Part shown: piece by piece, positions 1 through 28,845 of the stretch | Position numbering within the stretch: the first letter of the stretch is position 1 | How the letters are laid out: each line of letters opens with the position of its first letter | Origin: a virus | IMG/VR virus record: IMGVR_UViG_3300017786_001684 | Coordinates: 1 to 28,845 of that record | Reading direction: 5' to 3' (one strand) | DNA length: 28,845 nt | Made by a program: the position numbers and the translations under genes | Notes under the pieces: model-generated | Database searches by the model: none | What the model saw: only the letters and a program-made list of their open reading frames with translations | What the model was told of the DNA's origin: nothing

Positions 1-1
1 A

Positions 2-1573
2 CTTGACTCTTTAGAAAATGTTACAACCGCAGACGATAACACAGCAATAGGATATTACGCCCTACAAGCAAATACAGGTTCTGATAATACTGCTGTTGGT
101 AGAAGTGCTTTAGCAGCAAACACCACAGGTGCACAAAATGTTGCAGTTGGTTTGAATGCTGGAGATGCAAGTACTACAGCTAATAATGTTACAGCAGTTG
201 GTTATGCTGCTGCTAGTGCATCAAATGTAAATCAAATAACTGCTATAGGTTCTCAAGCATTAGCACAAAGCTCTGAGGCTGGTACAGCAGTTGGTTATGC
301 AGCACTTTTTGCAAACACTACAGGTACAAATAATGTTGCGGTCGGAGATAGTGCTATGATAACAAACACTACAGGTTCGCAAAACGTAGCAATAGGAATG
401 TCAGCTATGTTAGTAAATACTGGAGGTTATAATAATACTTCTGTTGGTTGGGAATCCATGAAAGCAAACACAACTGGTTATCTTAACACAGCAGTTGGAC
501 AACAAGCTATGTTAGCTAACACTACAGGTTATCAAAATGTTTCTATAGGTCACAACACTTTAGCAGCAAATACCGAAGGTTTTGTAAATACAGCTGTAGG
601 AGACAATGCTTTAGCATCCAATACTACGGGTGATGCTAATATTGCTATAGGCGGAAATGCTTTAGATGCTAACACAACAGCAGATGGTAATGTCGCAGTT
701 GGTTATAATTCTTTAGGTGCCAATACTACAGGTACTCAAAATGTAGCTGTAGGTCATAGGTCTTTAATATCCGCCACAACAGCTTCTGGCAACATAGCTA
801 TTGGACATGAATGTATGGAAGATACTACTACTGCTGCTGCAAATGTAGGGGTTGGGCGAGGTGCTTTAAAAGCAATGACAACTGGTGAGCATAATGTAGC
901 GATGGGTGAATCTGCTGGTTATGGTGTTACAACTGGTGAGAAAAATGTTTCTATAGGCACGGTTGCTGGTGGAGGAACTACAGGACAAGGAAATGTTGGT
1001 ATAGGTTGGTATGGTGGTAGTTCAATGTCTACAGGCTCTAACAATGTGGTTATAGGAAGGCAGTCTCAATTATCTGCTGGTAGTGGTAGTAATCAAATTG
1101 TATTAGGTTATCTTGTATCAGGTACAGGTGATAATAACTTTACCTTTGGTAATCAAAGCACAGACTCAAATATAGCTTTTGGTGCTACAAGTATTACAGC
1201 TCCTTCAGATATCAGATTGAAAGAAGATATACAAGATGAAGAAGTAGGTTTAGATTTTATAAACGATTTAAGACCAGTTACTTTCCAATGGAAAAAAGAA
1301 AAAGATATACCTTCAGATATGAAAGCCTATAAAGAAGGCTCTGAAGAAAGAACCATGAATGGTAAATATAATCATGGTTTTATAGCTCAAGAAGTTAAAG
1401 AAGTGATTGATAATCATAATTTAAAAGAAGGCTTTGAAATGTGGCAAGAAGATGAAGCAGATGGAAGGCAAAGAGTTGCACCTAACGCAATCATGTCTGT
1501 TATGGTCAAAGCAGTACAAGAATTATCTACGCAAGTAGAAGAATTAAAAGCTAAATTAAACGAAGGAGAATAA
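2..1573 (+). CDS. Phage tail fibre/adhesin, 3' part, with C-terminal S74 intramolecular chaperone
   Basis: The reading frame is open from the left edge, so the true start lies outside the window. The first ~365 residues are about twenty 17-residue repeats of the type N-[VT]-A-[VI]-G-x-x-A-L-x-A-N-T-T-G, like the head repeats of trimeric autotransporter adhesins and many marine phage fibres. The last ~122 residues form a peptidase S74 / endosialidase-type chaperone. It begins at the SDIRLK motif, with the Ser codon at 1205-1207 and the Lys codon at 1220-1222, which is the Ser-x4-Lys spacing of the self-cleaving dyad. A coiled-coil tail (VKAVQELSTQVEELKAKL) follows. In known members the chaperone trimerises the fibre and then cuts itself off before the Ser. 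The protein probably binds the host surface; the receptor is unknown. Confidence 0.88.
   Translation, partial: LDSLENVTTADDNTAIGYYALQANTGSDNTAVGRSALAANTTGAQNVAVGLNAGDASTTANNVTAVGYAAASASNVNQITAIGSQALAQSSEAGTAVGYAALFANTTGTNNVAVGDSAMITNTTGSQNVAIGMSAMLVNTGGYNNTSVGWESMKANTTGYLNTAVGQQAMLANTTGYQNVSIGHNTLAANTEGFVNTAVGDNALASNTTGDANIAIGGNALDANTTADGNVAVGYNSLGANTTGTQNVAVGHRSLISATTASGNIAIGHECMEDTTTAAANVGVGRGALKAMTTGEHNVAMGESAGYGVTTGEKNVSIGTVAGGGTTGQGNVGIGWYGGSSMSTGSNNVVIGRQSQLSAGSGSNQIVLGYLVSGTGDNNFTFGNQSTDSNIAFGATSITAPSDIRLKEDIQDEEVGLDFINDLRPVTFQWKKEKDIPSDMKAYKEGSEERTMNGKYNHGFIAQEVKEVIDNHNLKEGFEMWQEDEADGRQRVAPNAIMSVMVKAVQELSTQVEELKAKLNEGE
38..1093 (+). repeat. 51-nt / 17-residue coding repeats in the fibre
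   Basis: The NxAxG core recurs every 17 codons almost without slippage from 38 to 1093, with a less regular stretch around 180-300 and a few 16-residue units. The DNA repeats are diverged while the protein period is kept, so they are maintained by structure (probably one turn of a left-handed beta-roll per unit) and are not recent duplications. Confidence 0.85.
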
Positions 1574-1574
1574 T

Positions 1575-1922
1575 ATGGCAGTAACAAAAGCAATCACAAG
1601 TTGCACACCTTATGTAAACTCATCTAGTAAAGTAGATAAGTGGGAAATAGAAATGAAGTATGAAAACGATAATGAAGGCGATAGCACTTACTATACTTCT
1701 ACTTTTAGTAAAACAATAAATCAAAAAGATGTACACCCAGTTACAGGAGTAGAAACAACTAACTTTACACTTAAAGCTAAAGGTAGTTGGACTAATGCTA
1801 ACTTAGTAGCTATATGTCCTATATCAAAATGGGATGTAGTATTTGCTAGCCAAGTAGATAGCGTTATAACTAATCCACCTGTTGAAAGCACACCAGACCG
1901 AGCATTTAACGTACCTAGTTAA
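1575..1922 (+). CDS. Hypothetical phage protein, 115 residues
   Basis: I do not recognise a named family. The start is the ATG one base after the fibre stop, with GAAGGAGAA just upstream. The protein is polar, lacks a signal peptide or membrane segment, and is rich in Thr/Ser and aromatic residues, which looks like an all-beta fold. Its centre (TFSKTINQKDVHPVTG, then TNFTLKAKG) resembles strand-turn-strand segments of small virion decoration or fibre-associated proteins. Its position directly behind the fibre suggests a fibre accessory or assembly role, but this is inference from position only. Confidence 0.75.
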   Translation: MAVTKAITSCTPYVNSSSKVDKWEIEMKYENDNEGDSTYYTSTFSKTINQKDVHPVTGVETTNFTLKAKGSWTNANLVAICPISKWDVVFASQVDSVITNPPVESTPDRAFNVPS

Positions 1923-1928
1923 TTTTTT

Positions 1929-2018
1929 ATGAGCAAATTTAGACTTTGGCTGGTTAATAAAATAAACAAATTAACAAATCCGTATGCTGTACCTTTGGTA
2001 TTGAAAAAAGATGACTGA
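1929..2018 (+). CDS. Possible 29-residue small protein
   Basis: A short open frame fills most of the gap between the 115-residue gene and the oxygenase gene and overlaps the latter's start by 8 bases. The product is basic (MSKFRLWLVNKINKL at the N-terminus) and could be an amphipathic helix. No clear ribosome binding site is visible, only a T-rich stretch. It may be a real micro-gene, or a leader that couples translation to the next gene. Support is the neat packing and the overlap; it could be chance. Confidence 0.4.
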   Translation: MSKFRLWLVNKINKLTNPYAVPLVLKKDD

Positions 2019-2715
2019 GGGCGAGTTTCAGATTCATACTATGCCTGCGGTATATGTGTTAGAAACACAAATGCCACAAGATATGATTAATAGTGTTAAT
2101 GATTATATGGATGAGTATAAGCATGATAAAAACAAACAATCATTAGCTAATACTTTAGTAGGACAAATAGATAAAGGAGAACAGTTACTGTTAGACCACA
2201 ATGATAAAAGAATGGTTGAGTATAATAATTTTATCTGTAACCTTGGTGCTGAGTATATTAATCATTTTTCTGCTTCGGGTAATAGTCTTAAAGGTAATAA
2301 ACAAGTTCAAATAGATGAAACTTGGTCGGTACATAGTTACGATGGTGATTATAACCCAATACACGACCACGGCACTAAAACATTAATGGGTATATCGACT
2401 ACAGCCTGGACTAAAGTACCACCGCAAATAGGTAGTGTTAATGCTCAATCACCAACCTATTCGTTATATAACGAAAGTGGACATTCAGACGGCTGTATAT
2501 CATTTCAATACGGACAAGTATCAGTAATAGATAGTGAAAGATTAAAACCAGCTCAATCATTTGTTATGACTCCAGAAGTAGGAAAACTATTAGTATTCCC
2601 TTCTTGGTTACAACACATGGTCTATCCCTTCAAAGGTGAAGGAGAAAGACGAACCATCGCATCCAACTTAAATTGTTGGGATGTGCAACAACCATCACCT
2701 AAGGAGGTGCAATAA
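2011..2715 (+). CDS. 2-oxoglutarate/Fe(II)-dependent oxygenase-like protein
   Basis: The 234-residue protein has the layout of phage 2OG-Fe(II) oxygenases (PF13759-like). A metal-binding segment IHDHG is at residues 117-121 (H118 and H120). A second strand LLVFPSWLQHMVYPF places H202, and R213/R214 in ERRTIASN is the likely 2-oxoglutarate carboxylate ligand. The usual HxD is read here as H-D-H, so either H118 with H120, or D119 with a shifted His, supplies the first ligands; that is odd and worth checking. Such enzymes hydroxylate proteins or small molecules, and the phage substrate is unknown. It sits among virion genes, overlapping the next start by one base (TAATG), so a hydroxylated structural protein is possible. 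Confidence 0.78.
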   Translation: MTEGEFQIHTMPAVYVLETQMPQDMINSVNDYMDEYKHDKNKQSLANTLVGQIDKGEQLLLDHNDKRMVEYNNFICNLGAEYINHFSASGNSLKGNKQVQIDETWSVHSYDGDYNPIHDHGTKTLMGISTTAWTKVPPQIGSVNAQSPTYSLYNESGHSDGCISFQYGQVSVIDSERLKPAQSFVMTPEVGKLLVFPSWLQHMVYPFKGEGERRTIASNLNCWDVQQPSPKEVQ

Positions 2716-2945
2716 TGCAAAAAGAAGAAAGTAAAGCTGTCATAGGCGACCAAGAAATTTTAGAAACAGAAATGACTGAACAACAAAAATATCTTGCAAA
2801 TCAAATAACTGATTTAAGAAACAAAAAAGCTAAACTATCGTTCGATATGGACCAAATAGAAGCCGCTTTAAATGTTTTTCAAAACACTTTTATAGCTTCA
2901 ACTAAAGAAGAAGCTGATAAAAATATTCCGAAGGAGGAAAAATAA
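2715..2945 (+). CDS. Small coiled-coil phage protein, 76 residues
   Basis: Not a named family that I recognise. A strong site AAGGAGG lies just before the ATG, which overlaps the upstream stop. The protein is highly charged. Residues ~20-55 (EQQKYLANQITDLRNKKAKL and onward) show heptad spacing of Leu/Ile, predicting one long coiled coil, followed by a Lys/Glu-rich tail. There is no Cys, signal or membrane segment. Short coiled-coil proteins like this occur beside tail and lysis genes of marine phages and may be chaperones or linkers; the role is unknown. Confidence 0.75.
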   Translation: MQKEESKAVIGDQEILETEMTEQQKYLANQITDLRNKKAKLSFDMDQIEAALNVFQNTFIASTKEEADKNIPKEEK

Positions 2946-2946
2946 A

Positions 2947-3108
2947 ATGATGTGGTTAAATATAATTATGTGGATAACAGCTATAATTTCTATAGCTTCT
3001 TTAATTTCAGCAATTACCCCAACACCGAAAGATGATGCATGGTTTGGTAAACTTTATAAAATTATTGATTGGTGTGCTTTAAATATAGGTAAAGCAAAGG
3101 AAAAGTAA
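2947..3108 (+). CDS. Small single-pass membrane protein, 53 residues (possible holin component)
   Basis: Short gene preceded by AAGGAGG (2931-2938) and ending in a TAATG overlap with the next gene, so the translational context is strong. Residues ~3-22 (WLNIIMWITAIISIASLISA) form a transmembrane helix. They are followed by a conserved-looking cytoplasmic or periplasmic tail with the TPTPKDDAWFGKLYKIIDW pattern that I associate with short proteins in marine phage lysis regions. The small size, single helix and charged tail fit a holin or antiholin, but no function is proved. The next gene also has one membrane helix, so the two may act as a pair. Confidence 0.72.
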   Translation: MMWLNIIMWITAIISIASLISAITPTPKDDAWFGKLYKIIDWCALNIGKAKEK

Positions 3109-3290
3109 TGCCTACCGTAAAGGAAACATTAGCAGAACTTAACGCACACGAAAGAGAGTGTACTATTCGTTATGAATATATCGAAAAACGTCTTGATGAA
3201 GGTTCTGAAAAATTTAAAAGATTGGAAATGTTGTTATGGGGGGTTTATCCATTTATACTAGGTTCTATAGTTTTTGCTGCTTTTATATAG
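3108..3290 (+). CDS. XhlA-like small membrane protein, 60 residues
   Basis: An N-terminal charged coiled-coil region (residues ~1-40, with E-R-E-C and R-L-D-E-G-S-E-K-F-K-R-L-E) is followed by a C-terminal membrane helix (residues 41-60, LLWGVYPFILGSIVFAAFI). This coiled coil plus C-terminal anchor layout is that of haemolysin XhlA-type proteins, which work with holins at the membrane in lysis. The start overlaps the previous stop, so the two small membrane genes are likely translated together. The assignment rests on layout, not on a clear motif. Confidence 0.7.
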   Translation: MPTVKETLAELNAHERECTIRYEYIEKRLDEGSEKFKRLEMLLWGVYPFILGSIVFAAFI

Positions 3291-3299
3291 GAGATACTA

Positions 3300-5168
3300 G
3301 TGCCTTTACAAAAACTTTTATTTAAACCAGGAATAAATAAAGAAGGAACCGCTTATTCTAATGAGGGAGGGTGGTTTAATTCTAATTTAATTCGTTTCCG
3401 TAAAGGTTTACCAGAAAAAATAGGTGGTTGGGAAAAAGCATCCCCCAGCAGTTTTAAAGCATCAGGTAGAGCACTTCATGCATGGGTTGATTTAGAAGGA
3501 ACTAAGCTTTTAGGTTTAGGCACTACTTGGAAATACTATATATTAGACGGTTTAAGTTTTAATGACGTAACCCCTATTAGAGCTACTACAACCAACGGTA
3601 TTGTTTTTTCTGCTACTGACGGAAGTACAACTATAACAGCAACTGATGATGCTCATGGAGCTGTATTAAATGATTTTGTAACAATTAGCGGTGCCGTAAG
3701 TCTTGGCGGTAATATTACTGCTGCTGTATTAAATCAAGAACATCAAATCACATCAGTTACAACAGATACATTTACTTTTACAGCGACTGCAACAGCTAAT
3801 TCAAGCGATAGTGGTAACGGTGGTTCTGGTGCAGACGCAGCTTATCAAATAAATGTGGGGTTAGACGTGTATGTACCTTCAACAGGTTGGGGTTCTGATT
3901 TTTGGGGAGCAGGAGCTTGGGGAAGTGTTTCTGGTTTAGCAGCTACAAACCAATTACGTCTTTGGTCTCATGATAATTTTGGAGAAGATTTAATTATAAA
4001 TCCTAGAGGCTCGGGTGTTTTTTATTGGGATAAAACTAATGGAACAGAAACTAGAGCTGTAATTTTATCTTCTCTTACAGGAGCGAATCTAACCCCTACT
4101 AAAGCGTTACAAGTTATGGTGTCTGATGTAGATAGACACGTTATTTGTTTCGGAGCAGACCCTTTAAACGACGGAGGAACAGCTAGAACAGGTTCAATAG
4201 ACCCTATGTTTATAGCTTGGAGTGACCAAGAAAAAGTAGAAGAATGGGAACCACTTCCAACAAATACAGCAGGGTCGTTTAGACTTTCAGCAGGTTCAGC
4301 AATAGTAGGTGCAACACGAGCTCGACAAGAAACACTTATTTGGACAGATACTTCTTTATATTCTATGACTTTTGTGGGGCAACCTTTTACTTTTTCTATT
4401 AACTTAGTCAATGAAGGTGTGGGATTAGTAGGACCTAATGCTATGGTTAATACCCCTAAGGGCGTGTTTTGGATGGATAAAAAAGGTTTTTATCTTTATT
4501 CAGGACAAGTACAAGAGTTACCCTGTAGCGTAGATGCTTATGTTTTTGATGATTTAAATCAAACACAAAGTTATCAAATATTCGGTTTCGTTAATAAAGC
4601 TTTTAATGAAGTAGGTTGGTTTTATTGTTCTTCAGAAACAACGGTTATAGATAAATATGTTACGTATAACTATGAAGAAAATATATGGATGATAGGAGAC
4701 CTTTCTAGAACGTGTTGGTTAGACGAGGGTATTTTTCCAGACCCTAAAGCGACGTCTTCGTCTAGTAACGTCGGGTATTTATACAATCATGAATCTGGTG
4801 TAGACGACGACGGTTCTGCTATGACTAATGTTTTTATAGAATCTAGTGATTTTGATTTAGGAGAAGGAGACGCATATCAATTTATTAGTAAAGTTATTCC
4901 TGATATTAAATTTATAGGAAACGCTAGTACAGGAGCTAACGGGCAAACATTAGATATAGTTTTAAAAAGAAGAAATTTTCCAGGAGAAGAATTAACTACA
5001 GCAGTTACTAGTTCTTGTACTTCTGTTACAACTAAAGTAGATACAAGAATTAGAGGTAGGCAAGCAGTATTAAGACTTCAATCAAACGATACAGATACAT
5101 CAGTTATCGGTATGAGTTTTAGAGCAGGAGCAACCCGTATCGATATACAACCTGACGGTAAAAGATAA
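3300..5168 (+). CDS. Virion structural protein, probable tail nozzle/hub (gp10/gp12-like)
   Basis: The start is GTG with AGGAGA seven bases upstream. The 622-residue protein opens with a segment common in phage structural proteins (KPGINKEGTAYSNEGGWFNS, then IRFRKGLPEKIGGW). Its middle, residues ~290-440, carries blade-like strands (FIAWSDQEKVEEWEP, ETLIWTDTSLYSMTF, VFWMDKKGFYLYSGQVQELP) resembling the beta-propeller nozzle proteins of podoviruses such as P22 gp10 and T7 gp12. Residues ~85-170 look like an inserted Thr/Ala/Ser-rich beta domain. It is followed by a 1-base overlap with the next gene. Virion structural protein is well supported; the nozzle assignment is inference from fold-like features. 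Confidence 0.75.
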   Translation: MPLQKLLFKPGINKEGTAYSNEGGWFNSNLIRFRKGLPEKIGGWEKASPSSFKASGRALHAWVDLEGTKLLGLGTTWKYYILDGLSFNDVTPIRATTTNGIVFSATDGSTTITATDDAHGAVLNDFVTISGAVSLGGNITAAVLNQEHQITSVTTDTFTFTATATANSSDSGNGGSGADAAYQINVGLDVYVPSTGWGSDFWGAGAWGSVSGLAATNQLRLWSHDNFGEDLIINPRGSGVFYWDKTNGTETRAVILSSLTGANLTPTKALQVMVSDVDRHVICFGADPLNDGGTARTGSIDPMFIAWSDQEKVEEWEPLPTNTAGSFRLSAGSAIVGATRARQETLIWTDTSLYSMTFVGQPFTFSINLVNEGVGLVGPNAMVNTPKGVFWMDKKGFYLYSGQVQELPCSVDAYVFDDLNQTQSYQIFGFVNKAFNEVGWFYCSSETTVIDKYVTYNYEENIWMIGDLSRTCWLDEGIFPDPKATSSSSNVGYLYNHESGVDDDGSAMTNVFIESSDFDLGEGDAYQFISKVIPDIKFIGNASTGANGQTLDIVLKRRNFPGEELTTAVTSSCTSVTTKVDTRIRGRQAVLRLQSNDTDTSVIGMSFRAGATRIDIQPDGKR

Positions 5169-5494
5169 TGGGTAAATTATTAGAAACTAAATTACCTGTT
5201 GCTATAGGACCTCTTTCACCAGAACTTTTTAACAGGTTAGTCAGAGTATTAGAGTTAAGTTTAAATAAAGTTAATATTGGTTCAACTGTAAACTTTAATG
5301 AAACGGAAAGAAACCTTAATCAATTTAATACGGGCGATATTATTTGGAATTTAACAACTCAACAATTACAAATTTGGACAGGAACAATATGGGTAGATAT
5401 TTATTCAGGAACAGAAAAAGGAGTTCAGGGAACGATGTCTCTTGGACAAATAAGCGTATCAACTGGTGGCGATACAACAATAGAAATATTATAA
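5168..5494 (+). CDS. Small virion-associated hypothetical protein, 108 residues
   Basis: Start overlaps the nozzle gene's stop by one base. The N-terminal half is helical (LLETKLPVAIGPLSPELFNR). The C-terminal half holds a short beta motif DIIWNLTTQQLQIWTGTIW, a pattern often seen at the end of phage fibre and tail-associated proteins where a label-like beta hairpin precedes the tip. There is no enzymatic motif. From position it is likely a small tail component or adaptor next to the nozzle; the specific role is unknown. Confidence 0.72.
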   Translation: MGKLLETKLPVAIGPLSPELFNRLVRVLELSLNKVNIGSTVNFNETERNLNQFNTGDIIWNLTTQQLQIWTGTIWVDIYSGTEKGVQGTMSLGQISVSTGGDTTIEIL

Positions 5495-5505
5495 AAGGGG
5501 ATACT

Positions 5506-5946
5506 ATGAATATGAAAAAATTACAAGAAGAATTAACTTTCGACGAGGGTTGTATCGATAAAATATATTTAGACCATTTAGGGTACCCGACTTTTGGTAT
5601 TGGTCATTTGATATTAGAAACAGACCCTGAACACGGACAAGATGTAGACACTCCTGTGTCTGAAGAAAGAATAACTGAATGTTTTGAAAAAGATATACAA
5701 AACGTTATAAATGATTTAAATAGAAATATGGAATGGTGGAAAGATTTACCAGAAGATTTACAAAGAGTTATGGCTAATATGTGTTTTAATTTAGGTATAA
5801 CTAGGTTATTAAAGTTTAAAAAATTCTTAGCAGCTATGGAAGAAAATAAATGGGATAAAGCAGCGGTTGAAATGTTAGATAGTCGTTGGGCTATACAAGT
5901 AGGTCCCCGAGCTATAAGATTGAAAGATAGAGTTTTAGGAGCATAA
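5506..5946 (+). CDS. Endolysin, T4-type lysozyme (muramidase)
   Basis: Glycoside hydrolase family 24. From the ATG at 5506 (AAAAGGGG upstream) the protein is 146 residues, close to T4 lysozyme (164). The catalytic triad is intact with T4 spacing: E14, D23 and T29, in the context TFDEGC, YLDHLGYPTFGIGHL. The C-terminal lobe keeps the MCFNLGITRLLKFKKFLAAM and WDKAAVEMLDSRW segments. It hydrolyses peptidoglycan between MurNAc and GlcNAc. There is no signal peptide, so a holin should be needed for release. The longer open frame beginning at 5344 was not used because its extra residues overlap the previous gene out of frame and make no sense for this family. Confidence 0.93.
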   Translation: MNMKKLQEELTFDEGCIDKIYLDHLGYPTFGIGHLILETDPEHGQDVDTPVSEERITECFEKDIQNVINDLNRNMEWWKDLPEDLQRVMANMCFNLGITRLLKFKKFLAAMEENKWDKAAVEMLDSRWAIQVGPRAIRLKDRVLGA

Positions 5947-5947
5947 T

Positions 5948-6094
5948 ATGAAAGTTAAAGCACCAAAAGGATTTCATTGGATGAAAAATGGTAAATCATT
6001 TAAGTTAATGAAACATAAAGGTAAATTTGTAAAACACAAAGGTGCCAGTTTATCAGCAAATTTTGCAGTACAAAAAATGCATAAGAAAAAATAG
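5948..6094 (+). CDS. Small lysine-rich phage protein, 48 residues
   Basis: A short gene starting two bases after the lysozyme stop. The product is very basic, with Lys, His and Gly throughout (KAPKGFHWMKNGKSFKLMKH, then FVKHKGASLSANFAVQKM). This pattern recurs in small proteins of marine phages near lysis genes. No known domain. It forms a set with the next two lysine-rich proteins and may bind nucleic acid or the cell envelope; this is inference from charge. Confidence 0.75.
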   Translation: MKVKAPKGFHWMKNGKSFKLMKHKGKFVKHKGASLSANFAVQKMHKKK

Positions 6095-6102
6095 GAGAAA
6101 AA

Positions 6103-6300
6103 ATGCCAGCAAAAAAGAAAACACATAAAACTAAAGACGGTAGAACTGCTAAGAAAGGTCTTTATTACAACATAAATAAAAAACGTAAAGAAGGTAGAAA
6201 AATGCGTAAGAAAGGAGCTAAAGGTGCACCTACAGCTGCAGCGTTTAAACGTTCTGCTAAAACAGCTAAAAAGCCTAAAAAGAAAAGTAAGAAAAAATAA
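6103..6300 (+). CDS. Small lysine-rich phage protein, 65 residues
   Basis: GGAG lies upstream of the ATG. About half of the residues are Lys or Arg, in a pattern (KKKTHKTKDGRTAKKGLYYN, then KRKEGRKMRKKGAKGAP) that I recognise from conserved small proteins of many aquatic phages, always without an assigned role. The C-terminal tail is Ala/Lys/Pro-rich, like histone H1 tails. It ends in a one-base overlap (TAATG) with the next gene. DNA compaction or host nucleoid interference would fit the charge, but nothing in the sequence proves it. Confidence 0.8.
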   Translation: MPAKKKTHKTKDGRTAKKGLYYNINKKRKEGRKMRKKGAKGAPTAAAFKRSAKTAKKPKKKSKKK

Positions 6301-6596
6301 TGGCTACAAAACGTAAAGAAAAGTCTATAAGACGTACTACAGGTAAAGGCGGTAATTACCGCAAAACTAAATCAGGTGCGGGAATGACTAAGAAAGGCGT
6401 TAAAGCATATAGGAGAAAAAATCCTGGTAGCAAATTAAAAACAGCTGTTACAGGTAAAGTCAAAAAAGGAAGTAAAGCAGCAAAAAGAAGAAAGTCTTAT
6501 TGTGCTAGAAGTGCGGGACAGATGAAGAAATTTCCTAAAGCTGCTAAAAATCCTAATTCAAGATTACGTCAAGCACGTAAAAGGTGGAAATGTTAA
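6300..6596 (+). CDS. Basic phage protein, DUF6321-like, 98 residues
   Basis: Contains the conserved core KKGVKAYRRKNPGSKLKTAV, then KGSKAAKRRKSYCARSAGQM and a C-terminal RLRQARKRWKC, which I recognise as the DUF6321 pattern of aquatic phage proteins. Two Cys (in SYCARSAG and the final residue) are in conserved places and could bind metal or form a disulfide. The function of the family is not known to me. It is the third of three consecutive, strongly basic small genes, and the nuclease gene overlaps its stop by one base. Confidence 0.83.
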   Translation: MATKRKEKSIRRTTGKGGNYRKTKSGAGMTKKGVKAYRRKNPGSKLKTAVTGKVKKGSKAAKRRKSYCARSAGQMKKFPKAAKNPNSRLRQARKRWKC

Positions 6597-6997
6597 TGGC
6601 TAAAAAAGCACCAGATGCGTTTGTATACAACGCTACATTAGAAAGAATAATAGACGGAGACACATTTGATTGTTGTCTCGATTTAGGTTTTGATGTTAAA
6701 CTTCATAAACAAAGAGTTCGTCTTTCAGGTATTGACACACCTGAGTCTAGAATTAACACAAAACGATACCCCGAAAGAGCTAAAGAAAAAATCATGGGTA
6801 AAGCTGCAAAAGTGAGATTAGCCGAAATCTGTAAAGGAAGTTTTAAAGTCAAATCTTTAGGCAAAGGAAAATATGGTAGAATTTTAGGCATTCCGTATAC
6901 AGAAGAAGGTAACGATATTTGTCAAATGTTAATAGACGAAGGACATGCTGTTGAGTATCATGGAGGTACAAAGACTAAAATCTGGGGAGTTGATTAA
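6596..6997 (+). CDS. Staphylococcal nuclease-like (thermonuclease, SNase) protein
   Basis: 133 residues from the ATG at 6596, which overlaps the upstream stop and has AAGGTGG eight bases before it. An in-frame ATG at 6584 is possible but poorer. The key SNase residues line up: D20/D22 and T23 in RIIDGDTFD, R42 and E50 in RVRLSGIDTPE (the same R-x7-E spacing as R35/E43 of SNase), D47, and R95 in KYGRILG (matching R87). It should be a calcium-dependent phosphodiesterase acting on DNA and/or RNA. No signal peptide is seen, so it would act in the cytoplasm, perhaps in host DNA breakdown or nucleotide recycling. Confidence 0.9.
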   Translation: MAKKAPDAFVYNATLERIIDGDTFDCCLDLGFDVKLHKQRVRLSGIDTPESRINTKRYPERAKEKIMGKAAKVRLAEICKGSFKVKSLGKGKYGRILGIPYTEEGNDICQMLIDEGHAVEYHGGTKTKIWGVD

Positions 6998-7002
6998 TTG
7001 TT

Positions 7003-7353
7003 ATGGACTCCGTAGTAACTTTAATTAATGAAGTTGGTTTCCCAATAGCAGCAGCTATAGGTCTTGGTTTATTTATTTGGAAACTTATTAATAAAATTAT
7101 TGACGGCATGGAAACTAAAGTAGATGTACTAGACGAAAAAGTATCAGCACAAATAGCACAAATAGAAGAAAGATTAGGTCAAAAACTAGATTCACAACAC
7201 GGTATATTAGTAGCTCTTATAGATAGGGTACGTTCTGTAGATAACGAGATAATTAGACAAGATACTTTGTTAAAGACTATACTTGGTGTACCGCAACTTA
7301 TGAATACGGATAGAATAGCAAAAGCAGATAGAGACGACCAAAGGAAAGATTAA
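7003..7353 (+). CDS. Holin-like membrane protein with coiled coil
   Basis: 116 residues. One membrane helix at residues ~10-30 (EVGFPIAAAIGLGLFIWKLI) resembles YvrJ/BhlA-type small holin-related proteins. A long charged coiled coil follows (residues ~37-85) and a soluble, charged C-terminus. It lies between the nuclease and the curli-like genes and downstream of the lysozyme, where a holin is expected. Alternatively it is a membrane scaffold. The start was chosen as the first ATG after the nuclease stop; the next gene overlaps its TAA by one base. Confidence 0.75.
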   Translation: MDSVVTLINEVGFPIAAAIGLGLFIWKLINKIIDGMETKVDVLDEKVSAQIAQIEERLGQKLDSQHGILVALIDRVRSVDNEIIRQDTLLKTILGVPQLMNTDRIAKADRDDQRKD

Positions 7354-7538
7354 TGATAAAAGTATATGCTACAGAATTTAAACACGACGGCAATATCTAT
7401 GATGGACCTTATATTTACGCTAGAAGTTTAGAAGAAGCAGAAATGGAAGCTGTTGTTTATGGAGTAACTGTTATAGGGTTAATAGAAATAGTTCTTAAAA
7501 CAGATGAAGACCTAAGCCCAGATAGAGTTTTACATTAA
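7353..7538 (+). CDS. Small conserved phage protein, 61 residues
   Basis: Short acidic protein with a beta-alpha-beta look: a KVYATEFKHDGNIYDGPYIY strand pair, a helix ARSLEEAEMEAVVYG, and a strand VTVIGLIEIVL. I have seen similar IYDGPYI-type proteins in marine phages but know no function. The pattern resembles small domains that follow membrane or lysis genes. The start is coupled by a TAATG overlap with the holin-like gene. Confidence 0.75.
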   Translation: MIKVYATEFKHDGNIYDGPYIYARSLEEAEMEAVVYGVTVIGLIEIVLKTDEDLSPDRVLH

Positions 7539-7549
7539 TGAGGTGTTAA

Positions 7550-8050
7550 ATGAAAGAAACTGAAAAACAAAAAGAAGAAGCTGAAAAAATTTTAATAACT
7601 AAAATTATGGTAGTTATCGGAATTATGTTATTTGTAGGAATATTTTGTCAAAATCTTTGGTCTGACCAAATAGTACATAAATTTAAATCACCTAGTTTTA
7701 ATGGTATAGGTACATCGTCTCATTACTTAACTATAGAAAACCAAGAGTTTAGTCGTAAACTAACAATTAAAGAAGAAATTAAAGCCTTACAAGATGAAAT
7801 AGAAAGAGAAAAAGAAAACTCCACACTTGCTAGGTTTATGCGTAATCTTGAATCAAGAGTCTATGCTGAATTATCAAGACAACTAGTTAATAACCTCTTT
7901 GGAGAAACACCGCAAAGTTCGGGTACAATAACTTTAGAAGGCAACACCATTGAATATACAAGCGATGGAGTAACATTAACTTTAAAGATAACGGAACAAG
8001 ATGGGACAATTACCTCGATTACAATTCCTATTGGTACTTTTACTTTCTAG
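7550..8050 (+). CDS. csgF: CsgF-like curli secretion accessory protein
   Basis: 166 residues. After a charged N-terminus and a hydrophobic export segment (residues ~16-34), residues 41-66 read QIVHKFKSPSFNG...SSHYLTIENQE. This matches the F-[KR]-[NS]-P-x-F and following part of CsgF that inserts into the CsgG pore. Residues ~94-118 match the CsgF helix, and 126-162 match its C-terminal strands (TIEYTSDGVTLTLKITEQDG). An extra charged helix at residues ~70-93 (KLTIKEEIKALQDEIEREK) is absent from E. coli CsgF. In bacteria CsgF caps the CsgG channel at the cell surface and couples secretion to curlin nucleation. The csgG-like gene overlaps by 50 bases. The export segment could be a cleaved signal or an anchor. 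Confidence 0.85.
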   Translation: MKETEKQKEEAEKILITKIMVVIGIMLFVGIFCQNLWSDQIVHKFKSPSFNGIGTSSHYLTIENQEFSRKLTIKEEIKALQDEIEREKENSTLARFMRNLESRVYAELSRQLVNNLFGETPQSSGTITLEGNTIEYTSDGVTLTLKITEQDGTITSITIPIGTFTF

Positions 8051-8837
8051 TTGTTCTACTTTTGACCAATTTGAAGATACGTACGAACAGAGATATAAAG
8101 CACAAGACGTAGTTTCTATTCAAGAACTACAATCACCGTATTTGCGTGATGTAGCTGTTCCTGAAGTTAGTCCTGTAGTTGCTGTATATCCTGCTGCTTT
8201 TACAGACCAAACAGGACAAAGGAAAAGCAATAGTGAATTTGCACTATTTAGTACAGCTATAACACAACAACCAAATGCATTACTTATACGAGCTTTAAAA
8301 CACGCAGGTAATGGTCAATTTTTTAGAGTAGTTGAACGAGTAGGATTAGATAATTTAACTAAAGAAAGACAGCTTATACGTTCTGCAAGAGAACAAACAG
8401 CTAATGAAGAAGAGAAAAAGAAAGCACTAAGACCATTATTATTTGCTGGTATCTTAATAGAAGGAGCTGTTATATCTTACGAAGCTAATTTAGAATCTGG
8501 AGGTATTGGAGCTAGGTATCTTGGTATTGGTAATAGCATACAATATAGAGAAGATAATATTACTGTAAGTTTACGTATGGTTTCTGTAGCTACTGGTGAG
8601 ATTTTATTAGAAGTATTAAGTCAAAAAACTATATTTAGTTACGGTAAATCAGAAGATGTATTTAGATTTATAGAAGCAGGTACAGAACTAGTAGAAATAG
8701 AATTAGGTAATGCTAGAAACGAATCATCAACTATAGCATTAATGAAAGCGATTGAAGGTGGTGTATTAGAAATAATAAACCAAGGATATGAAAGAAATTT
8801 TTGGATTTTACAAAAAACAGAAAAGGAGGTAGAATGA
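8001..8837 (+). CDS. csgG: CsgG-like curli secretion channel lipoprotein
   Basis: 278 residues, close to E. coli CsgG (277). It has a lipoprotein signal with lipobox LSSC (C18). Family segments occur in order: VYPAAFTDQTGQ (~62-73), FSTAITQQPNALLIRALKHA (83-102), FFRVVERVGLDNLTKERQLI (107-126), ILIEGAVISYEANLESGG (151-168), ARYLGIGNSIQYREDNITVS (171-190) and VATGEILLEVLSQKTI. CsgG oligomers form the outer-membrane pore for curlin export. No frameshift or gap is visible. Its start lies inside csgF, so the whole signal peptide is encoded within the csgF 3' end. The constriction loop (residues 74-83) differs from E. coli: F83 is kept, but the residues matching Y51 and N55 are not. Confidence 0.92.
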   Translation: MGQLPRLQFLLVLLLSSCSTFDQFEDTYEQRYKAQDVVSIQELQSPYLRDVAVPEVSPVVAVYPAAFTDQTGQRKSNSEFALFSTAITQQPNALLIRALKHAGNGQFFRVVERVGLDNLTKERQLIRSAREQTANEEEKKKALRPLLFAGILIEGAVISYEANLESGGIGARYLGIGNSIQYREDNITVSLRMVSVATGEILLEVLSQKTIFSYGKSEDVFRFIEAGTELVEIELGNARNESSTIALMKAIEGGVLEIINQGYERNFWILQKTEKEVE

Positions 8838-9574
8838 TTGAGTTAATCATGAAAAAGTACATACTGTTATTATTGTGTGTTGTTTTATTACCGTTACAAG
8901 CGGCAGATAATGAAATATATGTAGACCAGTCAGGGACTGGAGCTAACATAGATTTAGAACAACTAGGCATATCAAATATTATAGGTGGTTTAAATTCTAC
9001 TGCAGGGTCTTTAACTGCTTTCGATTTAGACGGCACTACTATGACACTTGATATTAATATGATTGGTGCAACTAATAAATTCTTAGGTGATATAAACGCT
9101 GACACTTTTACAGGTTTATATAATTTTACTGGCGGTAGTAATAATTTCACTATACAAGTAGACCCAACTAATACTTATAGCTCAGATAATTCTGACCAAA
9201 ACGTAGCAGTTACAGGCAGTAGTAATACATTTACTTTAAATCAAGGTACTACAGCAATAGCAGCATCTCTTAATCTTGATTGGATTATTCAAGGTTCTAA
9301 TAACACAGTTACTTCTAATATCAATATTGATGGTGCTACAAACTATATGGATATAGATGGCAGTGATAATACAGTAAATTATACAGGTACTGGTGTTAAT
9401 GCTTCAGCAGGTGGATATTTTTGGCTAGACCATACAGGCGGACAAAGAACATTTAATATTCAACAACTGAGTACCCAAGACAATGACTGGCTTAAAATTA
9501 TATCTATTGGCGGTAATGCTTCTAGCACCGTTTGTGTTATCCAAAACGACCAAGGAACAAGCACAAGCTGTTGA
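8834..9574 (+). CDS. Curlin-like secreted repeat protein (candidate amyloid substrate)
   Basis: 246 residues from the ATG at 8834, which overlaps the csgG stop (ATGA) and follows AAGGAGG at 8823-8829. The N-terminus is a Sec signal peptide (KKYILLLLCVVLLPLQA, cut near A24). The mature start, YVDQSGTGANIDLEQLGISN, has the Q-x-G-x-x-x-N ... Q-x-G-x-x-N spacing of curlin repeats. At least six further weak repeats follow with a G-x-x-N turn and alternating beta residues (GATNKF, GGSNNFTI, GSSNTFTL, GSNNTVTS, GATNYMDI, GSDNTVNY). Two Cys lie near the end (CVIQNDQGTSTSC). It has few charged residues and is rich in Asn/Thr/Gly/Ser. It is the probable cargo of the adjacent CsgG/CsgF pair; identity as curlin is inferred. 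Confidence 0.72.
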   Translation: MIELIMKKYILLLLCVVLLPLQAADNEIYVDQSGTGANIDLEQLGISNIIGGLNSTAGSLTAFDLDGTTMTLDINMIGATNKFLGDINADTFTGLYNFTGGSNNFTIQVDPTNTYSSDNSDQNVAVTGSSNTFTLNQGTTAIAASLNLDWIIQGSNNTVTSNINIDGATNYMDIDGSDNTVNYTGTGVNASAGGYFWLDHTGGQRTFNIQQLSTQDNDWLKIISIGGNASSTVCVIQNDQGTSTSC

Positions 9575-10601
9575 TATAGGCGATATATCTGAACTAAACG
9601 GTTCAGCACAAATAGTAAGAGATAAACCTTACGATGCTAATTTACAATTTGCTATCCAAAGCAATGACGAAGCTATTACTACTAATGGTAGAATGGCTAT
9701 CACTTTTTTAGATGATTCTACAGTAAAACTTACCGAACATTCACAACTTCTTATAGACGAATATATTTACGACCCCGACCCTAGTAAAGCTAAAATGGCA
9801 CTTACGTTTGGGTTAGGAACAGCTAGGTTTATTACAGGCAACTTAAATAAAATAGATAAACAAAATATATCTCTTAAAACTCCGACAGCCAACATTGCCA
9901 TTCGTGGCACAGATTTCACAGCGACGGTTGATGAATTAGGACGTTCACTTATTATTTTACTCCCCGACCCTTTTGGTTTATCTAGCGGAGAAATAGAAGT
10001 AGTTACTGCTATGGGAACTGTTTTATTAAATAAACCATATGAAGCAACTACGGTAAGCGTGTTTGAGTCAGCACCAACTAAACCCGTTATTTTAGATTTA
10101 ACTTTAGATGTAATAGATAATATGTTGATTGTTACACCTCCTAAAGAAGAAGCCGTTATAGAAGAAGAGGCTACAAGTACAAAAACAGAAAATGTTTTAG
10201 ATTTTAATGATTTAGATATAGATTACTTAGCAGAAGATTATTTAAAAGAAGATAGTTTAGGATTTACTGAACTCGATATAAATTATCTTGATGTAAATTA
10301 TTTAGAAGATTTGTTAAATGTACTAGATGCACTAGCCGTAGCTGAGGACGAAGACCAATTAGCACAAGCTACTAGTACACAAATATCAGGAACATCTTTA
10401 GGTAAAGACCCTGAAACACAAATAACAGCTTTAATTACAGGTAACGTAGTTAGTTTACGAAGACAAGTAAACGAAAGCGTTAGGGTTGATTTAGACGGTA
10501 GTAATGCTTATACAGTAATTTTGATACAAGACGGTGTTTCTAATATAATTAAAATTAACGGAGGAAGTGATAGTGTAATTACAATTACACAAAGTGATTA
10601 A
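9483..10601 (+). CDS. Exported FecR-domain protein with curlin-like C-terminal repeat
   Basis: 372 residues. Signal peptide at residues 1-20 (KLYLLAVMLLAPFVLS), which fixes the start even though it lies 92 bases inside the curlin-like gene. Residues ~34-160 form a FecR domain, with DISELNGSAQIVRD, AITTNGRMAITFLDDSTVKL and ANIAIRGTDFTATVDELG. Residues ~235-295 are very acidic with DIDYLAEDYL/DINYLDVNYLEDLL repeats. Residues 335-372 (DGSNAYTVILIQDGVSNIIK onward) carry the Q-x-G-x-x-N and I-x-I-x-Q pattern of a curlin repeat. FecR domains are periplasmic signal or scaffold modules, often next to CHASE2 cyclases. Without the TonB receptor or sigma factor, a role in transport regulation is unlikely. 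It may anchor or nucleate the fibre, or report on it to the cyclase. Confidence 0.82.
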   Translation: MTGLKLYLLAVMLLAPFVLSKTTKEQAQAVDIGDISELNGSAQIVRDKPYDANLQFAIQSNDEAITTNGRMAITFLDDSTVKLTEHSQLLIDEYIYDPDPSKAKMALTFGLGTARFITGNLNKIDKQNISLKTPTANIAIRGTDFTATVDELGRSLIILLPDPFGLSSGEIEVVTAMGTVLLNKPYEATTVSVFESAPTKPVILDLTLDVIDNMLIVTPPKEEAVIEEEATSTKTENVLDFNDLDIDYLAEDYLKEDSLGFTELDINYLDVNYLEDLLNVLDALAVAEDEDQLAQATSTQISGTSLGKDPETQITALITGNVVSLRRQVNESVRVDLDGSNAYTVILIQDGVSNIIKINGGSDSVITITQSD

Positions 10602-12334
10602 TGAAAAAATTTATATTTATATTACTGCCTTTATTAGTATTACCTTTATTATTTCAAACCACGCCGACAGAAATAATAAAACTAAAAACTTTTGATAAAT
10701 TAATAAAGAAACAAGAACCTAGTGGTAATTTTGTTATATTAAATATAACAGAAGATGATGTAGAACGTGAAGGCGGTTATCCTTTACCTAGAAAAAGATT
10801 AGCAGATATACAAATGGAGATTCTTGGCAAAGGAGCTCTTGGAGTTGGTTGGGTTATATCATTTCCACAAGCAGACAGACTTATGGGGGACGAAGATTTT
10901 TCTAGGTCTTTAGGTTATGCTCCTAGTGTAATAGCTACGTTCGAAGACGGTAATAAAAATTATCCTAAAACAACAGGTACCGTTATTAAAGGTCCCGATG
11001 TTGGTGGTTTATTTTCTACAGGAGTTAAACAAAATTTTTATCTTTACGATGATATAGCACAAGGAGTTGCTATAGCCCCAGTTGAAGTAGACCAACTTGT
11101 TAGGCGTATTCCTCTATTATTAAAAACGCCTGACGGTTGGGCTCCTTCTTTCGGAGTTCATGTTTTAAAAAATTTAACAAATGCTCGTACGTATATTATT
11201 ACTACTAACGATAACGGCGTACAAGAAATAGCTGTTAGAGGTATATCGCCAGTAAAAACAGATAGTCTTGGTCGTAAGTGGATTAGTTGGGTAGAAACAG
11301 AAGAAACAAACTTACAAGAAATGGATGTAAACGGCAGGTTTGTATTTGTTGGAGTTACGGCTAATGGTGTGATGCCGCAAATCGCTACACCTGTTGGATT
11401 ACTTGAACCACATAAAATTCAAGCAGCATTAGCAGAATCAATACTTATACAAAATAGTCCTTATATTCCTGATTACGCTTTAGCCTTAGAACTTTTAATA
11501 TTTATAACGTCTGTAGGGCTTATCTGGGCGTTTATAAGCTATTTAGGAATAACTTGGGGAATAAGTCTAGGATTAATAACTATAGCCTTAACGGGCTTAT
11601 ACGGGGTTTATACGATAGGTACAGGAGTTTTAATAGATGTAACTTGGTCTTTAATCTCTCAGTTTATTACAGGTAGTGTAGCTTTTTATCTAAGGTTTAG
11701 AGAACAATGGAGATTAAGAGAACAAGTAAAGAAACAGTTTGAACATTATTTAGACCCTAGACAAGTTAAACGTTTACAAAAAGACCCTGATTTATTAAAA
11801 CTAGGTGGAGAAAAAAGACGTTGTACTTTTTTATTTACAGACGTAAGAGGTTTTACTGCTTTATCAGAAACGTTACCTCCAGAAGAAGTAACAACTATAA
11901 TGAATAAAGCATTAACAATACAATCAGATACAGTTAAAAAGTATGACGGTATGGTAGATAAATATATTGGTGATGCAATGATGGCAATATTTAACGCACC
12001 TATGGATTTACAACATCATGAACAATTAGCCGTAGAATGTGCTAAAGAAATACAACAAACTATAATAGATGCAGAAATAGGAGTTGAGATTGGTGTAGGC
12101 GTAAATACAGGTGAAGCTGTTATTGGTAATATGGGAAGCGATACAAGGTTTGATTATAGTGCTATAGGGGACGCAGTAAATACAGCCGCTAGGTTAGAAT
12201 CAGCTACTAAAGAAGCGGGTGTAAATATCCTTATAGGCGAAGAAACAGAAAAATATTGTGGTATTCCTTTAAAACAATTAAAACCAATAAAAGTAAAAGG
12301 TAAAGAAAAAGCTTTAAAAATATATACTTTTTGA
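10601..12334 (+). CDS. CHASE2-domain membrane adenylate cyclase (class III)
   Basis: 577 residues. The order is: N-terminal membrane helix (residues 4-19), periplasmic CHASE2 sensor (~25-290), three membrane helices (~295-312, 320-341, 344-365), a helical linker, and a class III nucleotidyl cyclase domain (~400-577). Catalytic residues look complete: metal ligands D414 (FTDVRGF) and D458 (KYIGD), adenine-selecting K454 and D518 (RFDYS), and transition-state N527 and R531 (DAVNTAARLES). K plus D at the selecting positions favours ATP, so cAMP is the expected product. The gene starts in the fecR stop (TAATG). Such cyclases are common in bacteria but unexpected in a phage. The stimulus sensed by CHASE2 is unknown; the FecR or curlin protein is a candidate. 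Confidence 0.93.
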   Translation: MKKFIFILLPLLVLPLLFQTTPTEIIKLKTFDKLIKKQEPSGNFVILNITEDDVEREGGYPLPRKRLADIQMEILGKGALGVGWVISFPQADRLMGDEDFSRSLGYAPSVIATFEDGNKNYPKTTGTVIKGPDVGGLFSTGVKQNFYLYDDIAQGVAIAPVEVDQLVRRIPLLLKTPDGWAPSFGVHVLKNLTNARTYIITTNDNGVQEIAVRGISPVKTDSLGRKWISWVETEETNLQEMDVNGRFVFVGVTANGVMPQIATPVGLLEPHKIQAALAESILIQNSPYIPDYALALELLIFITSVGLIWAFISYLGITWGISLGLITIALTGLYGVYTIGTGVLIDVTWSLISQFITGSVAFYLRFREQWRLREQVKKQFEHYLDPRQVKRLQKDPDLLKLGGEKRRCTFLFTDVRGFTALSETLPPEEVTTIMNKALTIQSDTVKKYDGMVDKYIGDAMMAIFNAPMDLQHHEQLAVECAKEIQQTIIDAEIGVEIGVGVNTGEAVIGNMGSDTRFDYSAIGDAVNTAARLESATKEAGVNILIGEETEKYCGIPLKQLKPIKVKGKEKALKIYTF

Positions 12335-12352
12335 TATATAATCAATATATCA
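12332..12352 (+). promoter_or_regulatory. Perfect 8-bp inverted repeat with TATAAT at the end of the cyclase gene
   Basis: TGATATAT, 5-base spacer, ATATATCA. It overlaps the cyclase stop codon and contains TATAAT at 12337-12342, a consensus -10 box. There is no good -35 box at 17 bases, only an A/T-rich run (12309-12320). It could be an operator over a weak promoter for the late tail genes. A terminator is less likely because no T-run follows. Confidence 0.45.
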
Positions 12353-12418
12353 GCTATTGTGCTGCAGCTTACGGGGTGAGCTTTAACTCGCAAAACGTTA
12401 AGATAACGCAGGAAAACT
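12353..12418 (+). promoter_or_regulatory. Structured non-coding leader before the late tail genes
   Basis: The only gap between the cyclase and the 35-residue gene. It holds a potential 7-bp hairpin (AGCTTAC 12366-12372 with GTGAGCT 12376-12382, loop GGG, one G-T pair). It also holds two overlapping, mutually exclusive short hairpins: TTAAC (12384-12388) with GTTAA (12397-12401), or CGTTA (12396-12400) with TAACG (12404-12408). The gene's AGGA site (12410-12413) follows directly. It looks like a 5' leader able to fold in two ways; no known riboswitch family was recognised. Confidence 0.4.
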
Positions 12419-12526
12419 ATGGTTGGAGTAGATAAAAAAGTTTATAAGAAAAAAACACAGAGCCGTTCTGGTTTTGTTATATACACGTCTAAAGGAAAGA
12501 AGATAAAAACTAGGAGTAGATTTTAA
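12419..12526 (+). CDS. Small basic phage protein, 35 residues
   Basis: A micro-gene with an AGGA site just before its ATG and a TAATG overlap into the cupin-like gene, so the context is that of a translated gene. The product MVGVDKKVYKKKTQSRSGFV and its tail are strongly basic, with no membrane segment. The function is not recognised. It could be a small virion or regulatory peptide, or mainly a means to couple translation of the next gene. Confidence 0.62.
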   Translation: MVGVDKKVYKKKTQSRSGFVIYTSKGKKIKTRSRF

Positions 12527-13137
12527 TGTCTTTATCTATGCAAGAAATCGATAATCAAGTCGAAACACAGCCTTTAAATAAACAACAAGCTAAACAACAG
12601 TTTATAGAAAAAACTAAAGAATTTAATTTACAACATTCTTTTAATTTCGATGAAGCATGGGATTACGTTCAACATAAAAAGAAACAAAAAGATTTTCAAG
12701 AAAAAATAACTTTATTTGAAAAAGCTGTAATTAATCATGATAATTCTTTAGGAGAAACTACTCACGATTTAAATCCAACAAAACATTCTTTTGCAGACGG
12801 TCAGTATGTTAGAGAAATATATAACCCCGCAGGACTTATAATAGTTACTAAAATACACAATCAAACACATCCTTTCTTTTTAATGAAAGGAGAAATGACA
12901 ATTCTTACAGAAGATGGACCTAAAACAATAAAAGCACCTTACCATGGAATAACTAAAGCAGGTACAAAACGAATAATTTTTACACATACTGAGTGTGTTT
13001 TTGTTACAGTACATAAAACAGAATCTTTAACAATAGACGAAATAGAAAAAGAAGTTATTGCTGAGTCTTTTGATAAAGTTAAATTAGATAATTTAAATAT
13101 TAAAGAAATAGAAAAATTAATAATGGAGTTTAACTAA
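12526..13137 (+). CDS. Cupin-like phage protein, 203 residues
   Basis: Helical, Gln/Lys-rich N-terminal ~90 residues, then a single cupin-like beta-barrel (residues ~92-165) with a conserved pattern seen in phages: GLIIVTKIHNQTHPFFLMKG, then PKTIKAPYHGITKAGTKRII and FVTVHKTESL. Three His (in KIHNQTHP and VTVHK) are in positions typical of a metal-binding cupin. The C-terminal tail is a charged helix. It could be a small enzyme or a structural adaptor; similar proteins are found near late genes of marine phages without known function. Starts in the stop of the small gene upstream and ends in a TAATG overlap downstream. Confidence 0.75.
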   Translation: MSLSMQEIDNQVETQPLNKQQAKQQFIEKTKEFNLQHSFNFDEAWDYVQHKKKQKDFQEKITLFEKAVINHDNSLGETTHDLNPTKHSFADGQYVREIYNPAGLIIVTKIHNQTHPFFLMKGEMTILTEDGPKTIKAPYHGITKAGTKRIIFTHTECVFVTVHKTESLTIDEIEKEVIAESFDKVKLDNLNIKEIEKLIMEFN

Positions 13138-14120
13138 TGTCTTGGGTAGTGACAGCAATAGTGGGTGGTCAACTTCTTGCAGGTAAAATACAGTCTAACA
13201 GAGCTAAAGACCCTAAAGGACCTATTGGTAGTGGTACTTCACCTAGTTTACAGCCTGGAGACGGCGGTCAATTTACTCCCGTAGCAGGTAGCCAAGTTCA
13301 AGATTTTGGTGATTTTGAATATGAAAATATGATAGAACCTGAAATGACTGATGAAGAACAACTAGCTATGTTATTACAACAATTAGGTATTAGTGATGAA
13401 AGTGGCGTAGTAAATGCTGCTTACGGTAAAGTATTAGAAAAAGCTGATGGTGGTATTTTAAGTCTTTTAGAAAGTAACCCTGATTTATTTGACATGTCAA
13501 TTTTAGATAGGTTTAATTTAATGAATGAAAAACCTTCTGGAGAAATAATAGATTTTACACAACCTGAAATAGACGAAGTATCTACAATAGAACAAGACAT
13601 GCTTAAACAAGAGGCTTTACAAGGATTAGATGATATTCCAGTACCTAGTGAAGAATTATACGCAGGAACTCCTCTTCAAGAAACGATGTCCGATGTAGAG
13701 GGTTTTGCTCAAAGTAATCCTGAGTTATTTAACGCAGGTATTGGAGCTATTGGTAATGTACTTATGGCGGCTTTAAAAGATATGCCTGAACAAAAAGGTA
13801 GTCAAGTTAGTACCAGAACATTACCCGCAGGCAACGCAGCACGGAGAAGAAGTCAATTACAAAATATAATGCCGTTAGGTGGTTCAAGTGTTACTTTTGC
13901 TGAAAACGGTAAAGTATTAAAAAGACCAATGTTTATGCCTCAGGGAGGTACTATAAACGGTCCAGGAGGTCCTAGAGATGATTTAGTTCCTGTTATGGCA
14001 AGTAACGGAGAATATATGTTATCGAAAGCGGCAGTAGACGCAGCAGGTGGAGGCAGTCATGCTAAAGGTGTTGCTAATTTAAATAAGTTTAACGAAATGG
14101 GGAATAAAAGATATGGCTAG
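13137..14120 (+). CDS. Virion-associated protein with GPGGPRDD...SNGEY motif
   Basis: 327 residues. Short hydrophobic N-terminus (VVTAIVGGQLLAG), then an acidic, low-complexity middle (many Asp/Glu/Leu). The C-terminal ~65 residues contain GGTINGPGGPRDDLVPVMAS and NGEYMLSKAAVDAAGGGSHA, then a GVANLNKFNEMGNKRYG end. This C-terminal pattern recurs in phage structural and internal proteins and resembles the SDGE-type motif of virion-internal or tail proteins. An ADGG motif also occurs near residue 103. It is likely a virion component. The next gene starts eight bases before its stop. Confidence 0.7.
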   Translation: MSWVVTAIVGGQLLAGKIQSNRAKDPKGPIGSGTSPSLQPGDGGQFTPVAGSQVQDFGDFEYENMIEPEMTDEEQLAMLLQQLGISDESGVVNAAYGKVLEKADGGILSLLESNPDLFDMSILDRFNLMNEKPSGEIIDFTQPEIDEVSTIEQDMLKQEALQGLDDIPVPSEELYAGTPLQETMSDVEGFAQSNPELFNAGIGAIGNVLMAALKDMPEQKGSQVSTRTLPAGNAARRRSQLQNIMPLGGSSVTFAENGKVLKRPMFMPQGGTINGPGGPRDDLVPVMASNGEYMLSKAAVDAAGGGSHAKGVANLNKFNEMGNKRYG

Positions 14121-15552
14121 TAGAGAAGACCAAGAGTATTCAAGTCAGGCTCCCGCCCCCTATATAGGGCAGTTTTTACAAGGGGATATATTTCCTTTTG
14201 CACAACAGTTTTTAAGACAACAATTTCAAAATTATGGACAAGCCGATTCTAGTCCGTATACATATACAGGACAAAGAGTAGCTGATTTTGACCCTAGAGA
14301 ACAATACGGTATGGAACTTGCTGACCAAGCGATTGGTAGTTATAGACCATATTTAGGTAGACAAGCAGGTTTATTAGATGAAGCAAGTCAAAGTATTAGA
14401 CAAGGACAAGGAACAGGTTCTAGAACTACTGATGAAGCTCTCGCACAAACTAGAGGAGCTACACCAGATTTTAGAGGAGCTAGAGCAGGTATAGCAAGTT
14501 CAGTATCTGAACTCGGTGGAGCTGTTCCTGATTATAGTGGAGCACGTAGCGGTTTAAGTAGAGCAGAACTTAGTGGTTATGGTTCTACTGCTGGTTTTGA
14601 CCCACGAGGTATAGGAAGTTTTTATAATCCGTTTGAAGACCAAGTAGTTGAACAAACTTTAAGAGATGTTAGAGAAGGATTAGCTAAAGGAGATATGGGA
14701 CTAAGAGACGAAGCAGTTAGTGCAGGAGCTTTTGGTGGTTCTAGGTCAAGAATGAGACGTGATGAATTAGCAGAAAATGTAGCACGAGGAGCAGCAGAAC
14801 AAGTAGGAGCTATTCGTAGCGGTGGTTATCAAGATGCAGCTAATAGAGCACAACAAGCATTTGAAGCACAACAACAAAGACAAGCAGGTTTAGCAGGATT
14901 ACAATCTCAAATAGCAGGTCAACGAGGAGGTTTCGCAGGACAAGAAGCCCAAGCAGCATTAGGTAGAGCAGGACAATTAGGAGAACTAGCAGGACGAGAA
15001 GGTACTTTTGCAAGTCAAGAAGCACAAGCAGCATTAGGTAGAGGTAGTCAATTAGGTCAATTAGGTCAACAACAGTTTGGTATGGGATTACAAGGGGGTC
15101 AAGGTTTATCAAGTTTCGGTAATCAATATGGTCAAATGGCACAAGTATTACCACAACTACAACAAGCAGATATTTCGTCAATGATGGGTATGGGTGGTTT
15201 AGGTAGAGGTAGACAACAATCTTTAATGGATTTAAATTACCAAAACTTTACAGGTCAATACAACTTACCTATGCAAACTTTACAAAACGTTGGAGCACTT
15301 ACAGCTTCTTTAGGACCTATGGCGGGGGGTTATGGTTATGCAGGTGGTGCACCTACTTATAATACTAACTATACTCCGTCAGGAACAATGGGTACAGGGT
15401 TAATGGGAACTACTGTAGCTAGTAATAATTTTAATCCAAACATGATATCTGGCGGATATAATCCTAATACTAATTATAACACGGGTATAGGTGGATTAAC
15501 TGGTGGCGGTGGTGGTGGTTTTAATTTTCCTAACAACTTCCGAATAGCATAA
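14113..15552 (+). CDS. Large Gly/Gln-rich virion protein, 479 residues
   Basis: The N-terminal ~90 residues (PAPYIGQFLQGDIFPFAQQF onward) and the central part (NPFEDQVVEQTLRDVREGLA, then DEAVSAGAFGGSRSRMRRDE) match a protein type found in marine and soil podovirus-like phages near internal virion proteins. The middle is a long, Gln/Ala-rich helix with a 25-residue repeat. The last ~100 residues are Gly/Asn/Thr-rich and probably disordered. It is most likely an internal or tail-associated virion protein. No enzymatic motif was seen. Ends in a TAATG overlap. Confidence 0.72.
   Translation: MASREDQEYSSQAPAPYIGQFLQGDIFPFAQQFLRQQFQNYGQADSSPYTYTGQRVADFDPREQYGMELADQAIGSYRPYLGRQAGLLDEASQSIRQGQGTGSRTTDEALAQTRGATPDFRGARAGIASSVSELGGAVPDYSGARSGLSRAELSGYGSTAGFDPRGIGSFYNPFEDQVVEQTLRDVREGLAKGDMGLRDEAVSAGAFGGSRSRMRRDELAENVARGAAEQVGAIRSGGYQDAANRAQQAFEAQQQRQAGLAGLQSQIAGQRGGFAGQEAQAALGRAGQLGELAGREGTFASQEAQAALGRGSQLGQLGQQQFGMGLQGGQGLSSFGNQYGQMAQVLPQLQQADISSMMGMGGLGRGRQQSLMDLNYQNFTGQYNLPMQTLQNVGALTASLGPMAGGYGYAGGAPTYNTNYTPSGTMGTGLMGTTVASNNFNPNMISGGYNPNTNYNTGIGGLTGGGGGGFNFPNNFRIA
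14932..15081 (+). repeat. Two 75-bp (25-residue) tandem coding repeats
   Basis: The two units start at 14932 and 15007. Both read FA[GS]QEAQAALGR and then a Gln/Leu/Gly-rich second half. The first ~13 residues are nearly identical and the rest diverges, so a duplication with later drift is likely. It sits in the predicted long-helix part of the virion protein. Confidence 0.7.
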
Positions 15553-17210
15553 TGGCTAAATTTACTCCATTTCCAACATTCGGCGGTAAAGACGGAATCG
15601 CTGGAATTACTCCTGTTAAATTATCACCTACCCCTATGAGGTTTCCTACGGCACGAGGACCTGTTAGACGTGCTCCAGAACCAACAACCGAAGAAAAACT
15701 AGCTCCTTTTCTTCCGTTAGTAACAGAAGGTATTAGAGGTTTAATTAGCGATAAACCTGAAGTTCTTTCAGATACAGATTATTTAACAAGTATTGGAGCT
15801 GACCCAGAAGACCCTACGTTTAAAGAACAAACTAGGTTAGACGCTTATAAATTATATGGACCTCCTAAAGAGAAAAACCGTTTCGGTTTAGACGAAATAT
15901 TAAATATAGGTGTCGCTAGCCAAATGGGTAGAGGAGCAACTAACTATGGTAAAACTTATTTTAATTTAAGAAACGCTGAAGAAACAGACAGATTAAATAC
16001 AGAAAAATTAAGAGCTGAGTATATAAAAAGTCAAAAACCTACTAAATACAATACTGTAAATTTATTAAGTAAATCTGACCATTCTGCAGGTGTTAAAGGA
16101 GTTTATCAAGGGCGTGAAAATGAAGATACAGGTGAATTAGAACTTCAACTTAAAAACGAAGATGGAAGTTTTAGTTACGAAATAGCAGGTCCTAATTTTA
16201 TAAAACAAACAGGAACAGGGAATATTGATTTACCTGAAAATACTAATATTAAATTAGTCGACGATATTCTAGACCCTATTTTTGAAAAAGAAGAAGCGAT
16301 AACTAATTTAGTACAACAAGGTAGTAATACTATACGTACTTTGGAAGGTGTTATAGAAAGCGGAGATATAACTCCAAATACTATTACGTCAGCGTTATTC
16401 GGAATTGGTAACCAAGCTAGACTAGAATTAGATAACTTACGAAAAATGGGAGCTATTGGTTCGGGAGAACGATTATTCGCTACTGAAAAAGATGTCGAAA
16501 ACGGAGTAGCAGGTGGAAATAAAAACTCTCCAGAAAGAGCAGGCACAGGTCAATTAGCAGAACAATTATATTTAGCATTACAATCAGGAGATACTGATAG
16601 AATAAATAGTGCAACGTTAGCTTTTGAAGAAAGTTTTTTACAAGATAAATTAAATAATGCGAATGGACTTACTATTAGACAATTGTTAGGTGATGTTGTT
16701 TATGACGATGTTACTTTAAGGTCGCAAATGTTATCTTTAGCTTATACAGCAGCAGCCGTAAATGGTCAAACAGGTAGAACATTATCCGATAAAGATTTAG
16801 CTTACCATTTACAAATAGTTGGTTTAAACCAAACATCAGACCCAGAAATTTTAATAAAAAATCTTCAACGATTTATAGGTGATGCCGTAAATAAAGTAGA
16901 TAGCGAAGCTCAATTAGCTTTGCAACAAAACTGGTTTAGGTTCGATTTAAATGATAAATATACACAATCAGCTATAAAACAATATTATAGACCCCCTGAA
17001 AGTCCTACCCCTTTAAACGACCCTTTAAATCCATATAATTTTTTATATCCTAGTGAATTTAATCAATACACATTTAGACCTTTAGGTGAAAGATATACCG
17101 ATATAGGTTTTGAGCAATTTACAGGTGTTAATAATACTCAATCTTCAAGTATTCCAGTACCTAATGATATAGAAAATATGATATTAGAAGAAATGAAAAA
17201 TATTAAATAA
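15552..17210 (+). CDS. Probable internal virion protein, 552 residues
   Basis: N-terminus is Pro-rich (KFTPFPTFGGKDGIAGITPV and PTARGPVRRAPEP). The rest is mostly helical and soluble, with no signal peptide or clear membrane segment. Residues ~405-425 carry TGRTLSDKDLAYHLQIVG, a motif I associate with marine phage virion proteins; a related GRxxSDxDL motif occurs three times in the 262-residue protein encoded at 21585. Position between two large late genes and 1-base overlaps on both sides suggest a tail or ejection component. I cannot name a specific homologue. Confidence 0.7.
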   Translation: MAKFTPFPTFGGKDGIAGITPVKLSPTPMRFPTARGPVRRAPEPTTEEKLAPFLPLVTEGIRGLISDKPEVLSDTDYLTSIGADPEDPTFKEQTRLDAYKLYGPPKEKNRFGLDEILNIGVASQMGRGATNYGKTYFNLRNAEETDRLNTEKLRAEYIKSQKPTKYNTVNLLSKSDHSAGVKGVYQGRENEDTGELELQLKNEDGSFSYEIAGPNFIKQTGTGNIDLPENTNIKLVDDILDPIFEKEEAITNLVQQGSNTIRTLEGVIESGDITPNTITSALFGIGNQARLELDNLRKMGAIGSGERLFATEKDVENGVAGGNKNSPERAGTGQLAEQLYLALQSGDTDRINSATLAFEESFLQDKLNNANGLTIRQLLGDVVYDDVTLRSQMLSLAYTAAAVNGQTGRTLSDKDLAYHLQIVGLNQTSDPEILIKNLQRFIGDAVNKVDSEAQLALQQNWFRFDLNDKYTQSAIKQYYRPPESPTPLNDPLNPYNFLYPSEFNQYTFRPLGERYTDIGFEQFTGVNNTQSSSIPVPNDIENMILEEMKNIK

Positions 17211-20200
17211 TGGCTACTTCTCAAATACTTTCATCAATAGACCAGAATATAGATACTTTATATAATAAACCTTTATCTAATAACCCAAATATAACTTATG
17301 GTAATGTTTTATCTCCAGAACAAACTAAATTATATTTAATAGGTAATTCAGGAGCGATACAAAAATCTTTACTTGATTCGGGTGAATTAACTTTAGAACA
17401 ACTTGACCAACTAAATCAAGAAATAATGCCTAATTTACAAAAACGAGTGAACTCTTATGATTTATCACCTATTCCGTATACTTTAGAAGACAGGTTTCCT
17501 GAAAAAGCAGCAGAAATTAATAGAATAGAAGAAGAAAAAAGTTCTCGTGAAGGACAACAAAGAAGAATAGACGCAGGGGTACGTGGTAATTTTCCTGCTG
17601 ATTTTACTCCTGGAACTATAGAACCTTTTGTTAGACCTAGATTTGACGAAGCACAAGAAATAGCAGGCTACGGTTTAGACCCAGACAATCCTTATGATTT
17701 TGGAGGAAATAGTCAAACTAAACGTCAGTTTTTCATAGATGATGCTTTAGGTCCTAGGAGAAAATCTAAAGAACAAATGCAATATTTATTAGATAGATAT
17801 GATATGAAAGGTGATTTATCTTTTATAGACCCTAAAAAACCGCAATTAGGTTTTAGATTTAAACCTGAAGGTAGCGAAACTTACCAAGTTTTAAATAGTC
17901 CTTATATAGAAGGGACTGATGTTATGCGACAATTAGTATCCGAAGGACCTGCTTTAATAGGTGATATTGCTGCTACTACATGGGCGGCTACAACAAATCC
18001 ATTAGGTGGTAAATATCAAATACCTAAAACTATTTTAGGTACTGTAGGAAGAATAGGTGGTTTATCCGCAGCAGCGACAACAGGAACACTGGCGGGAGAA
18101 TGGACTCGTTTAGGTGTGGGGTTAGCAAGAGGAGCTCATGATATGAGTATAACAGAAATGATGAACGAATCTCAACTTCCTGCTTTAATTGCTTTTGGGG
18201 GTACTGCCGCTGTTTCTTCAGCACAAAAAGTATTACCCGCTATTTACGAAAGTATTGTAGGTAAAAGAATACCCCCCGAGTTTTATGAATATTTAGCTAA
18301 ATTAAACGCAAAATACATACAAGAAGAAAAAGGAGTACCAGCGTCGTCTGGTTTTAAATTTAATCAAAAACAATTAACTGTAAAAGAAATAAACGAACAA
18401 ATAGATGAACTCGGTGATTTTATAGGTCAACGTTTAGGTAGTTATGAACCAACAGGTGCGGGGCTTTCAGCAGCTGATGATGATTTAGCAAAACTTTCAG
18501 CTGATTTTGAATATATATTTTTAGAAAATGCTTTAAATCCAAAGTATAAAGAAGCTTATGCAGGAATTAAATCAGGTAATCAAGATTTAATAAAAAGATT
18601 AACAGAAAACATTTCTTCTAAACGATTTAAAAACGCTAGTGTTGAAATAGACGAAGCGGTAATGGGTAGAGTCGAACAAAAAATAGCTTCTTTTACAGAC
18701 GCTCAAAATACAATAATAAATAAATTAAGAGACCCTAAATATTTTGACCAAAACATAGATGATGTTTTATTCGGCACTACTCCTAAAAGAGGGTCTAGTG
18801 CTACTTTTCCTAAAGAAACAACTAATTTAAAAGACGCACAAATAAGTTATTTAAGTAGATATACTGACGAATTTAATGCGGTATTAAATAACCCTAAATA
18901 CAGTGATTTAAAAGTAGGTTCTACAAAAGATTTACAAAAGAACGTGGGTAGATATTTTAATACTACAAAAACAAAAAAGAATGTTGAAGAATTTATTGGT
19001 AGTATGGATGACCCAGATATTAAAAAAGTTTTTGGAAACGTTATTGGTAAAAACCGAGAAACTTTAATGAGGTTGATGGGTAAAGATAAAGCAGGTAAAT
19101 TTTCTAGAGCTAATTTAACTTTAGACGAAATATTTCAATTAAGAACTGCTATGAATCAAATAAGAGCAACACATCCTGTGTCTGGAATACAAAAATTAGC
19201 GGGAGAAATAGAAGAATCATTGGGGTTAGCTTTAGATAAAGGTATACAAGACCATATTTGGGTTAATAAATTAGGTAATAAAACAGCTCGTACTAAATAT
19301 AACAAAAAACAAGTATCAGAAATAGAAAAATATCAAATAGATAATGATTATGGTATCGATATAGCTAATTCGTATAAAACCATGACTAATGCTTATAGCG
19401 ATACACGAAATGTTTTATTAACAACTTTATTAAAACAAGGTAATCCTGATAAATTAGCTTCTACTGTATTGAATCAAGGTCCTACTAATGTAACTTCTTT
19501 TATGAGAGTATTACAAGAAGCAGGGGACGACGGAGCAATGCAAATAAGAAAAGCAATGGCAAAACATATAGATGATAAAATTTTAGATGAAGGTGCTCCT
19601 GCTTTAACTAATGTTAAAAACTATAAAACGTTCGTTAAAGAAAACCAAGATGTATTAAAAGCTGTTTTTGGTGATGATTTTAAAACAATGTTTAATCCTG
19701 CTGGTTTTAATAGAGTAGTTAATAAAATAAATAAATACGATGAAAAAATACTCATGTTAAAAGCTGTTTATCCTGATGCATCTAATACAGCTCCCGTTTT
19801 TGATATTGTTGACGATATTATAAGAAGTAGTAAAGGTGAATTAGAAACAGGTAGAACAGCAGCCAAAATTAGGTTTTTAATGGATACGGTTGGAGATGAT
19901 GTAATATTACAAGAACAAATACAAGCAATAACAAAAAGATTTATAACAAGAGATATGTTAGATTTAGCTAAAGGTGGTGATGGTTTATGGAAAGTAAATC
20001 CTGAAAAGTTAAATAAAATTTTAAATGAAGGTCCTGGACCTGTTGGTTTAACTGGTCAAACTTTTGAAGAAATATATGTACCTTTATTAGGTGGGAATAA
20101 AGCAGCAGAACGATATACTAAAAATTTAAGATTATTAAATAATATAATAATGAGAGAAGCAGGCGTAGGTGCTTCAGAAGGAGCAAAAACAGCAGTAAAA

Positions 20201-20560
20201 GAAAGCACCCAAGCTTTTCCAGGAGCAACGTTTTTATTTAGAATGCTTATACCTCCACTAACACAAAGAGGACGTAGAGCAACCGCTATAAATAGAGCTT
20301 TAAATGCTAGAGCGGGTGATTTTATGGCTGAATTAGTTGCTAAGCCTAAATTATTAGATGATACTTTAAAATATATGGAAGGCAAAATAGCTTTAAATAG
20401 ATATGTAAATATTTTATCTTCTTATGGTATTGTATCTTTTAATGATATAGGTGAAGAACTTCAATACTATAATACAGAATTAAAAACGAATAAGAAAACA
20501 ACAATAACAGATGAACTTAAAGCTGAACTTACTAAACTGCAAGAAAAACTAGGATATTAA
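17210..20560 (+). CDS. Large virion ejection-type protein, 1116 residues
   Basis: The longest gene in the window. N-terminal ~230 residues are soluble with repeated acidic/Pro-rich segments. Residues ~245-350 form a hydrophobic, Gly/Ala/Thr-rich stretch (IGDIAATTWAATTNPLGG, GRIGGLSAAATTGTLAGEW, PALIAFGGTAAVSSAQKVLP) that could insert into membranes. The remaining ~750 residues are highly helical and charged. This layout, length and position match internal ejection proteins of podoviruses (T7 gp16-like in role), which leave the virion to form the DNA channel across the cell envelope. There is no lytic transglycosylase motif. The role is inferred from layout rather than a named motif. Confidence 0.7.
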   Translation: MATSQILSSIDQNIDTLYNKPLSNNPNITYGNVLSPEQTKLYLIGNSGAIQKSLLDSGELTLEQLDQLNQEIMPNLQKRVNSYDLSPIPYTLEDRFPEKAAEINRIEEEKSSREGQQRRIDAGVRGNFPADFTPGTIEPFVRPRFDEAQEIAGYGLDPDNPYDFGGNSQTKRQFFIDDALGPRRKSKEQMQYLLDRYDMKGDLSFIDPKKPQLGFRFKPEGSETYQVLNSPYIEGTDVMRQLVSEGPALIGDIAATTWAATTNPLGGKYQIPKTILGTVGRIGGLSAAATTGTLAGEWTRLGVGLARGAHDMSITEMMNESQLPALIAFGGTAAVSSAQKVLPAIYESIVGKRIPPEFYEYLAKLNAKYIQEEKGVPASSGFKFNQKQLTVKEINEQIDELGDFIGQRLGSYEPTGAGLSAADDDLAKLSADFEYIFLENALNPKYKEAYAGIKSGNQDLIKRLTENISSKRFKNASVEIDEAVMGRVEQKIASFTDAQNTIINKLRDPKYFDQNIDDVLFGTTPKRGSSATFPKETTNLKDAQISYLSRYTDEFNAVLNNPKYSDLKVGSTKDLQKNVGRYFNTTKTKKNVEEFIGSMDDPDIKKVFGNVIGKNRETLMRLMGKDKAGKFSRANLTLDEIFQLRTAMNQIRATHPVSGIQKLAGEIEESLGLALDKGIQDHIWVNKLGNKTARTKYNKKQVSEIEKYQIDNDYGIDIANSYKTMTNAYSDTRNVLLTTLLKQGNPDKLASTVLNQGPTNVTSFMRVLQEAGDDGAMQIRKAMAKHIDDKILDEGAPALTNVKNYKTFVKENQDVLKAVFGDDFKTMFNPAGFNRVVNKINKYDEKILMLKAVYPDASNTAPVFDIVDDIIRSSKGELETGRTAAKIRFLMDTVGDDVILQEQIQAITKRFITRDMLDLAKGGDGLWKVNPEKLNKILNEGPGPVGLTGQTFEEIYVPLLGGNKAAERYTKNLRLLNNIIMREAGVGASEGAKTAVKESTQAFPGATFLFRMLIPPLTQRGRRATAINRALNARAGDFMAELVAKPKLLDDTLKYMEGKIALNRYVNILSSYGIVSFNDIGEELQYYNTELKTNKKTTITDELKAELTKLQEKLGY

Positions 20561-20562
20561 TA

Positions 20563-21582
20563 ATGGCAAGATTTGATTTTGATAGAGGAATGGGTATTAG
20601 AGGTATAGGAGGAACACGACCTACTTCGTTTGAATATATGCCTCCACAAAGAGACCCTGTCGTAGACGCTATAGTTTCTAGAAGAGACGCTAATGATTCT
20701 ATAAACAGGGCTACTGACCAGTATGAGGCAGATGTTGCTGATTTTAAAAACACAGCTGCTACAGAAAAAGAAGAAGGATTAGTTTCTTTACTTCCACCAG
20801 AACCTACTATAGACAGATTTGTTCCGCCTATGATAAACGAAAACAGAACTCCTTTTATACCGCCACGTAATATACAAGATATAGATGAAAGAAGGTTTAG
20901 AGATTTTATCGGACAACCACCGCAAGTACCCCCTGTTGATAATTTTGATGATAATCCTTTTAAAGATATTTTTATACCACCTAATATACCGCCGTTTGAA
21001 TTCCCAATAGATAGACCTCCGTTTGAACCACCAATAGATAGACCTCCATTTATACCTCCGTTTGAACCACCAATAGATGATAATAGAAGACGAAGACCTC
21101 CTAGAGACGATGACTTTATAGACGGACCTCCGTATGTACCGCCAATAGATGGACCGCCTGACGGACCTCCGTATGCACCGCCTATAGATGGACCGCCTGA
21201 TGAAATACCAATTATACCACCGCCGCCGCCACCACCACCTTCATCATCTAGTGGACCTATAAATCCGTATACAGGTAAGCCGATAAGTAATGCGTATACA
21301 CCGTATTCAACAGATAGTGGAGCAACACCTTTAACTAGAACAATAAGTCCTAGAAACTTTGGGAGAGCTCCTGGGATGTTTACTGTTGGAGGAAATAAAG
21401 AAATTACAAAACCACCACCAAGAGACATTCCAATTAAACCACCACAAGTTCCACCCCCTATATATAAATTAAATGCAGGCGGAGGAATAAACAATAACGG
21501 CATCATGAGGTTGCCGCAAAGCCAACAAGGTGATACAATGACAACACAGATGTTTCAACGAGCATTTAGACCAAGGAGATAA
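20563..21582 (+). CDS. Proline-rich virion-associated protein, 339 residues
   Basis: N-terminal ~140 residues mix charged helices and short Pro segments. Residues ~139-230 are a dense Pro/Asp/Ile tract with repeats such as PPFEPPIDR and DGPPYVPPIDGPP, ending in a run of nine Pro and Ser residues. The C-terminal ~100 residues are Pro/Gly-rich with a basic end (QMFQRAFRPRR). Such tracts form extended, stiff polyproline II rods, fitting a linker or tail-internal rod. Function unknown. AAGGAG at 21573-21578 inside its end serves the next gene. Confidence 0.72.
   Translation: MARFDFDRGMGIRGIGGTRPTSFEYMPPQRDPVVDAIVSRRDANDSINRATDQYEADVADFKNTAATEKEEGLVSLLPPEPTIDRFVPPMINENRTPFIPPRNIQDIDERRFRDFIGQPPQVPPVDNFDDNPFKDIFIPPNIPPFEFPIDRPPFEPPIDRPPFIPPFEPPIDDNRRRRPPRDDDFIDGPPYVPPIDGPPDGPPYAPPIDGPPDEIPIIPPPPPPPPSSSSGPINPYTGKPISNAYTPYSTDSGATPLTRTISPRNFGRAPGMFTVGGNKEITKPPPRDIPIKPPQVPPPIYKLNAGGGINNNGIMRLPQSQQGDTMTTQMFQRAFRPRR
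21121..21198 (+). repeat. Two 39-bp tandem repeats encoding DGPPYxPPIDGPP
   Basis: Unit one is 21121-21159, unit two 21160-21198, with only two base differences. They encode 13-residue units DGPPYVPPIDGPP and DGPPYAPPIDGPP. Upstream at 21007-21078 a looser PPFEPPIDR repeat occurs twice. The near identity points to a recent duplication and a tract that can vary in length. Confidence 0.82.
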
Positions 21583-21584
21583 CT

Positions 21585-22373
21585 ATGGACCCTAACGAAA
21601 AATTAACAGGTATTGCGAGTTTACCGCAAAACGGACCACAAGGAATGCCTATGGGTGGTGTAATGCCTTCTATGCCACAACAAGGAATGTCTGGACCTCC
21701 TCCTATGCCTATGGGTGGTGAAGAACCTCCTAGGGACCCTATGATGGGCGGTGAAGAACCTCCTATGAATGTAGAACAAGATGCTATGATGTTAGCTGAA
21801 GCTGTTGTAGGTAGAACGCAAGGAGACGTACAATCTGCTATAGATGTTTTAGATACAGCTAAAGCTATGTTAATGTCTAGCGGTAGTCAAGAACCACAGA
21901 TGATGATGGACGGTGGACCTATGTATGCTAAAATGGGTAAACCTTTATATGCTGAAAGTGGTAGAGCAATTTCTAATTCTGATTCTGACACATTAAGACA
22001 AATGATTATGGACGATTTAGCTCAGATGGCAGCAGCAGCTAATACTGAACTGGGTAGAGCGGTATCTGATAAAGATTTAGAGTTTTACAAAACCCTTTTA
22101 AATCAAGGACAAGAAGGTAGAAGTTTGTCTGACGTAGACCTTAAAATGATACCGAGTTTGTTTCAAAAAATGACAGGTGAAAATATACCTGCTTCATTTT
22201 ATGAAAATATGCCTCCTTTAATGAGAGAAGGCGGTGGTGAACTAAATCCTGGATTACAAGCGTTACAAAAAGAAAGACCAGACGTTGTTAAAAAAATATT
22301 AGGTAAAGCTGATGGCGGTACTTTGATGTCTGGAAACGCTATGGCTGAATTAGATAGATATAGATTCGGTTAA
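21585..22373 (+). CDS. Virion-associated Met/Gly-rich protein with GRxxSDxD repeats
   Basis: 262 residues. The N-terminal ~65 residues are Met/Pro/Gly-rich (MPMGGVMPSMPQQGMSGPPP, then PMGGEEPPRDPMMGGEEPP). The middle holds three copies of a GR[AS][ILV]S[DN]xD motif at 21960, 22053 and 22116, resembling the GRTLSDKDL of the 552-residue protein. The C-terminus has LGKADGGTLMSGNAMAELDR, with the same KADGG as the 327-residue protein. Shared motifs suggest the late proteins interact through a common short module. Its TAA overlaps the stop of the minus-strand helicase, both within TTAA. Confidence 0.7.
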   Translation: MDPNEKLTGIASLPQNGPQGMPMGGVMPSMPQQGMSGPPPMPMGGEEPPRDPMMGGEEPPMNVEQDAMMLAEAVVGRTQGDVQSAIDVLDTAKAMLMSSGSQEPQMMMDGGPMYAKMGKPLYAESGRAISNSDSDTLRQMIMDDLAQMAAAANTELGRAVSDKDLEFYKTLLNQGQEGRSLSDVDLKMIPSLFQKMTGENIPASFYENMPPLMREGGGELNPGLQALQKERPDVVKKILGKADGGTLMSGNAMAELDRYRFG

Positions 22374-23812
22374 GAAATCCAGTCTTTCCATTTTTCATCA
22401 CCTAATACTTCTTGTGCTAGGTCTAGTTTATTTCTAAGAGCTTTTACAATCTTTTCGTCTACAGTGCCTTTAGCAACTAAATCAATATAAGTTACTTTAT
22501 TAGTTTGACCTATACGATGAGCACGGTCTTCAGATTGTAATCTTTTTTCTAAATCATAATTATTACTGTAGTAAATTACGTTACTTGCTTCAGTAAGAGT
22601 AATACCATAACCACCTGTTTGAGTATTACTAACTAAATATTGTAGTTGTGAATTAGGGTCTTGAAACCTACGTATAATTTCTTGACGTTCTTCGTCAGGT
22701 GTTTCACCGTAATAAGTAGCTACGCTTTCTGTTCCTGTTGTTTCTTGTAATGTTTTTAATATTCTTTTTATATCGTATTGATAGTTAGCCCATATAATAG
22801 TTTTACCTTGTACTTCTTGTAATATATTCATTAGTTCATCTAAACGATTACTTTGAACTTCTACTTCTTCTCCGTTATCGTGTTTAACGAAACCACATAT
22901 AACTTGATGTAATCTTAATATTTGAGTTAAAACAGAAGTTACACTTACTATTTCGTGTGAATCTAATTCAGCAATAGCATAATCTTTAAGTTGTTTATAA
23001 ACTTTCTTTTGTTCAGTTGTAAGTTCTACTTCTCTACGTTGATATATTTTATCTGGTAAATCTAAACATTCTTTCTTTAGCACTCTATAAGAGAACTCAT
23101 TTACATTTTTACTTAACTCATCTAAGTTTTGATAACCTACGACTTGTCTAAAAGACCTTGCTCCCATTTTACGGTTTATTAATTGTGCGTATCTGTTTTG
23201 AAAAGAATAATAAGATGTATAACCTAATAGTTGTGTTGATAAAAAACTGCTTTGACTATATAAATCTAAAGGTGATTGAGTAACAGGAAATCCTGTAAGT
23301 ATTCTTCTGTATTTAGTATTGATAGCTAGTTTCAATAAATTTTTAGTTCTTTGTGCTTTAGGATTTTTAATAGTTGTTGATTCATCTACAGCTATTAGGG
23401 GTAAATGTCCTAGTATAAATCTTTCAACAAAACTTACTCCTTTCTTAGTGCTAAAAGCTTCTACGTTAATAACTAATATTTTTAAATCATTATTAGGAAC
23501 AAATAAATTAGTTAATTCTTCTTTTTGTTTTTTAGTTGGTGCAGGATTCCACACAGCTATTTGTGTTTGTACGTGGTCTGGCATATGAGTAGGTATTTCT
23601 TTTTCTGACCAGTTTCTGTAAACTCCTTTAGGTGCGACGATAATAGCAGCATTTATCCCGCCTTTATCGTAAAGCATAGCAATATTATCAATAAGAACTT
23701 TAGATTTACCTGTTCCCATTTCCATAAAATAAGCGTATTCTTTTTTATTCCACGACCTTTTTAACGCTTCTAATTGATGCTCATACGGCTTCGTTTTAAA
23801 TTTATACTGCAT
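22370..23812 (-). CDS. SF2 helicase, SNF2/DEAD-like ATPase
   Basis: 480 residues, the only clear gene on the minus strand. Motifs in order: Q13 in YEHQLEAL, Walker A MGTGKSK (residues 32-38), VAPKGVYRNW (motif Ia), Walker B VDEST (142-146) in place of DEAH, TGFPVTQSPLDLYSQ (motif III), TIIWANYQYDI (motif IV), TQTGGYGITLTEA (motif V) and QSEDRAHRIGQ (motif VI). Motif VI with RxHRxGQ points to the SNF2 subgroup, like other phage helicases. It should unwind or remodel DNA during replication or repair. It converges on the late genes and likely starts from the 23813-24128 control region, whose minus-strand TATAAT lies at 23840-23845. Confidence 0.92.
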   Translation of the reverse strand: MQYKFKTKPYEHQLEALKRSWNKKEYAYFMEMGTGKSKVLIDNIAMLYDKGGINAAIIVAPKGVYRNWSEKEIPTHMPDHVQTQIAVWNPAPTKKQKEELTNLFVPNNDLKILVINVEAFSTKKGVSFVERFILGHLPLIAVDESTTIKNPKAQRTKNLLKLAINTKYRRILTGFPVTQSPLDLYSQSSFLSTQLLGYTSYYSFQNRYAQLINRKMGARSFRQVVGYQNLDELSKNVNEFSYRVLKKECLDLPDKIYQRREVELTTEQKKVYKQLKDYAIAELDSHEIVSVTSVLTQILRLHQVICGFVKHDNGEEVEVQSNRLDELMNILQEVQGKTIIWANYQYDIKRILKTLQETTGTESVATYYGETPDEERQEIIRRFQDPNSQLQYLVSNTQTGGYGITLTEASNVIYYSNNYDLEKRLQSEDRAHRIGQTNKVTYIDLVAKGTVDEKIVKALRNKLDLAQEVLGDEKWKDWIS

Positions 23813-23922
23813 GTAATACCTTTCTAATTTCTAGTTGAGATTATATATTACAAACTATATGATTTATAGCCCAAGTAAAAACTTTCTCTGTGCCCTCTAA
23901 TAGAATTAGTATGTTTTTAATA

Positions 23923-23953
23923 TTGATTATTAGATTTCTAATAATGGTATAAT
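23923..23953 (+). promoter_or_regulatory. Probable rightward promoter with extended -10
   Basis: TTGATT at 23923-23928, 19-base spacer, and TATAAT at 23948-23953 preceded by TGG at 23945-23947, i.e. an extended -10. The spacer is occupied by the 20-bp palindrome, which would place a bound repressor between -35 and -10. It would drive the early genes from 24129, leaving a leader of ~170 bases. Confidence 0.5.
23926..23945. promoter_or_regulatory. 20-bp perfect palindrome, candidate operator
   Basis: ATTATTAGA TT TCTAATAAT, nine-base arms with a two-base spacer, overlapping the predicted promoter spacer. Repeated ATTAGT half-sites lie downstream (23985, 23993, 24002), so a dimeric regulator with several sites is likely. 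No candidate repressor gene was recognised in the window. Confidence 0.55.
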
Positions 23954-24074
23954 CTCTAAAACACTAAGATTTTTTAAGGTCAGTATTAGTTTATTAGTAA
24001 TATTAGTTGTTTTAGAAAAATATTTCTGTAAAATTTTTTTATTTTTTAAAACACATATCCGTAATAACTTTACT

Positions 24075-24104
24075 TTGACGTAGTTCGTATATATTATTTA
24101 TTAC
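24075..24104 (+). promoter_or_regulatory. Weaker second rightward promoter candidate
   Basis: TTGACG at 24075-24080 with a TATTAC -10-like box at 24099-24104 (18-base spacer). It ends about 25 bases before the GTG start at 24129 and thus would leave a very short leader. The -35 box is good (5 of 6) but the -10 box is poor (4 of 6). Confidence 0.35.
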
Positions 24105-24128
24105 CTAGAAATAAGAAAGGAGAAAAAA

Positions 24129-24455
24129 GTGACAGTATATGTCGTACAAGAAGTTCCAGGACGAAACATCGCCTCTGCTAGACAGTTTGGTGATTTTGAA
24201 GTTCTGTTGCCTTCTAACACACAAATTATGTTAAGTGCGTCTCCTTCAGTTCGTAGAATGAAAAGTCTTTTACAAGACTACAAAGAAGGCGATTACTTAT
24301 TATTAATAGGCGACCCTGCCGCCATAGGCGTAGCGTGTTCTATCGCTGCATTTTATAATCGAGGTAGATATAGTATATTAAAGTGGGATAGGCAGGAAGG
24401 TTTATACTATCCCGTTGATATCGATTTACACCAGAAAGGAGAAATAGATGAATGA
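24129..24455 (+). CDS. Conserved early phage protein, 108 residues
   Basis: GTG start with AAAGGAGA six bases upstream, first gene of the rightward early block. The sequence (VYVVQEVPGRNIASARQFGD, then LLLIGDPAAIGVACSIAAFY and RYSILKWDRQEGLYYPVDID) matches a pattern I recognise as common in marine podovirus-like phages, always first in the replication region, with no known role. It is an alpha/beta protein without a catalytic motif that I can see. Being the leading gene, it may be made early and act on the host, but this is inference. Overlaps the next gene by eight bases. Confidence 0.8.
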   Translation: MTVYVVQEVPGRNIASARQFGDFEVLLPSNTQIMLSASPSVRRMKSLLQDYKEGDYLLLIGDPAAIGVACSIAAFYNRGRYSILKWDRQEGLYYPVDIDLHQKGEIDE

Positions 24456-25023
24456 GAAACCAACTTTTGAAGACTTAGTCGGAACTTCAGACGCTCAGCA
24501 ATGGGATAATGATGTTTCTGATGGAGAGCTTTCAATAGTTTCTAGTTTAGCTAATAAACAACTTCAACTAGCTACAGAAGTAGCAGAGCTAGAAGCTAAT
24601 TTAAAAGCTAAAAAAGAAGAACTTCGTTTGACTTCGGAGCAAGAGTTACCTGATGCTATGCAAGCGGCAGGACTTACTCAAATAAAACTTAATAGTGGAG
24701 AAAATATTTCTATTAATGAGTTTTATAACGCTCACATATCGAAAGCAAACCAAGAAAAAGCGTATGAGTGGTTAACGCAAAACGGTCATGAAGGTCTTAT
24801 AAAGAACGAGGTTCTTTTAAAGTTCGGACGTGAAGAAAGTTTAGTCGTTGATGAAACAGTTTCAGCTTTGCAAGCAAGAGGCTTATCACCGCAAGTACGT
24901 CAGAGTGTTCACCCTAGTACATTAAAAGCTTTTGTAAAAGAGCAGTTTACTAGTGGGAACGATATACCAACCGAGCCTTTTGGTATCTACATAGGTACTA
25001 AAGCTATTATTAAAAAGGATTAA
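24448..25023 (+). CDS. Conserved early phage protein with coiled coil, 191 residues
   Basis: AGAAAGGAGA before the ATG. Residues ~30-65 are a charged coiled coil (LANKQLQLATEVAELEANLK). The C-terminal two-thirds carry LPDAMQAAGLTQIKLNSGEN, KAYEWLTQNGHEGLIKNEVL and VHPSTLKAFVKEQ, a conserved pattern of marine phage replication regions with no established function. Position before two replication-type genes suggests DNA metabolism, perhaps binding of DNA or of the polymerase. No motif proves this. Confidence 0.8.
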   Translation: MNEKPTFEDLVGTSDAQQWDNDVSDGELSIVSSLANKQLQLATEVAELEANLKAKKEELRLTSEQELPDAMQAAGLTQIKLNSGENISINEFYNAHISKANQEKAYEWLTQNGHEGLIKNEVLLKFGREESLVVDETVSALQARGLSPQVRQSVHPSTLKAFVKEQFTSGNDIPTEPFGIYIGTKAIIKKD

Positions 25024-25027
25024 TATT

Positions 25028-25801
25028 ATGGCAGAAAATAAAAATGAAGTAGCTGAAGCTACATCTACGGCAATAAGCACGTTTGACGACAGCTTATTGT
25101 CAGGCGGTACTGGGTTAGAAGACACTACTACAGAGGATTTTGCGATTCCTTTTATTAGAGTTTTACAACCTATGTCACCACAAGTGCAAAAGCAAAACGG
25201 AAGTTATGTAGAAGGTGCTAGTGCAGGAGATTTGTACAACACTGTAACTGGTGAAGCTTATGACGGAGAGAAAGGTATTACTATAGTTCCATGTGCTTAT
25301 AACAAAAAGTATATTGAATGGATACCTAGAGAAAAAGGTGGTGGTTTAGTAAACGCTAACCACGACATTTCTATACTTTCTAAATGTACTAGAGACCCAG
25401 AAACTAGAAGATACTACACTCCTGAAGGTAACGAGATAGTAGAGACTGCTCAGTTTTTTATATTAGTAGTTAAAGAAGGTAACGCACAACAAGCAGTTCT
25501 TGCATTTACTTCTACTCAATTAGGGGTAGCTAGGAAATGGTTAACGATGCTTAGAATGGCTAGAGTTCAAAACTCTAAAGGAGAGTCTGTTGAAGCTCCT
25601 ATGTTCGCTTATAGTTATAAATTAACTACAACTACCCAATCTAACGATAAAGGCAGTTGGAACGCTTATAGCATAAACCAAGACAGTGCTACTGATATGT
25701 CTATAGCTATGGTTGCTAAAGACTTTATGGGTGCGGCAAGGTCTGGTGATGTTGATGTAAAACAAGAGCAGCAAAACGAAGTTGTTAACGATAGTATCTA
25801 A
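25028..25801 (+). CDS. Conserved phage replication-region protein, possible ssDNA-binding, 257 residues
   Basis: Acidic N-terminus, then a conserved core (EDFAIPFIRVLQPMSPQVQK, AGDLYNTVTGEAYDGEKGIT, KKYIEWIPREKGGG), and FTSTQLGVARKWLTMLRMAR. The C-terminal tail is acidic with Gln/Glu (DVDVKQEQQNEVVND), as in phage ssDNA-binding proteins that use an acidic tail to bind partners. It lies directly before the primase gene. ssDNA-binding is a reasonable guess from position, tail and length, but no OB-fold signature can be proved here. Confidence 0.75.
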   Translation: MAENKNEVAEATSTAISTFDDSLLSGGTGLEDTTTEDFAIPFIRVLQPMSPQVQKQNGSYVEGASAGDLYNTVTGEAYDGEKGITIVPCAYNKKYIEWIPREKGGGLVNANHDISILSKCTRDPETRRYYTPEGNEIVETAQFFILVVKEGNAQQAVLAFTSTQLGVARKWLTMLRMARVQNSKGESVEAPMFAYSYKLTTTTQSNDKGSWNAYSINQDSATDMSIAMVAKDFMGAARSGDVDVKQEQQNEVVNDSI

Positions 25802-25815
25802 AAAGGAGATATTGT

Positions 25816-27339
25816 ATGCCGTTAGCAGGGGAGTTTGCTGTACGTTATGCGGGGCTACGTCAAGCGTACGGAACTTTCACAGCTAGTAATGAAACTAGAG
25901 AAGATGGAAAGGCAAGTGGTAAAAACATCACTATATCAAAGGAGTTGTCTGACAACGATTTGTTAAAGTTATGGGAAAACCATTTGTCTGGTCATCAAAG
26001 TGTAGGAATCGTACCTATAGATGAACATAATAATTGTGTATGGGGTGCTATAGACGTTGATGAGTATCAGCTAGATTTAAAAGATTTAGCTATTAAGATA
26101 GCCAAGCAAAAACTACCATTAGTTTTATGCCGTAGTAAAAGTGGCGGTGCTCATATTTATATATTCCTTAATGAACCAGTAGCAGCATCTATGCTACAAA
26201 GAAAACTAAGACAGATAGCAGCAGCAATAGGATACGGACAAGCAGAGATATTCCCTAAACAAACACAGTTATTATTAGAACGTGGAGATAGAGGCAGCAC
26301 GTTAAATATGCCCTACTTTGGTGGAGAGAACTCTACTAGGTATGCTTACGGTACGGATGGAGCAGCATTAACTCCAGAAGAATTTTTAGAGCATACAAAA
26401 AACATTGAATTAAAACCTAGTGAATTAGAAAGATTAGAAGCTAGTCCATTAACCGAAACTATGGACTGGTTAGACCAAGCACCCCCGTGTATACAACACT
26501 TAGTAGTACAGGGCTTCCCTAAGGGCTCAAGAAACTCTGGCTTGTTTAACGTGGGGGTCTTCTTAAGAAAAAAGTTTGCAGATGATTGGGAAAAAAGATT
26601 AGAGGATATAAATATAAAATATATGCAACCTCCCTTAGGTGCACAAGAAGTTTTAACAGTAGCTAAACAATTACAAAGAAAAGATTATTTTTATAAATGT
26701 AATGACCAACCTATAGCTAGTCATTGTAATAGTCCTTTATGTAGAACACGTAAATTTGGTATAGGTGCTAACGGTGGTACACCCTTATTTAGTAACCTTA
26801 CAAAACAGGATAGTGACCCACCTATATGGTTTTTAGATGTAGAAGGTGGTAGACTAGAGTTAGAGACAGATGATTTATTAAACCAAAACAGGTTTCAGCG
26901 TAAGTGTATGGATGCGTTAAATAAAATACCACCAAAAGTAAAAGAAAACGTATGGAGACAGATAATACAACAGCTACTCGATGCGTTAACCGTTGTAGAA
27001 GTACCTAAAGAAAGTTCTACCGAAGGACATTTTATGGAGTTATTAGAAGCTTTCTGTACAGAAAGACCTGCTAGAGAAAGAGATGAATTACTATTACATA
27101 AACCGTGGACAGATAATGGTAAAACGTATTTTAGATTATTAGATTTAATGGATTACTTACACAGGAATAATTTTAAAGAATACCAAAGAAACAGATTAAC
27201 TTCTAAATTAAAACAATTACACGGTGAGCCTTTCTTTTTTAATATAAAAGGCAAAGGAGTAAACGTTTGGTTTATAGAAGAATTTAAAGCACAAGACGAA
27301 CCACATGACTTACCAGACTTTAACGATAATTTATTATGA
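25816..27339 (+). CDS. AEP-superfamily (TOTE-type) DNA primase
   Basis: 507 residues, AAAGGAGAT upstream of the ATG. The N-terminal ~200 residues form an archaeo-eukaryotic primase domain: catalytic DxD at D80/D82 (WGAIDVDEY), the CRSKSGGAHIYIF motif with H113, and AEIFPKQTQL with E144. The next part has four Cys (C225 in APPCIQHL, C295, C304, C309 in YKCNDQPIASHCNSPLCRTR), a spacing that could bind Zn or an Fe-S cluster as in the large primase subunit. The C-terminal ~180 residues are helical. It should make primers for phage DNA replication, or act as a primase-polymerase. The next gene starts in its stop (ATGA). Confidence 0.85.
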   Translation: MPLAGEFAVRYAGLRQAYGTFTASNETREDGKASGKNITISKELSDNDLLKLWENHLSGHQSVGIVPIDEHNNCVWGAIDVDEYQLDLKDLAIKIAKQKLPLVLCRSKSGGAHIYIFLNEPVAASMLQRKLRQIAAAIGYGQAEIFPKQTQLLLERGDRGSTLNMPYFGGENSTRYAYGTDGAALTPEEFLEHTKNIELKPSELERLEASPLTETMDWLDQAPPCIQHLVVQGFPKGSRNSGLFNVGVFLRKKFADDWEKRLEDINIKYMQPPLGAQEVLTVAKQLQRKDYFYKCNDQPIASHCNSPLCRTRKFGIGANGGTPLFSNLTKQDSDPPIWFLDVEGGRLELETDDLLNQNRFQRKCMDALNKIPPKVKENVWRQIIQQLLDALTVVEVPKESSTEGHFMELLEAFCTERPARERDELLLHKPWTDNGKTYFRLLDLMDYLHRNNFKEYQRNRLTSKLKQLHGEPFFFNIKGKGVNVWFIEEFKAQDEPHDLPDFNDNLL

Positions 27340-27917
27340 TTAAATATATACCTAAATATTTCCAACACTGTAACGCTAATATACAAACATGGGACAAACC
27401 TTCAGAAAGAGTTTTTGATGGTAAAACAGTCAAAGGCAGACCTACAAGAGGGTTTGGCAGTTCTTCGTTTGATTATGCAGGTAAGTTATACAAACCTAGT
27501 CCTTGGTCTAAAACAATGTATGTTTTTAAACAAGATGTAGAAAAATTAGTCTGGGAAGAATTAGGAATAGATAAACAATTTACTTTTTGTTTATGCGGAT
27601 TTTACGGAACTGACGGTAAAGGTATACCTCATCATTCAGACACAGTCCCGACAGAAGATGATTTAGTTGTGTCTATTTCTTTAGGAGCACCAAGAATATT
27701 TATACAAAAAACATATCAAAACCATGTTAAAAAACACACTAAAACAAGCGAAACATTTTTGAAAGAAAACTTTGTTATAGACGAAACACATTATTTATTA
27801 GAAGATGGAGACGTGCTTATTTTCGATGGAAAAAATCAAATGTATTCTACTCATTGTGTACCTGATTTACAAAACGCAGGTGAAAGAATTAATCTAACTT
27901 TTAGAAGTGGTTTATGA
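27336..27917 (+). CDS. alkB: AlkB-like 2OG-Fe(II) dioxygenase (nucleic acid demethylase)
   Basis: 193 residues. Metal ligands H100 and D102 (PHHSD) and H173 (THCVP), 2OG ligand R184, and the AlkB signature R-I-N-L-T-F-R with R190 are all present. The LCGFYGTDGKGIPHHSD segment resembles ALKBH2/3-type proteins. Such enzymes remove alkyl groups (1-methyladenine, 3-methylcytosine) from DNA or RNA by oxidation. In phages it may protect the genome against methylation damage, or act on modified RNA. It overlaps the primase by four bases and the helicase by four bases, all within a replication cluster. The gene is full length. Confidence 0.88.
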   Translation: MIKYIPKYFQHCNANIQTWDKPSERVFDGKTVKGRPTRGFGSSSFDYAGKLYKPSPWSKTMYVFKQDVEKLVWEELGIDKQFTFCLCGFYGTDGKGIPHHSDTVPTEDDLVVSISLGAPRIFIQKTYQNHVKKHTKTSETFLKENFVIDETHYLLEDGDVLIFDGKNQMYSTHCVPDLQNAGERINLTFRSGL

Positions 27918-28845
27918 CTTTACCTAGCCATACACAAGTTATTCTTGGACCTCCTGGAACAGGTAAAACGAGTACATTACTTGGTCTTATAGAAGACGAA
28001 TTACAAAACGGCACTAGTCCTGATACTATAGGGTTTTTTACTTTTACCAAAAAAGCAGTGAACGAAGGTAAAGAAAGAGCTATGAATAAATTTAGTATAA
28101 GTAATAAAGAACTGCCTTATTTTAGAACATTACATTCTTTAGCTTTTAGACAACTAGGACTAACGAGAGAAAGCGTAGTAAGTAATTCAGATATAAAAGA
28201 TTTAAATGAAAAACTTAATCTAAAATTAACTGGAAGAACTACGTCAGACGACGGTCATCTATTCGGCATGACACATGATGATAGATTAGCTTTTATAGAA
28301 AACCTTGCTAGGATGAGAGATATACCTTTAAAAGAACAATGGCATCAAGTAGAAGATGCAGTAGGTTGGTTCGAGCTAGAGAGGTTTGCTAGAGGATTAC
28401 AATTATTTAAAGAAGATAGATTATTAGTAGACTACACAGATATGTTATGTAAGTTTTTAGTAGAAGGCGATGTGCCAAAACTAGATGTTATGTTTGTAGA
28501 CGAAGCTCAAGACTTGTCGCCTTTACAGTGGGCGGTGGTTCGTAAACTAGCAGATAAAGCAAAAAAGATTTATGTAGCAGGAGACGATGACCAAGCTATT
28601 TATAAATGGGCGGGTGCTGATGTTGATTACTTAATACAAAACTCTAAAGATGCTTTAGTTTTAAAACAATCCTATCGTGTACCTTCTGCTGTACACGAGG
28701 TCGCTCGACAATGTATAGGTCAAGTTAGGTCTAGAATATATAAAGAATGGACACCTAGAAAAGAAAAAGGATTAGTTAGGTGGGAACCAAATATAGAATT
28801 AGTTAATATGGAAAAAGGCGATTGGTTAGTTTTAGCAAGGACTAA
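27914..28845 (+). CDS. UvrD/Rep-type SF1 helicase, 5' part
   Basis: Starts in the AlkB-like stop (ATGA overlap) and runs off the right edge after 310 codons. Motif I GPPGTGKT at residues 12-19, TFTKKAVNE (motif Ia, ~43-51), TLHSLAFRQLG (72-82), motif II VDEAQD (195-200), motif III GDDDQAIYKWAGA (223-235) and QSYRVP (motif IV) are in order. The C-terminal domain with motifs V and VI lies beyond the window. A UvrD-like 3'-5' DNA helicase acting in phage replication or repair is well supported; the exact subgroup is not. Confidence 0.93.
   Translation, partial: MTLPSHTQVILGPPGTGKTSTLLGLIEDELQNGTSPDTIGFFTFTKKAVNEGKERAMNKFSISNKELPYFRTLHSLAFRQLGLTRESVVSNSDIKDLNEKLNLKLTGRTTSDDGHLFGMTHDDRLAFIENLARMRDIPLKEQWHQVEDAVGWFELERFARGLQLFKEDRLLVDYTDMLCKFLVEGDVPKLDVMFVDEAQDLSPLQWAVVRKLADKAKKIYVAGDDDQAIYKWAGADVDYLIQNSKDALVLKQSYRVPSAVHEVARQCIGQVRSRIYKEWTPRKEKGLVRWEPNIELVNMEKGDWLVLART

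Follow-up and report, generated by a model that had tools for sequence, protein, structure and literature searches.

The stretch of DNA analyzed here (the window) is a 28,845-base fragment of the genome of a short-tailed phage. It raises the question of why a phage should carry curli-type genes in one run with a FecR-domain protein and a CHASE2 adenylate cyclase, and what such a run would do in the infected cell. The window helicase is 58% identical to that of 023Pt_psg01, 57% to DSL-LC04, 52% to HTVC027P and 47% to HTVC023P, and the tail protein at 3300-5168 shares 36-39% identity with its counterparts in DSL-LC04, Roseobacter phages and HTVC023P. Based on these protein comparisons, we assign the source phage to the podoviruses related to Pelagibacter phage HTVC023P. 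SAR11 is the likely host; the host of DSL-LC04 is recorded as Gammaproteobacteria. Among the other products of the window are a fibre-like protein (2-1573) with NTAVGxxAL-type repeats and a C-terminal Peptidase_S74 chaperone domain, and an 1116-residue protein (17210-20560) with no tblastn match in the phage collection and no Pfam family. Two small, very basic proteins are encoded at 6103-6596, directly upstream of the nuclease gene and the cassette; the second matches DUF6321 (E 8e-12), and both are seen again in related loci.

A sequence-only reading of the window had placed five tightly overlapping genes at 7550-12334 and named their families. All five open reading frames lie where that reading put them, all on the plus strand, and Pfam profiles together with a curlin-repeat matrix bear out every family call. 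The run comprises a CsgF-like protein with an N-terminal hydrophobic segment (7550..8050; PF10614, E 9e-15), a CsgG-like outer-membrane pore lipoprotein (8001..8837; PF03783, E 7.5e-46, lipobox LLSSC), a curlin-like predicted secreted protein (8834..9574; curlin-repeat matrix 22.9 bits, PF07012 weak), a FecR-domain predicted exported protein (9483..10601; PF04773, E 9e-10), and a protein composed of a CHASE2 sensor, a transmembrane region and a class III adenylate cyclase (10601..12334; PF05226, E 1e-21; PF00211, Guanylate_cyc, E 1e-20). The CsgG, CsgF and CHASE2 profiles, whose failure to match would have counted against the reading, thus all match. The proposed extent of the block is right for these five genes but not for its start, which lies at 7003, where a sixth gene is found upstream on the same strand.

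The csgF and csgG frames overlap by about 50 bases (8001-8050) and those of curlin and fecR by 92 bases (9483-9574), and both overlaps are kept in relatives, with median intergenic gaps across loci of −49, −13, −88 and +3. This conservation suggests translational coupling or genuine overlapping coding. The dN/dS ratios of the five genes are about 0.07-0.31 in six comparisons, some with high dS values; the genes are under purifying selection, and decay in related phages, which the earlier reading had named as a way in which it could fail, is rejected because of these ratios.

That reading had also taken the set to be new, a view that does not hold since the full set was published in 2022: Wittmers et al. 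(PMC9599517) described a T8SS (curli) module that includes FecR and adenylate cyclase and is carried by HTVC023P-type podoviruses and by pelagimyophages. The published module has the order CsgF-CsgG-curlin-FecR-cyclase, with one or two small genes in front of CsgF, and the window shows the same order, from small gene to cyclase. It differs from the window in having a second curlin gene and in the name of its upstream gene, called a histidine kinase there and holin-like with no kinase match here; CRP, holin and CHASE2 are not mentioned in that paper. The cultured myophages HTVC008M and Melnitz likewise carry the cassette with its genes in this order, but in them the small upstream gene is present twice and, unlike in the window, a second curlin gene separates FecR from the cyclase; their CsgG proteins are 38-44% identical to that of the window. 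The reading that we favor, and to which we give roughly even credence, is that the window carries this known pelagiphage type VIII module and that the module works as an export line for a curlin-type protein, to which a FecR/CHASE2 sensor is attached.

The linkage of the genes was followed in three scans of marine phage contigs, using the cyclase, CsgG and the small protein, each of which yielded at least 590-595 confirmed relatives (at least 591 for the cyclase). Because the following counts come from the 80 best loci per scan, and the same contigs recur between scans, they describe close relatives rather than a census. CsgF, CsgG, curlin and FecR precede the cyclase in order in all 44 loci of the cyclase scan with enough upstream sequence. 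In the CsgG scan, csgF and the small membrane protein are found upstream in 57/57 loci, and curlin, FecR and cyclase downstream in 52/52. The small-protein scan gave csgF and csgG in 66/66 loci. The idea that the five genes might never occur together elsewhere clearly fails; they form a fixed block, and the proposal of a complete secretion-plus-sensor unit, syntenic in many marine phages, is supported by both gene content and co-occurrence. Cassette-bearing phage contigs were also found inside bacterial genome bins assigned to Pelagibacter, Maricaulis, Rhodobacteraceae, Flavobacteriaceae and Neomarinimicrobiota, and can therefore mislead searches for bacterial curli.

The sixth gene (7003..7353) always travels with the cassette, a feature that is new here: the small membrane protein is encoded upstream of csgF in 44/44, 57/57 and 66/66 loci of the three scans (best 80 each), and within the phage collection a gene of this type occurs only in the module carriers HTVC008M and Melnitz, besides one weak match (E 0.3). 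Its 116-residue product has a single hydrophobic segment near the N-terminus; the rest of the protein is charged and coiled-coil-like, and the flanking charges suggest that this part is cytoplasmic. It matches the uncharacterized family PHROG 18771 strongly (E 1e-16) and the holin family PHROG 4898 weakly (E 1e-4), and eight representatives of the protein and its homologues gave no kinase family match in Pfam. From its sequence the protein looks holin-like and without a kinase domain. The gene is very probably the "histidine kinase" of Wittmers et al. 2022, because position and copy number agree; the published label is not backed by any kinase match. In 42 of 44 loci, the gene directly before csgF shares 16-64 bases with the csgF open frame. 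In the window, a 61-residue open reading frame (7353..7538, plus strand) lies between the holin-like gene and csgF; its position is not conserved and it has a match in three loci only, so it probably lies outside the core cassette.

A holin-like gene fixed upstream of csgF also bears on the proposal made for Melnitz by Buchholz et al. 2022 (PMC9004378), in which CsgG/CsgF would be repurposed as an outer-membrane channel that times or completes lysis, here together with the holin-like protein. The window cassette adjoins endolysin and nuclease genes, as this proposal would have it, but just 12 of 44 loci have a lysozyme-like gene of the window's type upstream of the cassette, so the neighborhood of lysis genes, from which the earlier reading had drawn outer-membrane permeabilization, is a weak argument. 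The Melnitz paper argued from curli fibre genes said to be missing, whereas the GenBank annotation of Melnitz 5107-7901 lists curlin-repeat proteins, a FecR protein and a cyclase, with the repeats above the Pfam cut-off; the curli set of Melnitz is not incomplete. A lysis channel also leaves the conserved curlin and the FecR tail described below unexplained, and we regard it as an unlikely function.

The first two components of the favored export line agree well with known type VIII secretion. In addition to its Pfam match and lipobox, CsgG matches solved CsgG and CsgG-CsgF chains by profile (E 1e-66). CsgF carries the N-terminal motif F-K-S-P-S-F-N-G, the counterpart of the bacterial NPxFGG; the phage motif is present in 52 of 53 phage CsgF proteins and NPxFGG in nearly all bacterial CsgF examined. 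The phage genes share with the Escherichia coli curli operons homologous CsgF and CsgG and curlin-type repeats. Unlike those operons, they come without the CsgE gate, which was found in none of 15 module-bearing records; CsgE raises curli output but is not essential (PMC7029224).

The third component is diverged. The PF07012 curlin repeat is below threshold in the window (E 0.0017 at 8906-8968) and above cut-off in the aligned Melnitz homologue. Using a weight matrix built from 654 bacterial curlin repeats only, the window protein reaches its score against a shuffle mean of 1.7 bits, with none of 300 shuffles as high. The AlphaFold2 model (pLDDT 80), from alignments that left out the HTVC008M and Melnitz proteins, shows a regular series of short β-strands; a Foldseek search of the PDB with this model gave no significant match, only weak β-helix and amyloid matches. 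We consider the protein to be a diverged curlin-like protein and a candidate fibre subunit. Host aggregation, superinfection exclusion and the blocking of grazers, which the earlier reading had put forward, are likewise candidate uses. Such a fibre could be a surface adhesin that captures sibling cells or excludes other phages, the cyclase pair only regulating the host or phage programme, as has been proposed (Zaragoza-Solas 2020; Wittmers 2022). The complete export set and the purifying selection on curlin are in keeping with this function, but Melnitz cultures show no clumping (PMC9004378) and the fibres are putative; we think it improbable, though worth weighing.

The FecR protein may tie the export line to the sensor. 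It begins with a hydrophobic export-type segment, and bacterial FecR proteins align with only about residues 25-235. In its C-terminal half, beyond the reach of these matches, the phage protein ends in a curlin-like repeat, VILIQDGVSNIIKINGGSDSVI (residues 345-366), a feature that we report here from the matrix scores. The repeat scores 12.9 bits, whereas shuffled sequences average −4.3 and 0/300 of them score as high. Since the 70 viral FecR proteins are related, the counts that follow represent one conserved feature rather than 70 events: 55 of the 70 score at least 10 bits, and in 68 the best curlin window falls within the last 35 residues. Of 614 other viral open reading frames, 7 reach 10 bits, two of them the second curlins of the myophages and the rest mostly N/T-rich. 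The HTVC008M and Melnitz FecR tails score low with the matrix and keep only the terminal I-x-Q pattern. Because the AlphaFold2 model of FecR is poor (pLDDT 45), the contact role considered below rests on sequence.

Only FecR domain matches were found in this protein, with no anti-sigma region recognized, and there is no sigma gene among the island and neighboring proteins scanned. An option raised by Wittmers et al. 2022 (PMC9599517) is a pore that takes up nutrients or iron compounds, FecR being in that case an iron regulator. A CsgG pore without its CsgE gate might indeed stay open, but the matched FecR region is a domain common to large bacterial proteins, no kinase accompanies FecR, and uptake needs no curlin; we judge this role very improbable.

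The sensor half of the favored export line is a CHASE2 class III adenylate cyclase whose catalytic residues are intact. The metal-binding positions, Lys454 and Arg531 are invariant in 79 phage cyclases, and the transition-state residue Asn527 is present in 78, the exception being Melnitz with Ser. At position 520, Melnitz has Asp, whereas the other phage cyclases share Ser or Thr with the bacterial CHASE2 cyclases. In Sinorhizobium, cAMP is made constitutively from a cyclase plasmid that lacks CHASE2, and the targets in that pathway include a FecR-domain protein (PMC5498481).

A receiver for cAMP is harder to find. Searching with the cNMP-binding domain PF00027, we found it in 20 of 298 genomes of the SAR11 order, the order of the known hosts, and not in the other 278; in 18 of the 20 the domain belongs to one recurring long frame of 870 residues or to a short copy of that frame, and 1 of 298 has it in a CRP-sized frame. 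In a SAR11 family sample the domain is present in 3 of 60 genomes, and both class III cyclases above cut-off in that sample lie on contigs carrying the phage module. A phage-encoded CRP-type receptor is rejected, none of 37 module-bearing viral records having the domain; as many of the genomes and viral records are incomplete, these absences are statistical. SAR11 thus seems, from these domain searches, to be without the usual cAMP receptor despite the phage cyclase, a point that is also new here, and the cAMP output is left without a known receiver. The earlier proposal that the phage couples its fibre to cAMP in the infected cell is accordingly doubtful, and our interpretation is weakest at the cAMP step. 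A more specific version, a phage-private feedback circuit in which the curlin-tailed FecR reports the state of fibre export to the CHASE2 cyclase, with a cAMP receiver outside the CRP family in a host without its own cAMP pathway, is a tentative idea that we would not expect to hold.

Bacterial counterparts of the two halves were examined separately. Bacterial curli operons were gathered through CsgF family searches, because the CsgG contig scan gave mainly phage-module contigs in bacterial bins. Unlike the phage cassette, the 37 bacterial curli loci examined, with flanks of about 9 kb on each side where the contig allowed, showed neither FecR nor a CHASE2-cyclase. The same FecR profile detects FecR in 134 of 372 alphaproteobacterial genomes, and capture of an intact bacterial five-gene operon is therefore rejected. 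At least 21 of these 372 genomes have a FecR gene within 5 kb of a CHASE2 gene; these neighboring pairs have the same catalytic residues as the phage cyclase but do not lie beside curli genes in the loci examined, and their FecR proteins match the phage protein only over the limited region given above. With bacterial curli loci lacking FecR and cyclase, whereas FecR and CHASE2 genes are neighbors elsewhere in Alphaproteobacteria, the phage module appears to have been joined from separate parts: the curli genes, FecR paired with the CHASE2-cyclase, and a holin-like gene. On the inference of Wittmers et al. (PMC9599517), the module came from Alphaproteobacteria and later passed between phage families. 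One genome of the SAR11 family sample (1.2 Mb, without a class III cyclase match) has FecR and CHASE2 genes 2.4 kb apart (contig C1:324111-328045).

In the favored model of a working export line with an attached sensor, the cassette would be expressed from the late, structural and lysis part of the genome, presumably late in infection. The phage CsgG pore would sit in the outer membrane of the host, where CsgF would be its partner on the extracellular side, and the curlin-repeat protein is predicted to pass through this pore to the cell surface. The exported FecR protein, with its curlin-like tail in the periplasm, may connect the export line with the CHASE2 domain of the inner-membrane cyclase, perhaps as the ligand of that domain. 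Backed-up or absent curlin, or FecR itself, might then start or stop cAMP synthesis. The small membrane protein encoded at 7003 would be an obligate inner-membrane partner.

The cassette is found widely among contigs of marine phages, as the number of relatives in each scan indicates, and is kept intact under selection; it must therefore pay off for the phages that carry it. The new constraints frame specific questions about how it does so: the role of the obligate 7003 protein, the FecR tail as a link between export and signaling, and the detector of cAMP in a host almost without CRP-type receptors.

Follow-up and report, generated by a model that had tools for sequence, protein, structure and literature searches.

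The presence of a gene directly downstream of the curli pore gene csgG in a viral DNA raises the question of whether the phage also brings its own curlin, and of what role the genes that follow it might have. We studied this question in IMG/VR record IMGVR_UViG_3300017786_001684, which was analysed whole (28,845 bases, hereafter the window) and may correspond to a genome fragment. The first-pass annotation had proposed the open reading frame at 8834-9574 as a candidate phage curlin. This proposal is supported by the first repeat of the protein, by its full-length homology to annotated phage curlins, by a beta-solenoid model and by the csgF-csgG-curlin gene order, and we consider it probable that the product of 8834-9574 is the only curlin subunit of a type VIII (curli) secretion module carried by the phage, and that it belongs to the degenerate class.

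The window has a G+C content of 34.6% and carries phage tail, lysozyme, nuclease, SNF2-type helicase, primase-like and UvrD-like helicase genes. The virion protein encoded at 3300-5168 is about 36% identical to HTVC023P and other podophage sequences, which makes a marine podophage the likely source of the record. Two proteins of the 2OG-Fe(II) oxygenase family, reported to be expanded in pelagiphages, are encoded at 2011-2715 and 27336-27917, and the primase-like protein at 25816-27339 resembles the archaeo-eukaryotic primase domain of TOTE conflict systems (Pfam PF22548, E 1e-12).

Organization of the phage curli module

Analysis of the region around the candidate gene revealed a gene for a small membrane/coiled-coil protein followed, in this order, by csgF, csgG, the curlin gene, fecR and the CHASE2 cyclase gene, confirming the location of the curlin gene after csgG and before fecR. 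The features are as follows:

7003..7353, + strand: small protein of 116 aa comprising a membrane helix at the N-terminus and a coiled coil, upstream of csgF
7550..8050, + strand: csgF, extracellular cap/chaperone of the curli pore (Pfam PF10614, E 9e-15, above cut-off)
8001..8837, + strand: csgG, outer-membrane curli secretion pore (Pfam PF03783, E 7.5e-46, above cut-off)
8834..9574, + strand: probable degenerate curlin subunit, CsgA/B-like (signal peptide 8834-8902, mature predicted solenoid 8903-9571, Cys234 and Cys246)
8903..8980, + strand: single canonical curlin repeat, residues 24-49, with a spacing of eleven residues from Q32 to Q43 (partial PF07012 match; cellular repeat profile)
9483..10601, + strand: FecR-domain protein (PF04773, E 9e-10), with a C-terminal curlin-like beta tail at about 10422-10598
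10601..12334, + strand: membrane protein with a CHASE2 domain and an adenylate/guanylate cyclase (PF05226, E 1e-21; PF00211, E 1e-20)

Such a module is not new. The order csgF-csgG-csgA/B-fecR-adenylate cyclase, with a small gene before csgF, was described in 2022 in the Podoviridae pelagiphage T8SS module of marine podophages, according to the available text of PMC9599517, and the corresponding gene of HTVC008M was already annotated as curlin. In that text the small upstream gene is called a histidine kinase (HK) and FecR an iron regulator. A Pfam search revealed no kinase domain in the 7003-7353 product, which showed a weak PHROG holin match (E 1e-4). Since this gene, of which related loci have one or two copies ahead of csgF, has the position and copy number of the published HK, the latter is probably a small membrane/coiled-coil protein of the same type, a point apparently undescribed.

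The curlin frame is open over 246 aa, with a mature part of 223 residues. Its ATG overlaps the csgG stop codon as ATGA and is preceded, 4 nt upstream, by GGAGG. By sequence inspection, a Sec-like signal peptide (MKKYILLLLCVVLLPLQA) lies ahead of ADNEIY, and CsgG bears a lipoprotein signal with lipobox LLSSC. The mature N-terminus contains Q32-S-G-T-G-A-N38 followed by Q43-L-G-I-S-N48, in agreement with the Q-x-G-x-x-x-N ... Q-x-G-x-x-N curlin spacing first noticed there, and a profile of 34-residue cellular curlin repeats scored residues 25-50 at 17.8 bits (best shuffle, 4.5). The weaker G-x-x-N repeats said to follow were also found: the protein has 11 GxxN motifs against a mean of 3.2 after shuffling, a number reached in 0 of 20,000 shuffles, and four hxh..GxxN.hxh strand-turn-strand units against a shuffle mean of 0.06 (p 5e-5). 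Only the Q32/Q43 repeat combines the Q-x10-Q distance with the QxGxxN kernel, and the about six remaining repeats are degenerate and individually weak. The Pfam curlin model PF07012 gave one match of 14.3 bits, below a gathering cut-off (20.7) that is a detection threshold rather than a biological criterion, and when the protein was scanned directly against Pfam and PHROG, only chance matches were obtained. Over 33 diverse relatives, the only invariant glutamines are Q9, Q20, Q188 and Q214 (mature numbering); at position 53, 97% of these relatives have Q and the 8834-9574 protein has M. The Gln ladder has therefore been mostly lost, as the first-pass annotation had indicated. Purifying selection acts on the gene (pN/pS about 0.27).

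Relatives and predicted structure of the curlin

Relatives of the curlin are common among marine viral contigs. We found tblastn-confirmed relatives in at least 600 viral stretches, the best 80 being 82-93% identical, and searches with more distant members confirmed 592, 14 and 188 viral stretches in partly overlapping sets, so that each of two scans yielded at least 592-600. The protein aligned end to end, with 29-31% identity, with its homologs at the same position in HTVC008M (AGE60350.1, annotated as "curlin minor subunit CsgB") and Melnitz (QZI94830.1, "curlin associated repeat protein"), and the Melnitz full-length homolog scored above the PF07012 cut-off (25.4 bits in frame). The Melnitz GenBank record annotates two curlin-repeat proteins (L083:4947-5666 and L083:6725-7741), both above the PF07012 cut-off, at odds with the statement, in the available text of PMC9004378, that this phage is without csgA/csgB.

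The order of the module is kept across related loci. Conservation of the curlin matches that of csgG and csgF, and it lies beside both in every locus examined, in a set retrieved through the curlin gene and hence with module-completeness counts biased towards curlin presence. In several loci of cellular Alphaproteobacteria the order is csgF-csgG-curlin-curlin, as in the phage csgF-csgG-curlin arrangement, and phage-built profiles recognized no FecR or cyclase genes in the cellular curli loci examined. Seven contigs from bacterial MAGs were considered as cellular CsgG ancestors and rejected, given their phage gene order and, in some of them, other proteins like those of the phage window. These contigs (L085-L091), from MAGs labelled Maricaulis, Neomarinimicrobiota, Flavobacteriaceae, Rhodobacteraceae and Pelagibacter, are probably phage contigs binned with cells. 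A 1,499-base "Salmonella phage" record (OR851715.1, hit H25) encodes a CsgG-like protein with 45.8% identity, probably from host DNA or contamination.

The AlphaFold2 model of the curlin is an all-beta stack over its whole length (pLDDT 85.3, pTM 0.85), in which several repeats, most of them degenerate, are stacked as a beta-solenoid; a globular fold devoid of stacked repeats, which would have spoken against the first-pass proposal, was not predicted. A search of BFVD gave three matches with E below 0.001: two phage proteins bearing the name "Curlin associated" (TM 0.77-0.80) and a third one nameless. Foldseek against the PDB gave no significant match with this model, and a structural aligner revealed general beta-helix similarity only. 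The model superposes at an rmsd near 3 Angstrom on right-handed beta-helices such as SufD, and at 9-11 Angstrom on left-handed ones, the handedness of SufD and the other compared helices being assumed from general knowledge. The model is thus probably right-handed, but it was built from only 33 sequences, a depth at which handedness is unreliable: sparse alignments often yield spurious right-handed curlin models, whereas deep alignments and cryo-EM give left-handed solenoids (PMC10192328).

The protein fits the degenerate (D) curlin class defined in that study, whose degenerate-repeat members count as curlins and are still packed as solenoids. It shares with degenerate CsgA the incomplete motifs a/b, the insertions and the predicted beta-solenoid, and may differ in handedness: the published AF2 models are left-handed and ours, from 33 sequences only and hence not decisive, superposes on right-handed helices. 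With E. coli CsgA/CsgB it shares a signal peptide, the QxGxxN repeat kernel and, by analogy, export by CsgG with CsgF. On the other hand, the E. coli proteins have five canonical repeats versus one here, and the phage protein has a terminal Cys pair and no N22-like Gly-rich leader, in a module with neither csgE nor csgC.

The cysteine pair and the FecR tail

The two cysteines near the C-terminus had been regarded as unusual for a curlin. This holds for cellular curlins, where 1 of 36 sampled ORFs ends in a Cys pair, and does not hold for phage modules, where the terminal pair is the rule: C234 and C246 are present in all of the 82 closest loci. Synonymous rates in the curlin/fecR overlap are only slightly reduced, indicating that gene overlap alone does not explain the conservation of the cysteines. 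Among 265 loci, two module types were defined by the terminal Cys pair itself, and for this reason the informative parts of the division are the association with a second curlin and the frequency of the pair in it. In type P (podophage-type, 163 loci, including 8834-9574) the curlin ends in the pair, and the inspected gaps separating fecR from the cyclase contained no true second curlin. Type M (myophage-like, 98 loci) has a first curlin with no terminal pair and with another, internal one; a second curlin was found after fecR and ahead of the cyclase in 49 loci, and it bears the terminal pair in 49 of 49. HTVC008M and Melnitz follow the latter pattern, with a first curlin devoid of the pair and a second one bearing it after fecR. 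The invariant pair would probably form a disulfide closing or capping the last rung of the solenoid.

The signal peptide of FecR is encoded inside the 92-nt overlap with the curlin 3′ end, and the position of its start ATG is shared by 80 of 82 loci. The structural model of this protein comprises a FecR domain, whose fold matches PupR and anti-sigma factors, an acidic linker (residues 184-266) of low confidence or disordered, and six short strands at the C-terminus (pLDDT about 61-78). The final segment ends in [IVL]x[IVL]xQ in 236 of 237 complete copies. Q318, G329, I335, I337 and Q339 are invariant over 29 diverse copies, the invariance of the last three being partly due to selection of these copies for that ending. 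When the tail was compared with curlin repeats, single-sequence profile scoring against cellular repeats was not significant, and profile-profile comparison outscored 200 of 200 column shuffles with a low match probability (13%). Given this weak profile scoring, we name the tail curlin-like, not curlin.

Apart from the FecR domain itself, the features expected of an iron-signalling FecR regulator were not found: the protein starts with a signal peptide, no anti-sigma part precedes its FecR domain, and no sigma factor was recognized among the genes neighbouring fecR. FecR-domain matches occurred in 140 of 385 alphaproteobacterial genomes; among the matches listed, only two span the whole protein including the tail, both in phage-like contigs of one MAG, and many of the top cellular FecR domains belong to long, secreted-looking proteins. 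An envelope or surface role would fit these observations better than iron regulation. The exported protein, through its curlin-like tail, would probably bind or template curlin in the envelope, and it may report this event to the CHASE2 cyclase. The full proposal, that FecR is a fibre partner whose tail co-assembles with or nucleates curlin and whose FecR domain relays the state of fibre or pore to the cyclase, is put forward tentatively, as a doubtful alternative to the iron regulator. If true, the phage would build and sense fibres in one self-contained unit.

The curlin-like beta tail of FecR, the location of its signal peptide inside the csgA 3′ end and the presence of the Cys pair on the single podophage-type curlin versus the second myophage-type curlin are apparently undescribed. 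The available text of PMC9599517 contains no mention of the tail, the Cys pair or the gene overlap, and no description of the tail or of the Cys-pair partition was found in the available text of this article, PMC7029224 and PMC9004378, which is not proof of absence from the literature. These two traits are the parts worth following.

Possible roles of the curlin in phage infection

Following the known curli pathway, the curlin would cross the inner membrane by Sec during infection and exit unfolded through the CsgG pore capped by CsgF; outside, it would fold into a solenoid and stack into fibres on the infected cell. Against the curlin assignment, curlin profiles recognized a single repeat, below the Pfam cut-off, the Gln ladder is mostly lost, the model looks right-handed, unlike solved curli, and has no significant PDB match, and according to the available text of PMC9004378 no clumping was observed in Melnitz-infected cultures. 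A curlin-derived secreted surface protein that is not amyloid, namely a stable monomeric beta-solenoid acting as adhesin or receptor mask after export by the phage CsgG, would be compatible with the loss of most of the Gln/Asn ladder, the insertions between rungs, the disulfide-capable C-terminus of every type P relative and a general beta-helix likeness to solenoid adhesins and enzymes. We consider this rather unlikely, since the canonical amyloid kernel is still present in the first repeat, where Q9 and Q20 are invariant, proteins with degenerate repeats are solenoid-packing curlins in PMC10192328, and FecR bears a similar beta tail.

The probability is much lower for a role of the pore as the functional part, in uptake or lysis timing as put forward in PMC9004378, with the curlin as passenger or channel plug. 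The host clades lack curli genes, a pinholin-like role of phage CsgGF was proposed in the available text of PMC9004378, and a weakly holin-like protein precedes csgF; however, the curlin is as conserved as the two pore genes and accompanies them in every locus examined, a count biased by the use of the curlin to find these loci. It is very improbable that 8834-9574 encodes a virion tail or fibre beta-helix merely resembling curlin. Beta-helices are frequent in phage tail proteins, right-handed tailspikes appear among the fold matches, and lysis and tail genes are near the module, but a signal peptide and overlap coupling to csgG argue against this role, as do the occurrence of csgF-csgG-curlin-fecR as a unit in contigs of podophage and myophage type alike and the curlin annotation of the top viral fold matches.

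Ocean viromes are rich in phage curli modules, the hosts of these phages lack curli, and sibling capture, superinfection exclusion, uptake and lysis timing have been discussed as their purpose in the available text of PMC7029224, PMC9599517 and PMC9004378. A degenerate curlin subunit at this position, if true, would favour the production of fibres over a bare pore. The FecR tail provides a structural hint as to why FecR and the cyclase, a pair not found beside curli genes in the sampled cellular operons, accompany the curli genes of phages.

Follow-up and report, generated by a model that had tools for sequence, protein, structure and literature searches.

The last gene of the curli (type VIII) secretion cluster of a marine phage encodes a membrane-bound cyclase with a CHASE2 sensor domain. 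It lies in the window, our term for the whole stretch of DNA analysed here (28,845 nucleotides of the IMG/VR virus record IMGVR_UViG_3300017786_001684). The reading that we prefer, to which we give about an even chance, is that this protein is a class IIIb adenylate cyclase whose CHASE2 input would report the state of secretion, and that its cAMP would go out to no recognised reader. Five parts of this picture can be read from sequence: the architecture, an intact conserved site, equal selection on sensor and output, a constant order of genes, and a relationship to alphaproteobacterial CHASE2 cyclases that are likewise secretion-linked. Coordinates of the genes and of the catalytic codons are collected in the table.

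Table. Genes of the curli cluster and catalytic codons of its cyclase (window positions)
Feature	Position	Strand	Basis or remark
Small membrane/coiled-coil protein, 116 aa, weakly holin-like	7003..7353	+	Kept upstream of csgF in relatives; no kinase domain
CsgF	7550..8050	+	Pfam CsgF 9.2e-15
CsgG outer-membrane secretion pore, lipobox LLSSC	8001..8837	+	Pfam CsgG 7.5e-46
Curlin-like fibre subunit	8834..9574	+	ATG 8834 preferred over a longer TTG-started ORF
FecR-domain protein, 372 aa, N-terminal signal sequence, C-terminal beta-rich tail	9483..10601	+	Pfam FecR 9.3e-10
CHASE2 - three transmembrane helices - class IIIb adenylate cyclase, 577 aa	10601..12334	+	Pfam, predicted model, fold match
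D414 codon, first metal-binding Asp (FTDVRGFT)	11840..11842	+	Invariant, 85/85
K454 to D458 codons (KYIGD), adenine-recognising Lys and second metal Asp	11960..11974	+	
S520 codon, base-selecting position (Ser/Thr, class IIIb)	12158..12160	+	Alignment to 3r5g, 5mbg
N527 to R531 codons, transition-state Asn and Arg	12179..12193	+	

The cyclase ORF is intact, and its ATG sits at the stop of the FecR gene, directly behind it. Pfam places CHASE2 (PF05226, E 9.6e-22) at residues 12-301 and Guanylate_cyc (PF00211, E 1.3e-20) at residues 406-571, both far over the cut-off; an N-terminal membrane anchor precedes CHASE2, and three membrane helices connect it to the class III cyclase domain. As judged from Pfam, hydrophobic segments and a predicted model, this is the layout of a CHASE2 receptor, i.e. 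membrane segment, CHASE2, three helices and a predicted cytoplasmic output. The model (mean pLDDT 83.8) has helices at residues 2-18, 293-340 and 348-383 and a mixed CHASE2 domain, and comparison with the PDB matches its cyclase fold to CyaB (3r5g), CyaC (1wc1) and Cya2 (2w01). The CHASE2 domain is predicted to face the periplasm. An earlier note on this DNA had proposed a class III cyclase with CHASE2 and intact catalytic residues, its sensor turned towards the periplasm, where the FecR product would be. Pfam, residue positions and fold agree with the former proposal; the predicted topology, the signal sequence of FecR and the position of its gene immediately upstream agree with the latter.

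All six residues listed in that note (D414, K454, D458, D518, N527 and R531) are at the positions named, and they include the class III catalytic set of two metal-binding Asp (D414 and D458), K454, N527 and R531. D414, D458 and R531 do not vary among 85 phage homologues, while K454 is found in 84 (the remaining one is undetermined) and N527 also in 84. What did not hold was the role of D518 as the base-selecting residue: in alignments to CyaB of P. aeruginosa (3r5g) and a photoactivated adenylyl cyclase (5mbg), it is S520 that falls on the Thr of both proteins, and D518 is a conserved neighbour. Position 520 is Thr in 43 of the phage homologues, Ser in 41 and Asp in one. Pairing of Lys with Thr or Ser is the signature of the ATP-using class IIIb, so the base-selecting pair K454 and S520 marks the window protein as a class IIIb adenylate cyclase, which should make cAMP from ATP. 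The exception at both 520 and 527 is the cyclase of the OM43 phage Melnitz (L083:7917-9968), where Asp occupies the base-selecting position and Ser replaces the catalytic Asn (SYDVLGDSVSTAARIES); this enzyme may therefore differ in activity.

Median pairwise dN/dS among the phage homologues is 0.18 for CHASE2, 0.184 for the cyclase domain and 0.35 for the membrane helices, approximate values from simple Nei-Gojobori counts with a median dS near 1; none of the copies of the gene has an internal stop. Purifying selection is thus equal on CHASE2 and cyclase, and both sensor and output are therefore maintained. The distances of the two domains are nearly uncorrelated across the phage loci (Spearman 0.18 and 0.04), which suggests that the gene has recombined internally, or that the sampling has an influence.

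The window holds csgF, csgG, curlin, FecR and cyclase genes in the order of a published phage module, with the cyclase last, and the same order is seen in HTVC008M and Melnitz and in those IMG/VR relatives that reach far enough. Where loci were selected by FecR and had enough downstream sequence, the cyclase was the next gene in 61 of 61; this set and the one selected by cyclase are each the best 80 among the matches listed, and describe close relatives. The curlin-like gene, with AGGAGG just 5' of its ATG, is homologous to the curlin genes of phages HTVC008M and Melnitz, and Pfam detects no curlin repeat in the window protein itself. With its putative start, the FecR reading frame begins 92 bases before the curlin gene ends (9483-9574). 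Its predicted model is poor (mean pLDDT 41, the tail alone near 70-78). The tail is conserved in the phage homologues and holds a curlin-like QDGVSN; the general form QxGxx(N/D) occurs in the FecR tail of 59 of 74 homologues, though so short a motif would arise in about 7% of single sequences by chance (a rough estimate) and is a hint only. It weakly suggests that FecR belongs with the fibre. Pfam matches to CsgE and CsgD of the canonical curli operon were not found among the genes scanned in the window, which is a fragment. A histidine kinase has been reported before csgF (PMC9599517), and none is found there in the window: only small proteins of 61 and 116 aa precede csgF, both lacking a kinase domain, and in seven relatives the same region has only small ORFs of about 50-206 aa. 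The published annotation may need checking.

Does FecR then speak to CHASE2? The earlier note had suggested that export of the fibre components could feed back on cAMP. Tight linkage of the two genes, among the best 80 loci listed, favours such feedback, but specific co-variation does not: FecR distances track those of curlin (Spearman 0.71 and 0.63) and also CsgF/CsgG, against 0.16 and 0.26 for CHASE2, and the histories of CHASE2 and cyclase differ from these. Over phage loci picked by similarity, a choice that restricts the range and weakens correlations, the distances give no sign that FecR co-varies specifically with CHASE2. The same numbers, and the curlin-like tail, lend themselves to a different account, in which FecR is part of the fibre system and the cyclase is secretion-linked by ancestry, with CHASE2 sensing envelope stress or an outside ligand, or with the class IIIb domain responding to bicarbonate. 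We regard this account as possible, if on balance somewhat unlikely: adjacency of FecR and cyclase is perfect in the sampled loci, and the restricted range tempers the correlations on which it would lean.

By its helicase, which is 57.6% identical to that of 023Pt_psg01, 56.5% to DSL-LC04, 51.8% to HTVC027P and 46.9% to HTVC023P, the window most probably represents part of the genome of an HTVC023P-type podovirus. Three genes at 24129-25801 match the Pam3 gp32, gp33 and gp34-like families, linking the replication region to Pseudanabaena phage Pam3. Relatives of the cyclase are encoded in at least 591 IMG/VR stretches in our scan, which contradicts the earlier note's view that phage membrane sensor cyclases are rare, and the isolates HTVC008M and Melnitz carry the cyclase, already annotated as such.

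SAR11 is the likely host family, and its genomes were searched for a reader of cAMP. The SAR11-like genome G212 (a single contig of 1.2 Mb with two SAM-V riboswitches) was picked by an Rfam scan, the class-wide SAM-V scan serving only this choice. G212 and several members of its family carry what we take to be the site of the 16S probe SAR11-732R, which was absent from seven genomes tested outside the family (from the wider class or other loci); family members lacking a match may have no assembled 16S gene. Among the 147 genomes of this family, some of them incomplete, nine have a Pfam-detectable cNMP-binding domain. Two of the nine proteins are FNR-type with a Cys cluster (L179, L180), and the others are mostly large; one of 870 aa (L181) is acyltransferase/lipase-like by Pfam, and three more have the same length. 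A standalone domain in G309 contains GEMG...RMATA, which by visual inspection of the translation is a plausible cAMP cassette; the cassette pattern was not found in the longest frames of the cNMP loci, a search that did not take in the short G309 frame. Judged by these motifs, a cAMP-competent receptor would be clearly plausible in at most one of the 147 genomes. EAL domains were found in none of them. Response regulators, as a positive control, were found in 143, so these absences do not come simply from poor assemblies. Universal stress proteins were considered as alternative cAMP binders and set aside, being present in only 22 of the 147.

Nor does a Pfam-detectable cNMP-binding domain occur in any of 29 phage records, including the complete genomes of HTVC008M and Melnitz, which speaks against a phage-encoded cNMP receptor within that set. 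Cyclase domains were detected in three of the 147 SAR11-like genomes, two of them with CsgG on the same contig and clearly phage-derived: the cluster genes are 64-80% identical to those of the window in one (L177, G253:C1) and 32-56% in the other (L176, G290:C11). These csg-FecR-cyclase contigs may reflect a host link or a binning artefact. A cAMP-CRP circuit calls for a cNMP receptor in phage or host, and the searches give none in the phages and at most one plausible candidate in the SAR11-like genomes. The earlier note had held a host with no cAMP-binding protein to count against its proposal, and that is largely what the 147 genomes look like, provided that the window phage infects this family; HTVC023P-type phages may infect other hosts.

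In its simple form, that proposal has FecR-dependent CHASE2 signalling raise cAMP, which a CRP-type receptor of the host would read. We consider this improbable in spite of the adjacent FecR and cyclase genes, the FecR/CHASE2 pairs that exist in bacteria and the circuit from CHASE2 cyclase to Clr in S. meliloti, for the cNMP-binding domain is as scarce as described, FecR and CHASE2 show no specific co-variation, and the window has three CRP-like sites where 10.95 are expected, i.e. no excess. We likewise doubt strongly that the product matters without a classical receptor, with cAMP or the use of ATP perturbing nucleotide or defence signalling of the host, or with cAMP exported: a strongly conserved catalytic site side by side with so few receptors would fit, but a sensory cyclase makes a poor sink for ATP, no target is known, and the equally strong conservation of CHASE2 and cyclase points towards signalling under regulation.

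In a tree of cyclase domains, the phage cyclases form one group (SH-aLRT 92) that adjoins alphaproteobacterial CHASE2 cyclases (80); the tree is a quick maximum-likelihood one with long branches, and its deeper order is uncertain. These alphaproteobacterial proteins are the nearest cellular group in this tree, the kind of phylogeny by which the earlier note had proposed to look for the donor. A gene for a cNMP-EAL protein lies beside them in all nine downstream neighbourhoods checked, and genes of ABC plus HlyD-type (type I) secretion precede them, four by Pfam and further HlyD-type neighbours recognised by 56-98% identity to the first one. A cyclase facing a cNMP-EAL gene, behind type I secretion genes, suggests a cAMP-to-c-di-GMP switch tied to secretion. 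Other relatives adjoin FecR genes (L110, L117) or FlgT/CsgG-like genes (L087, L089), so that linkage of the cyclase to secretion or surface systems appears to recur in this small sample picked by similarity.

Under the reading that we prefer, that of a secretion-reporting cyclase, CHASE2 would report the state of secretion or fibre assembly during infection, by way of FecR, of unsecreted subunits or of the pore CsgG, and its input would adjust cAMP in the infected cell. The protein-responsive CHASE2 cyclases of S. meliloti and the Burkholderia operon of FecR and CHASE2 kinase, both described below, serve as precedents. The reader of cAMP in the related cellular clusters is probably the adjacent cNMP-EAL protein, and the phage would have retained the cyclase without it. 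Since cyclic-nucleotide-binding proteins are almost absent from the likely SAR11 hosts, and EAL domains were not found in them at all, the cAMP would have to act through an unrecognised target or by some other route. A bolder extension, which we offer tentatively and rate as unlikely, is that pelagiphages bring regulated cAMP signalling into SAR11 cells possessing neither their own cyclase nor a classical receptor; this would imply a new receptor type, possibly coupling fibre export to the infection programme. SAR11 are among the most abundant bacteria of the ocean, and their phages are correspondingly common. The sensory cyclase, kept intact under selection in many of these phages, implies that they equip the host with second-messenger signalling that it lacks. 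With no receptor in the phages searched and almost none in the host family, a catalogued auxiliary gene becomes a concrete question: what reads the cAMP?

The closest known system is the pelagiphage type VIII secretion module. A 2022 study (PMC9599517) described CsgF, CsgG, CsgA/B, FecR and adenylate cyclase in HTVC023P-type podoviruses and pelagimyophages, with the cyclase present in some modules and absent in others, and reported alphaproteobacterial ancestry and ocean-wide occurrence; the csgFG part is described for pelagimyophages and for Melnitz (PMC7029224, PMC9004378). Cluster and cyclase were therefore already published, and the finding of the cyclase as such is not new. The main text of PMC9599517 contains neither 'CHASE' nor 'CRP'; what is added here is that the cyclase belongs to class IIIb, that its CHASE2 domain is under selection, that its cellular relatives are secretion-linked and have a cNMP-EAL partner, and that a cAMP receptor seems to be missing from the phages and from nearly the whole host family. 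Genes, order and phage type are shared between window and module. The window cyclase is 35% identical to that of HTVC008M and 31.6% to that of Melnitz, and in both of these phages FecR and cyclase are separated by a second curlin gene, which the window lacks. The alphaproteobacterial relatives (L084, L086, L088, L090, L094, L097, L099, L100 and L106) have CHASE2 and cyclase at about 27-31% full-length identity and are secretion-linked like the window cluster, but they are cellular, go with type I rather than type VIII secretion, and have kept the adjacent gene for a cNMP-binding EAL protein. In Sinorhizobium meliloti, the CHASE2 cyclases CyaD1, CyaD2 and CyaK respond to a protein signal by way of the outer-membrane protein NsrA (PMC13001267), a protein-responsive cAMP output read by the CRP-type regulator Clr, whereas no such reader was found for the window phage. 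The Burkholderia BiofilmReg operon (PMC5192318) has the gene of a FecR/LysM protein directly before that of a CHASE2 histidine kinase; it shares with the window the pair of exported FecR-domain protein and CHASE2 sensor, in a biofilm context, and differs in having a histidine kinase as its output in place of a cyclase.
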